A stretch of 64,000 nt of DNA from Saprospiraceae bacterium (lineage in GTDB: Bacteria; Bacteroidota; Bacteroidia; Chitinophagales; Saprospiraceae). Made by a program: the position numbers and the translations under genes. Positions 1-64,000 of this stretch are shown here, piece after piece. The DNA lies in assembly GCA_024103005.1 (NCBI GenBank), contig JAGFJA010000007.1, forward strand, positions 310,001 through 374,000, written 5' to 3'. Within the stretch, counting starts at the first letter, position 1, and every line of letters begins with the position of its first letter. The notes under the pieces are model-generated. The model was not told the DNA's origin. It searched no databases and was given only the letters and a program-made list of their open reading frames with translations.

Positions 1-667
1 CTCCCTCAATCTCTTCCTGAAATGTTCCGAATATTCTGTCCCAAATAATAAGCATCATGCCCATATTCTTATCAAGGTAAGGAATGTTGGATGCATGGTG
101 AACTCTGTGATGTGTGGGTGTAACGAAAATATATTCTATCCAGTACGGCAATTTACCTATATATCGGGTATGGACAAAGACTCCCCATGTCTGGCTGATG
201 GCATGGACAAAAAGGATATCAATCGGCTTGAAGCCCAATAATGCCAATGGAATGAAATAGATGAAACGATACAATGGCTGCAAGACGGAGGATCTGAAGC
301 CTGTAGTAAGGTTAAATAGTTCCGAACTGTGATGTGTTACGTGGGCTGCCCAGAAGAATCGGCTGTAGTGGTCCACTACGTGTAATGCATAATAGGCCAG
401 GTCCAGTAAAATAAATAATGCAATCCAGTAAATATACACATTAAAGTGGATAGGGAGGCTATAGTCATAAAAAAAATCCAGCACCATGATTGATATGCCA
501 AGCATTAAAAAGGCAAGACCGGTATTCAATGCCATTAGGTAAAAATTGTATAAAGTATCCTTTACGGTATAAAATTTCCGGTCCTGAATGACGGATGCAA
601 TTGATTCAACGGCTACAAGAATTGCAGTGAGAATCAAAAGAGCATTTAATACAATATCTGAAGACAT
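1..667 (-). CDS. Sterol desaturase / fatty acid hydroxylase family protein (C-terminus outside window)
   Basis: Integral-membrane di-iron oxygenase family that hydroxylates or desaturates lipid substrates; the actual substrate cannot be told. About 222 residues are visible and the reading frame stays open to the left edge. The three histidine clusters of the family are present: HVVDH (about 96-100), HVTHH (109-113) and HRVHH (187-191), with hydrophobic membrane stretches at about 8-25, 44-65 and 79-95. The ATG at 667 is the first in-frame start I see. It is the last of a leftward series that includes the GH3 gene, 107 bp upstream. The family call is firm; a more exact name is not possible. 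Confidence 0.87.
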   Translation of the reverse strand, partial: MSSDIVLNALLILTAILVAVESIASVIQDRKFYTVKDTLYNFYLMALNTGLAFLMLGISIMVLDFFYDYSLPIHFNVYIYWIALFILLDLAYYALHVVDHYSRFFWAAHVTHHSSELFNLTTGFRSSVLQPLYRFIYFIPLALLGFKPIDILFVHAISQTWGVFVHTRYIGKLPYWIEYIFVTPTHHRVHHASNIPYLDKNMGMMLIIWDRIFGTFQEEIEG

Positions 668-774
668 AGTCTGTTGAATGAATAAAAATACTTGAATAAG
701 AATAAAATAAATGAATTTTAATTGCCGGAATTAAACTCGATTGCTGTGGTTAATAAAATGGAATAACTATTTTT

Positions 775-2316
775 TCAGCGCATTGATAAAATGGCTTGCT
801 TTTCTCTGACATAATCTTCCCATTTTGCCCAGGCCTGATGTTTTATTACCCTTGGAAATTTGGTCTGACCTGTCAGTTTCCCCTGCCTTTCCATATAGTC
901 ATAAAACCATTGAGTAGGGATACATTCCAGTATTGGAGTTCTGAGTACGTTGGCTTTTCTTTCGGTGGCATAGTCGTCGTTAATTTCAAACAGTTTATTG
1001 TCAAGTATGTGGCGAGCTTTATTTACATCAATGAATTCATCGACAGCCAGATACCATTTGTGACTGAATGATGTGCCTGTTTCGATTGCTGAAACCGTAA
1101 ATTCACTTATCGGTACATTGAGTTCTTTCTGGACTTCCAGTACTCCTGTAGTCATGTTGTCCACAGAAAGGTGTTCGCCGCAGATACTCAGGAAGTGTTT
1201 TGTACGACCTACAATGTGGATTTCCTGTTGTTTTATGTCAGTAAATCGTACTAAGTCGCCGATAATATATCTCCATGCGCCGCTGTTGGTGGAAATAACC
1301 AGGGCGTAATCTGTATGAGTATCTACTTCGTGTATCAATAGACTTTGTGCGTCCGGATAGATATTTCCGTCTTCGTCAAAATTTTCCTCAGTAAACGGGA
1401 TAAATTCCATAAAGATGCCATTGTCCAGTATAAGGCGCATGGCGCTGGTATCTTTGCGCGACTGAAAGCCGATAAATCCTTCTGAGGCCAGATAGCTGTC
1501 TAAGGTTATTACCTCTTTTGAATATAAATCCCTAAAGCCCGCATCATACGGCTGATAGTTGACTCCACCTGTTACAAATACACTTAAATTGGGCCAAAGG
1601 TCATGAATGGTATTCAGCTTATAATGGTCGATGATAGCCTGTAAAGTCATCTGCACCCAGGAAGGAATTCCTGTCAGGTAGCCGATATCCCATTTTGGTG
1701 CATTTTCAACGATAACCTTCGTTCTTTCATTCCAGTCCTTTATTTTAGCGATTTCTGTGCCCGGCTTATAGTAACTTCTGATCCAGAATGGGGGAGAAGC
1801 ACCATTTATGCCACTGAGGTCTCCCATTTTATAATCATATTGTTCTGTCAAAGTGGCTGAACCGCCTATCATGAGCATTGCCTTTGAAAACATGGAGGGT
1901 TTGATATCGAAGTTGGGCATATTCATAAAGAGCCTTAAGCCTGCCTTTCGCATACTTCGCTGCATATCACGGGTTACCGGAATATATTTGGAGGCAGAAC
2001 CTGATGTGCCTGAGCTTAAGGCAAAATTACGCACCCGCCCCGGCCAGGTAACATCCGGTTCACAATCGAGTAATCTGTGCCACCAGGCGTCATAAATCCT
2101 GTCATAGTCAAATATGGGCACTGAAAGCCTGAATTGTTCTACCGGATTGTTGTTGTAAATAATCGATGAAAACCTATGTTGTTTACCGAAGGCAGTGTGC
2201 TGAGCTTTTATCAATAATTGGATAAGAACTTCCCTTTGGGTTGCTGAAGGATCTTTCAAAGGCCTCTTTAACAGATTGGCGACGCGAAAAGCTTTGTCAA
2301 CTATTTGTCCTACCAC
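775..2316 (-). CDS. GH3 auxin-responsive promoter family protein (acyl-adenylate/amide synthetase fold)
   Basis: 513 residues, the length usual for bacterial GH3 proteins. GH3 enzymes belong to the ANL adenylating superfamily and in plants join amino acids to acyl acids; bacterial members have no settled substrate. The ATP-binding signature SSGTSG is at 101-106, followed by SKYIPVT, and a YIIGD motif fits the second conserved adenylate motif. No signal peptide, so cytosolic. The start is a GTG; no ATG upstream or near it fits better. It is transcribed alone or with the hydroxylase downstream, which could hint at lipid acyl chemistry, but that is inference. Confidence 0.88.
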   Translation of the reverse strand: MVGQIVDKAFRVANLLKRPLKDPSATQREVLIQLLIKAQHTAFGKQHRFSSIIYNNNPVEQFRLSVPIFDYDRIYDAWWHRLLDCEPDVTWPGRVRNFALSSGTSGSASKYIPVTRDMQRSMRKAGLRLFMNMPNFDIKPSMFSKAMLMIGGSATLTEQYDYKMGDLSGINGASPPFWIRSYYKPGTEIAKIKDWNERTKVIVENAPKWDIGYLTGIPSWVQMTLQAIIDHYKLNTIHDLWPNLSVFVTGGVNYQPYDAGFRDLYSKEVITLDSYLASEGFIGFQSRKDTSAMRLILDNGIFMEFIPFTEENFDEDGNIYPDAQSLLIHEVDTHTDYALVISTNSGAWRYIIGDLVRFTDIKQQEIHIVGRTKHFLSICGEHLSVDNMTTGVLEVQKELNVPISEFTVSAIETGTSFSHKWYLAVDEFIDVNKARHILDNKLFEINDDYATERKANVLRTPILECIPTQWFYDYMERQGKLTGQTKFPRVIKHQAWAKWEDYVREKQAILSMR

Positions 2317-2507
2317 AGTGTAAAGATTGTTTCAAGAATAAAGGTTAATTTTTTGATATTTAAAAATATTCACCTTTGGAATGAATGTCCGTCTATGAAG
2401 GATGATTCATCCCGAATTAATATTATTTAAAACATTTACGATGGAATTAATCGTAACTACAAAAGTAAGCTAATTAGCTGAACTTTTATTCTTTTCCTGA
2501 AAATTTA

Positions 2508-3332
2508 TTAATGTTTTAAGATTTCAGGACATGGCACGCGGGCAAAATAATACAAGAGCCCGACCGTAAAAGTCGTATAACCGTCATAAGTGTACCGGTC
2601 ACCCCTCTGGCGGCCTTCCTGACCAATCTTTGAATCATTGAAACCGGGGATGATAATGGATGGGTCAGCAAGATAGGCGGCATCAGCACCTCGTTCGTAT
2701 GCAATCTGAAAATTGTCAGCATAGTTGCCATGCGTGTCATCCAGATAATCTGTAAATGCCTGACGGGACGAAATCTCCGCATTGATACTCCATGTGTCAG
2801 AGAAGTCGAGTTTAAATCCCAATCCTACAAGCCATGCGGCTGAAGTAATGGAATATTCACTTCCTCGTTGTTGACCCTCTGTACCCATTGCTCGTAAATT
2901 GACCCATTTGCCATCATAATATGCTCTGGGTGCATGTGAAAATATAGATCCACCGATAAACATATAGGGCGTGTACCAGTTGTCCCGACTGCCGTGACGA
3001 TAGGTTAAAAAGTTGAATTCCAGCTGTCCGGCACCTTCAAACATATGGTTATTGAAACTGATGTTTCGTGCCTGTTGGAAAGTATTGGCGCTTTTGTAGT
3101 CGTATCCGCGCAACCAGATGTAATTTAAATTCAACTTGAAGCAAAGTCTTTCATCAAAATTAAAACGGGAAGCCGCTCCTATCGTGGCTCCGGGGCTATT
3201 TAGCCGGAACTCATTGTTGATGTCTCCGAAATACCAGCTTGAACCTGCAAATCCACCCACTTCAAAACCTCTCTGCCCGAATAATCCGGTACAGAAACAC
3301 AATAAAAGTAAAATATACGATAATCTTGTCAC
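2508..3332 (-). CDS. DUF6089 family outer-membrane beta-barrel protein
   Basis: 274 residues with a signal peptide (1-20, ending LFGQ) followed by RGFEVGGFAGSSWYFGDIN, the typical opening of DUF6089 proteins in Bacteroidota. The rest alternates aromatic and polar residues as in beta-barrels and ends in a strand with terminal aromatic residues. Function unknown; presumed outer-membrane. The start is a GTG at 3332, with TTATTTTG (one mismatch to the -7 box) shortly upstream, so the transcript leader would be short. It stands alone between the GH3 gene and the YceI pair. Confidence 0.78.
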   Translation of the reverse strand: MTRLSYILLLLCFCTGLFGQRGFEVGGFAGSSWYFGDINNEFRLNSPGATIGAASRFNFDERLCFKLNLNYIWLRGYDYKSANTFQQARNISFNNHMFEGAGQLEFNFLTYRHGSRDNWYTPYMFIGGSIFSHAPRAYYDGKWVNLRAMGTEGQQRGSEYSITSAAWLVGLGFKLDFSDTWSINAEISSRQAFTDYLDDTHGNYADNFQIAYERGADAAYLADPSIIIPGFNDSKIGQEGRQRGDRYTYDGYTTFTVGLLYYFARVPCPEILKH

Positions 3333-3525
3333 GCCAAATTTTCAAAATAAACGCCAAAAGTAGTCAATTTCTTATTTTCCAACTAATATCATCCCGCTTC
3401 TTTCAATTCATTTGGTTGCATACAAGAAATTTTTGCCTTGATGGATTTTAAACCTTCTTTAAAATAAGTCTGCAAAAAAATGGCGTGATTTTGAAGCTAT
3501 CATAATGACACTCATAAGATATTGA

Positions 3526-4050
3526 TTATCTGGTAACAGGCACAGTTACCTTTACATTTATCTTATCTTCTATGTCTCCCGCCTTGCCGATTTGGTAATC
3601 CATCCGATTGACGGTAAAAAATCCTTCAAATGTGCCGGATTTACCGGTTTTTGTGAAACCAAAAGGTATGGTCACGGGCTTTGAAACATTTCTGATGGTC
3701 AAAATTCCCCTCACCATATAACCTGATTTAGTCTTTAGTACTTCTGTTGACTTATAGGTGATATAAGGATATTTTTCCGCATCAAACCATTTATTGCTTT
3801 TTGCATGACGGTTTTTTAGAAAATTGTCTGTATCTATTGATTCGACGGGGATTTTAACATCGAAACCGGATTGTTTTAAATTATTCGGATCAAAGATAAT
3901 TTTACCTGATAAAGAGGTAAAGACTCCGCTGGCATCGGGACTCTCAAATGAAATAATATAATCTTTTTTGATTTTCCAGGTAATGTTGGATATAGTAAAT
4001 GCTGAAGCGATGACAAAAACTCCTGCCATTAATAGGAATAATTTTTTCAT
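3526..4050 (-). CDS. YceI family periplasmic lipid-binding-type protein (copy 2)
   Basis: 174 residues with a signal peptide (about 1-20, ...FVIASAFT). YceI proteins are lipocalin-like beta-barrels that bind long polyisoprenoid or other amphipathic molecules in the periplasm. Family features seen: DNFLKNRHAKSNKWFDAEKYPYITYKS, the conserved 'D..L+..+FFD...YP.I.+.S' core, and a later VTIPFGF strand. It lies 61 bp downstream of a related YceI gene on the same strand, probably one operon from a tandem duplication that has diverged strongly. The ligand is not evident. Confidence 0.88.
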   Translation of the reverse strand: MKKLFLLMAGVFVIASAFTISNITWKIKKDYIISFESPDASGVFTSLSGKIIFDPNNLKQSGFDVKIPVESIDTDNFLKNRHAKSNKWFDAEKYPYITYKSTEVLKTKSGYMVRGILTIRNVSKPVTIPFGFTKTGKSGTFEGFFTVNRMDYQIGKAGDIEDKINVKVTVPVTR

Positions 4051-4111
4051 GGTTGGTTTTGAATTTAGATTTAAAATCAGGGGAGCAATGGTTTGCTCCC
4101 CTTTGTTTTAA

Positions 4112-4678
4112 TTATTTTGAAAATTCTCCTGTAGCATATAGCGTAACATTATCGCTCAGGGTAGATTCAGGCGCACCGCTTACAAAATTAAAGTCACTTC
4201 TTTTAAAAGTAGCATTCATGGTTATTCCGGCCATTTCTTTTTTGCTTTTTTCATTTTTAAGTGTACCATTGACCTTGATATCAACTTTAACTTTTTTAGT
4301 GATACCGTTGAAGGTCATATCGCCTTCTATTACATAAGTTTTATCTCCTGTCTTTTTCCATGGTCCGCTTTTATACATAATGGAAGGATATTTTTCAACG
4401 TCAAAGAAATCTGCAGAGCGAAGGTGGTTGTCTCTGGCATCATTGTCTGTATTGATGGAATTGACATCGATGTTGACAATCATGGTTGCTCCTTCAAAAC
4501 CTGAGGCTCCGGGTGTGATGGTCGCATCAAAATTTTTAAAGTTTCCCTGAAAGTCAGTGATGCCCATCCTTGTTACCTTGAATCCAAGCCTGGAATGCGC
4601 CTTGTCAGCTGTCCAGTTTTGAGCAAATGTCACCGTAGCTAGTGTTACAAAAATCGCGAAAAAAGAAAATTTCTTCAT
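4112..4678 (-). CDS. YceI family periplasmic lipid-binding-type protein (copy 1)
   Basis: 188 residues; signal peptide 1-19 (ending TFAQ), then NWTADKAHSRLGFKVTRMGI, the canonical 'W.+D..HS.+.F.V.H.G' start of YceI. The core DNHLRSADFFDVEKYPSIMYKS is very close to consensus, so this copy is the more orthodox of the pair. First gene of the likely two-gene operon with the YceI gene downstream. Periplasmic; binding partner unknown. Confidence 0.92.
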   Translation of the reverse strand: MKKFSFFAIFVTLATVTFAQNWTADKAHSRLGFKVTRMGITDFQGNFKNFDATITPGASGFEGATMIVNIDVNSINTDNDARDNHLRSADFFDVEKYPSIMYKSGPWKKTGDKTYVIEGDMTFNGITKKVKVDIKVNGTLKNEKSKKEMAGITMNATFKRSDFNFVSGAPESTLSDNVTLYATGEFSK

Positions 4679-4811
4679 AGAATAAAGTTGTTTAATAAAT
4701 AAATATTAATTTTTGACAATAATTGAAGTTTCAAACATCGAGCATGCCGGATTGTTTGTTATTTGTATTTTTCTTAAGGTAGATTAAGATTTTTTTATGA
4801 TTTTAATTTTT

Positions 4812-4819
4812 TACTTTTG
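4812..4819 (+). promoter_or_regulatory. -7 promoter box TACTTTTG of hmgL
   Basis: Exact match to the Bacteroidota -7 consensus TAnnTTTG. It ends only 5 nt before the ATG at 4825, so transcription would begin at or next to that codon. No good -33 TTTG was identified. Confidence 0.5.
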
Positions 4820-4824
4820 TTGGT

Positions 4825-5703
4825 ATGGCAGAAAAGGAGTTGATGAGTTCAAAGATAAAATTGATTGAATGTCCACGTGATGCAATGCAGGGGATTCATG
4901 CTTTTATCCCTACACAATCCAAGGTAGAATACATTAATCAATTAATGCATGTAGGTTACCATACCCTCGATTGCGGCAGCTTTGTTTCTCCCAAGGCTAT
5001 ACCCCAAATGGCGGACACGGCTGAGGTCCTGGACAAGATTGATATGAGTGTGTCTGATACCAGACTGTTGATCATCATAGCCAATGTGCGAGGTGCGCTC
5101 CAGGCGGCTGAACAGGAGAAAGTAACTTATTTGGGTTATCCTTTTAGCATATCTGAAACATTCCAATTGCGCAATACCAATGCGACCATTATGGAATCAC
5201 TTATCCGTGTAGAGGATATCCATGAAATCTGCGAAAAGAAAGGAAAAAAGCTGGTGCTTTATCTGAGTATGGGCTTTGGAAATCCGTATGGCGATCCGTG
5301 GAATCTTGATATTGTGGAAGAATGGGTGGACAGGCTGCATAAAATGGGGATAGACATTATGTCTCTTTCTGATACCATAGGAGTGAGTTCCAGGGAAAGT
5401 ATCGAATATCTTTTTTCAGGGCTTATCCCCAAATACCCTGACGTTGAGTTTGGTGCTCATCTGCATACCAACCCATCTTCATGGTATGAAAAAGTAGATG
5501 CCGGTTTCACCAGCGGATGTTTGCGCATGGATTCTGCTATCCGTGGTTTTGGAGGTTGCCCTATGGCAAAAGATGACCTGGTCGGCAATATGGCTACAGA
5601 AAATGTCGTTGAATATTTATTGGCAAAAAATAGTTTAGTTGATTTCAATTTAGAAGAATTCGGCAAAGCAGTTGCTTTAGCTGATAAAATATTTCCTAAA
5701 TAA
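4825..5703 (+). CDS. hmgL: Hydroxymethylglutaryl-CoA lyase
   Basis: Splits HMG-CoA into acetyl-CoA and acetoacetate, the last step of leucine breakdown; cytosolic TIM barrel. 292 residues. The catalytic and metal motifs of the HMGL-like family are visible: IECPRDAMQG (13-22), the metal-binding AHLH pair (H212, H214), and GGCPMAKDDLVGN with the conserved cysteine at 245, which separates true HMG-CoA lyase from related synthases. Two starts are possible: ATG 4825, which nearly touches the -7 box, or ATG 4843, which has GGAG just upstream and gives MSSKIKLIECPRD, closer to the usual family N-terminus. I list the longer form. Monocistronic. Confidence 0.9.
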   Translation: MAEKELMSSKIKLIECPRDAMQGIHAFIPTQSKVEYINQLMHVGYHTLDCGSFVSPKAIPQMADTAEVLDKIDMSVSDTRLLIIIANVRGALQAAEQEKVTYLGYPFSISETFQLRNTNATIMESLIRVEDIHEICEKKGKKLVLYLSMGFGNPYGDPWNLDIVEEWVDRLHKMGIDIMSLSDTIGVSSRESIEYLFSGLIPKYPDVEFGAHLHTNPSSWYEKVDAGFTSGCLRMDSAIRGFGGCPMAKDDLVGNMATENVVEYLLAKNSLVDFNLEEFGKAVALADKIFPK

Positions 5704-5726
5704 TTAAAATTTGGAACTATTTATTT

Positions 5727-5734
5727 TACCTTTG
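5727..5734 (+). promoter_or_regulatory. -7 promoter box TACCTTTG
   Basis: Exact TAnnTTTG match, with a TTTG at 5710-5713 slightly too close to be a standard -33 element. It could drive the small membrane ORF at 5863, leaving a leader of about 120 nt. Confidence 0.35.
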
Positions 5735-5862
5735 TGTTGATACGTTAGTGTTTCAAACTTTAGAAAACCCCATAACACCAAACAGACCCTTACAAGAGAA
5801 ATTTTGAGCATCCTCAAATAGTTGTTAAGCGTCCGATTACCATAATTTGTAAAATTGATATT

Positions 5863-6027
5863 ATGGATACGATGTCATATTTTAAAGCCTTTGTGTTCTT
5901 TTTTATCCTCATTTGTGGGTATGAATTTTATTTAAAACATCTTTATGGTCTGCTGAGGCAGCAAATCTTTATTAAATTCACTTTGATTACAGTGGTATTC
6001 TGCTGTATTCAAGGTTTGATTTTATGA
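5863..6027 (+). CDS. Small membrane protein, 54 residues, unknown
   Basis: ATG to TGA, 54 codons, encoding a short protein with two hydrophobic stretches (about 6-22 and 36-53) around a basic loop (KHLYGLLRQQ). The composition is that of a small inner-membrane protein and there are no rare-looking codons, but I recognise no family. A TAnnTTTG box lies about 130 bp upstream. It sits in the otherwise empty 470-bp gap between hmgL and the Cys-rich operon. It could also be a chance ORF; conservation would decide. Confidence 0.4.
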   Translation: MDTMSYFKAFVFFFILICGYEFYLKHLYGLLRQQIFIKFTLITVVFCCIQGLIL

Positions 6028-6071
6028 CCTTATTTCAAATTGATTGTTTTCTGTATGTGATTTTGTTTTAA

Positions 6072-6093
6072 AATCAATCAATCAATCAATCAA
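6072..6093. repeat. AATC tetranucleotide repeat (5 units plus AA)
   Basis: Perfect tandem run of AATC at 6072-6091 followed by AA. It lies about 110 bp upstream of the promoter box of the Cys-rich operon. Tracts of this kind can slip during replication. Confidence 0.9.
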
Positions 6094-6204
6094 GGCATTT
6101 TAACGGTATTATCTATTGCTCTTAATTGCGCTTAAATCTTATTGACTGTATAAGATTTAACAAGATTTTAAGTAGGTGAATATCCCTCGTTGTCTGCAAT
6201 ACCT

Positions 6205-6212
6205 TATCTTTG
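6205..6212 (+). promoter_or_regulatory. -7 promoter box TATCTTTG of the Cys/His-rich operon
   Basis: Exact TAnnTTTG match ending 14 nt before the ATG at 6227. Because the box overlaps the earlier in-frame start region, it argues for translation starting at 6227 rather than upstream. Confidence 0.55.
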
Positions 6213-6226
6213 CATCAGGATTTTAC

Positions 6227-6655
6227 ATGATGATTCTTATTCATATATTAAATATTTTTACAATATTTTTTTCTACAATGGGTGTTACTATCAATACTCA
6301 TTTTTGTAGCGGTGAAAAAATATCGGAATCCTTATATGCTTCAGCGAAGAAATGCGATCACGATGATCGTAAAATGAAGGCTTGTTGTGCTTTCAAAGAC
6401 CATTACATGAAGGTGAAGAAGCACGATAAAAACTGTTGTAATGATCACTCTACGTATGTCTGGGTCAAGAAAGAAAATATTCAGACAAACTTTATTTACA
6501 AAGATGTAAAATGGGTCGTAACTTTTTTTAATATTTCCTTCCCTCTTGTAGAAGACTTACTCAGGGGGACAGTTGATTCATTCAAACCAACCTATAAATA
6601 TCCGCCTCCTTGCACGCGCGATCCTGTGTCGGAATTGTGTGTGCAGCTTTGTTAG
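6227..6655 (+). CDS. HYC_CC_PP family Cys/His-rich protein
   Basis: 142 residues from ATG 6227 (an alternative ATG follows at 6230). Starts with a hydrophobic stretch (about 3-17, membrane anchor or signal), then VTINTHFCSG, a CC pair (KACCAF), a second CC (KNCCND) and a C-terminal PPP, the features that give the HYC_CC_PP family its name; here HYC is HFC. The middle is rich in Cys, His and Asp (CDHDDRK, HDKNCCNDH), which suggests metal binding, but no function is established. First gene of a three-gene set with a barrel and a double-HMA protein, a context that supports a metal-related role. Confidence 0.72.
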   Translation: MMILIHILNIFTIFFSTMGVTINTHFCSGEKISESLYASAKKCDHDDRKMKACCAFKDHYMKVKKHDKNCCNDHSTYVWVKKENIQTNFIYKDVKWVVTFFNISFPLVEDLLRGTVDSFKPTYKYPPPCTRDPVSELCVQLC

Positions 6656-6692
6656 AGATTCAGTTTGTTCTGATTTCCCTTAATGACAAAGC

Positions 6693-7478
6693 ATGATGAA
6701 ATTTTTTTTAAGTTTATTTTTTTCGTTTTTGATAGGATATCCGGTTGCATTGATTGCACAGGGTCCGCCTATCCTTACGGAAAAAACCAATATGCTGGGT
6801 CAGGGGCGCGGAACAGTAAAGCTGGCTTATTTGTACTCCGAGGCCGACCGTCTGAATGTACGTACGATGGTTGCCAATATAGATTATAACCTGACTCCTT
6901 CATTGACCTTCGAGATAGGGATGCCGGTGACAAAATATATAGGTTCCCTTGATGGGTTTAAAGTAACCGATTTGATGATTGCATCAAAGTATCAGTATTT
7001 TAAAGAAGATATCCATGGTAAGACATTCCGCATGGCCGCCAAATTAGGACATTCCTTTTATTTGGCCAAGAGGCATGCACATCTCAGACCGAGCGGGACG
7101 ATGGTTTGGGGATCTTACGGCGGATTTATTGCCGGGATGGAATCGCTTACCATTGGCGTCATCGGAGAGGCAGGTTTTTCTTATGTCAGAGATATTTTTC
7201 CTAAACAGGATGAAACTTTTTTTCAGGGAAAATTGTCAATCGGTGTGCCACTGCTAAAACGACGATTCCCGGTGAAGCAAATTAATGTCTATCTGGAATC
7301 AGAGTTAACAAAACAGATGAATGCTCCTTCCGGAGTCTTTTACCTGGCTCCGGGAATACAATATGTCCATGGTGCATTAGCAATTGAAATGTTTTACCAG
7401 CCTTCCATAATTTCATGGGGTAATAACAATTATTATACCAATAGAACTTTAGGAGGTGGAATACGTTTTATTTATTAA
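6693..7478 (+). CDS. Outer-membrane beta-barrel (transporter-like) protein
   Basis: 261 residues with a signal peptide (about 1-23, ending ALIAQ). The mature part begins GPPILTEKTNMLGQGRGTVKLAYLYSEADRL and consists of alternating strands, ending GGGIRFIY with a C-terminal aromatic residue, as in outer-membrane barrels. It resembles the barrel 'transporter' proteins found beside heavy-metal genes in Bacteroidota, but I cannot name a specific family. It starts 37 bp after the HYC_CC_PP gene and 47 bp before the HMA gene, so the three are probably cotranscribed. Confidence 0.65.
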   Translation: MMKFFLSLFFSFLIGYPVALIAQGPPILTEKTNMLGQGRGTVKLAYLYSEADRLNVRTMVANIDYNLTPSLTFEIGMPVTKYIGSLDGFKVTDLMIASKYQYFKEDIHGKTFRMAAKLGHSFYLAKRHAHLRPSGTMVWGSYGGFIAGMESLTIGVIGEAGFSYVRDIFPKQDETFFQGKLSIGVPLLKRRFPVKQINVYLESELTKQMNAPSGVFYLAPGIQYVHGALAIEMFYQPSIISWGNNNYYTNRTLGGGIRFIY

Positions 7479-7525
7479 GGTAAGTATTATTAAATCAATT
7501 TGTAAATTATTAAAATTCCATAAAA

Positions 7526-8143
7526 ATGAAATTAATCAAAGTTTTAGTTCTTAATTTTTTAGTTTTCGGAGCTATTTACGCTCAGACACCCGTACAGATG
7601 AAAGTTGACGGAATGTCTTGTGATTTTTGTGTAAACAGCGTTTCAAAAAAATTGTCCACTGCCAAAGAAATTGAAAATCTGAAGGTTGACCTGGAAAAGG
7701 GTATTGTGACCTTTGATGTGAAAAAGGGTTCAAAGGTGGATAAGAAAAAATATGTTAGTCTGGTTGAAAAAGCCGGATATGATGCGCGTGAAGTAAAAGT
7801 GGGGGATGAAATCAAATCATCAGTAAAGGCTACTGCCAAGGGTGTCAGTTATGCACCTGTCGGTAATGTTGTCAAAGTCTTTAAAGTAGCAGGAAACTGT
7901 GACATGTGTAAGAAGAAAATAGAAAATGCCGCACATTCGGTTAAAGGTGTTAAATCAGCCAATTGGAATGCTGATACCCAGGAGCTTACCGTTAAGTATA
8001 ATGAGAATAAGACAGATTTAATGGCAATTCACAAGAAAATTGCAGCTGCCGGATATGATACTGAATTAGTACGTGCAGATGATGCAACCTATAAAGAATT
8101 GCATTCTTGCTGCCAGTATGAAAGAATGGAACAGAAGCAATAA
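7526..8143 (+). CDS. Exported protein with two heavy-metal-associated (HMA) domains
   Basis: 205 residues. Signal peptide 1-20 (ending IYAQ), first HMA domain at about 23-90 with metal-binding CDFC (C32, C35) in GMSCDFC, second at about 115-180 with CDMC (C125, C128) in GNCDMC. The C-terminus ends LHSCCQYER plus a short tail, a Cys pair common in Bacteroidota HMA proteins. Such domains bind Cu(I), Hg(II) or similar soft metals; export means the protein works in the periplasm. Last gene of the Cys/His-rich trio and followed directly by a strong terminator. The metal itself is inference. Confidence 0.87.
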   Translation: MKLIKVLVLNFLVFGAIYAQTPVQMKVDGMSCDFCVNSVSKKLSTAKEIENLKVDLEKGIVTFDVKKGSKVDKKKYVSLVEKAGYDAREVKVGDEIKSSVKATAKGVSYAPVGNVVKVFKVAGNCDMCKKKIENAAHSVKGVKSANWNADTQELTVKYNENKTDLMAIHKKIAAAGYDTELVRADDATYKELHSCCQYERMEQKQ

Positions 8144-8165
8144 TTAACATTTAAATCAAAAGAAT

Positions 8166-8200
8166 TAGGCTTTCCGAATTTTTGGAAAGCCTATTTTTAT
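8166..8200 (+). terminator. Rho-independent terminator after the HMA gene
   Basis: Perfect 10-bp stem TAGGCTTTCC / GGAAAGCCTA with an 8-nt loop, followed by a T-rich tail. Starts 22 bp after the HMA stop codon. Confidence 0.9.
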
Positions 8201-8420
8201 TTACTTAAAAGCGATGTGGATATAAAGTCTTTTGAAATTAAATTATGAAACTTCCTTTCTGCTTATTTTAATTATCAGAATTTGTTTTGGTCCAGTATAT
8301 TGACCTAACACATAGCGCTTTGCCTTAATTCCTTTGTTTTTCATCAAAAGAAAAAGGCTGATTAATTTTCTGTTTTATACAATAATCTAATCTTCTCTGA
8401 CTAGTTATGACAAGGAAAGG

Positions 8421-9353
8421 TTACTCACCCTTTGGTTGATACAGGTTGAGCTGATTCAAAGCCATCATGTTTTTGATGGATTTTTCCATACCTTCGACGC
8501 TGCCGTCAAGGAAAATGACATTGCCTTTGCTGTTTTCTGCAATTTGTTTGATGGATTCAGTCCACATGGTAAACAGGATGACGGAAGTATCCAGATTGGC
8601 ATCCTGCATCTCCTTACTTGCCTGAGTCATTCCGCGCGCAACCTCTTCCCTGAACGATGCCACTGCCTGACCACGCATTCTGGAAGCTTCTCTCTCGGCT
8701 TCGGCGGCTATCTTTATGGCGTTTCCTTCAGCTTCAGCCGCCTTGGTTTTGGTGATTAAAAGAGCCTGTCCCTCATTTTCCGCGGCAGCTTTCAGGTTAT
8801 TTGACGCTACAACTTTTGCCATGGAGCGCATAACCTCTTCATCAAAAGAGATGTCATTTATCTGCAGGTCGATGAGGTGATAACCCCACTCCTCCAACAT
8901 GGAATCGACATTGTGCTTGACTACTTCCACGATTTCCCGACGGAGAGAAAGAACTTCACTTTGTTTTTTAGTAGCCACATAAGCACGTATATTCCCTTCT
9001 ACAACTCTGGAAAGGGTCTGCATAAAGCTTCGATCATCTATAAATTTAAATGCTACGGCTTTGATGATTTGTTCCGTATTGTTAAGTACCGCGTACAATA
9101 GCATGGAAGTGAAATGGACATTTGCCTGGTCTGAAGTAGTTGCGTGGAATTCAAGTTCGACAGATCTGTTTTGTATAGAAATGGTCTTATATACCTGTTC
9201 CAGAAACGGTATTTTAAAATTTAAACCGGGTGTCAGAATCCTCTGATATTTTCCAAACATGGTTATAACGGCTACAGTGCCCTGGCGGACCGAAACCAAT
9301 CCGGAAAATACGAAAAGCGCTGCCACGACAATTAAGATAATAGTTATATTCAT
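8421..9353 (-). CDS. SPFH/Band 7 domain membrane protein
   Basis: 310 residues from ATG 9353 (an upstream TTG would add 8 residues). One N-terminal membrane helix (about 3-22), then the SPFH domain beginning VRQGTVAVITMFGKYQRILTPGLNFKIPF, typical of stomatin/HIR-like proteins. A long Ala/Glu-rich helix follows (KTKAAEAEGNAIKIAAEAEREASRMRGQA), as in flotillins and prohibitins that form ring-like oligomers at the membrane. Probably organises membrane microdomains or partners a protease, but no NfeD-type protease gene is adjacent. Single gene; the bp after it up to the HMA terminator hold nothing recognised. Confidence 0.88.
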   Translation of the reverse strand: MNITIILIVVAALFVFSGLVSVRQGTVAVITMFGKYQRILTPGLNFKIPFLEQVYKTISIQNRSVELEFHATTSDQANVHFTSMLLYAVLNNTEQIIKAVAFKFIDDRSFMQTLSRVVEGNIRAYVATKKQSEVLSLRREIVEVVKHNVDSMLEEWGYHLIDLQINDISFDEEVMRSMAKVVASNNLKAAAENEGQALLITKTKAAEAEGNAIKIAAEAEREASRMRGQAVASFREEVARGMTQASKEMQDANLDTSVILFTMWTESIKQIAENSKGNVIFLDGSVEGMEKSIKNMMALNQLNLYQPKGE

Positions 9354-9440
9354 TTTGATTTTTTTTATTGTTTTCAAATTAACAAATTCTCCTGGGCGAA
9401 AAGTTCTTTTGTGCAGACAATTTAGATGAAATACTTTTAT

Positions 9441-10322
9441 TTACTGACCAATAGATAGGAGCATTGCCATGAAAGCTTCTTTTTTTCTTTCCATTGTCAG
9501 CATCCGATGTGCATAATGCTGGAGTAAGGTTTTATAGTCAGCCTGTTCTAAGATTTGTTTTACCTCTTTTTCCTGAGCCATTTCGGCTATTTCATCATCA
9601 GTAGGTAAGCTTTCCAAACTGGCGAGTGCAGCCAGATCATTTGCGGTCAGGATGTGGCTTTGCTTAAATGTTTCCGGCAGATTTTCAAACCCAATAGGGG
9701 AAGCAATGTATGGCTGAAATATTTTATATACAGCGTCACCGGAGGCTCTGGAATAAAAAGCCCTGCCCATTCGCGCCATCAGGTCTATTTTATGAGGGTC
9801 AATTTGTTGATTTTCATCAAGAATCGATGGATCGGCATGGATTCTGACGACTTCGCAGATGATAAGATTGCCGGCGCCGCCACCCTCACCCAGAGGCATG
9901 ACTTCTTTGACCTTACACTCGAGGTGTGCCAGACATTCCTTGACGCGGGGAGGTTTGACAAGGTCGGATGGGATGGGAGTTAGGCCTGACTTAACAAATT
10001 CATTGACATCGCTTGGGTAGTCCACGCTACACAAAGTCACTTGCCTGACTACTTGGTGTGAAACGGCATTGATGACACACTCTCCGGTGGCAATTACATT
10101 GGCAAGAGTATCTTTGGTAGTGTTGTTGCTTACCCGGCGATTTGCACTAAAAATTACGATGGGCGGGTTGCTGCTGAAACAATTAAAGAAACTGAAGGGC
10201 GCCAGATTGGGATTGCCTTCACTATCTACCGTAGATACGAAGGCGATAGGCCTGGGGGCAACAATTCCCAATAAAAGCTGATGAAGATCCTTGGTAGATA
10301 GATTGTTTGGTTCAAAATACAT
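9441..10322 (-). CDS. Flavin reductase family protein
   Basis: 293 residues. Residues about 1-200 are a flavin reductase-like FMN-binding split barrel: LGIVAPRPIAFVSTVDSEGNPNLAPFSFFN is the family's opening signature, followed by NTTKDTLANVIATGECVIN. Family members bind FMN and often act as reductase partners of monooxygenases or as flavoproteins of unknown substrate. The last ~90 residues (helical, Glu/Lys-rich) are an extension seen in Bacteroidota homologues. The start lies 5 bp after the folB stop, so both form an operon with folB first. Confidence 0.88.
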   Translation of the reverse strand: MYFEPNNLSTKDLHQLLLGIVAPRPIAFVSTVDSEGNPNLAPFSFFNCFSSNPPIVIFSANRRVSNNTTKDTLANVIATGECVINAVSHQVVRQVTLCSVDYPSDVNEFVKSGLTPIPSDLVKPPRVKECLAHLECKVKEVMPLGEGGGAGNLIICEVVRIHADPSILDENQQIDPHKIDLMARMGRAFYSRASGDAVYKIFQPYIASPIGFENLPETFKQSHILTANDLAALASLESLPTDDEIAEMAQEKEVKQILEQADYKTLLQHYAHRMLTMERKKEAFMAMLLSIGQ

Positions 10323-10327
10323 TTGTG

Positions 10328-10702
10328 TTAATTTTTTCGTTCAAAATAACCGGTATCTAACTGTACCACTGTATAGTTAAGCCGTGGAAGGGTAATTGGT
10401 CTTACTTTAGTGATTTTCAGGCTGACACCTGTAGTTTCGGGATATTTGGTTTGTATCAGTTTGATTATTTTTTGAGCACATGTTTCGATCAAGTCGCTTC
10501 CTTTCTTTAAGACATTAGCAGTCATTTCAGCGAGCGCACCGTAGTCTATGGTTTGGGAGATGTCCTCGATTACCTGAACCTCTGAAGGCCGGATGGCTAC
10601 TTTTAGGTCAACAAGGAAGTCATTTCCCAGGATTTTTTCTTCAGGATAGAGCCCGATAGGCGCGTGAACAGAGAGTTGTTCAAAACCAACAATTAATGGC
10701 AT
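10328..10702 (-). CDS. folB: Dihydroneopterin aldolase
   Basis: Converts 7,8-dihydroneopterin to 6-hydroxymethyl-dihydropterin and glycolaldehyde in folate synthesis. 124 residues, normal for FolB. The opening VGFEQLSVHAPIGLYPEEKILGNDFLVDL matches the family, with the conserved Glu (YPEE) and DYGALAE segment, and a Lys (KITKVRP) near the C-terminal active-site region. I start at ATG 10702: an earlier in-frame TTG at 10729 lies inside the -7 box. Cotranscribed with the flavin reductase. Confidence 0.9.
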   Translation of the reverse strand: MPLIVGFEQLSVHAPIGLYPEEKILGNDFLVDLKVAIRPSEVQVIEDISQTIDYGALAEMTANVLKKGSDLIETCAQKIIKLIQTKYPETTGVSLKITKVRPITLPRLNYTVVQLDTGYFERKN

Positions 10703-10726
10703 GTAGGAATTTTTGCGGAAAATTAT

Positions 10727-10734
10727 CAAAATTA
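10727..10734 (-). promoter_or_regulatory. -7 promoter box TAATTTTG of folB
   Basis: Exact TAnnTTTG on the minus strand, 24 nt upstream of the folB ATG. Decides the folB start. Confidence 0.5.
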
Positions 10735-10772
10735 ACAGAGAAAACCCGATTTCAATATAAAATAAATTATAC

Positions 10773-11561
10773 TTGCAACCAAAATTTGACTCCTTGGCAG
10801 TTTTTAAATTTGTTCAAAGCATTCTACTCCATTTTTTGGCAGGCCTGCGTATCCTTTTTTGCATTTTCGGGCTTATCATAGCTGTTCCTATGCTACATAT
10901 TGAGAGTTGGCTCTTTGGATATACAGCTGAAAGAGGATTTAAGTACAGGCGCTGGTTTACTCGGTATTATATCCTTGTTTTAAATATCCGGATCAGGAAG
11001 GAGGGGTTTCCGGATGGCGAGAATTGCCTCTTTGTCTGCAATCACAGGATGATGATTGATCCGGTCGTTATCTTGAATTATTGTAGAGGCTATATAGTCA
11101 GCAAGGCAGAGGTGGCTGATTATCCTGTTTTGGGAAGCGGAGCCAAAAATGCCGGCGTGGTATTTGTCCAGCGAGACAAGAGGTCGTCACGAGCCGCTGT
11201 AAAGGAGGAAATTGGCAGATTGTTATCATCCGGAGATAGCGTCGTCATCTTTCCCGAAGGCACAGTTAATACAGGTGTCTTAACTGCAGTATTTTCACGG
11301 GGTTCATTTGATGAAGCAGCCAAATGCGGTTGCTCCGTGGTGCCCGTTGCCTTGGATTACAGAGATCCGGGAGTTTATTGGGGTGCCAATATTTCATTGA
11401 TACGGCATTTTATGGAAGTATTTAAAAGGCCGGCACTTTTTACCAGAATTTGTTTTGGTCCTGCCATAACAAGCACTGACGGAAACGAGCTGATGGAAAA
11501 GTCCAGAGCGTTTATTGACGGGAAGTTGGCTGAGTGGAGGTCAGAATGGAGCAAGAGTTAG
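10773..11561 (+). CDS. 1-acyl-sn-glycerol-3-phosphate acyltransferase (PlsC family)
   Basis: 262 residues from a TTG. N-terminal membrane helix (about 20-42), then the four acyltransferase blocks: the catalytic HX4D motif NHRMMID (H91, D96), the downstream block GVVFVQRDKRSS, and IFPEGT (159-164) which binds the glycerol phosphate. Adds a second acyl chain to lysophosphatidate at the inner membrane, making phosphatidate. No in-frame ATG precedes the membrane helix; TTG 10773 or TTG 10794 must serve unless the protein is shorter (ATG at 10890 would lose the helix). The 3' end faces rmuC with only 6 bp between the stop codons. Confidence 0.85.
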   Translation: MQPKFDSLAVFKFVQSILLHFLAGLRILFCIFGLIIAVPMLHIESWLFGYTAERGFKYRRWFTRYYILVLNIRIRKEGFPDGENCLFVCNHRMMIDPVVILNYCRGYIVSKAEVADYPVLGSGAKNAGVVFVQRDKRSSRAAVKEEIGRLLSSGDSVVIFPEGTVNTGVLTAVFSRGSFDEAAKCGCSVVPVALDYRDPGVYWGANISLIRHFMEVFKRPALFTRICFGPAITSTDGNELMEKSRAFIDGKLAEWRSEWSKS

Positions 11562-11567
11562 CCGATG

Positions 11568-12989
11568 TTATTCTTCCAAAAGGTCTTGATTTTCACTATC
11601 AAACAGGTATTCCTCGGGAATTGATTTTTTTGTATTGAGGCCCATGCTTTTTAGCTTTTCAACCTGAGAAATCAGGTTTCCCCGGCCTGACCTTAACTTG
11701 TTGAATGCGGCATCATAAGAGTTGGTCGTTTTCTTTAGCTGATTTCCGATATCTTCCAAGTCGTTGACAAAACCGACAAATTTATCATAAAGGGCACTGC
11801 CTTGTTTTGCAATCGCCTCTGAATTCCTATTTTGCAGTTCCCGTTTCCAGATATCCGCAATCATTTTTAAGGCGGCGATGAGGTTTGTAGGACTTATGAG
11901 AATGATTCTCTTTTTGTAGGCATAATTCCATATTTCCTGGTCGTAATGCATGACGGTCAGGAAGGCAGGTTCGATCGGGATAAACATCATGACAAAGCCG
12001 GCAGATTCCGCTATGTCATTGTAGTTTTTACTGCTCAGGTTGTCGATGTGATTCTTTATGGATTGGAAGTGAGATGCCAAAGACAACTCTTTACTTTCGG
12101 GGTCATCATCATTGACATATCTTTCATAAGCGGTAAGGGAGACCTTGGAGTCGATGACGATACGGCGATTGTCCGGATATTTTATGATAATATCGGGTTG
12201 TTTCCTGTTGCCATCTTCATCGTGGTAGGATTCCTGGACGAAGTATTCTCTTCCTTTTTCAAGACCGGAATGTTGCAGGATACTTTCAAGAATCATTTCA
12301 CCCCAATTGCCCTGTGTTTTTGCCTGACCTTTGAGGGCATTGGTGAGGTTGTTTGCGTCTTTGGATATTTGGTTGTTGAGCTGGACGAGTTCTTTTATTT
12401 TAGATTCAAGAGTAAACCGTTCCTTCGACTCTTTGTCGTAAGTTTCTTCAACTTTTCGCTTGAATTCAGCAAGGTTTTCACGAAGGGGGTTCAGGATTTG
12501 TTCCATTTTTTCATGGTTGGTTGAGGTGAATTTTTGGGTTTTCTCTTCAAGAATTTTATTGGCTAAAGCTTCAAATTCGAGTAGGGTTTGCTTGCGTCCC
12601 GCCTCAATTTCATCTTTTTGAGTATTTAATTTACCGGTGAGGGTGTCGATTTCATTTTCAAGTATGTTTATTCGGATAAAGTGTTGATTCAATTTTTCAT
12701 TAAGTTCTGTATTTTCATCTTTTAAGTTAAAGTTGAGCCTGGTTTCATTGTTATAATCACTGCTGAGCGATTCATATTTTGTGGATAGTTGAGCTAATTG
12801 AATGCTCAGGTTTTTCCCGTTATCCATTTCTTTTTCCAGTTGGGCTTTGGCATTTGAAAGTTGACTTCGGAGCTCACTCTCTGTGGCTTTTGCAAATTGA
12901 CTTGCATTTTTTGAATAAAAATAAGCGGCAATAAATCCTGCGACAAAGGTCGCTATCGGTAACAGATAGAATAAATAATTTGATCCCAT
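11568..12989 (-). CDS. rmuC: DNA recombination protein RmuC
   Basis: 473 residues from ATG 12989 (an upstream TTG would add four). One N-terminal membrane helix (about 4-22), a long coiled coil (about 30-190), and the RmuC domain with QGNWGEMILESILQHSGLEKGREY, IVIDSKVSLTAYERY and AGFVMMFIPIEPAFL, all highly characteristic. RmuC limits inversions between short inverted repeats; the domain is related to restriction-endonuclease folds. Monocistronic. Confidence 0.93.
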   Translation of the reverse strand: MGSNYLFYLLPIATFVAGFIAAYFYSKNASQFAKATESELRSQLSNAKAQLEKEMDNGKNLSIQLAQLSTKYESLSSDYNNETRLNFNLKDENTELNEKLNQHFIRINILENEIDTLTGKLNTQKDEIEAGRKQTLLEFEALANKILEEKTQKFTSTNHEKMEQILNPLRENLAEFKRKVEETYDKESKERFTLESKIKELVQLNNQISKDANNLTNALKGQAKTQGNWGEMILESILQHSGLEKGREYFVQESYHDEDGNRKQPDIIIKYPDNRRIVIDSKVSLTAYERYVNDDDPESKELSLASHFQSIKNHIDNLSSKNYNDIAESAGFVMMFIPIEPAFLTVMHYDQEIWNYAYKKRIILISPTNLIAALKMIADIWKRELQNRNSEAIAKQGSALYDKFVGFVNDLEDIGNQLKKTTNSYDAAFNKLRSGRGNLISQVEKLKSMGLNTKKSIPEEYLFDSENQDLLEE

Positions 12990-13017
12990 GCCAGCATTCA
13001 ATATTATGATTTTAAGG

Positions 13018-13025
13018 CAAATATA
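13018..13025 (-). promoter_or_regulatory. -7 promoter box TATATTTG of rmuC
   Basis: Exact TAnnTTTG on the minus strand, 28 nt before ATG 12989. Confidence 0.5.
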
Positions 13026-13225
13026 AGTTAAATAAAATGATAATTCAATAATTTCTCTTAATCCGTTCCCTTTATTTGGTTTGACTTAATGGTAGGATAA
13101 TGATGAATGTTGAATAAGTATAGGGAACAATAATGTCAAAATCCTTTTAATGGAAAATGATGAAAGGGGCTTTGGAGAGGGGAGGAATATGATTGGTGTA
13201 TAAGGGTTTGAGGCAGGTGTTATAA

Positions 13226-13375
13226 CGAAGTAGGTAGTTAAATAATAATGGTTTGATGCGGTATCATCAATATTTTTAAATATAGAAAGTTAAAATTATG
13301 CAAGTTTATGAATTTGGTTAAAAGAGTTTTGCTGTAAAATCAGGTGTTTCGGTTATTAGTTAACTACCTACTCCG
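13226..13375 (-). repeat. 150-bp element with terminal inverted repeats (copy A)
   Basis: The two ends are inverted copies of each other: left CGAAGTAGGTAGTTAAATAA and, read on the minus strand, right CGGAGTAGGTAGTTAACTAA, with 2 mismatches over the first 23 nt. The interior is AT-rich without an ORF. A second, 149-bp element with the same two kinds of end lies at 62631-62779 in opposite orientation. The 'CGG' ends agree over about 31 nt (one mismatch) while the interiors differ. This is the structure of a miniature inverted-repeat element or paired REP-like units. It fills part of the 530-bp divergent gap between rmuC and lnt; the rest of that gap shows only promoter boxes. Confidence 0.75.
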
Positions 13376-13468
13376 AAATGAATTATAATAATTGTTTATA
13401 AGTAACAGAAAAACATTTAATAATAAATATTCATAATTATAATCTATTCATTCGGATTTTTCATAGGC

Positions 13469-13476
13469 TATTTTTG
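13469..13476 (+). promoter_or_regulatory. -7 promoter box TATTTTTG of lnt, with a nearby palindrome
   Basis: Exact TAnnTTTG 43 nt upstream of the lnt ATG. Between box and ATG lies the perfect palindrome TTTGGCAAGCCAAA (13491-13504), which would be in the leader and could be an operator or a small hairpin. Confidence 0.4.
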
Positions 13477-13519
13477 TTTTTTTTCCCATATTTGGCAAGC
13501 CAAATTCAAAATATATCCA

Positions 13520-15256
13520 ATGAAAAATAAAGGCAACATTTTACTTCTGGTAAGTATAGTAGTTTGTGTGCTTACTTCATGGTATATGTGGACCCGCCCT
13601 TTGTGGTCGTTTGTTCCCTTGTTTAATTATTTGAGTATTTGGGGGATATTTTTGTGGCTGTTCAGAAAGTCCTTTACGGATGATTCTCCAAATGGCGGGT
13701 GGCTTAAATTGGTGTTTATTTCAGGTATCATCTTGTCTGTTGGTTTCCCGCCAAGTCCTTTATTTATAGGTCTTATGGTTGGATTTGTTCCATTGATGAT
13801 GCTGGAAAATGAGATTAGGAAAAGTCATAATCGTCCTCAACCGGGCAAGTTATTTAAATATTTGTTTTTTGGATTCTGGTTGTGGAATATCCTTACTACC
13901 TTCTGGATAGCCAATACAGCCTTTATTGCAGGTATAGTCGCCAATGTCGTCAATGCTGCACTCATGACACTTCCATGGTTGGTTTTCCATGTTGCGACAT
14001 TTCGGTCAAATTGGAAGGGGCGCTATATTATCTTGGCATCTGGCTGGATCTTGTTTGAATACCTCCACACGCAATGGGATATTAGCTGGCCATGGCTGAC
14101 CCTGGGCAATGGATTGACTTCTTGCTATCCATTGATTCAATGGTATGAGATAACAGGATATTTCGGAGGCTCTGTATGGATATGGCTGGTCAATATTTTG
14201 GTCGGAATGTCTTTTATTTGGCCGGAAAGAAGGCGGAAATTTTTATTTATTTCTGCTCTGACCGTGATTATTCCTGCTTCTTTGTCCCTTCTGGCATATA
14301 TAAATTATAAAGAAAAAGGCACGCCGCTGGATGTGTCGGTGGTTCAGCCCAACTTTGAACCACACTATCAGAAGTTTAGCATTCCGGAGCCGCAGCAGGT
14401 CGAAAAAATATTCCGTATGACCTCTGAAAATATTGACTCTGCAACACGGCTTGTTATTATGCCGGAAACTGTACTGGATCCGGTTAATCTGGACGAAATA
14501 TATGGTGAAAACAGAGGTCTTGCCATCCTTCGCAGTTTATTGAAACAGGCTCCTCATGCGTCTATACTTGGCGGGGTGGGCGGATATCATATTTTTCATC
14601 AAAACCCGGGCAGGGAGACTGTAAGAAAGAATGGCAGTACTTTTTATGAGCTTTATAATGCCGCTATTTTGATGGAGCCTGATATTGATACCGTACAGGA
14701 ATATCATAAATCAAAATTTGTTCCGGGAGCTGAATTGTTTCCTTTTAAGAAGGTACTGCCTTTTTTAAAACCATTGGTTCGCAAGCTGGGAGGTACCTAT
14801 GAAGGCTTTGCTCCACAGTCCGAACCTTCCAATTTTCGATTTGACGGAGGTAAGCAGGTGGCACCAATTATTTGTTATGAAAGTATTTATGGAGGATGGG
14901 TTGCCGGGTATGTCAGAAAAGGAGCAGGCCTCCTTGCTATAATCACCAATGACGGCTGGTGGGACAACACTCCGGGACATTTGCAACACATGTCTTTTGC
15001 AAGGTTAAGGGCGATAGAAAACAGAAAAGATATAGCCCGGTCAGCCAATACCGGGACATCCTGTTTTGTTAATCAGAGAGGAGATGTCAGGATGAAAACC
15101 GGCTATAATGAAGATGCCGTAATCCGGGATAAAGTGTTTTATAATGAAGGTACAACCTTCTATAGTCGTCATGGTGACTACATCGTGGCGATTATGGTTA
15201 TCGTATTTATTTTATCCATGGTGTATAATTTTCTACCAAAAATGAAAGGAAATTAA
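13520..15256 (+). CDS. lnt: Apolipoprotein N-acyltransferase
   Basis: Transfers the third acyl chain to the N-terminal cysteine of lipoproteins, the last step of lipoprotein maturation, at the inner membrane. 578 residues, a little longer than the E. coli enzyme. An N-terminal block of membrane helices (to about 260) is followed by a nitrilase-type periplasmic domain with the catalytic triad: E316 in MPETVLDP, a Lys in HKSKFVPGAE (probably K397), and C452 in ICYESIYGG. A last helix is at about 553-570. The many lipoproteins in this window are its clients. Confidence 0.92.
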   Translation: MKNKGNILLLVSIVVCVLTSWYMWTRPLWSFVPLFNYLSIWGIFLWLFRKSFTDDSPNGGWLKLVFISGIILSVGFPPSPLFIGLMVGFVPLMMLENEIRKSHNRPQPGKLFKYLFFGFWLWNILTTFWIANTAFIAGIVANVVNAALMTLPWLVFHVATFRSNWKGRYIILASGWILFEYLHTQWDISWPWLTLGNGLTSCYPLIQWYEITGYFGGSVWIWLVNILVGMSFIWPERRRKFLFISALTVIIPASLSLLAYINYKEKGTPLDVSVVQPNFEPHYQKFSIPEPQQVEKIFRMTSENIDSATRLVIMPETVLDPVNLDEIYGENRGLAILRSLLKQAPHASILGGVGGYHIFHQNPGRETVRKNGSTFYELYNAAILMEPDIDTVQEYHKSKFVPGAELFPFKKVLPFLKPLVRKLGGTYEGFAPQSEPSNFRFDGGKQVAPIICYESIYGGWVAGYVRKGAGLLAIITNDGWWDNTPGHLQHMSFARLRAIENRKDIARSANTGTSCFVNQRGDVRMKTGYNEDAVIRDKVFYNEGTTFYSRHGDYIVAIMVIVFILSMVYNFLPKMKGN

Positions 15257-15284
15257 AATATAATTTTGTTTACATAAAAAGATT

Positions 15285-15292
15285 TACCTTTG
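15285..15292 (+). promoter_or_regulatory. -7 promoter box TACCTTTG of prs
   Basis: Exact TAnnTTTG, 36 nt before ATG 15329. It overlaps an in-frame TTG at 15290 and so rules that codon out as the start. Confidence 0.6.
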
Positions 15293-15328
15293 AACCGTGT
15301 ATTCAGAACAAATCCAAATACGGAAATA

Positions 15329-16258
15329 ATGGTAGAAGTCAAGCTGTTTTCATGTGCTGCCTCTGAGTATTTAGCAGAGCGAATCAGCGATTATTATGGT
15401 CAAGCCTTATGCGATAGGAAGATAAGCAGGTTCTCTGATGGGGAGATGCAGACCATCATCAATGAGTCAGTTAGAGGCGCGTATGTGTTTTTTGTGCAAT
15501 CAACCTTTCCTCCTTCAGACAATTTGTTTGAACTTTTACTTTTCATAGATGCAGCCAAGCGCGCATCAGCAGGATATATAACGGCTGTTATTCCGTATTT
15601 CGGTTATGCTCGCCAGGACAGAAAAGATAAGCCAAGGGTTCCCATTTCAGCCAAGCTGATTGCCAATCTTCTCCAGGCTGCCGGTGCGGACAGGATTATG
15701 ACGATGGACCTGCATGCTGAGCAAATTCAGGGATTTTTTGACATCCCGGTGGATCACCTGAAATCGGAAGCGATATTCATGCCCTACCTTCAGTCACTGG
15801 ATTTGACTGATGTTAAGTTTGCTTCTCCGGATGTAGGAGGTGTTAAGCGCGCACGAGTCTATGCCAAGCATTTTAAGAAAGATTTGGTAATTTGCGACAA
15901 GTATCGTGAAAAAGCCAATGAAGTGGCAGGAATGACGGTGATAGGCGATGTAAAAGACGCAGATATTATCCTGGTGGATGACCTGGTAGATACCGCTGGA
16001 ACATTGTGCAAGGCTGCAGATGCACTCCTGGAAAAGGGGGCAAAAAGTGTCCGTGCTATCTGTACACACCCCGTTTTATCAGGTAAGGCGTATGAGAATA
16101 TTGAGAATTCCAACTTGCTGGAACTTATAGTTACAGATACTATTCCATTGAAACAAAAATTCACAAAGATTAAAGTTTTGTCAACCAGTAAATTATTCGC
16201 CAGGGCAATCAGAAATACCCATGAACACCGGTCAATCTCCGCCTTGTTTTTTGAATAA
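15329..16258 (+). CDS. prs: Ribose-phosphate pyrophosphokinase
   Basis: Makes PRPP from ribose 5-phosphate and ATP for nucleotide, His and Trp synthesis; cytosolic. 309 residues from ATG 15329, the usual length. Visible motifs: YFGYARQDRKDKPR (ATP/flexible loop), MDLHAEQIQGFFDIPVDHL (the class signature with the conserved Asp and His), and the PRPP loop DDLVDTAGT at 217-225. It has its own promoter box just after lnt. Confidence 0.95.
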   Translation: MVEVKLFSCAASEYLAERISDYYGQALCDRKISRFSDGEMQTIINESVRGAYVFFVQSTFPPSDNLFELLLFIDAAKRASAGYITAVIPYFGYARQDRKDKPRVPISAKLIANLLQAAGADRIMTMDLHAEQIQGFFDIPVDHLKSEAIFMPYLQSLDLTDVKFASPDVGGVKRARVYAKHFKKDLVICDKYREKANEVAGMTVIGDVKDADIILVDDLVDTAGTLCKAADALLEKGAKSVRAICTHPVLSGKAYENIENSNLLELIVTDTIPLKQKFTKIKVLSTSKLFARAIRNTHEHRSISALFFE

Positions 16259-16491
16259 AAGTGTATTTAATCATTTGAAACCAGCGGGATTGTTTTTAGC
16301 ATCCGGTGTCTTAGACTTTATCAAAGCTTTTGGCTGAAACAATTGACCATGAGTTTTAATCTGTTTTTTTAAATTTAGTTAAATTTCTTGGAGTAAAGTT
16401 AATTATTTATTAATTTTATTGGCCTCATATTTGGATTCCATTAATTTTATTGAATAAAATGGTTTATCACTTTCTCTTTAATTCTATGATT

Positions 16492-17904
16492 ATGAAAAAA
16501 TACATACAATTCATTTCGACAGTTCTGGTTTTATTTTCATTTGAAAAGGGTTTTTCCCAACCGTTTATCAAACCCATATACGAAATTGAAAGAAAAGATA
16601 ATATTGAATATGGGAGAGCAGTAAACTATTCCGGTCGAGAGCAGCCTCTTCTCCTCAATATAGCGTATCCGGTCAATGACGAAGTACCACCATGTGGAAG
16701 ACCCTTGATGATAATAATTCATGGTGGTGCCTTTGTTCAGGGAAGTAAAGATGATGCTGTACTGGACAATTGGCTGCAGGACTTTGCAAAAAAAGGTTAT
16801 GTCGCAGCTTCTGTAGATTATAGACTGGGGATGTTTCAGCCGGCAGAATTCATTACATGTAACCTTGATAAATATGAGTGCCTGAGCATGGCTGATACCA
16901 TAGAATGGCATCGGGCTCTTTACAGAAGTGTTCAGGATGTGGCAGGTGCTATACGGTTTTTAGTCGGGCACAAGGATGAATATCGGATTGATCCGGATAA
17001 TGTTTTTCTGATAGGGGAGAGTGCAGGTGGATTTATAGCCATGGGAGTCGCTTACGGAGATGAATCCGATCCTGAGGATCCGGCTGGGTTGGTTCAGAGT
17101 GATGTAGCCCGTCCAAATGAAAAATATGATCATAAATGCAAGTCACCGTATAGTTATCCGGTTGACTCAATGAATTTAACACGACCTGATTTGGGCAATC
17201 CCGAAGGAGATCAGAACCTGGAATCAGGTCCTTACAAAATAAGGGGCGTTGCCTCATTTTATGGTGGCATAATGAATGATTTATTTAATGATGAAGCCGG
17301 AACTGAATTGCCCTTGCTTTATTTATATGCCCAGCCAAATGATTTAATAGTTCCATTTACACAAGGTCCTGTATTGGGAGGTATCGTATCCTGTGCGGTT
17401 AGTTCTGCCGGATGCCCATGGATCAAAGGAAATCCATATGTATTAGGAAATAATGGTATTTACAAATTATTGAAAGTAAAGAAGGCAGAAGGTAAAGAGA
17501 TACCCGAGTATAAGGCAGAATTTACGGACAATTATGCTGATTGTCTGACTCAGGTATTATTCCCTCAATTGACAGGACACAGCATTGATAATATTGGCCT
17601 TCGGACAGCAAACGTTACTGCATTATTTGCCTCTAAAATAGACACTTCATGTGCTGTCAATGCGGTGAAAGTGAATCACATTAATAATTATATATTATAC
17701 CCAAACCCTATAATTAATGTGTTGAATGTCAGTAATTTGAATCATTTTGAAAAAGGGGCATTCATTCTGGATTGTTATGGCAACCGCATAACCCAAGTTT
17801 ATACCTTACCCGTGGATATTTCCTCTCTTCATGCCGGAATGTATTATCTGAAATGGGAAGAGCAAAAACGTACAAATGTGTTGAAGTTTATAAAAATGGA
17901 ATGA
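16492..17904 (+). CDS. Secreted carboxylesterase-like alpha/beta hydrolase with type IX sorting domain
   Basis: 470 residues from ATG 16492, which gives a clean signal peptide (MKKYIQFISTVLVLFSF..., ending GFSQ). Earlier in-frame starts would put extra residues before it. The oxyanion motif HGGAF is at 77-81 and the nucleophile elbow GESAGG has S177, as in carboxylesterases and the HSL/bacterial esterase group. The last ~75 residues (YPNPIINVLNVSN... to ...TNVLKFIKME) are a Por-type C-terminal sorting domain, so the protein should be exported through the type IX system to the cell surface or medium. Several Cys residues suggest disulfides. Substrate unknown. Confidence 0.82.
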   Translation: MKKYIQFISTVLVLFSFEKGFSQPFIKPIYEIERKDNIEYGRAVNYSGREQPLLLNIAYPVNDEVPPCGRPLMIIIHGGAFVQGSKDDAVLDNWLQDFAKKGYVAASVDYRLGMFQPAEFITCNLDKYECLSMADTIEWHRALYRSVQDVAGAIRFLVGHKDEYRIDPDNVFLIGESAGGFIAMGVAYGDESDPEDPAGLVQSDVARPNEKYDHKCKSPYSYPVDSMNLTRPDLGNPEGDQNLESGPYKIRGVASFYGGIMNDLFNDEAGTELPLLYLYAQPNDLIVPFTQGPVLGGIVSCAVSSAGCPWIKGNPYVLGNNGIYKLLKVKKAEGKEIPEYKAEFTDNYADCLTQVLFPQLTGHSIDNIGLRTANVTALFASKIDTSCAVNAVKVNHINNYILYPNPIINVLNVSNLNHFEKGAFILDCYGNRITQVYTLPVDISSLHAGMYYLKWEEQKRTNVLKFIKME

Positions 17905-18114
17905 TTATTGAGAAAAATTGTAAATTGCAACAGAATTCGGAAAAATTGGAATAATAAACATTATTATTAACTTGAAATTATATTTCATTGTAAATGTGGG
18001 AATAGTTAAAGAATAACTTTAAAATTAAATTAATTATTTGAGTTAAAATCTCTCCCGTCATTCAAAATTTTTCTACTTTTATCCGATACAAATTGTTATC
18101 AGAAAAATAGATGT

Positions 18115-19113
18115 ATGACTAACAAAATTTTACTTGTTGCAATCAGTTGCTGCATTTTCCATACACTTGCAACTGCGCAGGATGTACATTTTACCAGATT
18201 TTATGATGCGCCTACTACCATTAGCCCTGCAAGCACAGGAGATTACCTGGGTACTTTCAGAGCAGGAGCGATTATGAGAGATCAGAATTATAATTTGTCC
18301 CATATTTATCTGACACCTGCCGGATATATTGATGCGCCGTTGATTAGAGGTTTTAGGGACAATCACTGGGTCGGTGTAGGGCTGACCTTTTTGATGGATC
18401 AGGCAGGGGAGGCAGGATTGCGGACAGGCGCATTCACGGGTTCTGCCGCATATCATATGGGTTTTAACAAGAAAACTGCTTCTTTTCTTTCCATAGGAAT
18501 TTCTTATTCTCTGGCAGTACGGTCTGTTGCCGACAAAAGCAAAACCCTGTTTGAAGATGAGTTGATTAACTCGATTCCTTCTGTTGACATCGATAACATC
18601 AATGATGAAAAAGTAAATTACGGTTATTACAGCGCCGGATTACAGTTTACATCTAATCTGGAAAACAGAGGTAACATCCGTGCCGGAGTGGCCATGATGT
18701 ATCTCAATCGCCCTCGTAACGGCATATTAAAAACAGCAAATGCAAAAATGCCCTTGCGTACAAATGCGTATGTAACGACAGATATCCCTGTATCAGACAG
18801 GGTGGATATACTTCCGGCGGCTTATTATGCGACAATGGCAAAACAAAGTGATCTGGCCCTTCAGATGCAGGCAGGAATCCGGATAAATCCCGCCAAACAA
18901 CAACGGATTATTGGAGGTTTGGGATACAGATTTGGAGATGCTATTCAGATTTTATTGGGGATGGATATAAAATCCACCCGAATCGGGCTTGCTTATGACC
19001 TTACAACCAATGCCATTAAGCCTACCGGCGCACTGGAACTGGCAGTTAGCCATATATTTATGATTTATAAAAAACCAAAGGATAATCCAATCATCCTTTG
19101 CCCAAGAATTTAA
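18115..19113 (+). CDS. PorP/SprF family type IX secretion outer-membrane protein
   Basis: 332 residues; signal peptide 1-22 (ending ATAQ), then DVHFTRFYDAPTTISPASTGDYLGTFRAGAIMRDQ, the conserved opening of PorP/SprF ('Q.hfsqf...p...NPA..G'). The remainder is a predicted outer-membrane barrel. PorP/SprF proteins act in type IX secretion and in attaching particular cargo to the surface. The PorE-like OmpA gene follows after 10 bp, so the pair is surely cotranscribed; the two gene products are known partners in other Bacteroidota. The 210-bp gap upstream holds only a near-match to the -7 box (TACTTTTA, 18074-18081). Confidence 0.88.
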   Translation: MTNKILLVAISCCIFHTLATAQDVHFTRFYDAPTTISPASTGDYLGTFRAGAIMRDQNYNLSHIYLTPAGYIDAPLIRGFRDNHWVGVGLTFLMDQAGEAGLRTGAFTGSAAYHMGFNKKTASFLSIGISYSLAVRSVADKSKTLFEDELINSIPSVDIDNINDEKVNYGYYSAGLQFTSNLENRGNIRAGVAMMYLNRPRNGILKTANAKMPLRTNAYVTTDIPVSDRVDILPAAYYATMAKQSDLALQMQAGIRINPAKQQRIIGGLGYRFGDAIQILLGMDIKSTRIGLAYDLTTNAIKPTGALELAVSHIFMIYKKPKDNPIILCPRI

Positions 19114-19123
19114 TAATATTTTT

Positions 19124-21139
19124 ATGAAGATATTGAGTAAAGTATTCGTAATCATTCTTTCTCTTTGCTATACGACTACATGGGCACAACCCCTGAAGAG
19201 TATTCCTGCACAGGCACATATAGAGAAGTCAGAGGAATATGCTGAGAATAATAACCTTGCAAGTCAGCTGGACGAACTGGAAGAGGCTTATAAAATTAAA
19301 AAAGACAAATCCATGCTCCCTTTGATGGCAGAGTTAAACTATAAGCTGAGAGACTATGCAAGAGCTGAGTCTTTGTACAAGCGTATCGTCAGTTCCGATA
19401 AGAAAGGAACTAATATTGAGGCGAAGTATATGTACGGCAAAATGCTGAAATACAACGGTAAATATGAAGAAGCTGCAGAAGTTTTCCGTCAGATAAAAGA
19501 TGGTGATAATGATGAATATGCCAACAAGGCTATTCTTGAGCTGAAGGGAATATTATTGGCAGTCAATGCAGATTCCGTTCAGAATGTAACAGTAACATCT
19601 GCGGGAAATAAAATCAATACCCGAAGTGGAGAATATTCACCCTTTTTGATGGACAATGAATTGTATTTTACTTCTGCCGGCCTGGAATCCGGAAGTGAAC
19701 CGGGCAAAGATTATCTGGTGAAACTTCTCCGGTCACAGAAAGATAAGGATGGAGCCTGGGATAAGGCTACGGAAGCTGATGCGCTCATTTCAGCATCAAG
19801 CCCTGCAATAGGCAATGTGGCGATTTCCCAACATGACCAGATAATGTACTTGACTAAAGTGACTTTCCGGGGAGAGCAACTCGCTACTTCAAGATTGTAT
19901 TACTCTGTCAGAGAAGGTAATTCATGGACCGATCCTGCTCTAGTACAGGGATTACCGGATTCATTTATTGTAAAAAACCCAATGCCGGGTGAGTTATACG
20001 GAAGAGATGTTTTGTTTTTTTCATCTGATGCCCCAGGAGGAAAAGGTGGATTTGACCTGTTTTATGCGACCAAAATGTCAACCGGCGTCTTTGATTCTCC
20101 GGTCAATTTAGGTCCCGTAGTAAATACTCCCGGGAATGAAATTACACCATTTTATAAAGATGGCAAGTTGGTTTTTGCAACCGATGGCCTGCCTTCTTTC
20201 GGCGGCTATGATTTATATTCCACAGAGTGGAACGGTACATCATGGTCAACACCTGTCAATATGGGTCCCGGATATAACACCTCAGCCGACGATATGTATT
20301 ATGTTGTGGACGATGAGGGCTATTCCGGCTTACTTGTTTCCAACAGAGTAGGGACAACATCTTTCAGAGGTAAGACCTGCTGTGATGATATATTTACTTT
20401 TTCAATTGCTAAACCTGTCGTCAATCTGGATATATATGTACTTGATGAAAATAAGCCTTTAATGCAGGGTGAAGTAACCATCATGGAACAATTTAAACCT
20501 GAAACTAAACTCACTGAAGGTCAGAATGATAACTATAAGTTCTCCTATGAGTTGGAAATAAATAAGGGATATTTTATAAAAGTTACCCGCGTCGGATATT
20601 TTCCTGACTCTGCTTATGTGAAGACATTGGGGATTAAGTCTGATACCTCTATGTTTATCAAAATTAATCTTGTACCTAAGCCTGAGATTGAAGTAGTCAG
20701 TATCAATCAGGCTATCCGCCTTAATAATATTTATTACAAATACAATGATGCAAGAATCCTGAAAGCCGCAGAACCTGACCTGGATTATTTATATGAACTG
20801 ATGCAACAATATCCTGACATGGTTATTGAATTGTCCTCGCATACAGACTCAAGGGGAAATGATGAATATAATCAGAAATTATCTCAAAGAAGAGCTGATT
20901 CGGCTAAGGAATATCTGGTAAAAAAAGGTATTGCTGAAGATCGTATAAAGGCTGTCGGATACGGTGAGACTCAACTATTGAACAATTGCGGCAATGGTGT
21001 GAAATGTTCCGAGAAAGAGCATCAACTCAATCGACGAACTGAATTCAAGATTATTGCCGGACCTACCTACATTGAGATTAAAAAACAAGTTACCAAAAAA
21101 CGAGGTAAGGTTGTGGATACCAAAACCATTAAAGATTAA
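19124..21139 (+). CDS. PorE-like OmpA family protein (TPR, beta-propeller, CRD, OmpA)
   Basis: 671 residues. Signal peptide about 1-22 (ending TWAQ, no lipobox). Then TPR-like helices (about 30-145), a WD40/PD40-like propeller with repeated 'LYFTS/LFFSSDAPGGKGGFDLFYA' strands (about 160-430), a carboxypeptidase-regulatory-like fold (about 435-530) and a C-terminal OmpA domain. In the OmpA domain the peptidoglycan-binding residues are D575 (SSHTDSRG) and R590 (SQRRA), and NRRTEF closes it. This is the four-domain order of PorE, which ties the type IX machinery to peptidoglycan, but unlike PorE it seems not to be a lipoprotein. Paired with PorP upstream. Confidence 0.85.
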   Translation: MKILSKVFVIILSLCYTTTWAQPLKSIPAQAHIEKSEEYAENNNLASQLDELEEAYKIKKDKSMLPLMAELNYKLRDYARAESLYKRIVSSDKKGTNIEAKYMYGKMLKYNGKYEEAAEVFRQIKDGDNDEYANKAILELKGILLAVNADSVQNVTVTSAGNKINTRSGEYSPFLMDNELYFTSAGLESGSEPGKDYLVKLLRSQKDKDGAWDKATEADALISASSPAIGNVAISQHDQIMYLTKVTFRGEQLATSRLYYSVREGNSWTDPALVQGLPDSFIVKNPMPGELYGRDVLFFSSDAPGGKGGFDLFYATKMSTGVFDSPVNLGPVVNTPGNEITPFYKDGKLVFATDGLPSFGGYDLYSTEWNGTSWSTPVNMGPGYNTSADDMYYVVDDEGYSGLLVSNRVGTTSFRGKTCCDDIFTFSIAKPVVNLDIYVLDENKPLMQGEVTIMEQFKPETKLTEGQNDNYKFSYELEINKGYFIKVTRVGYFPDSAYVKTLGIKSDTSMFIKINLVPKPEIEVVSINQAIRLNNIYYKYNDARILKAAEPDLDYLYELMQQYPDMVIELSSHTDSRGNDEYNQKLSQRRADSAKEYLVKKGIAEDRIKAVGYGETQLLNNCGNGVKCSEKEHQLNRRTEFKIIAGPTYIEIKKQVTKKRGKVVDTKTIKD

Positions 21140-21169
21140 GGACCAGATTCCATTGTATAGGTTATTAAG

Positions 21170-22150
21170 ATGAAAAGGCGAAATTTTATACGGAATACAG
21201 GATTAATGTTAGGTACTACCGGATTGGACTTGACGGTTTTTGAAAGAGAAGGACCAATTCAGGGAAAACCAATAGTCATTTCAACCTGGAACTTCGGATA
21301 TGACGCCAATAAAAAAGCATGGAGCGTCTTATCTTCCGGCGGAAGGGCTCTGGATGCAGTGGAACAAGGGGTGATGGTAGCTGAGTCTGATCTGAACAAT
21401 ACTTCTGTCGGCCGAGGGGGTAATCCGGATCGTGACGGTATTGTAACCCTTGACGCCTGTATTATGAATGAGAAGGGAGAGGCAGGATCTGTAGCGGCTA
21501 TAGAAAACATAGAACATCCCATTTCAGTAGCACGAATGGTGATGGAGAAGACACCTCATGTCATGCTTGCCGGTGACGGAGCAAAACAATTTGCCCTAGA
21601 AAATGGATTTGAAGCTATCGATTTATTGACTGAAAAGAGCAAAGCCAACTATAAAGAATGGTTGAAGACCTCAAAGTATAAGCCCATCATCAATATCGAA
21701 AACCATGATACCATCGGTATGCTGGCAATTGATGCCCGGGGGAATCTTTCGGGAGCGTGTACCACCAGCGGATTGGCATTTAAGATCCACGGTAGGGTTG
21801 GAGACTCGCCCATCATAGGTGCCGGACTATATGTCGATAATCAATATGGTGCTGCCGTATGCACCGGTATCGGAGAATTGGTCATGAAAAATCTTTCCTC
21901 ATTTTTAGCTGTCGAGGAAATGCGGCATAAAAAGTCACCTCAGAAAGCCTGTGAAACTGCCATAAAACGAATCATCGAGAAAATTCCTGATGTAAGCAAT
22001 GCACAGGTAGGCATTCTGGCAATCAATAAAAAAGGCGAAGTTGGAGCCTATGCTATCAGAGAAGGTTTTACTTATGCCGTACATACAAATGAGATAGAGA
22101 AAGTATTTGGAGCAAAATTCAAGATGCCAACTGAACATTCAGGTAAATAA
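21170..22150 (+). CDS. N(4)-(beta-N-acetylglucosaminyl)-L-asparaginase (Ntn hydrolase)
   Basis: 326 residues. Glycosylasparaginases split the bond between GlcNAc and asparagine and mature by self-cleavage before a threonine. The cleavage site HDTIGM is present with T181 as expected nucleophile, followed by the conserved SGACTTSGLAFKIHGRVGDSPIIGAGLYVDN region. The N-terminus MKRRNFIRNTG looks like a short twin-arginine signal, suggesting export to the periplasm, although the hydrophobic stretch after it is weak. It lies 30 bp after the PorE-like gene and 12 bp before a regulator gene. Confidence 0.9.
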   Translation: MKRRNFIRNTGLMLGTTGLDLTVFEREGPIQGKPIVISTWNFGYDANKKAWSVLSSGGRALDAVEQGVMVAESDLNNTSVGRGGNPDRDGIVTLDACIMNEKGEAGSVAAIENIEHPISVARMVMEKTPHVMLAGDGAKQFALENGFEAIDLLTEKSKANYKEWLKTSKYKPIINIENHDTIGMLAIDARGNLSGACTTSGLAFKIHGRVGDSPIIGAGLYVDNQYGAAVCTGIGELVMKNLSSFLAVEEMRHKKSPQKACETAIKRIIEKIPDVSNAQVGILAINKKGEVGAYAIREGFTYAVHTNEIEKVFGAKFKMPTEHSGK

Positions 22151-22162
22151 GGCAATAAAATT

Positions 22163-22816
22163 ATGGCTCAACACTTATTTGTCATTATTGAAAGTAGTGA
22201 AATTTTTACCCGGGGTGTCACGGAAATTCTACGCTGGGAATTAGACCCTGATGCTTACTTTTTGTGCATTCATTCAAAATCTGATCTTGAGCTGCCGGAC
22301 ACAAGCACTTGCATTCTGATTGGAAATGGACTGGGTACAGAAATGAGTTTGGCTGAAATCCTGGTCTATATCAAATCACTCAACTTGAAGGTCCCTATAA
22401 TTTGTATCCCTGAAATGCTGACTTCCAAACAGGCACGGCAATTTTATTCGGACAAATTGACAGATGGAATTCTCCACAGAAATTGTAAAACAGAGGAAAT
22501 TATAAAAGGAGTTCGGTCTGTTATGGCAGGTGAGGTTTACATTGGCAATGATGTAAACCTGCATCAGACCAGGGAACAAAGTATTCTACAAAATAAGAAG
22601 AATGATCCCTTTTATTTGATCCAGACGCTGACAGACCAGGAGAGGATCATTATGGATTACGTTATCGAGGGAAAGTCTTCTTATGAAATCTCTCAGATCT
22701 TGTTTAGATCAATTCACACTATTAAGACTCACAGGCGCAATCTGCTGCACAAGCTTGGTGTAAGTAATACCATTGAATTAATTGCCTATCTGGATTCGAT
22801 AAACTATGGAAGGTAG
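22163..22816 (+). CDS. LuxR/NarL-type response regulator with atypical receiver
   Basis: 217 residues. The C-terminal part (about 148-210) is a GerE/LuxR helix-turn-helix: LTDQERIIMDYVIEGKSSYEISQILFRSIHTIKTHRRNLLHKLGV. The N-terminal ~125 residues have the length and strand pattern of a receiver domain but lack the acidic pocket (IIESSE instead of IADDH) and the phosphoacceptor Asp (LIGNG, N55, where LLD is expected). It may therefore act without phosphorylation. Last gene of the PorP run; targets unknown. The 86 bp to the convergent rny gene contain a weak hairpin ATCC-TTTA-GGAT followed by T-rich sequence (22824-22842). Confidence 0.82.
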   Translation: MAQHLFVIIESSEIFTRGVTEILRWELDPDAYFLCIHSKSDLELPDTSTCILIGNGLGTEMSLAEILVYIKSLNLKVPIICIPEMLTSKQARQFYSDKLTDGILHRNCKTEEIIKGVRSVMAGEVYIGNDVNLHQTREQSILQNKKNDPFYLIQTLTDQERIIMDYVIEGKSSYEISQILFRSIHTIKTHRRNLLHKLGVSNTIELIAYLDSINYGR

Positions 22817-22902
22817 CAAATTGATCCTTTAGGATTCTTTTTAGCCTATTATACTTTAGAATATTCTTCCTTTTAATAATGAATATCCTTTTAGATCAAA
22901 TT

Positions 22903-24564
22903 TTACCTAGCAAAGTTTGTAGATCGTTTTTCACGGATGACGGTTACCTTGATTTGTCCGGGATACTGCATCTCTGCCTGTATCTTTTGAGAGATCATGA
23001 ATGAAAGGTCATCTACATACTGGTCACTCACTTTTTCACTTTCTACGATTACTCTAAGTTCGCGACCTGCCTGCATTGCAAAGGCTTTTTGAACTCCTTC
23101 ATAAGACATGGCAAGTTCTTCCAGTTCGCCGATGCGTTTCATATAACTTTCAAGAATTTCACGTCGGGCTCCGGGGCGTGCACCGGAAATGGCGTCACAT
23201 GCCTGAATGATAGGTGAGATAATATTATCCATTTCTATCTCATCATGGTGAGCTCCGATTGCATTGATGACATCTTTGGATTCGCCGTGTTTTTCAGCCA
23301 GTTTCATACCCAGGATGGCGTGAGAGAGTTCACTTTCTTCTTCTGATACCTTGCCTATGTCGTGGAGGAGCCCGGCTCTCTTAGCCATTTTAATTTGCTT
23401 GCTATTGAGACCCAGTTCACTCGCCATGATGGAACAAAGGTTGCTGGTTTCGATGGAGTGTTTGAGGAGGTTTTGGCCATAAGAGGAACGGAAGCGCATA
23501 CGTCCGACCATTTTAATCAGATATGGATCAAGGCCGTGAATGTCGAGGTCGATAACTGTTCTTTCGCCTATTTCGATTATTTGTTCTTCAATTTGTTTTT
23601 TGGTCTTGGCCACAACTTCTTCGATACGTGCCGGATGGATTCTGCCGTCGGTTACTAGTTTTTTCAGTGCCAGACGGGCTATTTCTCTTCTGATGGGGTC
23701 AAAACTTGAAATTACTATAGCTTCAGGAGTGTCGTCCACAACGATTTCTACACCGGTGGCAGCTTCAATAGCTCGGATGTTTCTGCCTTCCCGGCCGATG
23801 ATCTGACCTTTGATGTCGTCAGACTCAAGGTTAAATACGGTGACTGTATTTTCGATGGTTATTTCCGCTCCCATTCGTTGGATAGATTGAATAATGATTT
23901 TACGCGCTTCTTTATTGGCTGTTTGTTTAGCCTGTTCGATGGTTTCTTTTATCAGCGACATAGCGTCATTTTCAGCTTTAGCGGTCATTGCTTGCATGAG
24001 TTGTTCCTTTGCTTCGTTCTGGCTCAGTTTGGATATGTTTTCCAGTTGTTTGATGTGAGCTTCGTGGGAAGCTTCGAGTTCTTCTCTTTTTTTTGCTACT
24101 ATTTTGAGCTGAGTATCCAGGTTTTCGCGAATTGCTTTTAGTTCAGTTTCGCGGGACTCCAGATTTTCTTTTTGCTGGCGGAGGTTATTTTGAGCTTGTT
24201 TTAGATCGGTTTCTTTTTTAACAACGTCTATTTCTCTTTCTTTTAGCTTGGAATAAAACTTATCTTTTTCCGTTTCAAACTGAGATTTAAGTCTGTCGAA
24301 ATTTTCTTTTGCTTCGGAAATTTTTTGTTGTTTTCTTTTTTCATTTTCTCTTTCTGCCTTGCTGATAATTTTTTCAGCAGTTATTTCAGCTTCATCAGTC
24401 AATCTTTTGGCAGTCAGTCTGGCTTCCTGAATTTGCAGGTCTGCCTTGGCATTCATTTCATCTATCTGATTCTGTGCTTTACGTTTAAGGATAAAACTTG
24501 CGATGATAAATCCTATTCCGGCTCCGATGATTATCGCTACAATGGTAATAATATTTGTATCCAT
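22903..24564 (-). CDS. rny: Ribonuclease Y
   Basis: Membrane-anchored endoribonuclease that starts mRNA decay. 553 residues, slightly longer than the usual ~520 because of a longer coiled coil. N-terminal membrane helix (about 5-26), coiled coil (about 30-230), KH domain with [42 protein letters not shown] split over 245-290, and an HD domain with the metal-binding HD pair in [12 protein letters not shown]. Separate from zapA by 96 bp on the same strand. Confidence 0.95.
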
Positions 24565-24660
24565 GATTATGACTCAAAATTTTAAAACTATACAGACACT
24601 GAGTATGCATAGCCTTTATTAATAATAAATTGTAGAGTCGGAAGGGAATGGAGCGGGAGA

Positions 24661-24951
24661 TTATTTCAGCAATTTATCGAGGTAATCCTCTACTTCGTTT
24701 AATCGTTGCATCAACTTGGCGTCAGTCATTGACTTTTCAGATTGATATTTTTCAATAGCATAGGACAAAATTGCCATTGCGAGCCAGTCTTGTTTTTCCC
24801 TGTTGGGATAGGCTTCCTGATATTCTCTGATTCGTTTATTGACTTCATCTGCTATAGACATAATGACATCTTCTTCACCATCCATCACTTTCAAAGGATA
24901 GCCACGGCCGGCGACGATTACAGAAATCTGTTTTTTATCTTCGGCTGCCAT
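24661..24951 (-). CDS. zapA: Cell division protein ZapA
   Basis: 96 residues. KKQISVIVAGRGYPLKVMDGEEDVIMSIADEVNKRIREYQEAYP matches the globular N-terminal domain of ZapA, followed by a C-terminal coiled coil (QRLNEVEDYLDKLLK). ZapA crosslinks FtsZ filaments in the Z ring. It starts 3 bp after the stop of the coiled-coil gene upstream, so they are cotranscribed. Confidence 0.88.
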   Translation of the reverse strand: MAAEDKKQISVIVAGRGYPLKVMDGEEDVIMSIADEVNKRIREYQEAYPNREKQDWLAMAILSYAIEKYQSEKSMTDAKLMQRLNEVEDYLDKLLK

Positions 24952-24954
24952 TAG

Positions 24955-25254
24955 TTATAGGTTTTCTAAAAGTTCTATACAAGTCTCAATCTCCTTTATA
25001 TACTGATCTATCTTTTTCTTGACATCTTCGTTAGAATGCGCGTTTGCATTTATCTGACTAAGGTCTTTATTGGTTTCCGATAGACTTTTCCCCACTATTT
25101 CCAACTCAGTTTTATGTTTTCCTGCGGTTTGTTTCAGTTGGATATTCTCCTCCATCAACATCGCATTTTCTTTGCGTATTATTTCATATTTTTGACTAAG
25201 GATTCTGAGCTTCTTGTCAATTGATTCCAATCGTTCTCCAAATGCTGCAATCAT
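24955..25254 (-). CDS. Small coiled-coil protein upstream of zapA
   Basis: 99 residues, almost wholly a predicted coiled coil (about 5-75 with heptads such as LESIDKKLRILSQKYEIIRKENAMLMEENIQLK), ending CIELLENL. No signal or membrane segment. No named family recognised; size, composition and the 3-bp link to zapA suggest a ZapB-like division accessory protein, which is inference from context. Confidence 0.72.
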   Translation of the reverse strand: MIAAFGERLESIDKKLRILSQKYEIIRKENAMLMEENIQLKQTAGKHKTELEIVGKSLSETNKDLSQINANAHSNEDVKKKIDQYIKEIETCIELLENL

Positions 25255-25350
25255 TTTTCCTTATAAAAAATATGTTGTGTTTTACTGAAAACTTTAATTA
25301 TTTCTGATTTAAATTTCCATAAAACGGTTAATAATTTACAAATTTAATAT

Positions 25351-27789
25351 TTATTTTCTAATTACCGCGTTTACTTTTTCTTCGAGGACCTTCATTATTT
25401 TCTGCATCATGCCGTCTATTGTTTTGTCATCGAAAGTTTTTTCATGATTGACAAAGTATATTGCAATACTGAGGCTGCTTTTTTCGGTGCCCAACTGCTT
25501 TTCATCTGAATATACATCAAAAAGCTTAATATTTGACACAAATGGTGAGGCTGATTTCTGAATCAAAAATTTTATCTGATCAAATGATATACGGTCATTT
25601 ACCACAACAGCCAAGTCTCTTCTGACAACAGGGAATTTGCTGAATTCCTTGAAGGTCGCAGCTTTTTGGTTGGCCATGGATACCACTTCATCCCAGTATA
25701 TATGTGCAAATGGCAAATTTCCTTTGATGCCGGCCTTTTTCAGATATTTTTTAGTAACCTCACCAAATACAGCCAAAACTTTATTTCCGAGAGTCAGCTC
25801 CAAGGCATTGTCAAATCTTTGATCTGTGGATGGTTTTTCCTGGAAGCGTGTGATACCGACCCTTTTCAGCAGATGAACGAGGGTAGATTTCAGAAAATAT
25901 GAATCAATTTGTTGCTTTGGTGAAGTTATCCATGATTCTTCCCAAAGCATTCCGGTTCCAAAAAGTGAGATAAAATTGCTTTCGATATAATTTCCGTCTT
26001 TTTTGTCATACACTGTTCCGTATTCAAAAAGGCGAAGGTTGGCTTGCTGACGGGACTGATTATAAGCTACTATTTCAAGCGCAGTTGCCAGGGGGTCAGG
26101 CCTCATCAAATCAAGCTGGGTGTTTGAGGTATTGTTGATCCTGACTCCTTCAAAGCTTTCATTACCTGTTATTTTCGCCCAGTTGGCGCTATTGATGATA
26201 GAAAGTCCCATGGCTTCACTGTATCCGGAATCTGCCAAAAACCTAAGTGCTTCCTGCCTTGATTCAATATTTTCATTTTGGCTTTTTTCGGGGATGGTAA
26301 ATGAAAATTTACCTGTTTCCTCGATGTTGTTAAGTCCGTATATTCTGACAATTTCTTCGATGATGTCAGCCTGGCGGGCGACATCTGTTTTATATGTAGG
26401 CACGGTAATCAGCCAATTGTCATTGTCTTTTTCCTCGATGGTCATCTTCAGGGCTGTAAGAGTATGGCGTATTTCGTCGTGGCTCAGTTGTTTTCCGATA
26501 AGGGTACATACCCTTGGAATATTAATCAATACGCTGGTAGCTTCGGTCACTTTGGGATATTCATCAATAACGGAAGTGGCTGTCACCTGCCCCCCATATT
26601 GTGAAATAAGCCATGCAGCTCGGAGCAAGCCTTCTTTGCACTGGTTAGGGTCTGTTCCTTTTTCGAAATGAAGAGCGGATTCTGTCCTGAGATTGTGTCT
26701 TTGGGAAGATCTCCTGATAGAAGTAGGTTTAAACCAGGCAGATTCCAGGAAGATATTGGTGGTGGTGTCAGTTACTCCTGATCCCTGTCCTCCGTACACA
26801 CCGGCTATACACAGGGGATTATCATTATCGTCACAGATTATCAGGTCGTCAGCGTCTAGTTTTTTTTCTGTACCGTCCAGGGTCAAAAATGTCGTGCCGG
26901 TGGCGAGGTTTTTTACTTTTATATGGTTTCCCGGTATTTTATCGGCATCAAATGCGTGAAGGGGCTGGCCCAGTTCAAACATGACATAGTTGGTGATGTC
27001 CACTATGTTGTTGACGGAACGTTGGCCGATGGCTTCCAGTCTCTTTTTAAGCCAATCCGGTGAACTGCCCACAGTAACATTGCGGAGCAGAATTCCGGTA
27101 TATCTTTTGCAGGATTCCTGATTTTCAATTGTGACTTTGAAAGGGTTGATTTCGAGACCTGAAGTGTCAAGAATTTGAAGTGAGTGAAGGGGTTGATTAT
27201 AGTTGTTGTGGAGATGAAGTGCTGACCACAAGTCTCTTGCCGTGCCGTAATGCGAGTTTGCATCTGCACGGTTAGGTGTCAAACCAATTTCTATTATCTC
27301 ATCTGAAGTAATATTGAAATATTCGGCTGCAGCCATACCGACAGGAGTATTTTCGGGCAGGACCATGATGCCTTCATGGCTTGAGCCTAATCCGAGTTCA
27401 TCTTCAGCACAAATCATTCCCTGAGATATTTCACCGCGAACCTTGGATTCCTTGATGGTGAAAGCCTTGCCATTTTCGTCATACAATTCCGTACCAATAG
27501 TCGCCACCAGTACTTTCTGACCTGCTGCAACATTGGGGGCTCCGCAAACAATAGCCAGAGGGGATTCATTTCCTACATCTACCGTAGTAAGTGAAAGTCT
27601 GTCTGCATTGGGATGCTGAGCTTTGGTCAGGACGTGACCGGTTACGACTCCTTTCAAGCCGCCACGGATCGATTCCACGATATGTACACCCTCTACTTCG
27701 AGGCCTATGTCAGTTAGTTTTTCGGTTATTTCTTCTGTGCTGAAATCGTGTGGTATCAACTCTTTCAGCCAGTTATGTGATATCTTCAT
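25351..27789 (-). CDS. pheT: Phenylalanyl-tRNA synthetase beta subunit
   Basis: 812 residues, full length. Starts MKISHNWLKELIPHDFSTEEITEKLTDIGLEVEGV (typical PheT), then the tRNA-binding OB-fold (GVVTGHVLTKAQHPNADRLSLTTVDVG), the B3/B4 editing region (VNNIVDITNYVMFELGQPLHAFD), the B5 domain and a C-terminal anticodon-binding FDX domain (KEFSKFPVVRRDLAVVV). Partner of PheS, which is encoded elsewhere. Confidence 0.96.
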   Translation of the reverse strand: MKISHNWLKELIPHDFSTEEITEKLTDIGLEVEGVHIVESIRGGLKGVVTGHVLTKAQHPNADRLSLTTVDVGNESPLAIVCGAPNVAAGQKVLVATIGTELYDENGKAFTIKESKVRGEISQGMICAEDELGLGSSHEGIMVLPENTPVGMAAAEYFNITSDEIIEIGLTPNRADANSHYGTARDLWSALHLHNNYNQPLHSLQILDTSGLEINPFKVTIENQESCKRYTGILLRNVTVGSSPDWLKKRLEAIGQRSVNNIVDITNYVMFELGQPLHAFDADKIPGNHIKVKNLATGTTFLTLDGTEKKLDADDLIICDDNDNPLCIAGVYGGQGSGVTDTTTNIFLESAWFKPTSIRRSSQRHNLRTESALHFEKGTDPNQCKEGLLRAAWLISQYGGQVTATSVIDEYPKVTEATSVLINIPRVCTLIGKQLSHDEIRHTLTALKMTIEEKDNDNWLITVPTYKTDVARQADIIEEIVRIYGLNNIEETGKFSFTIPEKSQNENIESRQEALRFLADSGYSEAMGLSIINSANWAKITGNESFEGVRINNTSNTQLDLMRPDPLATALEIVAYNQSRQQANLRLFEYGTVYDKKDGNYIESNFISLFGTGMLWEESWITSPKQQIDSYFLKSTLVHLLKRVGITRFQEKPSTDQRFDNALELTLGNKVLAVFGEVTKKYLKKAGIKGNLPFAHIYWDEVVSMANQKAATFKEFSKFPVVRRDLAVVVNDRISFDQIKFLIQKSASPFVSNIKLFDVYSDEKQLGTEKSSLSIAIYFVNHEKTFDDKTIDGMMQKIMKVLEEKVNAVIRK

Positions 27790-27805
27790 CTGTTAGAAAA
27801 TTGGT

Positions 27806-27813
27806 CAAATATA
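27806..27813 (-). promoter_or_regulatory. -7 promoter box TATATTTG of pheT
   Basis: Exact TAnnTTTG on the minus strand, 16 nt before the pheT ATG, implying a leader of about 10 nt. Confidence 0.5.
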
Positions 27814-27970
27814 GCGTAAAGTTTACACATGAAATAAAATTTTGAGTGTGTAATTTGGGAAAAAGAATTATAATCTTTTGATATATAAATGTTTAGATTA
27901 ATAGTTCTTATTTTATTGAATTAAAACCGGATACATATAAGTTTTCAGGTAAAGTAACAAGGCGATTTAA

Positions 27971-28001
27971 ATAAAAAAGGCCGGCACAATTGCCGACCTT
28001 T
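27971..28001 (-). terminator. Rho-independent terminator of groESL
   Basis: On the minus strand an 11-bp stem AAAGGTCGGCA / TGCCGGCCTTT (one G-U pair) with a 4-nt loop is followed by a run of T. It starts about 23 bp after the groL stop. Confidence 0.9.
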
Positions 28002-28024
28002 AAAATATTTTTATGAAACTTGTA

Positions 28025-29668
<1,644 letters not shown>

Positions 29669-29706
29669 TTAATTTATGAGTTAACAAAATAAATAAAAAA
29701 TTATAA

Positions 29707-29970
29707 TTAAAGAACAACCAAGATGTCATCCTCTCGCATGATGATATAATCTTCACCTTCGTAGTTCATTTCTTGACCGGCATATTTGCCATAAAGTACC
29801 TGGTCGCCTATTTGAACTGTCATTAAGTTACCATCTTTACCTGGACCTACAGCTATAACTTCACCTTTTAGAGGTTTTTCTTTTGCTGTATCAGGTATGA
29901 TGATACCGCCTTTGGTTTTTTCTTCTGCGGGAGCCGGTTTGATTACCACTCTGTCGTTAATTGGTTTCAT
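29707..29970 (-). CDS. groS: Co-chaperonin GroES
   Basis: 87 residues, slightly shorter than the E. coli protein, as in other Bacteroidota. [33 protein letters not shown] includes the mobile loop (GGIIIPD), and the dome loop and C-terminal [13 protein letters not shown] are typical. First gene of the groESL operon. Confidence 0.97.
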
Positions 29971-30344
29971 ATCTATGTACTTATTTTATAATTTATAAAT
30001 TTCATTTACGCCTCAACTAAGCATAAAGTGTGCCATTTGAACTAATATGACATTTTTTCCTTTTTTGTTGTCAATGTGACAGTTGATAGTTGTTTTAATG
30101 ATATTTTAATGCCAAATTTTTGCAATACATGGAAATTTGTTTGGATTTAACTAATTAATAAAGGCGTTGTTTGGATTGATTTTCATTCTTTTGAATGATT
30201 GAGAGATACTGCCAGATGCTTCGGAAATAATTGAGTTGTTTTATTTTGATTTTATTATCTTGCTGGAGAATTAAACGGCAAGTATGGAATGATACAACTA
30301 ATAAGAACCGGATGTCGTTTTATATCTATCGCTAAATCTGACCT
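29971..30344. other. 374-bp divergent gap between groS and the PorE-like lipoprotein gene
   Basis: AT-rich and without a coding sequence I can support. It must hold the groESL promoter, but neither a CIRCE element nor an exact TAnnTTTG box for groS was found. A perfect inverted repeat TGTCA-ATG-TGACA is at 30069-30081, about 100 bp upstream of groS, with a further TGACA/TGTCA nearby (30048-30052). On the other side TAAATCTG (30333-30340) is a near-match to the -7 box just before the lipoprotein ATG. Confidence 0.5.
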
Positions 30345-32315
30345 ATGTTGAAGTATATCAGTTATAGTTTTTTCTTAATATTCTTATTTATATCCTGCAA
30401 TAAAACGGTGAAGGTGCGGAGCGGAGAGGATGCTTTTGATGTGGGTCAATATTCCATAGCGGCTCAAATGTTGGAGACTGAATATGAAAAAGCAGGTTCG
30501 GCGACAGTTCGTTCTGACAAAGCTTTTTTACTCGGACGGTCATATGAGAAAATGAATGAACCGGATAAGGCTCTTCTGTGGTACCGGCGAAGTGCAACAA
30601 ATAGCGATTCTCCTTCAAGATTAGTATATCTCGCTTATGCTTTGAAGAATACAGGTCATTATCAGGAGGCATTGACTACCTTTGAGGAACTGGCAAAAAG
30701 GCTGAATGATAATAACCGTTTTAGAAATGAAATTGTTTCGCTGCATAATGCGTACCAATGGGCGCAAGATGCGACTAATAATCCCTTCAAAATCAGCCTG
30801 AGTCCTTTTAATACGGAATTTGCAGATTATTCACCGGCTATCAGTCCGGAAGGAAAAGTTGTTTTTACATCTGACAGGATTTCAGGCAGTGATTCGGAAT
30901 TATATAAATGGACAGGTCGCGGATACAGTAATCTGTTTATTGCCGATTCTAATAGTGAAGTTGCAGTGCCATTGGAGGGGCCTTTTAATACATCAGATAA
31001 TGAAGGTTCATTGATGTACGCACCAAATGGAAATGAGCTGGTTTTTTGCAGATGCTTTGACAGGGTGGGCGGCGATAAAAATTGCAAACTAATGTATTCC
31101 AGAAAGATAGGTGAGACCTGGTCTGATCCCCAGGTGATGACATTTGTAGTGGATAGCCTGAATTATCTGAGTCCTTCATTCGGTGTAGATAGCAATATAT
31201 TATTTTTTGCAATGGCAGATCCAAGATATAATACGGGATTTGATATATACTATACACAAAGGAAGGCTGATTCCTGGCAAGAACCAATACGCCTGCCGGG
31301 TGTGATTAATACAGAATACAATGAAAAGTATATTAGTTTTGACAGAGATACACTATACTTCTCTTCTGATAATCCTGCTGGTATGGGAGGGCTTGACATT
31401 TACCTGACTTATGTAAGTCGCGGAAGCTGGATGCCTGCAGTGAATATGAAGGCTCCCCTGAATTCTGCTTATGATGATTTCGGCATGGTCTTTGACCAAA
31501 AATTTAAGCCTGAAGGGAATTTCCTTTCCCGGGGTTTTTTTACTTCTAATCGCAGTGGTGGTAAAGGATTGGATGATGTTTATCAATTTACAAAGATAGA
31601 AAGTCAGCCGGCGACACCTGCAATAGATACGACATCAGAAGATGGTAACAGTTTGGTGGTCAGGTTAAGTGTGTATGTAAAAGGTTATAAGGTGTCAGGT
31701 GGACAGATATCGACCGTTGCAGAAGAGTTAAGCGGAGCAAAAGTCAGTATTCATCACGATTCACGCGATACAATCCTTGTAGCTGATAAATACGGGAAGG
31801 CGACCATTTTAGTAAAACTTAAAGACGATCCGGAGATAAAGGCTTCGAAAGAAGGATTTCTTACTTCTTCACGCAAAATAAAGCGTTCTGTTATACGTAT
31901 TGACAGCACAAAGGCAGTCCAGGATTTTTCAATTGTGATGAATCTTTATCCGATTTTGTACGATCAGGAGATTGTCATCAAAGATATTTACTACGACCTT
32001 GATAAATATGAAATCAGGAAAGATGCTGTCGGTTCCCTGGACGAGTTATTATCTATTCTGAAGCTGAATCCCGGTTTTAAGATTAAAATTAATTCACATA
32101 CGGATTGTCGTGGAAGTAATGCCTATAATATGACGCTTTCGGCTAAAAGGGCAAAATCTGTCGTGGATTATTTAACCTCACGTGGCATCAAGGCAAACAG
32201 GCTGTCTTCCCAGGGATATGGCGAAACAAGGCCGATAGCCAAGTGTGTATGCGAAAAATGTACGGAAGAGCAACATCAACTTAACAGACGGACTACATTC
32301 CAATTGGTTAAATAA
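30345..32315 (+). CDS. porE: PorE-like lipoprotein (TPR, beta-propeller, CRD, OmpA)
   Basis: 656 residues with a lipoprotein signal (lipobox LFISC, Cys at about 19). TPR-like helices (about 30-140), a PD40-like propeller (about 150-420, with ADYSPAISPEGKVVFTSDR and DTLYFSSDNPAGMGGLDIYLT), a carboxypeptidase-regulatory-like fold (about 435-540) and a C-terminal OmpA domain with D587 (HTDCRG) and R602 (SAKRA) for peptidoglycan and NRRTTFQLV at the end. Architecture and lipidation match PorE of the type IX secretion system. The symbol is tentative, since paralogues such as the one at 19124 share the layout. Monocistronic. Confidence 0.72.
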   Translation: MLKYISYSFFLIFLFISCNKTVKVRSGEDAFDVGQYSIAAQMLETEYEKAGSATVRSDKAFLLGRSYEKMNEPDKALLWYRRSATNSDSPSRLVYLAYALKNTGHYQEALTTFEELAKRLNDNNRFRNEIVSLHNAYQWAQDATNNPFKISLSPFNTEFADYSPAISPEGKVVFTSDRISGSDSELYKWTGRGYSNLFIADSNSEVAVPLEGPFNTSDNEGSLMYAPNGNELVFCRCFDRVGGDKNCKLMYSRKIGETWSDPQVMTFVVDSLNYLSPSFGVDSNILFFAMADPRYNTGFDIYYTQRKADSWQEPIRLPGVINTEYNEKYISFDRDTLYFSSDNPAGMGGLDIYLTYVSRGSWMPAVNMKAPLNSAYDDFGMVFDQKFKPEGNFLSRGFFTSNRSGGKGLDDVYQFTKIESQPATPAIDTTSEDGNSLVVRLSVYVKGYKVSGGQISTVAEELSGAKVSIHHDSRDTILVADKYGKATILVKLKDDPEIKASKEGFLTSSRKIKRSVIRIDSTKAVQDFSIVMNLYPILYDQEIVIKDIYYDLDKYEIRKDAVGSLDELLSILKLNPGFKIKINSHTDCRGSNAYNMTLSAKRAKSVVDYLTSRGIKANRLSSQGYGETRPIAKCVCEKCTEEQHQLNRRTTFQLVK

Positions 32316-32460
32316 ATCTAAAGTATAAGTTCCAACGGTTGAAGTTTTTAACGCTTGACAAATAGTGTTTGAGGTATATCACATTTTATTTTCCTTTTCT
32401 CCTCCAGCATGAATTTTAGGTTTAACTATCAAAAATAAAAAATCAACTGCCGCCTTTTGT

Positions 32461-32468
32461 TAATTTTG
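32461..32468 (+). promoter_or_regulatory. -7 promoter box TAATTTTG of mfd
   Basis: Exact TAnnTTTG ending 4 nt before the GTG start of mfd; the transcript should start at or next to the GTG. Confidence 0.55.
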
Positions 32469-32472
32469 CGCC

Positions 32473-35400
32473 GTGGAAGCGATAAATGAAATTTTGACGG
32501 GATTTGTCAGACAAAATGAAGTCCCGCCTTTGACAAATGAACCTGAAAACTATTATTTAGAGGGGTTGAGCGGAAGTGCTGTTTTGTTTTATATGGCGGC
32601 GATTTTCAGGGACAATTCCACACCGTTTTTTTACATCGCTGAAGATAAGGATAAAGCAGCCTATTGTTATGATACGCTTCTTACACTGATAGGTAAGGGA
32701 GTTTACATCCTGACAGATTCTTTTCGTCGTCCCGGTAACTTTGTCGAAATCAATCCTGCAAATATCCTGAAACGCTCCCAGGTAATCACCGAATTAGCTA
32801 CTCCGGCAAAACCGTCCATCATCGTTACCTATCCGGAAGCTTTATTTGAAAAGGGAATCAAACCTGCTGAACTCGAAAAGGACAAGATAAGCGTCAAGGT
32901 AGGTGAGATTTTTGACCGTGATTTTGTCATAGAGATCCTGATTGAGTACGGCTTTGAAAGGGTAGATTTTGTGTATGAGCCCGGACAGTTTTCACTGAGA
33001 GGAGCTATTGTGGATATTTTTTCCTTTGGCAACGGTCAGCCATACCGGATAGAGCTGGATGACGAGGTTGTTGAAAGTATCAGAGTTTTTGACCCTCAGA
33101 CGCAGTTGTCTGTCAGAAATGTTAACCAACTGAACATTCTACCCAATGCCAATGTGAAGTTTGATGCCGACGATAGGATTTCTCTTTTTGAATTACTTGA
33201 TCGGAAGTTTTGGATTGTAATGGAAGACAGAGAAACCATCAAAGAGCGGTTGGATACTTTATTCGACAAATCTGAAGAGATCGTACGGAATATCACACTA
33301 ATAGAACAGGCAGAGACTCAGAAATTTTTCAGGGACCGTGCGTATATTAATGGTGATCAGTGGGTAAAAAGTCTCGAGGAATTTACGCTTATTCATCTAA
33401 CTAAACCTAAAGGAAGAGAAAACTTTGCCACTCTTTACTTTCAGACTAAGCCTCATCCTGTTATCAACAAGCAATTTAAACTGTTGCTGGCTTATCTTGA
33501 AGAAAATGCACAAAATGGAATAAAAACCTGGTTTTTTAGCGAAAATACCCGCCAGATTAAGCGACTTGAAGCAATTCTGGCTGATCTGGGTGGGCAGGTA
33601 AATTTTCAGCCGGTCGTCGGTTCCATTCATGAAGGCTTTAGGGATGAGAAAAGTAAAATTGAAATCCTAACCGATCATCAGATATTCCAGCGTTATCATC
33701 AGTACAGTCTGAAAACAGGATACACCCGCGATCAGGCTGTGACCCTCAGGATGCTTAAGGAGTTGCAACCCGGAGATTTTGTAACCCACATCGACCACGG
33801 AGTTGGAAAATTTTCAGGTCTGGAGACAATAGAAATTGCAGGTGTCAAGCAGGAAGCTGTTCGGATATTATACCGTAACAATGACCTGCTCTATGTAAGT
33901 ATCAATTCACTCCATAAGTTGTCCAAGTATATGGGTAAGGAAGGTGAGCCGCCGATGATCAATAAGCTGGGCTCGGACTCCTGGAAACAACTCAAACAAA
34001 AGACCAAGCGAAAGGTAAAAGATATTGCAGAAGGTTTGATCAAACTTTATGCTAAAAGGCGCGCCAGTGAAGGATTTGCCTATGCACCGGATGGATATCT
34101 TCAGGCTGAACTGGAGGCTTCCTTTTTGTATGAAGATACACCTGATCAGTTTAAGGCCACCGTGGATGTCAAGGAGGATATGGAGAAGCCTTATCCAATG
34201 GACCGGCTTATTTGTGGCGATGTGGGCTTTGGTAAGACGGAAGTCGCTATCAGGGCTGCATTTAAAGCCATCAACGATGGAAAGCAAGTAGCAATTTTAG
34301 TGCCGACTACTATTTTGGCCTTGCAACACTATCATACCTTTCATCAGCGACTGAAAGATTTTAGTGTTGATGTCGATTATCTCAATCGTTTTAAATCAAC
34401 CAAAGAGAAAAAGATAGTATATGAGGGATTGAAGTCCGGTAAACTTGACCTGGTAATCGGGACACATGCCTTATTGAATAAGGAAGTACAGTTTAAGGAT
34501 CTTGGCCTTTTAATTATCGATGAGGAACAAAAATTTGGCGTACAGGCAAAGGAGAAGATACGTTCGATGAAAGTCAATGTTGATACCCTCACCCTAACCG
34601 CAACGCCTATCCCGCGGACGTTGCAGTTTTCATTGATGGCTGCGCGTGATCTTTCAGTCATCAGGACGCCACCGCCCAATCGGCAACCCATTTACACCGA
34701 GATTCGCTCGTTTGAGAAGCGGGCTATACAGGAAGCAATTCAAAATGAGATAGATTGTGGCGGGCAGGTGTTTTTTGTTCATGACAGGGTTAAAAACCTG
34801 GGCGAGATGGGAGAATTTATTACCCAACTTGTGCCGGAAGCGTCGGTGGCCGTGGCTCACGGACAGATGGACAGCAAGTTGCTGGAAACCACGCTGGTTG
34901 ATTTTATTGAAGGAAAATTTGACGTACTGGTCTCTACCAATATTATTGAAACAGGCCTTGACATACCCAATGCCAATACAATGATCATCAATAATGCACA
35001 CCATTATGGTCTGAGCGACCTTCATCAACTAAGAGGCAGGGTAGGGCGTTCTAATAAAAAGGCATATTGTTATTTGATATCACCGCCAATGTCCACGCTG
35101 ACCCAGGAAGCTAAAAAAAGGCTAAAAACAATCGTTGATTTTTCGGAGTTGGGCAGTGGATTTGAGATTGCCATGCGCGATCTGGATATCAGAGGAAGTG
35201 GAAACCTCCTGGGTGGGGAGCAAAGCGGGTTTATTTCCGAGATAGGTTATGATGCCTTTCAGCGAATCCTTGAAGAAGCTATTCAGGAACTTAAGGAAGA
35301 GGAATTTAAGGATGTCTTCCGCGATGAGATAGCTAAGAAGAAGGTTTATGTAAAAGACGTTACCATAGAAACCGACAGTGAAATGATGATCCCCAATACT

Positions 35401-35817
35401 TATGTGTCATCCACATCTGAACGTCTTGCTCTGTATCACGAACTGGATGCCATCGAAGAGGAAGAAACACTTCAGAAGTTTCTTTCCGACCTGGAAGACA
35501 GGTTTGGGCCGATACCGGGAGCTGTAAATGAATTGGCAGACGGATTGCGGATGCGGTGGATGTTGAGAGTGATGGGATTTGAAAGGGCAGTTATAAAAAA
35601 TGGTTCGCTCAATGCCTACTTTCCTTCCAATCCGCAGTCTGCTTATTATGAGTCAGATACTTTTCAGCAACTTTTTCAGTATCTGGGCAGCTTGAAAGAC
35701 CCTAAGGTCAATATCCAGAAAACATTGAAGAATCTTGTTTTGCGGGTTAAGAGCATTAAAAATATTCAGGCAGCTATGCAGTTCTTTGAGTCGATGAGTC
35801 AGGCGACATTGAATTAA
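32473..35817 (+). CDS. mfd: Transcription-repair coupling factor
   Basis: Removes RNA polymerase stalled at DNA damage and recruits UvrA. 1114 residues. UvrB-like N-terminal region (LSGSAVLFYMAAIFRDN..., GAIVDIFSFG), the RNA-polymerase-interacting CarD-like domain (PGDFVTHIDHGVGKFSGLETI, about 435-500), and a RecG-like translocase with Walker A GDVGFGKT (K588) and the DEEQ box (683-686). Ends in the TRCF domain (MMIPNTYVSSTSERLALYHEL). The start is GTG 32473; there is no nearby ATG and the promoter box lies directly in front. Confidence 0.96.
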   Translation: MEAINEILTGFVRQNEVPPLTNEPENYYLEGLSGSAVLFYMAAIFRDNSTPFFYIAEDKDKAAYCYDTLLTLIGKGVYILTDSFRRPGNFVEINPANILKRSQVITELATPAKPSIIVTYPEALFEKGIKPAELEKDKISVKVGEIFDRDFVIEILIEYGFERVDFVYEPGQFSLRGAIVDIFSFGNGQPYRIELDDEVVESIRVFDPQTQLSVRNVNQLNILPNANVKFDADDRISLFELLDRKFWIVMEDRETIKERLDTLFDKSEEIVRNITLIEQAETQKFFRDRAYINGDQWVKSLEEFTLIHLTKPKGRENFATLYFQTKPHPVINKQFKLLLAYLEENAQNGIKTWFFSENTRQIKRLEAILADLGGQVNFQPVVGSIHEGFRDEKSKIEILTDHQIFQRYHQYSLKTGYTRDQAVTLRMLKELQPGDFVTHIDHGVGKFSGLETIEIAGVKQEAVRILYRNNDLLYVSINSLHKLSKYMGKEGEPPMINKLGSDSWKQLKQKTKRKVKDIAEGLIKLYAKRRASEGFAYAPDGYLQAELEASFLYEDTPDQFKATVDVKEDMEKPYPMDRLICGDVGFGKTEVAIRAAFKAINDGKQVAILVPTTILALQHYHTFHQRLKDFSVDVDYLNRFKSTKEKKIVYEGLKSGKLDLVIGTHALLNKEVQFKDLGLLIIDEEQKFGVQAKEKIRSMKVNVDTLTLTATPIPRTLQFSLMAARDLSVIRTPPPNRQPIYTEIRSFEKRAIQEAIQNEIDCGGQVFFVHDRVKNLGEMGEFITQLVPEASVAVAHGQMDSKLLETTLVDFIEGKFDVLVSTNIIETGLDIPNANTMIINNAHHYGLSDLHQLRGRVGRSNKKAYCYLISPPMSTLTQEAKKRLKTIVDFSELGSGFEIAMRDLDIRGSGNLLGGEQSGFISEIGYDAFQRILEEAIQELKEEEFKDVFRDEIAKKKVYVKDVTIETDSEMMIPNTYVSSTSERLALYHELDAIEEEETLQKFLSDLEDRFGPIPGAVNELADGLRMRWMLRVMGFERAVIKNGSLNAYFPSNPQSAYYESDTFQQLFQYLGSLKDPKVNIQKTLKNLVLRVKSIKNIQAAMQFFESMSQATLN

Positions 35818-35841
35818 TATGCCACTACTTTGGTGGTAGGT

Positions 35842-36684
35842 TTACTGTGCAGGCGCCGTATTTTCAATAAGCTCGATTCTGTATATACTAGGCCACAGTT
35901 TTCCGGTCACATAAAGTTTATTGGAAATGGAGTCATAGGCTATTCCATTGGTTACTTCACTGTATTGAAAGGTATTGTCAGCTTCATTTTTCAGACTGGA
36001 AAGGTTTAATCTTCCTACGACTTTTCCGGTTGCCGGATCTATTTTTATTACTTCATCTGACATCCAGATATTAGCGAAGATATATCCCTTAATCCATTCC
36101 AATTCGTTGATATTTAATACACTGATGTCATTTTCTGTAACTCTTACTGTTTTGAAAACCTTCATGTCAGGTGGCATCAGGTAGGTAAGTATGTCAGTAC
36201 CGTCGCTCATGATTGCGTGGGTGCCGTCAGTGGTCATACCCCAACCTTCTTTGCTGGGAAAAGGGAATTCTCCCAGTTTTTTAAATGATTGAGCATCGTA
36301 GATAAACCCTAATTGGTTTTTATATGTCAATTGATATAATTTATCGTGGAGGACGACAATGCCTTCGCCGAAATACTTTGATTTATCCAATCTAACTTTT
36401 TCAACGGTTTTGCCTGATTCAATATCTACCGTGGAGATGATTGATTCCAGTGTAGGCAACTCTTCCGGACTACCGGTACTTTCAAGAAGTGAGCCATTGT
36501 ACACCAAAAGACCCTCTGTGAAATGCGAAGTATTGTGCGGGATAATTCCGGTGACTCTGTAATCAATTTTGGGTACGGTCGGTACCGTTGTTTTGATTGT
36601 GGAAGAATTTTCGGAATCGTTGGATTTGCAGGAAAAGAGCACCAAGGTCAACAAGCAACTACCTAAAAATATCTTTCTATGCAT
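35842..36684 (-). CDS. Glutaminyl-peptide cyclotransferase (plant/bacterial type), lipoprotein
   Basis: 280 residues. Lipobox LFSC near residue 19, so a lipoprotein. The rest is a five-bladed propeller of the glutamine cyclotransferase family: VTGIIPHNTSHFTEGLLVYNGSLLESTG, then GKLYQLTYK-type strands (DKLYQLTYKNQLGFIYD), ELEWIKGYIFANIWMSDEVIKIDPATG and NGIAYDSISNKLYVTGKLWPSIYRIEL. Makes N-terminal pyroglutamate on exported proteins, which fits signal peptides here that leave Gln at position +1. Convergent with mfd; has its own promoter box. Confidence 0.9.
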   Translation of the reverse strand: MHRKIFLGSCLLTLVLFSCKSNDSENSSTIKTTVPTVPKIDYRVTGIIPHNTSHFTEGLLVYNGSLLESTGSPEELPTLESIISTVDIESGKTVEKVRLDKSKYFGEGIVVLHDKLYQLTYKNQLGFIYDAQSFKKLGEFPFPSKEGWGMTTDGTHAIMSDGTDILTYLMPPDMKVFKTVRVTENDISVLNINELEWIKGYIFANIWMSDEVIKIDPATGKVVGRLNLSSLKNEADNTFQYSEVTNGIAYDSISNKLYVTGKLWPSIYRIELIENTAPAQ

Positions 36685-36702
36685 TATTTAAAAATTGAGC
36701 AA

Positions 36703-36710
36703 CAAAGGTA
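36703..36710 (-). promoter_or_regulatory. -7 promoter box TACCTTTG of the glutaminyl cyclase gene
   Basis: Exact TAnnTTTG on the minus strand, 18 nt before the ATG at 36684. Confidence 0.55.
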
Positions 36711-36725
36711 AGATAAGTTTTTAAA

Positions 36726-38186
36726 TCAAAGGTCCCTAAGCCAGTCTTCTGCATGCCTGTTAAACCCATCCGGTACTTCATATCTTTCTGGAGCCAGATT
36801 GTCGGGATTCCGGGCAACAGCCTTATATAATTCCTTTTTCCAGTTGGGATTGCGCACTTCGCCCCGGGCGTTGGATTGCAGGAGTCTGTAATCCATCCCG
36901 TCCATAAACGGATTATAAAACAGGAACTTTACATTAGACTGCATTAGTTTAGGAATATCGTAGTATAGCCACACCTCATAAGGTGCACAGGACGGATCAT
37001 CGGTAACAGAGACCATATCGCTTGGTTTACCGTATTTCATAAAGATAAGCCCCCTGTCACTTTCGAAGCCATAGCCAAAACCGGTTTTGTACTTTTTATC
37101 CACAGCGCGGGCTACTTCCATGTATTGTTTATAATATTCATCCGGATGCAGGGCTGATTTATCTTTAAAAAATTTGTATAGAAAATTACTTTTTCCGATT
37201 TTGTTTTCATCCTTCAATAGTCTGTTGACAAGTTCCACATCTGAGTTGTTGACGTTCATGGCAATAGCTCTGAGTGAATAGTTTAATTCCTCTACGGACA
37301 TTTTCCCGACAAAGGAGTTTTCCACCTCATCCATAAATTTGCTGGAAAGTAAGGCTTCGTCTCTTTGGGGATTACTCTTGGTGAAGTAATAAGCTGCACT
37401 GTCAAGCGTATGATGATCAGGACCGTTGAGAAAGACCTGAACTTTATATCGTCCTGATTCGTAATAAGTTGCATCAAACCAGGTTAGAATTTCACTGACA
37501 GGTGCCTTATTGTATTTAATAGTTGTCCTGGCGATAAGTTTTTGGTTGTTCTTACTGTCTAATTTAAAAACTTTATACGTACAGGAAACTACATCCATCG
37601 GCAATTGGTCTGTTTTGTAGCTTTCAAAATATACCCCAAAACGATTCAGATCTGAATGAATAAAAGAAAAAGGAATCAATTCATAAAAGGTGTTGTTTTT
37701 TGAAAGTGCCGGATCCGAATTGTAAGAAGTGTCCGCCACAAGTTGAATATTGGAAAGAAAAGGGTGTGATGGAGCTTTTGTAAGGGTGACTTCTGTTGAA
37801 TTTTTATAAGTGTTGGTTGTGTCACCAAGGTCTGTGAATGTAAAGTCCAGTTTGTATTTCCCCGGTGAGAGGCCGTACCTTCTTAAAGCGATAAAGTCTT
37901 TTGGTGATTTTTGGAGGCCGCTCTCGATGATAAAATTATCGAACCTGATAATTTGGTCCTTTTGTATAAATAGCAGGGTTACTTTAACCTTATTTTCAAA
38001 AAGACTATCCTGTGGTGACTTATAGATACGTGAAATAGTCGAAGAAACATTGTGAATATAAACTTCCAGATATGGATTTAGGGAGGATTGGCCGGCATAA
38101 TATTGAGAAATCAATACGCTCACATCAAGAGCACTTGTTGTCTTAACAGTCAATAAAAACAAGAATAAAAAGAAGAGTTGCTTCAT
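36726..38186 (-). CDS. GWxTD domain-containing exported protein
   Basis: 486 residues with a signal peptide (about 1-19, ending TSAL). The C-terminal half holds the GWxTD domain common in Bacteroidota: YGFESDRGLIFMKYGKPSDMV, APYEVWLYYDIPKLMQSNVKFLFYNP and DGMDYRLLQSNARGEVRNPNWKKELY. The name-giving motif is here GFESD (W to F, T to S). The N-terminal half is beta-rich. Function unknown. Downstream of a small lipoprotein gene by 18 bp, probably cotranscribed. Confidence 0.85.
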   Translation of the reverse strand: MKQLFFLFLFLLTVKTTSALDVSVLISQYYAGQSSLNPYLEVYIHNVSSTISRIYKSPQDSLFENKVKVTLLFIQKDQIIRFDNFIIESGLQKSPKDFIALRRYGLSPGKYKLDFTFTDLGDTTNTYKNSTEVTLTKAPSHPFLSNIQLVADTSYNSDPALSKNNTFYELIPFSFIHSDLNRFGVYFESYKTDQLPMDVVSCTYKVFKLDSKNNQKLIARTTIKYNKAPVSEILTWFDATYYESGRYKVQVFLNGPDHHTLDSAAYYFTKSNPQRDEALLSSKFMDEVENSFVGKMSVEELNYSLRAIAMNVNNSDVELVNRLLKDENKIGKSNFLYKFFKDKSALHPDEYYKQYMEVARAVDKKYKTGFGYGFESDRGLIFMKYGKPSDMVSVTDDPSCAPYEVWLYYDIPKLMQSNVKFLFYNPFMDGMDYRLLQSNARGEVRNPNWKKELYKAVARNPDNLAPERYEVPDGFNRHAEDWLRDL

Positions 38187-38204
38187 TGAAAGAAGAATAG
38201 GAAA

Positions 38205-38621
38205 TTATTGAATGGAACCTTGTGTATCGGAAGTATCGGAGGCAGGCGAGGTGGATATCCATTTGTGAAACTTAAATTCAAATGGCATATTTCTGATGGT
38301 ACTTGACAATTTCAGTGTGCTGTCATTTAGTGTAATAATATCGTATTTCAATGTATCTTCCGCTAACTGAATAATCTGGTTGTTGCTTAGAGAAAAATCA
38401 GATTCAGCCGTATCGCCTGTCAGGTTGGTTTTTAATTTTGTAGCATTAAAAGTGTAAAAGAGTCCGTTGAGTGATTCAGTCTGTGTGCCGTTTCTTTTGG
38501 CAGTATCGAGAACCCAGGTGCCGTGTAAATCTGATAAATTAATGGTTTTTACAGAATTGGTATTTTGGCAAGACAAAAATAATAGAATAAATAAGATGAT
38601 TATTCCATCAGATCTGAGCAT
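38205..38621 (-). CDS. Small lipoprotein, lipocalin-like
   Basis: 138 residues; lipobox FLSC with Cys at about 18. LHGTWVLDTAKRNG followed by alternating short strands and LKYDIITLNDSTLKLS resembles lipocalin-like domains of Bacteroidota lipoproteins, but the match is by general pattern only. First gene of a likely operon with the GWxTD gene. Confidence 0.65.
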   Translation of the reverse strand: MLRSDGIIILFILLFLSCQNTNSVKTINLSDLHGTWVLDTAKRNGTQTESLNGLFYTFNATKLKTNLTGDTAESDFSLSNNQIIQLAEDTLKYDIITLNDSTLKLSSTIRNMPFEFKFHKWISTSPASDTSDTQGSIQ

Positions 38622-38645
38622 AGGATAAAGGTTTAAATGTTATAA

Positions 38646-38653
38646 CAAAGGTA
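38646..38653 (-). promoter_or_regulatory. -7 promoter box TACCTTTG of the lipoprotein-GWxTD genes
   Basis: Exact TAnnTTTG on the minus strand, 24 nt before the ATG at 38621. Confidence 0.5.
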
Positions 38654-38771
38654 AGGATTTTTCCCTTAAGCCGTATTTTATTGTGATTTATTGTCAGTAA
38701 GTAATACATAAAATAGAACGAATGGTTCAAAATTTATTTTCGTATAATTGAATAAAATAGGCTTATTCCTT

Positions 38772-38779
38772 TATCTTTG
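38772..38779 (+). promoter_or_regulatory. -7 promoter box TATCTTTG of the esterase gene
   Basis: Exact TAnnTTTG. It overlaps an in-frame TTG at 38777, so translation must begin later, at ATG 38789 or, more likely, 38810. Confidence 0.55.
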
Positions 38780-38809
38780 GCTTATTATATGATTAAAAAC
38801 ATTATAAAA

Positions 38810-39541
38810 ATGAAAAGAGAATTGCACGCATGGTATAGCCCATCATTGAATAAAACAATGGAAATTGCGGTTTATGGACATTTTGGCATACCATTGCTGC
38901 TTGTACCGACGGCAGCTGCAGATTATCTGGAGTATGAACGCTTTTTACTGATTGATGTGATAAAGCCATTTATCGAAAGCGGAAAGTTTAAAGTCTTTTC
39001 CATCAACAGTATTAATTCTGAAAGCTGGCTTAACAATAAAATGCATCCACGCCATAAGTCTATCCGCCACGTACAGTTTAATGACTACGTGTATAATGAA
39101 GTAGTTCCGTTTATCAAAAGTCAGACATCTGAGGATTCCAATATCATTGTATCAGGAGCATCTTTGGGAGCTTTACACAGCGCAAATCTTTATTTCAAGC
39201 GGCCGGACCTTATTTCAGGTGTCATAGCCATGAGCGGTGATTATGACCTGACATCTTATACGGATGGCTATTATGACGATGATGTATATTTCAACAGCCC
39301 GATGGCGTATATGCCCGGATTGAATGATGAAGCGTATCTGCGAAGGATGAGAAATAACCCGCATATACATATTCTGACCGGAAGCGGCAACTATGAGACT
39401 CCGGAGGCTTCCAGGCGTTTTGCTGCCGTGTTGGAATCAAAGGGTATTGCAGTAGATCTGGATGTTTGGGGATTTGACATGCATCACGATTGGCCGACAT
39501 GGAGGGCTATGTTACCTTATGTTTTAAAGACAAAATTTTAA
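38810..39541 (+). CDS. Esterase family alpha/beta hydrolase
   Basis: 243 residues from ATG 38810 (MKRELHAWYSPSLNKTMEIAVYG). The fold is that of the esterase D/antigen 85-like family (PF00756): nucleophile motif GASLGA with S118, then PDLISGVIAMSGDYDLT, and a late acid/His region with HILTGSGNYETPEASRRFAAVLESKGIAVDLDVWGFDMHHDWPTWR, where the His near the end is the likely catalytic base. No signal peptide, so cytosolic. Substrate unknown. Ends before a terminator. Confidence 0.85.
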   Translation: MKRELHAWYSPSLNKTMEIAVYGHFGIPLLLVPTAAADYLEYERFLLIDVIKPFIESGKFKVFSINSINSESWLNNKMHPRHKSIRHVQFNDYVYNEVVPFIKSQTSEDSNIIVSGASLGALHSANLYFKRPDLISGVIAMSGDYDLTSYTDGYYDDDVYFNSPMAYMPGLNDEAYLRRMRNNPHIHILTGSGNYETPEASRRFAAVLESKGIAVDLDVWGFDMHHDWPTWRAMLPYVLKTKF

Positions 39542-39599
39542 TGTTAAAAAGTGGCAAAGTGTATAAACTTAGCCCTGAAGTTTAAATTAAAAATAGATG

Positions 39600-39629
39600 A
39601 ATCCTGCTCAAGTTGCAGGATTTTTTTAA
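39600..39629 (+). terminator. Rho-independent terminator after the esterase gene
   Basis: 8-bp stem AATCCTGC / GCAGGATT with a 7-nt loop followed by T6-7, 59 bp after the stop codon. It ends just 10 bp before the next ATG, so that gene needs its own promoter or read-through. Confidence 0.88.
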
Positions 39630-39638
39630 TAGAGAAAT

Positions 39639-40190
39639 ATGAAATATTCGGTAATTTTTTTGATGCTGGTTATTATTATGGGAATTGGTTGCTCAGGCGA
39701 CGCGCCGGGGAAGAAGAATGAGCCATTAAAAAAACAGGAACCGGATTTGGCAAGCCAGGAGGTTGATACTTTTAAGAACACGGCTGACAGATTTCCGGAA
39801 TATTCAACTTTTGAAATGGAAGATCTGGGCTTTGATCCATGCGAGTTGCTTACCATGCATGGAATTACCGTCTCTTGTAAACCTACGTCCACCGTGAGTA
39901 TTTACAATCACAGGCAGAATCCTGAAAAGGTATGTATATATTCGTGGGAAGGGACAGATGGTCAACTATGTGAGGTTAAATTTACTATACTTGGATATAC
40001 ACTTTCTCATGGTAAATTAGTGTCTTTGTTTAAGCCGGACAAAGACGGAATTATTCAACACTCGGATTATGGTATCCGTTGGATTGTGGACAATAAGGTC
40101 ATGTCGGTATCATACACCGGTGAATTGATTAAGAAAGTTAATATCTTAACTGTAAAAAATCACGTCAAGCCATTGAAAAAGGCCGGATAG
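39639..40190 (+). CDS. Hypothetical lipoprotein
   Basis: 183 residues. Signal with lipobox GIGC (Cys at about 18), a Lys/Pro-rich linker (PGKKNEPLKKQEP), then a compact domain with four Cys (PCELL, VSCKP, KVCIYSW, QLCEV), probably paired. No family recognised. The start lies directly after the terminator at 39600-39629, and no promoter box is visible in between. Confidence 0.68.
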   Translation: MKYSVIFLMLVIIMGIGCSGDAPGKKNEPLKKQEPDLASQEVDTFKNTADRFPEYSTFEMEDLGFDPCELLTMHGITVSCKPTSTVSIYNHRQNPEKVCIYSWEGTDGQLCEVKFTILGYTLSHGKLVSLFKPDKDGIIQHSDYGIRWIVDNKVMSVSYTGELIKKVNILTVKNHVKPLKKAG

Positions 40191-40242
40191 ACGGGAGGGT
40201 TCTACCTGTTGGCATAGGGTTATTGTAATTAAAATATGGTGG

Positions 40243-41232
40243 TTAGCGATTGGTCAATAATGCCAGGTCTGCAAGGGCAATAGCCGCGACTGCTTCCAGA
40301 ATTACCGGCACTCTCAGTGCAATACAGAGGTCATGCCGACCTTTGTAAGAAAAGCTCTCCATCTCTCCTGAAGCCATATTCCAGGAATGTTGTTCCTTGG
40401 GTGTTGAGGAGGTAGGTTTGACGACAACTCTGAATACGATGTCGTTGCCATTGGAGATGCCTCCATTAATCCCTCCTGAATGATTGGTAAGCGTCAAGCC
40501 ATCCGGATTGATGATGGCATCATTGTGTTCGGAGCCAAACATCCTTGCTGCCTTGAATCCCGCACCAAATTCAATACCTTTTACAGCCGGTATAGAAAAG
40601 GCTATGTGCGAAATAACAGATTCTACGGAGTCAAAAAATGATTCGCCCAGACCGACAGGCAGACCTTTTATGGTACATTGTACAATGCCACCTACAGAAT
40701 CTTTGGCCTCAATGGCTCTTTGGATACCTTCCTGTATGTCGGGACATCCGGCAATTTCAACTATTTCCGACTGGAAGTGGACTTTTGATTTTAAATGATG
40801 ATTGATTACTTTCTTCGCTATTACTCCCGCTGCTACTAGGGCTACGGTCAGTCTTCCCGAAAAATGTCCTCCGCCTCTGTAATCCTCAAAGCCCTTAAAT
40901 TTAATATGTCCGGTAAAGTCGGCGTGTCCGGGCCGAGGTATATCCCGTTGCTTTGTATATGTTTCACTTCTGGTGTTTGAATTGATAAAATTGATATTTA
41001 TCGGACTGCCTGTTGAAAAACCGTTAAATATTCCGGAGGAAAAAACAGGTATGTCGTCTTCTATTCGAGGTGTCGTACCCTTCACTCCGGGCTTTCTTCT
41101 TTTCAGGTCACTCAGGAAATCCTCTTCATGAATAGCAATGCCGGGCGGACAACCATCAATGACAATACCTACCTCCGGACCATGGGATTCACCATAAATT
41201 GTAATTCTAAAAAATCTGCCAAATTGATTCAT
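40243..41232 (-). CDS. aroC: Chorismate synthase
   Basis: Last step of the shikimate pathway, making chorismate from EPSP with reduced FMN. 329 residues from ATG 41232. Signatures present: FRITIYGESHGPEVGIVIDGCPPG at the N-terminus, RPGHADFTG, YRGGGHFSGRLTV with the flavin-site residues, GIEFGAGF and GISNGNDIVFRV. An upstream in-frame TTG (41271) lies before a -7-like box CATCTTTG (41237-41244, minus strand) and is ruled out. The box ends only 4 nt before the ATG. Confidence 0.95.
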   Translation of the reverse strand: MNQFGRFFRITIYGESHGPEVGIVIDGCPPGIAIHEEDFLSDLKRRKPGVKGTTPRIEDDIPVFSSGIFNGFSTGSPININFINSNTRSETYTKQRDIPRPGHADFTGHIKFKGFEDYRGGGHFSGRLTVALVAAGVIAKKVINHHLKSKVHFQSEIVEIAGCPDIQEGIQRAIEAKDSVGGIVQCTIKGLPVGLGESFFDSVESVISHIAFSIPAVKGIEFGAGFKAARMFGSEHNDAIINPDGLTLTNHSGGINGGISNGNDIVFRVVVKPTSSTPKEQHSWNMASGEMESFSYKGRHDLCIALRVPVILEAVAAIALADLALLTNR

Positions 41233-41910
41233 TTTACAAAGATGGTGAAAAATCAGAAAGCACGAAATCAAAAGTGTATGAATCGCAAAATGTGCAGATT
41301 ATAAAATGCAGGTATAGCGGATGACGTGGAAAATAGCCGAAAGATAATAACGTTTTGATTGTTTGGAGTTTGATGCGCTGTCGCGTCTTTGATGAACTAA
41401 TGTCCGGTTGATTTTCTGATATCAAATAACTTGGTTAAAAGCTCAGGTGTTAAGTTTTTGAACTAATTATCGACATATAAGTATAAGTCCGAAGTTTTGG
41501 ATATCATCGATGTGATTTTTAGTCATTTTTCATCAAATCTTCATGGTTTGTCAACCGAGTTTCAAAAATAGGACAATGTATCACGCTTCATAGGTACGAC
41601 CTTATTAAATTAAAAATAGATTATCAGTCGGTTGTGGTTTGTTGCATAAATCACAAAATCACCTGGGATAAATATTCAACCTGGAATATCAGGAAAATAA
41701 GATTATTCATTGGCTTAAAGTCAACCGATTTCCTGAATATTTTAAGAAAAGTGCAATCGGTGATATACGCGTAAAAGTGAAGCTTGAAATGGAGAGGCAT
41801 CAGTGAATTTAATGTCATTCGAATGAAACAGAGTGAAAAATTGCCTATTCACCTCTTTGAAGGGTGGATTACGCCTCTTTTTAAGGAAAAATTTCAAAAA
41901 TATATTCATT

Positions 41911-41934
41911 GCTCCCACAAATTACCACTTTTAC
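41911..41934 (-). promoter_or_regulatory. MraZ-box-like site, upstream, minus orientation
   Basis: Read on the minus strand: GTGGTAATTTGTGGGAGC preceded by GTAAAA. It has two TGG-type half-sites in a 10-nt period (TGGTA-N5-TGGGA), the pattern known for MraZ operators (TGGGN repeats spaced by 5 nt). It is an inverted, nearly identical copy of the site at 42127-42144. Confidence 0.6.
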
Positions 41935-41977
41935 TTACGTTAATATTATATCACGACTATAGTTTATGTAATATTTA

Positions 41978-41985
41978 TATCTTTG
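41978..41985 (+). promoter_or_regulatory. -7 promoter box TATCTTTG, probable dcw promoter
   Basis: Exact TAnnTTTG between the two MraZ-box-like sites. It would give mraZ a leader of about 200 nt that runs through the downstream site. No clear -33 element. Confidence 0.45.
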
Positions 41986-42126
41986 TAAAACATGTGTTTT
42001 AATATATACATAATATAAATATGTTAATATGTAATCAAAATAGTTACAAAACCATCATATTTTGATGATAAACATATATAAAAAAATAATAATCTTTGAT
42101 TTTGCGTAAAATATTTTGGTAAAAAA

Positions 42127-42144
42127 GTGGTAAATTGTGGGAGC
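42127..42144 (+). promoter_or_regulatory. MraZ-box-like site, 54 bp before mraZ
   Basis: GTGGTAAATTGTGGGAGC, with TGGTA-N5-TGGGA spacing. MraZ is known to bind such repeats in front of its own gene and repress the dcw operon in other bacteria; the binding here is inferred from that. Confidence 0.68.
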
Positions 42145-42197
42145 TAAACTATTTTTGACTCATCAAGAACAGAAAATGTTTTGAAAAGACCTAATTA

Positions 42198-42671
42198 ATG
42201 CAACAGCTATACGGGGAATATGAATGTAGCGTTGATGAGAAAGGGAGGTTGAAATTGCCTTCTGCGCTTCTTCGCAATGTAGGTGGTAATCCGCCGTATA
42301 AGTTTTTTGTAAACAGGGGTTTTGAAAAATGTTTGATGTTGTATCCCGAGAAAGTTTGGGAGAAAATCGTTGAAAAAGTAAATAACCTCAACTCTTTCGT
42401 TACTGAAGAGCGCAACTTTATCCGTTATTTTTTCAGAGGTTTAAGAGATGTGGCGACAGATTCTGCTGAGCGAATTTTGTTGCCCAAGCCACTACTGGAA
42501 TTTGCGGGGATTCAAAAGGAAGTTGTGTTGTTTGGTTATATGGATCGTGTAGAAATCTGGGATAAGGCAGCTTATTATGCATGGGCTGATGTCGAGCCGG
42601 ATAATTTTGCTCTTATGTCAGACCGATTGTTGGGAAATAAGAGCGAATCCGGAAATCAGAATGTGTTGTGA
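42198..42671 (+). CDS. mraZ: Division/cell wall cluster transcriptional repressor MraZ
   Basis: 157 residues with two SpoVT/AbrB-like MraZ domains: YGEYECSVDEKGRLKLPSALL (about 4-24) and FFRGLRDVATDSAERILLPKPLLEFAGI (about 79-106), each holding the DxxGR/LP-type core (second copy DSAERILLP). MraZ forms a ring that binds TGG repeats upstream and controls the dcw cluster. First gene of the cluster; its stop overlaps the rsmH start by one base. Confidence 0.95.
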   Translation: MQQLYGEYECSVDEKGRLKLPSALLRNVGGNPPYKFFVNRGFEKCLMLYPEKVWEKIVEKVNNLNSFVTEERNFIRYFFRGLRDVATDSAERILLPKPLLEFAGIQKEVVLFGYMDRVEIWDKAAYYAWADVEPDNFALMSDRLLGNKSESGNQNVL

Positions 42672-43576
42672 TGATACCTTACCATCTCCCGGTTTTACCT
42701 AAAGAAACCATTGATGTGTTGGATATTAATCCTTCCGGGGTTTATGTGGATGTAACCTTTGGAGGTGGAGGGCACAGTAAGTTGATTCTTGAGAAACTGG
42801 GGCGAGATGGGCGTTTAATAGTTATGGATCAGGATTTGGATGTCATTCAGAATATTCCCGATGATAACAGGATAACCTTCATACACAGTAATTTCAGGTA
42901 TCTTAAACGAATGTTGAGAGTGGAGAATGTAGTCGAGGTGGACGGGATTTTGGCAGATATCGGTGTATCATCTCATCAGTTTGATTCAAGCCATAGAGGA
43001 TTTTCTTTTCGCTTTGAAGGGGATCTGGATATGAGGATGAATCGGGAGACAGCACTTGCGGCAGCAGACATCATCATGACATACGAACAGGAATCGCTGA
43101 TTGAGATGTTTTCCGGACTGGGAGAGGTCAGAAATGCAAAGACGTTGGCGGGGTTGATTGTCAGCATCCGCAGAAAGTCAAAGATTAAGACAATTGAGGA
43201 ATTTATTTACGGAATTCAACCAGCTATTATCGGCAATAAGCCGAAATATCTTGCTCAGGTATTTCAGGCCTTGCGGATAGAAGTTAATGATGAATTGGGA
43301 GCTTTGAAAGAATTGTTGTATGATTCTTATGAAGTGTTGAAGAAGGATGGCGTAATTGCTGTCATTACATTTCATAGCCTGGAAGACCGTATAGTAAAGA
43401 ATTTTTTCAAGACAGGAAATCCAGAAGGCCGGATAGATAAAGATGAATACGGTAAAATTTTCAAACCCTTTACCTTGATTAATAAGAAACCAATTGAACC
43501 GGGTTGGGAGGAAATTAAGGTAAACAATCGCGCCAGAAGCGCAAAATTAAGAGCAGCGAGGAAGTCGGGAGAGTAA
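42671..43576 (+). CDS. rsmH: 16S rRNA (cytosine(1402)-N(4))-methyltransferase
   Basis: 301 residues from ATG 42671, whose A is the last base of the mraZ stop (GTG 42668 is also possible). YHLPVLPKETIDVLDINPSGVYVDVTFGGGGHSKLILEKL is the SAM-binding start of RsmH (MraW), followed by GILADIGVSSHQFD and RGFSFRFEGDLDMRMN. The C-terminus has TFHSLEDRIVKNFF and NNRARSAKLRAARK. Methylates N4 of C1402 in the ribosomal P site. Confidence 0.96.
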   Translation: MIPYHLPVLPKETIDVLDINPSGVYVDVTFGGGGHSKLILEKLGRDGRLIVMDQDLDVIQNIPDDNRITFIHSNFRYLKRMLRVENVVEVDGILADIGVSSHQFDSSHRGFSFRFEGDLDMRMNRETALAAADIIMTYEQESLIEMFSGLGEVRNAKTLAGLIVSIRRKSKIKTIEEFIYGIQPAIIGNKPKYLAQVFQALRIEVNDELGALKELLYDSYEVLKKDGVIAVITFHSLEDRIVKNFFKTGNPEGRIDKDEYGKIFKPFTLINKKPIEPGWEEIKVNNRARSAKLRAARKSGE

Positions 43577-43693
43577 TCTCATGGGGGTCACAAAGTATCG
43601 TGACAATAAAGACTAAGAAAACAACTATTTATATTTCTGTATAGGTTTGACTTATGCAGAAGAGATTAAGGTCTCAAAATTAGAAACTACGAA

Positions 43694-44011
43694 ATGAAAA
43701 AATTAACAAACAACAACCAAAACTGGCTTGATGATTTTGGCCTGAAGGTTTTAAAAAGGAACACTCCTTTTATTTGTTTCCTCGGCTTACTTGGCATCTT
43801 CTATATTGCCAACACGCATAGTGCGGAGAACAAAGTAAGCAAAATTCTTACCCTAAAGAATGAAATTCGAGAATTAAATTGGAAATATCTCAATTTAAAA
43901 AGTGACCTCGTACATAGCAGTATGTATTCAACTGTCGAATCAAAGCTGGCTGATAAAGAAATCAGCCTGAGAGGAAAAAGACCTGTTCAGATTGTCGTAA
44001 AAGGCCAGTGA
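43694..44011 (+). CDS. ftsL: FtsL-like cell division protein
   Basis: 105 residues: short cytoplasmic start, one membrane helix (about 24-42, FICFLGLLGIFYIANTH) and a periplasmic coiled coil (LTLKNEIRELNWKYLNLKSDLVHSS), the bitopic layout of FtsL. FtsL joins FtsB and FtsQ and helps activate FtsWI. Sequence identity in this family is low; the call rests on topology and position between rsmH and ftsI. The 117 bp before it show no hairpin. The stop overlaps the ftsI start by one base. Confidence 0.82.
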   Translation: MKKLTNNNQNWLDDFGLKVLKRNTPFICFLGLLGIFYIANTHSAENKVSKILTLKNEIRELNWKYLNLKSDLVHSSMYSTVESKLADKEISLRGKRPVQIVVKGQ

Positions 44012-46182
44012 TGAATCCCACTCTAGACAATAAATCCGAAGTATTGCGCAACTCCAACATCGTGCTTGGAGTGTTCAGTATTCTGGCTGTGATTATCATA
44101 GCTCAGGTTATCAATATCGGTGTTGTTAAAGGTGAGCATTATCGTGAATTGGGAAAGAGGCAGAGCGTTAAGGCTATTGCAATTGAGGCAGACAGAGGGA
44201 AAATTATAGCCGATAACGGTGAGCTTCTGGCTACTTCCATGCCTTTTTATGATGTATATTTTGATCCGACTGCATCCAGGCAGTATGTGAATGAAATGAA
44301 GGAAAAAGATCCTCGATTTATGAAGAAGGTGGGCGATATCTTCGCAAAAAATATTGATTCCCTTTCTTATTGCATTTCTAAATATCTAATCCCCAATCTG
44401 ACTCCCATTGAGGTAAAACAATGGCTTGTCAGAAAGCGTAACCAAAATGAGCGATTCCTTTGTCTGGCGAAGGGTATTTCGCATATTAAAATGAAGCAGG
44501 TAAAGGAGTTTCCTTTGTTTAGATTGGGAAGGAATAAATCAGGCATCATTTTTGAAAGAAAATTCAAACGAATCAGACCATATGGAGATCTTGCATTGCG
44601 AACAGTAGGCTATAACAGAGATAATGCTCCGTCTATCGGGCTGGAGGCAGCTTATGATGATGAGCTAAAGGGGGAGGAAGGTAATAGGATGGTTCAATTC
44701 ATTTCCAAGACAAAATATGTTCCAATAAATGACCTGACTGAAATCGAGCCTGAGAATGGGAATGATGTGATGACTACCATCAATGTTCAGATTCAGGATA
44801 TAGCTCAGGAAGCCCTTCAGCAGGCACTTGAATATCATAATGCGGCTTACGGTACAGCTATCGTTATGGAGGTGAAGACAGGAGCTGTAAAGGCAATGGC
44901 GAATCTTAAAAAAGACGGTGATCAGTATCATGAGGCATATAATTATGCTGTAGGGCTGAGTGTTGAGCCCGGTTCGACGTTTAAGTTAGCTTCTGTTATG
45001 GCCATACTTGAAGACCATAAAATGTCATTGGAAAAAGAAATCGATGTCAATTATGGAAAGGCTGTTATCTGTGGACGTGAAATGAAGGATGCAGAGGCTC
45101 ATAGTCACAAAACACTGACTCTGCGCCAGTCTTTTGAGTTGTCTTCAAATGTAGGAATTGCAAAAGCGGTTGTAGATGCATTCGGTAATTCGCGTGAGGA
45201 TATTTTCCGTTTTGTTGACCTGATACGACAGTTTCATCTTGGAGAAATCACAGGAGTGGATATACCCGGAGAGGCAAAGCCATTGATTAAGACACCGTAC
45301 AACTTGAAACAACTGTGGAGCAGGACATCTCTGCCATGGATGGCCCATGGCTATGAAACCAGATTAACCCCACTACAGATGCTAACTTTTTATAATGCAG
45401 TGGCAAATAATGGAAAGATGATGCAGCCCAGGCTGGTATCCGGAATCTGGTCTCATGGTGTTCAAATCAAGAGTTTTCCACCCAGGGTACTCAAAGAAAG
45501 TATTGCAAGCAGTACGACAATACACCAGGCAAGGAGGCTTCTTGAAGGTGTGGTTACCAATGGTACCGCAAAAAAATATAGGAATGAAATGTATTCATTC
45601 GCAGGAAAGACGGGTACGGCTAGTATGGACTATGGTGGAGTGAAGCGTGGCCGGTATCGGGCTTCGTTTATTGGATATTTTCCGGCTGACAATCCGGTAT
45701 ATTCTATATGTGTGATGATAACAGAGCCCAAAGAACATGGATATCATGGCGCAGAGGTAGCTCTTCCGGTTTTCCGGTCTATCGCTGATAAGATCTTGTC
45801 CTTCGATCCTAAATTCTTCAGAACATATACTCCGGGGGATGACGTGACTGCCTTTTCCAATCAACTGCCTTCCGGTGAAATCGGAGTCGGTGGTGATTAC
45901 TTAAGCATTTTCAATCGATTGGATATACCGGTGTACCTAAAAGGGAAGACTACGGATTATGTGGTTACGGACAGGCGTGAATCAGATGTAAACCTGATAC
46001 CGATTGCAAGCAATGAAAATCAGGTTCCTGATGTGAAAGGTATGGGTCTCAGAGATGCTGTTTATGCTCTGGAGGCCACAGGGTTGAAAGTAAATATTGA
46101 AGGGTACGGCAGGGTGTCGTATCAGGATATAGCTCCCGGTACAAAGGTAGCGGGACAGACAGTTTTGATTAAACTACAATAG
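44011..46182 (+). CDS. ftsI: Septal transpeptidase FtsI (PBP3-type, with PASTA domain)
   Basis: Crosslinks septal peptidoglycan. 723 residues. One membrane helix near the N-terminus (about 14-36), dimerisation domain (about 55-220), and a transpeptidase domain with the three active-site motifs: STFK (S322), SSN (378-380) and KTGT (533-536). The last ~65 residues (VPDVKGMGLRDAVYALEATGLKVNIEGYG...) form one PASTA domain, normal in Bacteroidota. ATG 44011 overlaps the ftsL stop. FtsW, its glycosyltransferase partner, is 4.3 kb downstream. Confidence 0.95.
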   Translation: MNPTLDNKSEVLRNSNIVLGVFSILAVIIIAQVINIGVVKGEHYRELGKRQSVKAIAIEADRGKIIADNGELLATSMPFYDVYFDPTASRQYVNEMKEKDPRFMKKVGDIFAKNIDSLSYCISKYLIPNLTPIEVKQWLVRKRNQNERFLCLAKGISHIKMKQVKEFPLFRLGRNKSGIIFERKFKRIRPYGDLALRTVGYNRDNAPSIGLEAAYDDELKGEEGNRMVQFISKTKYVPINDLTEIEPENGNDVMTTINVQIQDIAQEALQQALEYHNAAYGTAIVMEVKTGAVKAMANLKKDGDQYHEAYNYAVGLSVEPGSTFKLASVMAILEDHKMSLEKEIDVNYGKAVICGREMKDAEAHSHKTLTLRQSFELSSNVGIAKAVVDAFGNSREDIFRFVDLIRQFHLGEITGVDIPGEAKPLIKTPYNLKQLWSRTSLPWMAHGYETRLTPLQMLTFYNAVANNGKMMQPRLVSGIWSHGVQIKSFPPRVLKESIASSTTIHQARRLLEGVVTNGTAKKYRNEMYSFAGKTGTASMDYGGVKRGRYRASFIGYFPADNPVYSICVMITEPKEHGYHGAEVALPVFRSIADKILSFDPKFFRTYTPGDDVTAFSNQLPSGEIGVGGDYLSIFNRLDIPVYLKGKTTDYVVTDRRESDVNLIPIASNENQVPDVKGMGLRDAVYALEATGLKVNIEGYGRVSYQDIAPGTKVAGQTVLIKLQ

Positions 46183-46190
46183 TCTGAAAA

Positions 46191-47639
46191 GTGAGATTAG
46201 GAGAGCTATTGAGTCAGGCGGGGCTAAACAAAGCCGGCATACAGTATAATACCGAAGTGACCGGTGTGGCTATTGATAGCCGATTGGTAGTTCCCGGCAG
46301 TGTGTTTATAGCTATCAGAGGTGTAGAGGCCGACGGACACAGGTTTGTACGGATTGCCATTGAAAAAGGTGCTGTGGCAGTAATTTGCCAACAGGAAGTT
46401 GAGTTTTGCGGTGATGCGGAAGTAGTGGTTGTAGAGGATAGTGCGGATGCAGCAGGTAAAATAGCCTCTGCATTCTACGGACATCCGTCACGCAAGCTTC
46501 GATTGGTTGGGGTTACAGGGACCAATGGCAAGACAACAACAGTGACCTTACTTTATCAGCTACTCATGCAGATGGGGATTCAGACCGGTTTAATTTCTAC
46601 TGTCGAAAACAGAATAGGGAAGAGGGTAATGCAGGCGACACATACGACTCCTGACCCCGTTCACCTCAATGCTTTATTAGCAGATATGGTGACAGAAGGT
46701 TGTCAGTTTGCGTTTATGGAAGTCAGTTCGCATGCGGCTCATCAGAAGAGGATCAGTGGTCTTGAGTTTGTCGGTGGAGTATTCACCAATATTACGCATG
46801 ATCATATGGATTATCACAAGACTTTCGATGCTTACATCAGTGCCAAGAAATCATTTTTTGACGGATTGGGGAAAGGGAGTTTTGCCTTAGTAAATGCTGA
46901 TGACCGTAGGGGTGAAGTCATGCTTCAGAATACCGATGCCGATAAATACCGTTACAGCTTGAAAAGGAGTACAGATTTCAAAGGTAAAATCTTTGAAAAT
47001 ACTCTGGAAGGGTTGGAGATGGAAATAGATGGCGTCCATGTTCATCTGAGGCTGACAGGCGAATTCAATGCTTATAATGCCTTGTGTGTCTATGGTGCCG
47101 GAAGATTGCTGGGCTTTGACAAAGAAGCTGTATTAACCGGGCTGAGTGCGCTGCCGGGAGCAAGAGGAAGGTTTGAAACGATCAGGGATGTTGCAAAAAA
47201 TATTCTGTATATCGTGGACTATGCTCATACACCGGATGCACTTGAGAAAGTTCTGGAAACCATCAGTGACATGAAAAGGGGCGGTGGTGTGATTACCGTA
47301 GTGGGCTGCGGTGGACATCGGGATAAGGAGAAACGTCCGGTGATGGGTGAGATTGCAGCAAGATTGAGTCGGGAAGCCATTTTTACGGATGATAATCCCA
47401 GAGATGAAGAGCCGGCTATTATCACACAGGCCATGCTGGAAGGAGTCAAGAAAGAAGATCGGGATAAAGTTCTGATTATAAATGACCGGACTCAGGCAAT
47501 AAGGACGGCTTCCAGACTGGCAAAAAAAGGAGATATTATTCTGGTGGCAGGTAAGGGTCATGAAAACTACCAGGAGATAATGGGGGTGAGACATGAATTG
47601 GATGATCGGAAGATCATTGAAGATATAATAGGTAAATAA
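46191..47639 (+). CDS. murE: UDP-MurNAc-L-Ala-D-Glu:meso-diaminopimelate ligase
   Basis: 482 residues from GTG 46191. Mur ligase with P-loop TGTNGKTTT (K114), FMEVSSHAAHQKR, and the DNPR motif at 401-404 which in MurE recognises meso-diaminopimelate rather than lysine. The cell wall is therefore expected to be of the mDAP type. Adds the third residue of the stem peptide in the cytosol. Followed by an unusual 230-bp gap with a large stem-loop before mraY. Confidence 0.95.
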   Translation: MRLGELLSQAGLNKAGIQYNTEVTGVAIDSRLVVPGSVFIAIRGVEADGHRFVRIAIEKGAVAVICQQEVEFCGDAEVVVVEDSADAAGKIASAFYGHPSRKLRLVGVTGTNGKTTTVTLLYQLLMQMGIQTGLISTVENRIGKRVMQATHTTPDPVHLNALLADMVTEGCQFAFMEVSSHAAHQKRISGLEFVGGVFTNITHDHMDYHKTFDAYISAKKSFFDGLGKGSFALVNADDRRGEVMLQNTDADKYRYSLKRSTDFKGKIFENTLEGLEMEIDGVHVHLRLTGEFNAYNALCVYGAGRLLGFDKEAVLTGLSALPGARGRFETIRDVAKNILYIVDYAHTPDALEKVLETISDMKRGGGVITVVGCGGHRDKEKRPVMGEIAARLSREAIFTDDNPRDEEPAIITQAMLEGVKKEDRDKVLIINDRTQAIRTASRLAKKGDIILVAGKGHENYQEIMGVRHELDDRKIIEDIIGK

Positions 47640-47671
47640 AGGTTTACCGGTAAGATGTAGGTTCTATTTTT

Positions 47672-47767
47672 AAAAGGTTGGAATGGACGGGTAAGGCAGA
47701 TAAGATACTGGCTGACACACTCGGTTCTAGTGCCCGCACAGGCTTTTTTGCTCCCGTCCACCTTTTT
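47672..47767 (+). other. Long stem-loop in the murE-mraY gap
   Basis: TGGACGGG (47684-47691) pairs perfectly with CCCGTCCA (47753-47760), and outside it AAAAGG (47672-47677) with CCTTTT (47761-47766), leaving a 6-nt bulge and a 61-nt loop. The loop ends in GCC-CGCACA-GGC followed by T6, itself terminator-like. It may be an attenuator, processing site or small RNA; nothing known was recognised. Confidence 0.5.
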
Positions 47768-47869
47768 AATGGAAAGAGTCAGTTAGGAAAACAGAAAAAT
47801 TAACCAAAAGAAACCAAAGCAAAATGTATCTGAAAAGGTACATCATCATATTTATTGATAGGAAGTATT

Positions 47870-49129
47870 ATGTTGTATTACTTATTTGAATACTTATATA
47901 AAGATCTGGACATCTCCGGTACTGGAGTTTTTCGGTTCATTACCTTCCGGGCAGGGTTGGCTATTGTGCTTTCTTTGCTGATATCAATTGTGTTTGGAAA
48001 AAGAATTATCAAATCCCTCCGAGATCGCCAGATAGGCGAAACCGTCAGAGATTTGGGATTGGCAGGGCAGAAAGAAAAAGAAGGTACGCCTACCATGGGT
48101 GGTATCATCATTGTCTTGGCGATAGTCATTCCTTGCCTCCTGGTGGCCCGACTTGATAATGTTTATATTATTCTGATGTTTATTTCTACTCTTTGGTTGG
48201 CAGGAATAGGATATATAGACGATTACATCAAGGTAGTGAAGGGTGACAAGGAAGGGCTTAAAGGCGTATTTAAAATAATTGGTCAGGTAGGTCTCGGTTT
48301 ATTTGTTGCAATCGTGATGCTGGTAAGTAATGACGTGGTTATCAGGATGACACCTCAGGAAGCGGCAGAGGGTAATTTTAAAGTATTGAAGACAGTTCTG
48401 GTTGAGAACCCTCATCATGCAGGAACGACCCAAGAGCTGGTATATGCCAAGGCGGCCATTACCAATGTTCCGTTTTTTAAAAACAACCAACTGGATTATG
48501 GTAAGATTTTGGATGTATTTTCATCAAATAGCGAGACCCTGCTATGGATTGTCTTTATTCTTGCAGTGGTCTTTATCATTACTGCGGTCAGTAATGCTGC
48601 CAATATCACAGATGGAATAGACGGGTTGGCCACAGGCGTTTCGGCAACAATAGGTGCAGTATTGGCTGTCTTTGCTTATCTGAGTGGAAACTCGATATTT
48701 GCGGATTACCTGAATATCTTTTTTATCCCGAATAGTGGTGAGCTTGTGATTTTTAGTGCCTGCTTTATTGGAGCTTGCACCGGATTTTTGTGGCATAACT
48801 CATATCCTGCCAGAGTCTTTATGGGTGATACAGGCAGCCTGACCCTTGGAGGGATTATAGCTGTCCTGGCCATTGTGTTGCGCAAGGAGCTTCTTCTGCC
48901 TTTGTTGTGTGGCATCTTTGTCGTAGAGAATTTATCAGTCATCATCCAGCGATATTATTTCAAATATACCAAGAAAAAATACGGAGAAGGTCGACGGGTT
49001 TTCCTGATGTCCCCTATCCATCATCATTTTCAAAAACAGGGCTATCACGAAGCCAAAATTGTGACTCGATTCTGGATAGTTTCCATTATCCTTGCAGTTA
49101 TGACCATTTTAACCCTGAAAATTAGATAA
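47870..49129 (+). CDS. mraY: Phospho-N-acetylmuramoyl-pentapeptide-transferase
   Basis: Makes lipid I from UDP-MurNAc-pentapeptide and undecaprenyl phosphate at the inner membrane. 419 residues from ATG 47870, longer than the ~360 of E. coli as in other Bacteroidota. Extra residues lie between the helices around 170-215 ([17 protein letters not shown]...). About ten membrane helices; catalytic motifs [20 protein letters not shown] and [10 protein letters not shown], and the HHHF motif ([13 protein letters not shown]). Confidence 0.96.
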
Positions 49130-49134
49130 TTGTC

Positions 49135-50442
49135 ATGAAAGTAGTCATCATAGGAGCTAAAGAAAGTGGAGTAGGGGCAGCCTTGCTTTGTCTGCGTATG
49201 CACTATGAAGTGCTGGTGAGTGACAGTGGTCCCATCGTCAACCCCTTTCGTACCGATCTGGAAAGATCTCATATTCCGTTTGAAGAAAATGGCCATTCCG
49301 GCAATTTCGCAGAACGCTTTGATCTGATGGTGCTAAGCCCGGGCGTACCAACAACTGTGCCCGTTGTAGCGGAATTTATTAAGTCCGGTAAGGAAGTAAT
49401 ATCTGAAATAGAATTTGCCTGGCGACATATTGGCAATGGCAAGGTTATCGGCATTACAGGGACGAATGGTAAGACAACTCTTTCTTCCCTGATATATCAC
49501 GTCCTGGAAGAAATGGATGCAGACGTGACACTGGTCGGAAATATTGGTTTCAGTTTTGCAAAAATGATTTCCACAGCCAGATCTGAGTATTATGTCTGTG
49601 AATTGAGCAGCTTTCAGCTGGAGACAATTGTTAAGTTCAAGCCTCATGTAGCCATCATTACGAATATCACGCCCGATCATCTTGACAGGTATGATCATAG
49701 CATGGCTAAATATGCAGCTGCCAAGTTCAGGATAACCGAAAATCAGACTGAGAAAGATTTATTGGTTCTGAATGCGGATGATGAAGAGACAATGACATTC
49801 TTCAAGGACTATACTACAAGGGCTCAGGTGCATGTTGTCGAAAGTTCGAGAATTACAGAGAATTCATATACCAGCGCATCCGGTAAACACTATGATCTGA
49901 GTGGCAGCCAGTTAAGAGGTCGGCACAATCGGGCAAATATGGCACAGGCGATAGAAGCACTTGAATTTATCGGCATTGGTATCAATAAAATTGAAGAAAA
50001 TATTTCCACTTTTAAAGGTTTGGCACATAGAATGGAGTATGTGGCTACTGTCAAAGGTGTTGATTTTATTAATGACAGCAAGGCGACCAATGTAGATTCT
50101 GTCTGGTATGCTTTGGAAGCAATGACCCGACCTGTGATCTGGATCGCAGGAGGCACGGACAAGGGAAATGACTATGAGGCTATTAAGCCGTTGGTCAGTT
50201 CAAAGGTAAAACATCTGGTTTGTCTTGGATTGGACAATGCCAAGCTGTTGAATTCCTTTGGGGATGTGGTGGATGGCATCGAGGAAGCACGCTCAGCGGA
50301 AGAGGCAGTGAAAAAGGCTCTGGAAGCGGCTACATCAGGGGATGTCGTATTGCTTTCACCTGCGTGCGCAAGTTTCGACCTGTTTAATAATTACGAAGAC
50401 AGGGGCGAAAAATTTAAAAAGGCTATAAGAAAACTATTATAA
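49135..50442 (+). CDS. murD: UDP-MurNAc-L-alanine:D-glutamate ligase
   Basis: 435 residues. N-terminal Rossmann-like UDP-binding domain (VVIIGAKESGVGAALL), central ATPase domain with P-loop GTNGKTT (K113), ELSSFQLE and NITPDHLDRY, and the C-terminal domain with FINDSKATNVDSVWYALE and LLSPACASFDLFNNYEDRGEKF. Adds D-Glu to UDP-MurNAc-L-Ala. Starts 5 bp after mraY. Confidence 0.97.
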   Translation: MKVVIIGAKESGVGAALLCLRMHYEVLVSDSGPIVNPFRTDLERSHIPFEENGHSGNFAERFDLMVLSPGVPTTVPVVAEFIKSGKEVISEIEFAWRHIGNGKVIGITGTNGKTTLSSLIYHVLEEMDADVTLVGNIGFSFAKMISTARSEYYVCELSSFQLETIVKFKPHVAIITNITPDHLDRYDHSMAKYAAAKFRITENQTEKDLLVLNADDEETMTFFKDYTTRAQVHVVESSRITENSYTSASGKHYDLSGSQLRGRHNRANMAQAIEALEFIGIGINKIEENISTFKGLAHRMEYVATVKGVDFINDSKATNVDSVWYALEAMTRPVIWIAGGTDKGNDYEAIKPLVSSKVKHLVCLGLDNAKLLNSFGDVVDGIEEARSAEEAVKKALEAATSGDVVLLSPACASFDLFNNYEDRGEKFKKAIRKLL

Positions 50443-50510
50443 ACAAATTTTGGGCTGAAGATTAAGGTTAGGTATTAAAAATTGGTCTTTAAGAAAACTA
50501 CAACTACAGA

Positions 50511-51692
50511 ATGAAGGCAAAAGAATGGTTAAGCGCGAATTTTAAGGGTGATCCAATCCTTTGGATAACGTTGATATTACTCGCTCTTGGCAGCTTACTT
50601 GCAGTTTATAGTACCACCGGAGGTTATTCACAAATTGGCAAAAGTCATGAGGCCAATAATGAGTACTTTCTTTTCAAACAGTTGGTTTTTCTAATAGTGG
50701 GAGTGGGACTTGCTTATATTGGCCATAGGGTTAATTTTAAGCAGTATTCAACCATCGCTTTACCATTTTTGGTCATTTCATTTATTCTTTTAGTTTTGGT
50801 TCTATTCTTTGGAAATGAAATTAATGGTGCAAAGCGATGGTTGACCGTTCCGTTGGTAGGTTTGTCCATCCAACCGGTGGATATAGCCAAGATGGCGCTG
50901 ATGATATATCTTGCCAAGGTAATCAGTGGATCTCAAACCATGATAAAACAGGATATAGGCGTCTTCTGGATGCTGATTATCCCTACTTTAGTGATTTGTC
51001 TTTTTATTTTACCCAATAACCTGAGTAATGCCGCTTTGTTGTTTGTGACATCTCTGATTGTCATGTTTATCGGCAGGATTCCTATCAAGTATATTTTTTA
51101 TATTCTGGGTGTCGGTATCACCCTCTTTCTTATCGTCTTTATGATAGGGTACAGTATCGGTGAGGGCACAAGAGCACATACGTGGGCAAAGAGGGTAACT
51201 ACCTTTGTAGATGGTAAAGAATCCTTCCAGAATACTCAGGCAAGAATCGCCATTGCCAATGGAAATATTTTTGGGAAGGGCCCCGGAAACAGTTCTCAGC
51301 GCAATTTTGTCCCATATTCTCATGCAGACTTTATTTATTCCATAATCTGTGAGGAATTTGGTCTGTTTGGTGCTGTTGGCATCATGGCAATCTACCTGTT
51401 AATGCTTTATCGGGTTATCAAGATAGTCAAGCGATCGCCGAAGACATTCGGGGCTATGCTTGCCATAGGTCTGTGTATCAATATTGTCATTCAGGCTTAT
51501 GCCAATATCCTTGTAAATGTCGGTCTGATACCGGATACGGGAGTGGCATTGCCAATCATATCCCTGGGAGGTACGAGCTTGATTTTTACTTGTATTTCAT
51601 TCGGTATTATCCTGAGTGTTAGCCGGTATATAGAGACAAGGGAAGAAGCTATCAGTGCACTCAAATTAAAAGAAGAATTGACAACAGGATGA
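50511..51692 (+). CDS. ftsW: Septal peptidoglycan glycosyltransferase FtsW
   Basis: SEDS-family polymerase that works with FtsI at the septum. 393 residues with about ten membrane helices. NGAKRWLTVPLVGLSIQPVDIAKMALMIYLAK is the conserved SEDS region, followed by GPGNSSQRNFVPYSHADFIYSIICEEFGLFG (including the catalytic Asp in HADFI) and ALPIISLGGTSLIFTCISFGIILSVSR. Its stop overlaps the murG start (ATGA). Confidence 0.96.
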   Translation: MKAKEWLSANFKGDPILWITLILLALGSLLAVYSTTGGYSQIGKSHEANNEYFLFKQLVFLIVGVGLAYIGHRVNFKQYSTIALPFLVISFILLVLVLFFGNEINGAKRWLTVPLVGLSIQPVDIAKMALMIYLAKVISGSQTMIKQDIGVFWMLIIPTLVICLFILPNNLSNAALLFVTSLIVMFIGRIPIKYIFYILGVGITLFLIVFMIGYSIGEGTRAHTWAKRVTTFVDGKESFQNTQARIAIANGNIFGKGPGNSSQRNFVPYSHADFIYSIICEEFGLFGAVGIMAIYLLMLYRVIKIVKRSPKTFGAMLAIGLCINIVIQAYANILVNVGLIPDTGVALPIISLGGTSLIFTCISFGIILSVSRYIETREEAISALKLKEELTTG

Positions 51693-52798
51693 GCAGGAGA
51701 GTCATAATCAGCGGAGGAGGTACAGGCGGCCACATTTTCCCGGCAATAGCCATTGCGGATGCATTGACTGCTTTGTTGAAAGATGTGGAAATTCTTTTTG
51801 TCGGTGCTGAAGGCAAAATGGAGATGGAAAGAGTTCCGAAGGCGGGCTATAAAATCCTTGGACTTCCGGTTGCAGGTTTGCAGAGAAAATCCATCTGGAA
51901 AAATATTTTATTTCCGTTAAAATTATTCCGTAGCCTGATGAAGGCAAGGAAAATCGTGAAAGATTTCAATCCGGAAATCGCAGTGGGAGTGGGTGGTTAC
52001 GCCAGTGGACCTGTTTTAAAGGTTGTTGGTTCGAAAAATATCCCGACCGTTATTCAGGAACAAAACAGTTTCCCTGGAATGACCAATAAGATTCTCGCCG
52101 GAAAAGCTTCTGCAATATGTGTTGCGTATGAAGGAATGGAACAGTTTTTTCCGAAAGAAAAAATCATCCTGACAGGCAATCCGGTACGCCAGGATATCAA
52201 TCATATAAGAGACAAGAGAGCTGAAGGACTAAAGTTTTATGGTCTTTCTCCGGACAAAAAAACTATTTTGGTTCTGGGTGGAAGCCTCGGCTCCAGGACA
52301 CTGAATGAAGCTATATCCGGGGCACATCTCTTCATTTCTAAGGCAGATGAAGTCCAGTGGATATGGCAGAGCGGAAGTTTTTACAAAGATCTGTATAAGG
52401 ATGATCCGGTGGCACAACTTCCTAACGTGATCAATTTGTCCTTTATAGAAAGAATGGATCTGGCTTATGCCTGTGCTGATCTGGTTATTGGCAGAGCAGG
52501 AGCATTGACCATTTCAGAAATTTGTGTTGCGGGGCTCCCTTCTATTTTGGTTCCTTCTCCCAATGTAGCAGAAGACCACCAGACTAAAAATGCCATGGCT
52601 CTGGTACACAGGAATGCTGCCCGGCTTATTCCCGATCATGAGGCAGTCGATCATCTTATTGTGGAGAGCCTCCTCCTGATTCGTGATAGTAACCAGCTGG
52701 CCCAATTGGCACTGAATGCTTTGAAATTGGGTCGCCCAAATGCGGCACATGATATCGCTCAAGTCATTGTTCAACTTATAAATCAAGAGAAGCCATGA
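51689..52798 (+). CDS. murG: UDP-GlcNAc:lipid I N-acetylglucosaminyltransferase
   Basis: Converts lipid I to lipid II on the inner face of the membrane. 369 residues, GT-B fold. SGGGTGGHIFPAIAIADAL is the glycine-rich start, VGVGGYASGPVL and EQNSFPGMTNKIL are lipid-side motifs, and LGGSLGSRTLNEAI, GRAGALTISEICVAGLPSILVPSPNVAEDHQTKNA form the UDP-GlcNAc site. Four-base overlaps with ftsW and murC suggest translational coupling. Confidence 0.97.
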   Translation: MSRRVIISGGGTGGHIFPAIAIADALTALLKDVEILFVGAEGKMEMERVPKAGYKILGLPVAGLQRKSIWKNILFPLKLFRSLMKARKIVKDFNPEIAVGVGGYASGPVLKVVGSKNIPTVIQEQNSFPGMTNKILAGKASAICVAYEGMEQFFPKEKIILTGNPVRQDINHIRDKRAEGLKFYGLSPDKKTILVLGGSLGSRTLNEAISGAHLFISKADEVQWIWQSGSFYKDLYKDDPVAQLPNVINLSFIERMDLAYACADLVIGRAGALTISEICVAGLPSILVPSPNVAEDHQTKNAMALVHRNAARLIPDHEAVDHLIVESLLLIRDSNQLAQLALNALKLGRPNAAHDIAQVIVQLINQEKP

Positions 52799-54165
52799 CT
52801 GAGATGAAAGGACTGAAGAACGTATTTTTCCTTGGTATCGGGGGAATTGGTATGAGTGCGCTTGCAAGATATTTTCATAAGCGGGGAGTGCATATATCCG
52901 GTTATGACAGGGTGAGGACACCACTAACTGAAAAACTGGAAGCAGAAGGCATGAAGATTGTATATCGGGATGAGGTAAAGAATATCGATATTCCTGATTT
53001 GGTAGTCTATACCCCAGCCATTCCGTCGGATTCGGTCCTTCGAAAATATTTTAAGGAATCCGGAGTGCCTATGATGAAGCGTTCGCAGGTATTGGGCAAT
53101 ATAAGTGATTCTGAACGGACTATAGCCATTGCCGGAACGCACGGAAAGACGACTACTTCAGCCATGACCACTCATATATTGTACCATTGCGGTGTCAAGG
53201 TTACCGGTTTTGTAGGAGGCATCATGACCAATTATGATTCCAACTATATAGATGACGGTTCGGATTATGTTGTGGTAGAAGCAGATGAGTTTGACCACTC
53301 ATTCCTTACTTTATCCCCATATATCAGTGCCGTACTTAGTATGGATCCGGATCATCTGGACATCTATGGTGCGCGTGAAGAAGTAAAAAAAGGCTTCAAA
53401 GACTTTATTCATAAAACAATACCTGGAGGGACAGTCTATCAATATTACCCGACAATTGCCAATTTTACGCATCAGGAACTTGAATTGTTGCATAAAACTT
53501 ACACTATCTTGACTTTTGGACATCCTGAGTCAGACATTTTTGCAGAAAATATCCGCCAGGATGAATCAGGAGGAGTGATTTTTGATTTTCATTACAAAAC
53601 TCAGCTATTCAAAGGAGTTCAAGTGCATATGCCGGGCATGCATAATGTTTCCAATGCAACTGTGGCAATGTCAATAGCCCTTCAGCTTGGCCTTGAGCCT
53701 TCAAAAGTCATAGAAGCTATAGGTGCATTCAGAGGAATAAAACGACGCTTTGAATTTATCGTAAATAGGCCGGATTGTATTTACATAGATGACTATGCCC
53801 ATCATCCTGAAGAATTAAGAAATGCTATCACTACTGTAAAAAATTTATACCCAGACAATCCAGTTATGGGGATCTTTCAGCCCCATTTGTATTCCAGGAC
53901 AAGAGACTTTGCAGATGAGTTTGCAACTGTACTGGATATGCTCGATAAGCCCGTCTTGCTTGATATCTATCCGGCAAGAGAACTTCCTATCGAAAATGTG
54001 TCCAGTAAGATGATCTTGGATAAAATGTCTAATCCCGAAAAACAATTAATTGCGATGGAAGAGGTATGTGCCTATGTTGCAGGCAATCGGCCGGGTGTCC
54101 TCATTACACTCGGAGCCGGCAATATAGATACACTTGTTCCCCAACTCAAAAAACTTTTGGCATGA
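52795..54165 (+). CDS. murC: UDP-N-acetylmuramate:L-alanine ligase
   Basis: 456 residues. GIGGIGMSALARYFHKRGVHISGYDR is the UDP-binding start, GTHGKTTTSA the P-loop (K118), VVVEADEFDHSFLTLSP and MDPDHLDIYG the metal/substrate motifs, and YIDDYAHHPEELRNAI with GIFQPHLYSRTRDF mark the C-terminal half. Adds L-Ala to UDP-MurNAc. Overlaps murG by four bases and ftsQ by four bases. Confidence 0.97.
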   Translation: MTEMKGLKNVFFLGIGGIGMSALARYFHKRGVHISGYDRVRTPLTEKLEAEGMKIVYRDEVKNIDIPDLVVYTPAIPSDSVLRKYFKESGVPMMKRSQVLGNISDSERTIAIAGTHGKTTTSAMTTHILYHCGVKVTGFVGGIMTNYDSNYIDDGSDYVVVEADEFDHSFLTLSPYISAVLSMDPDHLDIYGAREEVKKGFKDFIHKTIPGGTVYQYYPTIANFTHQELELLHKTYTILTFGHPESDIFAENIRQDESGGVIFDFHYKTQLFKGVQVHMPGMHNVSNATVAMSIALQLGLEPSKVIEAIGAFRGIKRRFEFIVNRPDCIYIDDYAHHPEELRNAITTVKNLYPDNPVMGIFQPHLYSRTRDFADEFATVLDMLDKPVLLDIYPARELPIENVSSKMILDKMSNPEKQLIAMEEVCAYVAGNRPGVLITLGAGNIDTLVPQLKKLLA

Positions 54166-54959
54166 AAAAGAAACTAATCAATGCAGGTATCAAGATACTT
54201 AGTCTGGTCGTATTCACATCCGGTGTATTGGGATTGATTAGTGCTACCGAGTCGGAAAGCTATGGCAAGGTCGAAAAAGTTATAGTAGATATCAGTCCGC
54301 TGGATGGAGAAGTGTGGCTGATAGAAAAGGAAGATCTGGCTAAGATGTTAAATAAACAATATAAGCTGAAACTTAAAGGTCAGTCCATACAAAATCTTGA
54401 TTTAATAAAAATTGAGAAGATAATTGAAAAGAGCGAATATGTACAGGATGCTCAGGTCTATATAGATGCAAGAAATAATCTGAAAATCAGTGTGGTTCAG
54501 AAAATGCCTATTATGAGGGTTTTTCTCCCGAATCAGCATACTTTTTTTATCACCAATCAAGGAAGTAAGATTCCGGTTCCCGGGAAGTCAGCACTTAGGT
54601 TGCCGGTACTTACAGGCAATCTCAAAGAATTCAAAAAGTCTGATTTGAAGGACTCTACGAATGTGTATTTCAAAGCATATCACATCATGAAGGCTATCAG
54701 AGAAAATCCTTTTATGCTGGGACTGACCGAACAGTTGGTTGCAGATAGTTTACAGGATATTGTCCTGATACCTAAACTGGGCAATCATAGGATTATACTC
54801 GGAAATGCGGATGATATTGAGAATAAATTCAAACGACTTGAGATATTCTATAAAAAAGGAATGCCTTCGGAAGGATGGAATTTATATAAAGAAATAAATC
54901 TGAAATACAGGGATCAGGTGATAGCCACAAAGGCCAACCTCGTCCCTATCAAGAGCTAA
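54162..54959 (+). CDS. ftsQ: Cell division protein FtsQ
   Basis: 265 residues from ATG 54162, which overlaps the murC stop (ATGA). Short cytoplasmic start, one membrane helix (about 5-27), then a periplasmic POTRA-like region and FtsQ domain (IIEKSEYVQDAQVYIDARNNLKISVVQKMPIMRVF...). Binds FtsL/FtsB and links the early and late divisome. Identified by topology, motif and place between murC and ftsA. Confidence 0.87.
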   Translation: MKKKLINAGIKILSLVVFTSGVLGLISATESESYGKVEKVIVDISPLDGEVWLIEKEDLAKMLNKQYKLKLKGQSIQNLDLIKIEKIIEKSEYVQDAQVYIDARNNLKISVVQKMPIMRVFLPNQHTFFITNQGSKIPVPGKSALRLPVLTGNLKEFKKSDLKDSTNVYFKAYHIMKAIRENPFMLGLTEQLVADSLQDIVLIPKLGNHRIILGNADDIENKFKRLEIFYKKGMPSEGWNLYKEINLKYRDQVIATKANLVPIKS

Positions 54960-54995
54960 ACAATTTTTTTAACTAATATTAGAAACCTTATTCTT

Positions 54996-56420
54996 ATGGA
55001 CAGTAATTTCACAAACAAAAATCCAATCGTCGTCGCAGTTGATATTGGGACTACCAAGGTATGTGCCATGGCAGGACGACGGGACTTATTCGGCAAGTTG
55101 GAGATACTTGCGGTAAGTAAAGTCGAATCAGATGGTGTATTGCGAGGTGTCGTAAGCAACATTGAGAAGACAGTAAGAGCTATTACAGATGCTATCCGCA
55201 GCATTGAGTTGAAACTCAAAATGACTGTCAGGGTAGTACACGTCGGGATAGCAGGTCAGCATATCAAAAGTGTGCAGCACAAAGGCTCCCGATTGAGAGA
55301 CAACGCTGATGTTGAGATTTCAGAAGAAGATATCCGCCAGCTTATCAGAGATATGTATAAACTTGTACTTCCTCCCGGAGACAAGATTCTTCATGTATTT
55401 CCTCAGGAATATAATGTGGACAATGAGTTGGGTATTCTGGATCCGATCGGCATGAGCGGAGTCAGACTGGAAGCCAATTTTCACATAATCACTGGTCAGA
55501 TTACAGCTTCCAATAACATCAGCAGATGTGTAGAAAAAGTAGGACTGAAGCTTTCTGAAATGACGTTGGAGCCAATTGCTTCTGCGGCTTCCGTATTGAG
55601 CGAAGAAGAAAAGGAGGCAGGAATTGCCCTTGTTGACATAGGCGGAGGAACTACAGACTTGTGTATTTACTATGATGGAATCATCCGGCATACAGCTGTC
55701 ATACCTTTCGGTGGTAACTCCATTACCAGAGATATCAAGGAAGGATGTAACGTAATGCTTAATCAGGCAGAAAAACTAAAAACAAAGTTTGGCTATGCCT
55801 TGGCTGAAGAAGTATATGATGACAAAATCATTACTATTCCGGGTTTGAAAGGAAGAGAAAATAAGGAAATCAGCCAGCGTAACCTTGCACTTATCATTCA
55901 GGCAAGGATGGAAGAAATCTTTGATTACGTCATGTGGGAAATCCAAAAATCGGGTTATGAAAAGAAACTCACGGGAGGTCTTGTTCTCACCGGTGGCGGA
56001 GCCCTGCTCAATGGCATTGATAAGCTGGCAGCCCTGCACTGCGGATATGAAACACGACTTGGCTTACCGATTGAATATTTATCGCATGGTTATCATGAGA
56101 ATCTTTCCAGTCCGTTGTTCTCCACTAGCCTTGGTTTACTCTTCCTTGCAAGCATGAATGCCACCGAAAATGAGGTAGAAAATAAAATGCCTGCAGGCCT
56201 TGATACCTCCAATATTGATTTAGAAGTCGTAGGTGTGCCCGGGCAGGAAAAATTCAAAAGTGCTACAGGAAGTACGGGCATTGGGGATAATACTCAGGTT
56301 GATGATGGAGAAGAGACTCCGTTGGAAACGGGAGAGGTTAGGCCCAGCTGGACACAACGCCTGATGGAGAAAATCAAGCATACCCTTGGGAATGACTGGG
56401 ATGATGAAGATTTGAAGTAA
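54996..56420 (+). CDS. ftsA: Cell division protein FtsA
   Basis: 474 residues. Actin-like ATPase that tethers FtsZ to the membrane. VVAVDIGTTKVCAMAGRRD is the phosphate-1 motif; the 1C domain follows, then GIALVDIGGGTTDLCIYYDG (phosphate 2) and LTGGLVLTGGGALLNGI (adenosine site). After an acidic, Thr-rich linker (about 405-448) the C-terminus WTQRLMEKIKHTLG is the amphipathic membrane-targeting helix. Directly before ftsZ (61 bp). Confidence 0.96.
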   Translation: MDSNFTNKNPIVVAVDIGTTKVCAMAGRRDLFGKLEILAVSKVESDGVLRGVVSNIEKTVRAITDAIRSIELKLKMTVRVVHVGIAGQHIKSVQHKGSRLRDNADVEISEEDIRQLIRDMYKLVLPPGDKILHVFPQEYNVDNELGILDPIGMSGVRLEANFHIITGQITASNNISRCVEKVGLKLSEMTLEPIASAASVLSEEEKEAGIALVDIGGGTTDLCIYYDGIIRHTAVIPFGGNSITRDIKEGCNVMLNQAEKLKTKFGYALAEEVYDDKIITIPGLKGRENKEISQRNLALIIQARMEEIFDYVMWEIQKSGYEKKLTGGLVLTGGGALLNGIDKLAALHCGYETRLGLPIEYLSHGYHENLSSPLFSTSLGLLFLASMNATENEVENKMPAGLDTSNIDLEVVGVPGQEKFKSATGSTGIGDNTQVDDGEETPLETGEVRPSWTQRLMEKIKHTLGNDWDDEDLK

Positions 56421-56481
56421 TCCCAAAAATAGTTCAATATATTACGAAACCTTTTACTATAATATTCAAAATTTAGATAAA

Positions 56482-57894
56482 ATGCCAATGTTAGAATTTG
56501 ACCTTCCAAAAGCAGTTCAGTCCATCATAAAAGTGATTGGCGTTGGTGGTGGCGGTAGTAATGCCGTTAATCACATGTTTACTCAAGGTATTGTCGGAGT
56601 GGACTTTGCCGTCTGCAATACCGATAATCAAGCCCTGGCTTCCAGCCCTATTCCTACCAAAATTCAGCTAGGCCCCGGATTGACAGAAGGGAGAGGAGCA
56701 GGATCCAGACCTGAAGTTGGTAAGCACGCCTGCCTTGAATCCATCGAGGATGTTCAGGTGTTTCTTTCTCAACACACCAAGATGCTCTTTATTACCGCCG
56801 GGATGGGTGGTGGTACAGGTACAGGTGCTGCCCCTATTATTGCTAAAGCTGCTAAAGATATGGGTATCCTGACAGTAGCAATCGTAACCTTGCCATTTAC
56901 TTTTGAGGGCAAGCTACGTCACCGTTATGCTCAGGAGGGACTTGAAGAACTGAAGAAAAACGTGGACTCCATCATCATCATTTCCAATGACAAGTTGAGA
57001 GAGATACATGGTAACCTTACCTTCTCTGAAGCTTTTGCACAAGCTGACAATATCCTCACAACAGCAGCCAAAGGCATCGCCGAGATTATCACCATCACGG
57101 GATATGTCAATGTTGACTTTGAAGATGTGAATACTGTAATGCGAGACAGCGGTGTGGCCATCATGGGATCGGCTCAGGCAGAAGGCGAAGATCGGGCACG
57201 AAGGGCTGTCGATATGGCACTTAACAGCCCTCTTCTCGAGGAAAACAATATCTCAGGAGCTCAGAATGTTTTACTGAATATCACCTCCGGCGTACGTGAA
57301 ACGACCATGGACGAAATTTCAGAGATAACTCAGTTTATCCAGCAGGAAGTCGGATTGGATACCAATATCATCTGGGGTAACTGTTTCGATGAGGAGCTGG
57401 GCGACAAACTGAGTGTCACAGTGATTGCCAGTGGATTTGAGCGCCACAGCCGTCCTCTGGATCAAAAACCTGCACGTACCACAGTTTCCCTTGATGATGA
57501 GAAAGATGTTTTCAGCAATAAGTATTCTGTGGAAGACTTTACAAGCCATGAAAATGAGACCACCAGACGTAACATTCAGGATACAACAGAACGCTTCATC
57601 CAGTCATACACATCCGACCCTTATATGGAGGAATCAAATGAGGATGCACAGAAGCGGTCCCGAGAACGTGAACAGGTAAAAGCTGAATTGAGGCGGAATG
57701 CATCACGTGTAAAGCTGAATAATACACATACGATTATTGAGTTGGAGAATACACCGGCTTATGTCAGAAGAAGAGTAATGCTCGAGGAGATACCTCATTC
57801 TTCCGAAAGAAGTTACAGTCATTTTACGATTAATTCTGATGATGAGCTGGTTTTGCGCAATGAAAGTCCGTTTTTAAGAGACCTTGCGGATTAA
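56482..57894 (+). CDS. ftsZ: Cell division protein FtsZ
   Basis: Tubulin-like GTPase that forms the Z ring. 470 residues. [17 protein letters not shown] opens the GTPase domain, the tubulin signature GGGTGTG is at 109-115, and the T7 loop [11 protein letters not shown] follows. After about residue 320 comes a long, charged linker, and the conserved C-terminal peptide that binds FtsA is [11 protein letters not shown] at the end. Last gene of the dcw cluster; the next + strand terminator is 260 bp further on. Confidence 0.98.
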
Positions 57895-57956
57895 GATATT
57901 CTGCATAGGTTGATTAAATGGAGCAAATCATCCGATTAAATTTTGTTAAAACGTAA

Positions 57957-57987
57957 TCGGGGATTGTTATGGCCAATCAATCCCCGA
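57957..57987 (+). other. Perfect stem-loop in the ftsZ 3' region
   Basis: TCGGGGATTG / CAATCCCCGA, a 10-bp perfect stem with an 11-nt loop, 62 bp after the ftsZ stop. No T-run follows, so it is not an ordinary terminator; it may protect the mRNA 3' end or be part of a small RNA. Confidence 0.6.
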
Positions 57988-58087
57988 ATATCGGCCGATT
58001 GACAGGTATTTCCAAGGGGAAGTAATCTGAGGTGGAATTATATATAAATTTTTACGTGTATTTCTAATGAAAAAATCGGCTAAAATT

Positions 58088-58115
58088 GATGCTGCCTTTT
58101 TATGCAGGCGGCATC
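58088..58115 (+). other. Second stem-loop in the ftsZ 3' region
   Basis: GATGCTGCC / GGCGGCATC, 9 bp with one G-U pair and a 10-nt loop, again without a T-run. Lies between the first stem-loop and the terminator at 58154. Confidence 0.55.
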
Positions 58116-58153
58116 CCATAAGAATGTTTTCAATTAGTTAGGTTTATTGTTCG

Positions 58154-58188
58154 ATAAGCGGCTCTCCCCGGGTCGCTTATTTTTTTTA
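58154..58188 (+). terminator. Rho-independent terminator downstream of ftsZ
   Basis: ATAAGCGGC / GTCGCTTAT, 9 bp with one G-U pair and a 9-nt loop, followed by about eight T. Probably ends the dcw transcript or a small RNA encoded behind ftsZ. Confidence 0.85.
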
Positions 58189-58298
58189 TTGAAATTAAAT
58201 TTGAAATTTCTAAATGATAAATTAATTCAGGTAATTGGTTTGATCGAGCTTGTACTGTGTCGTTCAATAGCTTCGTTGTTTGTTGGCTTAACCGTTTG

Positions 58299-58424
58299 AT
58301 GGGCTATCACCCGTTGGATATCCCGCATTTTCAGCATGACAAAGCTCCTGAGTATGGACCTGTAGGGCCAAACCATGAAGGATTACAGACAGGATATTAT
58401 CAGAAAATGTTTTTTACGACATAA
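58299..58424 (+). pseudogene. Possible gene remnant, 41 codons, protein-like C-terminus
   Basis: ATG to TAA, 41 codons; the sense frame continues upstream to a TAA at 58218-58220. The residues HPLDIPHFQHDKAPEYGPVGPNHEGLQ (given in two parts: HPLDIPHFQHDK, APEYGPVGPNHEGLQ) are Pro/His/Gly-rich and look like part of a folded enzyme rather than noise, but I know no family. It lies alone in the 630-bp gap between ftsZ and the GNAT gene, after the terminator. It could be the decayed end of a lost gene or a chance frame. Confidence 0.3.
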
Positions 58425-58524
58425 GTTATTTATAATCAATCTTATAAGTGAATATAAATTATTTAATAGTCTGTAAAGTTATGATTATCCAATAGTTACC
58501 ATCCCCTGAAATATTTTTTTAATC

Positions 58525-58974
58525 TTAAACATTTAGGTGGAAATTGATCCATTGATTATCCTGATAAGCTTTGAATTTTTCATAAAAATGAATGGCCGGA
58601 TCGTTCCAGTCAAGTACTTGCCAGTTGATTCTGACCAAGCCCTGCTCTTTGGCATCCTTTATCAAAGCCTCCATCAGAATGGTTCCAATACCCTTGCCCC
58701 TGAATTGCGGATTGACAACCAGATCTTCCAGATACATGGTTTTCCCCTTCCAGGTAGAATACCTTAAATAATAGAGTGCCATTCCCTGAATTTCTCCGTT
58801 GATTTCGGCTACCCATGCCTTCCATACCGGATGAGCTCCGAAGCCGCTTTCAATAAATTGTGGCAAGGTTACAACTACCTCATCAGCTGCTTTTTCATAT
58901 ACGGCTAATTCCCGGATCAGCTGCATCATTGCCGGGCAATCTGATTTTATTGCTTTTCTGATTATTGTATTCAT
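58525..58974 (-). CDS. GNAT family N-acetyltransferase (diamine acetyltransferase-like)
   Basis: 149 residues. The acetyl-CoA loop RGKGIG is at 92-97, preceded by LYYLRYSTWKGKTMYLEDLVVNPQF, a segment typical of the spermidine/spermine (SSAT-like) branch, and followed by INWQVLDWNDPAIHFYEKFKA. Transfers acetyl from acetyl-CoA to a small amine; the exact substrate is not visible. The start overlaps the stop of the upstream reductase gene by four bases (ATGA), so the two are coupled. Confidence 0.88.
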   Translation of the reverse strand: MNTIIRKAIKSDCPAMMQLIRELAVYEKAADEVVVTLPQFIESGFGAHPVWKAWVAEINGEIQGMALYYLRYSTWKGKTMYLEDLVVNPQFRGKGIGTILMEALIKDAKEQGLVRINWQVLDWNDPAIHFYEKFKAYQDNQWINFHLNV

Positions 58975-59942
58975 CCAATTCTGTTTTTTATCACTGCTAC
59001 TATAGTCTTTGCATGTTCTCTGCTATTTTCAATAAAATAAGTGTGTGTATCCATTCCGCCGCATACTACTCCTGCCAGAAAAATTCCCGGGACATTGCTC
59101 TCATAAGTTTCAGGATTATATTCAGGCTTTTTTATTTCATCCCGGCTATGTTTTATTCCACAATCTGTGAGAAAAGAGATATTGGGCTGGTAGCCGGTCA
59201 TAGCAAGAACCCAATCGTTTTCAAGAATAACATAGCCTTCCGGCGTTCTGATTTCAATGGTTTCCGGTGTGATTCGGGTGACTTCACTGTTGAAATATGC
59301 CTTGATGGATCCCTCTTTTATCCGGTTTTCAATATCAGGCCTGACCCAATATTTTACCCGTTCTCCTATTTGACCTGAACGAACAATCATCGTAACGTGA
59401 GCACCCTTTCTGTAAGTCTCCAAGGCTGCATCTACTGCCGAGTTCATGGCACCAATGACTGCTACCTTTTGAAAGGCATAGAAATGGGGATTGTCATAAT
59501 AATGCTTGACCTTTGGTAAGTTTTCGCCTTCCACGTTCAACATGAAGGGCATGTCGTAAAATCCCGTAGCAATAATCACGTATTGTGAAGTATAGTTGCC
59601 TTTATCTGTCGTGACTTTAAATCGGAGTTCGGTAGCATCAAGTCTGATCACTTTTTCAAATAAATGGATGTTTATGTTTCGGCTGACGGCTATGCGGCGA
59701 TAGTACTCCAGCGCTTCATTGCGCTTGGGCTTGGGGTTGACGGATACAAAGGGAATATTATCAAGTTCCAGCAGTTCGGAAGATGAGAAGAAGGTCATGT
59801 TTTGGGGATAATGATAAAGTGAGTTGACAAGGCAGCCTTTTTCAATTATAAGGTAATCAATGTTGGCTTTTCGGGCTTCCAGGGCGCAGGCTATGCCGAT
59901 GGGCCCGCCTCCTATGATAATGATGTTATAATGATTTGACAT
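58971..59942 (-). CDS. YpdA family thiol-disulfide reductase (putative bacillithiol disulfide reductase)
   Basis: 323 residues from ATG 59942 (MSNHYNIIIIGGGPIGIACALEARKANIDYLIIEKG); earlier in-frame starts encode an unlikely AT-rich extension. FAD-binding GGGPIG at 10-15, NADPH-binding VAVIGAMNSAVDAALETYRKGAHVTMIVR in the middle, and the late WVLAMTGYQPN and PGIFLAGVVCGG (flavin) motifs fit YpdA, a NADPH-dependent reductase of bacillithiol disulfide in Firmicutes. Whether this organism makes bacillithiol is unknown from the window. Confidence 0.88.
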   Translation of the reverse strand: MSNHYNIIIIGGGPIGIACALEARKANIDYLIIEKGCLVNSLYHYPQNMTFFSSSELLELDNIPFVSVNPKPKRNEALEYYRRIAVSRNINIHLFEKVIRLDATELRFKVTTDKGNYTSQYVIIATGFYDMPFMLNVEGENLPKVKHYYDNPHFYAFQKVAVIGAMNSAVDAALETYRKGAHVTMIVRSGQIGERVKYWVRPDIENRIKEGSIKAYFNSEVTRITPETIEIRTPEGYVILENDWVLAMTGYQPNISFLTDCGIKHSRDEIKKPEYNPETYESNVPGIFLAGVVCGGMDTHTYFIENSREHAKTIVAVIKNRIG

Positions 59943-60040
59943 AAAAATTAGTATAATAGTAGAAAATTTGACTAAAATTTTAGTGTAAATGAGATAAATG
60001 AGTAAAAAAATATATTTTAGCAATTAAATAATAAAAAAAT

Positions 60041-61678
60041 ATGGCTAATTCTAAGCATCCTGCCGGATTAAAAGTAATGTTTTTCACTGAGATGTGGGAA
60101 CGATTTGGATTTTATCTCATACTGGGCATCCTTCAATTATACCTGACAGATGCCGAAAGTGGCGGGATGGCCATGAACAGAAAGTCGGCAGCTGATATTT
60201 TCGGAACCTTCATTGCACTGGTTTATCTGACTCCGTTTTTAGGTGGTCTGATAGCAGACAGGAAATTGGGCTATAGTAAGTCGATTATTATCGGAGGCAT
60301 CCTTATGGGTTTAGGCTATCTGGGTCTCGCCATCGGTACGCTGCCTACTTTTTACGCTTCATTGGGGTTGATTATTATTGGTAATGGATTTTTTAAGCCC
60401 AATATCAGTACGCTGGTGGGTAATCTCTATAATGACGATCGGTACCGTGCAAATAAGGACTCGGGATTTAATATTTTTTACATGGGTATCAATATTGGCG
60501 CTTTTATCTGTAATTTCTTTGCTGCCTACCTGAGAAATTCCATTGGTTGGGGAGCTGCCTTTGCTTCTGCCGGTATAGGTATGTTTTTAGGTGTGATTAT
60601 TTTTATTATAGGGAGGAAAACATATAGAGAGGCTGATGTCATCAAGCCTGTGCAAAAAGAAGATATGTCCATCGCCAGAGTCTTTTCCAATATTATCCTG
60701 CCGTCTGTTATTGCCGGAATCGTGGGGTGGTTTGTACCCGGAACATTGTTGGGCTCTGACAGTACGGATGCGTTCCTTTTTGCATGTATCCCGGTACTTT
60801 ACTTTTTCTTTATGCTTTTCAAAAGGTCAAATAACGAGGATAAGAAGCCTGTTGGCGCATTATTGGCGATATTTTTAGTAAGCATTATGTTCTGGGCTAT
60901 ATTCAAGCAAAATGGTACAGCATTGACTACCTGGGCACAGTTTTATACCGATAGGGAAGTACCTGAAGCAATTGAAAAACCTGCTGAATCTATTTATCTC
61001 GTAGAGAAAATTACCAATGAAAATAGTGAAGTAGTCAAGTATGACCAGTCTTTTAAAGTAGTTAAGGAAAATGGTGAAGTCGTCAAGGAAATGGGAAAAG
61101 ATGTGTATTTGCATAATCTACAGCCGGAGAAAATGCCTGAAGAAGGCGGATCAATCTTTGTCTTTAATACGGAACTCTTCCAATCTGTCAATCCTTTCTG
61201 GGTTATTGTCCTAACGCCCGTTTTAGTGGGTTTCTGGGGATTTTTACGAAAGCGAAAGAAGGAGCCTTCTACACCCTATAAACTCTTACTCGGGTTATTT
61301 ATCACAGGTTTATCCTGTCTGGTAATGTATCTGGCTGTGGCCGTAACGGATATTCATCATGCAAAGGCCAATGCCTGGTGGCTGATATCTACTTATGGAG
61401 TAATTACTATAGGAGAACTATGTCTTTCTCCGATGGGACTATCTCTTGTGTCTAAACTGAGCCCTCCACGTCTGACGGCTTTGTTGATGGGTGGGTGGTT
61501 TCTGGCTACAAGTATTGGCAATAAGTTGTCGGGAGTTTTGGCAGGACTTTGGGACACATTTGACAATAAGGCCAATTTTTTCCTGATGAATTTTGCCCTG
61601 GTGATGGTAGCGTTTGTGGTTTTATTTATCATGGTCAAAAGGATCAGTGTGGTTATGAAAGAACGAGGTATTGATTAG
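60041..61678 (+). CDS. Peptide MFS transporter (POT/PTR2 family)
   Basis: Proton-driven uptake of di- and tripeptides across the inner membrane. 545 residues. The family motif ExxERFGFY occurs in FFTEMWERFGFYLILG, the PTR2 signature in FNIFYMGINIGAFICNFFAAYLRN, and about 12-14 helices follow. Between helices there is a charged segment at about 301-383 (REVPEAIEKPAES... to ...ELFQSVNPFW), probably a periplasmic loop, as in other Bacteroidota members. Divergent from the YpdA gene, 98 bp apart. Confidence 0.93.
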   Translation: MANSKHPAGLKVMFFTEMWERFGFYLILGILQLYLTDAESGGMAMNRKSAADIFGTFIALVYLTPFLGGLIADRKLGYSKSIIIGGILMGLGYLGLAIGTLPTFYASLGLIIIGNGFFKPNISTLVGNLYNDDRYRANKDSGFNIFYMGINIGAFICNFFAAYLRNSIGWGAAFASAGIGMFLGVIIFIIGRKTYREADVIKPVQKEDMSIARVFSNIILPSVIAGIVGWFVPGTLLGSDSTDAFLFACIPVLYFFFMLFKRSNNEDKKPVGALLAIFLVSIMFWAIFKQNGTALTTWAQFYTDREVPEAIEKPAESIYLVEKITNENSEVVKYDQSFKVVKENGEVVKEMGKDVYLHNLQPEKMPEEGGSIFVFNTELFQSVNPFWVIVLTPVLVGFWGFLRKRKKEPSTPYKLLLGLFITGLSCLVMYLAVAVTDIHHAKANAWWLISTYGVITIGELCLSPMGLSLVSKLSPPRLTALLMGGWFLATSIGNKLSGVLAGLWDTFDNKANFFLMNFALVMVAFVVLFIMVKRISVVMKERGID

Positions 61679-61731
61679 AAGCAAAGATGCTGATATTGGT
61701 GACAAACTGTATTTTCCGGTTTTTTAAAAGC

Positions 61732-61758
61732 AAAAAACCCCGTTCCATCCGGAACAGG
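61732..61758 (-). terminator. Rho-independent terminator of the 61814 lipoprotein gene
   Basis: On the minus strand CCTGTTCC / GGAACGGG (8 bp, one G-U pair) with a 4-nt loop, followed by G then T6. About 55 bp after the lipoprotein stop; on the + strand it has no T-run and cannot serve the POT gene. Confidence 0.85.
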
Positions 61759-61813
61759 ATATCGAAAAATGTGTGATAATATCGGATTAAGTGAATTGTT
61801 GATCGAAAGTATA

Positions 61814-62470
61814 TTATTTGAATTTGTCAGGGAATTGAGTGGCTATGCCTCTTGCTAATTCCTCTGCCATCATAATCATGTGATTTTGAGCCATATCGAA
61901 TGTTTTTATTGCGCTGGCATAATCACCCTTGAGTAAGTCCACGGAGTATGAGGTTGTCTGGTCAATGTGTTCTTTCATCATGTGCCTCATATCCATTTTA
62001 GCCCATTCCGGATTGGCATTGTTGAGAAAAGTGCCTATTGCATCAGCATTGGCGTACCAGGCGTCTAAAGCTGTTTGAAGGGCGGCATCATCACCGGATT
62101 TGGCTGCTGTCAATACAGGAACTGCACCCTGAATATGCTCGGTAAGTAAATCTGCCAGCTGATCACCGGCAGCCTGTCCATAATAAGGGACAATGGCGTT
62201 TCCGATGTCTTTTTGATTTTGAAGGAGTCTTTCCAATTGAGGCCCTACACCGTTTTCATCGTGGAAAAACGCATCTACGGTAGAATATGTCCATTGCATG
62301 TGGTCAGTCCACAATTTAGTCATCGTATTGTTGAGTGTAATGTATTGAGAGGAGGTAAGGGGTGACACTTCATCCTTCGAACAACTTTGCAGCATAAGCA
62401 AACTAAACATCAAAACCGGTAAGCTAAGAATTGAGCTATTTTGTCGGAAACTATTGATAAATTTTTTCAT
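61814..62470 (-). CDS. Helical lipoprotein of unknown function
   Basis: 218 residues; lipobox LQSC with Cys at about 30. The mature part is all-helical and resembles a widespread unnamed family with conserved LWTDHMQWTYS, LLQNQKDIGNAIVPYYGQAAGDQLADLLTEHI, ALDAWYANADAIGTFLNNANPEW and HMIMMAEELARGIATQFPDKF. The repeated His/Met/Glu/Asp in helices (DHMQW, MDMRHMMKEHID, NHMIMMAEE) suggests metal or haem binding, which is inference. Monocistronic, with its own terminator. Confidence 0.72.
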   Translation of the reverse strand: MKKFINSFRQNSSILSLPVLMFSLLMLQSCSKDEVSPLTSSQYITLNNTMTKLWTDHMQWTYSTVDAFFHDENGVGPQLERLLQNQKDIGNAIVPYYGQAAGDQLADLLTEHIQGAVPVLTAAKSGDDAALQTALDAWYANADAIGTFLNNANPEWAKMDMRHMMKEHIDQTTSYSVDLLKGDYASAIKTFDMAQNHMIMMAEELARGIATQFPDKFK

Positions 62471-62630
62471 GATTAAAATATTTATTGGTTACAGAATGAT
62501 TAGAGTAACCCCGGTGGGAAATGGTTACAGAATTTGTGGAAATTCTTGAAAAAAATGTTGTTTAATAATTTAAATGTCAGATAATCAAAAAGTTGTAATT
62601 GATTGAATTTGTGGGGAAGGATGATAAAAA

Positions 62631-62779
62631 CGGAGTAGGTAGTTAACTAATAACTGAAACAGGCTTGGAGTCAACAATTCTTGAAAAAATATTGTAAGTA
62701 GGTATCCATTTTTGTTTGAAGACGTAGTGGAAAGCCAAATATTATGGGTCAGGAAATTATTACTTATCTACCTACTTCG
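62631..62779 (+). repeat. 149-bp element with terminal inverted repeats (copy B)
   Basis: Left end CGGAGTAGGTAGTTAACTAA; right end, on the minus strand, CGAAGTAGGTAGATAAGTAA; 3 mismatches over the first 23 nt. The left end matches the right end of copy A over about 31 nt, so this copy lies in the opposite orientation. The interior differs from copy A and holds a partial internal motif AAGTAGGTA (about 62697-62705). It lies in a 534-bp gap between two minus-strand genes, where nothing else was recognised. Confidence 0.75.
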
Positions 62780-63004
62780 AATTTCATCCAATTTCGCCTC
62801 TCTTTTTGCCCAATTCTTATGATAAATAATGTATGGTAATTTTTGTAATTAACTCATTGAGAACCAGTAATTATCTTATTTCATAAAATGAGATATAGGC
62901 ATTAAGTTACTGCTGCAGTGGTACACACTGAAAGTCACCGGAAAAATTTATAACAAAATATGGTTTGAGTGATGATTGAAATTGATTAGCTTATTTCAAG
63001 CTCC

Positions 63005-63724
63005 TTAAAATAAGATTCCAACCTTCAATGCAATTGTGTGATTAATCTCCTTTCCATCATTATCAGGTCTTTTTGAAGTAATGTCAAAAAACCCCTGATG
63101 GTAGTACAAACCGAAGGTTAATGCATTGGACTCACTGAAATAGTATTCCATTCCTCCTCCAAGTCCCCATTGTGCATTGAGAGCCTTGACATCCTTGCGG
63201 ATATTTTCTTTGTTTACGTCCAGATTGGCGGCGTCAATATTGCCTTTGGCACTGGTTACCGCACTCAGTGTGATGATGGGAATCTCTGCATAATATCGGG
63301 TATAGCCATATTCGCGGGTGCGTAATTTTAGTCCGATCGGAATCTCAAAGTAGTTTAAGCGATAATCAACCTTGGTATCGATAGGGAAGTTGTGACGGAT
63401 AGTCTCAGCTACTTCATTTGAAAGCAGACTCTTGGGGAGGATGTCTCCGCCTTCTGCAAACTGAAGCTTGCCGGTCTGTGCGATACCAAAGCCGATTCCG
63501 ACCGTAAAGAAATAGTTTTCTGCAAATCCGAATTCTCCCACAGCACCGATTTTCATGCCGAGATCTGCACCACCACCCAGAACCTTAGCGTGATCGGATG
63601 AGAGCCAGCAAATAGTCGGGCTGAACTGTGCTCCGAAACGCAAATTTTTTGTATTTTGAGAAAAAACGGTAAATGGTAGAAAAGTGATGATGGCTAATAA
63701 CCAGAACTTGTTTACGGAATTCAT
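63005..63724 (-). CDS. PorT family outer-membrane beta-barrel protein
   Basis: 239 residues; signal peptide 1-22 (ending VFSQ). The mature part starts LRFGAQFSPTICWL and has eight or so amphipathic strands (GGADLGMKIGAVGEFGFAENYFFTVGIGFGIAQTG, YFEIPIGLKLRTREYGYTRYYAEIP, WGLGGGMEYYF), ending KVGILF. This is the PorT-like eight-stranded barrel of Bacteroidota; true PorT is a type IX component, but the family has many members. Stands alone, and a 7-bp hairpin overlaps its stop codon (62990-63014). Confidence 0.78.
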   Translation of the reverse strand: MNSVNKFWLLAIITFLPFTVFSQNTKNLRFGAQFSPTICWLSSDHAKVLGGGADLGMKIGAVGEFGFAENYFFTVGIGFGIAQTGKLQFAEGGDILPKSLLSNEVAETIRHNFPIDTKVDYRLNYFEIPIGLKLRTREYGYTRYYAEIPIITLSAVTSAKGNIDAANLDVNKENIRKDVKALNAQWGLGGGMEYYFSESNALTFGLYYHQGFFDITSKRPDNDGKEINHTIALKVGILF

Positions 63725-63891
63725 ATCTGTTTTTTTTGTTTAATTTTTTATTTTGTGTGTTGGATTGCTTAATAATTTCGTTCATTTAACCGGATTGATA
63801 CTTTTATTTAAATAATTAGGTTCAATCCGGATAGAAGTGGCAAATGCTGCTTAATTTCGCCTCTACTATTCAAATACAAATATAATATAAT

Positions 63892-64000
63892 ATGATGAAA
63901 TGGTCTTGTGTTTTGCTTTTTGGCTTGTATTTTTTATCCTCCTGCAGAAACGATAATCCATACAATGAGCTGGCCGTCAACGATGTTAAAGTAGATCATT
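63892..64000 (+). CDS. Lipoprotein, N-terminal fragment cut by the window end
   Basis: 36 codons are visible from ATG 63892: a signal peptide with lipobox LSSC (Cys at about 18) followed by RNDNPYNELAVNDVKVDH. The frame runs off the right edge. Too short for a family call. Confidence 0.68.
   Translation, partial: MMKWSCVLLFGLYFLSSCRNDNPYNELAVNDVKVDH

Follow-up and report, generated by a model that had tools for sequence, protein, structure and literature searches.

MraZ is the product of the first gene of the dcw (division and cell wall) cluster in many bacteria and forms large rings. In E. coli, loss of MraZ has very little phenotype. DNA looping is known from the lac, gal, and ara systems, in which a main operator lies at the promoter and an auxiliary one at a distance of tens to hundreds of bp, with a spacing in helical steps. 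For the Mollicutes, PMC5282649 gives the MraZ site as (AAAGTGKN3)3. In Burkholderia, as in E. coli, the MraZ boxes are placed downstream of the -10 box by the text of PMC7761207, and in Burkholderia they overlap the transcription start. According to their titles, the PDB entries 9r4j and 9sz7 show MraZ of M. genitalium bound to its own promoter, i.e. one promoter with its boxes.

Here, we analyzed the region upstream of mraZ in a stretch of Saprospiraceae DNA of 64 kb (the window). Its features are as follows.

40243..41271, minus strand: aroC, the divergent upstream neighbour (PF01264, E = 1.6e-110), about 640 bp from the distal box
41911..41928, minus strand: distal MraZ-type box (putative auxiliary operator), with two GTGG units 10 bp apart; kept in both congeners
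41929..42126, no strand: DNA between the boxes, presumed loop (198 bp, 83% AT)
41978..41985, plus strand: TATCTTTG, taken for the promoter box in an earlier note on this DNA; not kept in the two nearest relatives
42116..42144, plus strand: proximal MraZ-type box (TTGG at 42116, GTGG at 42127, GTGG at 42137), overlapping the -33 region
42150..42157, plus strand: TATTTTTG (TAnnTTTG), the -7 promoter element of the dcw cluster, conserved in relatives
42162..42197, plus strand: predicted mRNA leader of about 36 nt, with the start placed by the -12 to -5 rule given in PMC9723704
42198..42671, plus strand: mraZ (157 aa; PF02381, E = 1.8e-27, two stretches); predicted structure resembling MraZ structures (Z about 20)
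42668..43576, plus strand: rsmH/mraW, second gene of the cluster (PF01795, E = 2.5e-88)

The boxes at 41911-41928 (minus strand, GTGGTAATTTGTGGGAGC) and 42127-42144 (plus strand, GTGGTAAATTGTGGGAGC) are alike at 17 of 18 bases and were the sole matches in the 64 kb at up to three mismatches. When the window was shuffled, 0.06 matches were expected on average, and two such matches occurred in none of 100 shuffles, which bears out the near-identical inverted pair described in the earlier note. A genome-wide search for the 15-bp core that allowed at most one mismatch revealed no further site. The distal box had been drawn as 41911-41934; the site is real, its limits are 41911-41928, and the boxes are 198 bp apart. 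They had also been said to face each other. The pair is indeed inverted, and the motifs, read 5′ to 3′, point away from each other, so that the wording is a matter of convention. A third, weaker unit of the proximal site (TTGG, 42116-42119) lies 11 bp ahead of the next unit.

A box matrix trained on 161 proximal boxes, all from relatives outside the genus, yielded the unit AAGTGG(T/G)AA with a 10-bp step. Because this unit matches both the Mollicutes site and the triple box of the E. coli K-12 mraZ gene, both boxes of the window are classed as MraZ-type boxes, i.e. as predicted MraZ sites. The direct GTGG/TGGG repeats with a 10-bp step that mark MraZ operators ahead of mraZ are represented by the units at 42127 and 42137. 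Instead of a single cluster at the promoter, the window has a second, inverted cluster (41911-41928), which recurs in relatives. As in a looping operator pair, the promoter has two predicted sites, defined by sequence, for the same repressor.

The two PF02381 stretches of the window MraZ correspond to the duplicated MraZ domains, and its AlphaFold monomer model (pLDDT 89.5) has the double-domain MraZ fold (1n0f, Z = 21.0 over 139 residues). Against the M. genitalium MraZ-promoter complexes 9r4j and 9sz7, the monomer model reached Z values of 18.8 and 19.7, respectively, at about 31% identity. Downstream of mraZ come rsmH/mraW, an FtsL-like gene, and a transpeptidase PBP, so that a dcw cluster starts here. 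The closest named relatives by MraZ identity were a Saprospiraceae MAG (92%) and Candidatus Parvibacillus calidus (84%), whose proximal box is degenerate (score 8.0). In family f24, a MraZ match was missing from all nine genomes searched, which are nearly complete, pointing to a lineage-wide loss. Upstream of the distal box, the roughly 640 bp toward aroC (41272-41910) have 66.5% AT, no ORF of at least 80 aa, and no Rfam match.

The -7 box of Bacteroidota promoters is given in PMC9723704 as TAnnTTTG, occupying positions -12 to -5 relative to transcription start. Of 138 non-redundant relatives, 114 have this element at -60 to -15 relative to mraZ (5 for the reversed control), and for 98 of 130 proximal boxes it begins 13-16 nt beyond the first base of the last GTGG. 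In the window, TATTTTTG lies directly downstream of the proximal box, which consequently overlaps the -33 region and falls outside the mRNA leader. Transcription would start near 42162, which puts the proximal box at about -46 to -18 and hence ahead of the transcript. The idea that the downstream site is part of the leader was thus not upheld. The box noted between the two sites, TATCTTTG, is present at 41978-41985. A role of this box as the dcw promoter was rejected: neither congener keeps it, and the element that is conserved follows the proximal box. Two loci (L012 and L015) may have two tandem promoters: besides a distal inverted box, each carries plus-strand boxes at -99/-100 and -48/-49 and two TAnnTTTG elements.

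Recurrence of the distal box was analyzed in loci from two homologue searches. The first contributed 130 matches (one genome twice), used as loci, out of 184 genomes with a match; of the 334 genomes matched in the second, most were already covered, and 54 loci from further genomes were added. In a first set of 138 non-redundant loci, an inverted box was sought at -150 to -500 with a matrix score of 12. An enlarged set started from 302 loci with an mraZ start; removal of 13 loci with less than 520 nt upstream and of 56 near-duplicates left 233, comprising 164 Saprospiraceae, 33 members of another family of the phylum (f23), and 36 other members of the phylum. The first set yielded 53 inverted, 14 direct, and 3 reversed-motif matches, and no distal box was detected at -500 to -1000 even at a threshold of at least 10.

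In the enlarged set, a proximal box preceded mraZ in 154 of the 164 Saprospiraceae. An inverted distal box was found in 60/164 non-redundant Saprospiraceae, 23/33 members of f23, and 5/36 others, with 3, 1, and 0 matches, respectively, for the reversed-motif control. Dinucleotide shuffles gave an expectation of 0.0 per 164 and per 33 loci on the inverted strand and of 0.2 per 164 on the direct strand. Conservation of the pair in sequence and inverted orientation thus extends well beyond the genus, and the inverted distal box is no accident. Absence of the upstream copy from close relatives, which the earlier note had named as evidence against the pair, was also looked for; the copy is present in both congeners. 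Three loci (L047, L051, and L053) have two inverted distal boxes each, at about -213 and -288.

Presence of the distal box tracks the MraZ tree (30 changes, compared with a mean of 47.9 and a minimum of 37 in 300 shuffles). In several genera, every sampled member had it (4/4, 4/4, 3/3), and in others no member did (0/7, 0/6, 0/5). Intergenic length was rejected as the cause of its presence, the medians being 462 with and 471 without a distal box. The distal box is dispensable for MraZ control, since (i) it was without a match in 104 of the 164 Saprospiraceae and 31 of the 36 other phylum members sampled; (ii) in another phylum (that of the Clostridiales record L081), it was found on neither strand in any of the 28 loci whose upstream DNA covered 520 nt or more; and (iii) mraZ of E. 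coli K-12 has the proximal triple box only and no distal box. In the phylum of the Clostridiales record, 29 of 30 loci had a proximal box at score 12.

The orientation of the distal sites is biased. Counting those separated from the proximal box by 100 bp or more (n = 96), 84 were inverted and 12 direct (binomial p = 1.8e-14, a figure that ignores relatedness). Direct distal sites in the enlarged set numbered 19 in the 164 Saprospiraceae (0.2 expected), 0 in the 33 loci of f23, and 1 in the 36 others, and are in part real; the 19 drop to 12 once those less than 100 bp from a proximal box or lacking one are left out. Their tree signal was not clear (11 changes versus 12.6, with 20 of 300 shuffles equally low). 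A constrained orientation would be natural if one protein assembly with a handedness, presumably one or two MraZ rings, held both boxes.

Spacing in relatives, a further check proposed for the pair, turned out not to be fixed, ranging from 76 to 384 bp between distal and proximal box (median 205; 85 loci); in Saprospiraceae, it changes in steps of about 11 bp. Across 58 loci of this family, which are related by ancestry, the phase of the spacing was significant (R = 0.44, jitter p = 0.0003). After thinning of the Saprospiraceae loci to MraZ identities below 0.8, 0.7, and 0.6, the p-values were 0.03, 0.013, and 0.001, respectively. Differences between near relatives, taken from a minimum spanning tree, cluster at 11-12, 20-22, and 31 bp. 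When the spacing was anchored at the -7 box and restricted to two-unit distal boxes, R rose to 0.57 at 11.1 bp (n = 40, p = 0.0003), and near-relative contrasts gave z = 3.1 at 11.0 bp versus 1.0 at 10.0 bp. The best period is not sharp (10.5 to 11.4 bp), and the phasing statistics are only partly freed of shared ancestry. For f23 alone, thinned to eight loci, phasing was not significant (p = 0.54). A repeat-register artefact, in which a shift by one 10-bp unit mimics phasing, was rejected, as the signal lies at 11 and not at 10.0 bp with the -7-box anchor. Helical phasing is the expected mark of looping and was therefore counted in support of a loop.

Alternatively, the distal box might be an extra MraZ site that works without a loop, as a reservoir, a boundary to read-through, or a site for spreading. 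The variable spacing and the AT-rich DNA between the boxes (83%) would suit such a role, which predicts, however, neither the helical phasing nor the excess of inverted sites. A barrier to read-through is further contradicted by the upstream genes, since their orientation makes no difference: 42 of 58 loci with a distal box and 71 of 106 without have a co-directional nearest gene. We regard a distal site without a loop as unlikely.

The similar shares of co-directional neighbours also bear on a second possibility, namely that a second, divergent transcript (a gene or small RNA), likewise under MraZ control, has the distal box as its operator. The distal motif does read leftward, and the minus strand of the window contains TATTTTTG at 41895..41902, 16 nt beyond the first base of the distal box's last GTGG, a possible leftward promoter; in some relatives (e.g. 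L049 and L057), a leftward ORF begins about 70 bp from the distal box. However, a minus-strand TAnnTTTG at 13-16 nt accompanies only 1 of 53 distal boxes, that of the window itself, and this element is missing in both congeners and hence private to the species. Moreover, no Rfam family was found within 41200-42700. An alignment of the three congeners spans the distal box and the DNA up to mraZ, with no alignable sequence further upstream. Because the alignment ends at the distal box, the box lacks a promoter of its own in nearly all loci, and the orientation of the neighbour is indifferent, it is assigned to dcw rather than to the neighbouring gene, which makes a divergent operator quite improbable.

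An RNA device, in which the inverted boxes would pair as a long stem in read-through transcripts, can hardly be credited and was rejected as a conserved function: the window boxes could pair over 17 of 18 bases, and variable positions agree slightly better within a genome than between shuffled partners (6.8 versus 6.4 of 12; 81 loci), but agreement at 6.8 of 12 leaves no long stem in most relatives, the spacers differ in L010 and L011, and the predicted start downstream of both boxes gives a dcw transcript containing neither.

The distal box is thus very likely a functional MraZ operator of dcw, and it probably acts by looping. As a whole, a dcw promoter with two MraZ operators, the distal one cooperating through a DNA loop, is the explanation we favour, and we consider it reasonably likely. 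The proximal operator, a direct repeat of two to three GTGG units overlapping the -33 region, would block RNA polymerase. The distal operator would be its inverted copy about 210 bp upstream, with no promoter of its own in most relatives and no tie to the neighbouring gene. We infer that MraZ, a ring-forming repressor in the relatives studied, may occupy both boxes and loop the 198 bp of AT-rich DNA between them. Such a loop would make MraZ locally more concentrated at the proximal box, and repression by this mode would make autoregulation of the cluster tighter or sharper.

More tentatively, MraZ of many Bacteroidota might be a DNA-looping architectural repressor, with the inverted far box accounted for by two rings face to face or by one ring gripping two parallel DNA segments, and with one loop switching the whole division and cell wall cluster; we see this as a possibility on the doubtful side. 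If true, looping would give the ring-shaped MraZ a reason for its form. A conserved, inverted second operator, apparently in helical register, makes looping by MraZ directly and cheaply testable, and genera that always have the distal box can be contrasted with genera that never do. Overall, the core of the earlier note seems to emerge stronger than proposed, as a recurrent inverted, very likely auxiliary MraZ operator that appears helically phased in Saprospiraceae. In the open-licence literature, we found no description of a second MraZ operator, of looping by MraZ, or of the MraZ operator of Bacteroidota, although an earlier description is possible.

Direct GTGG/TGGG repeats with a 10-bp step just ahead of mraZ are shared by the window and the operators of E. 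coli, Burkholderia cenocepacia, and the Mollicutes. In contrast to the single cluster of E. coli, Burkholderia, and the Mollicutes, the window has a second, inverted box about 210 bp further upstream. Also, its promoter box lies upstream of the -7 box, whereas the boxes of E. coli and Burkholderia, as far as the source goes, lie downstream of the -10 box. MraZ of M. genitalium (9r4j and 9sz7) has the same fold as the window MraZ at about 31% identity, and the titles of the entries speak of a single promoter. The combination of an operator at the promoter with a distant, putative auxiliary operator, apparently spaced in helical steps, resembles lac, gal, and ara, with a loop that is presumed in the case of the window. 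Unlike in these systems, the repressor would be a ring-forming protein of the MraZ fold with direct-repeat sites, it would autoregulate a division and cell wall cluster, and the far site has been kept inverted.
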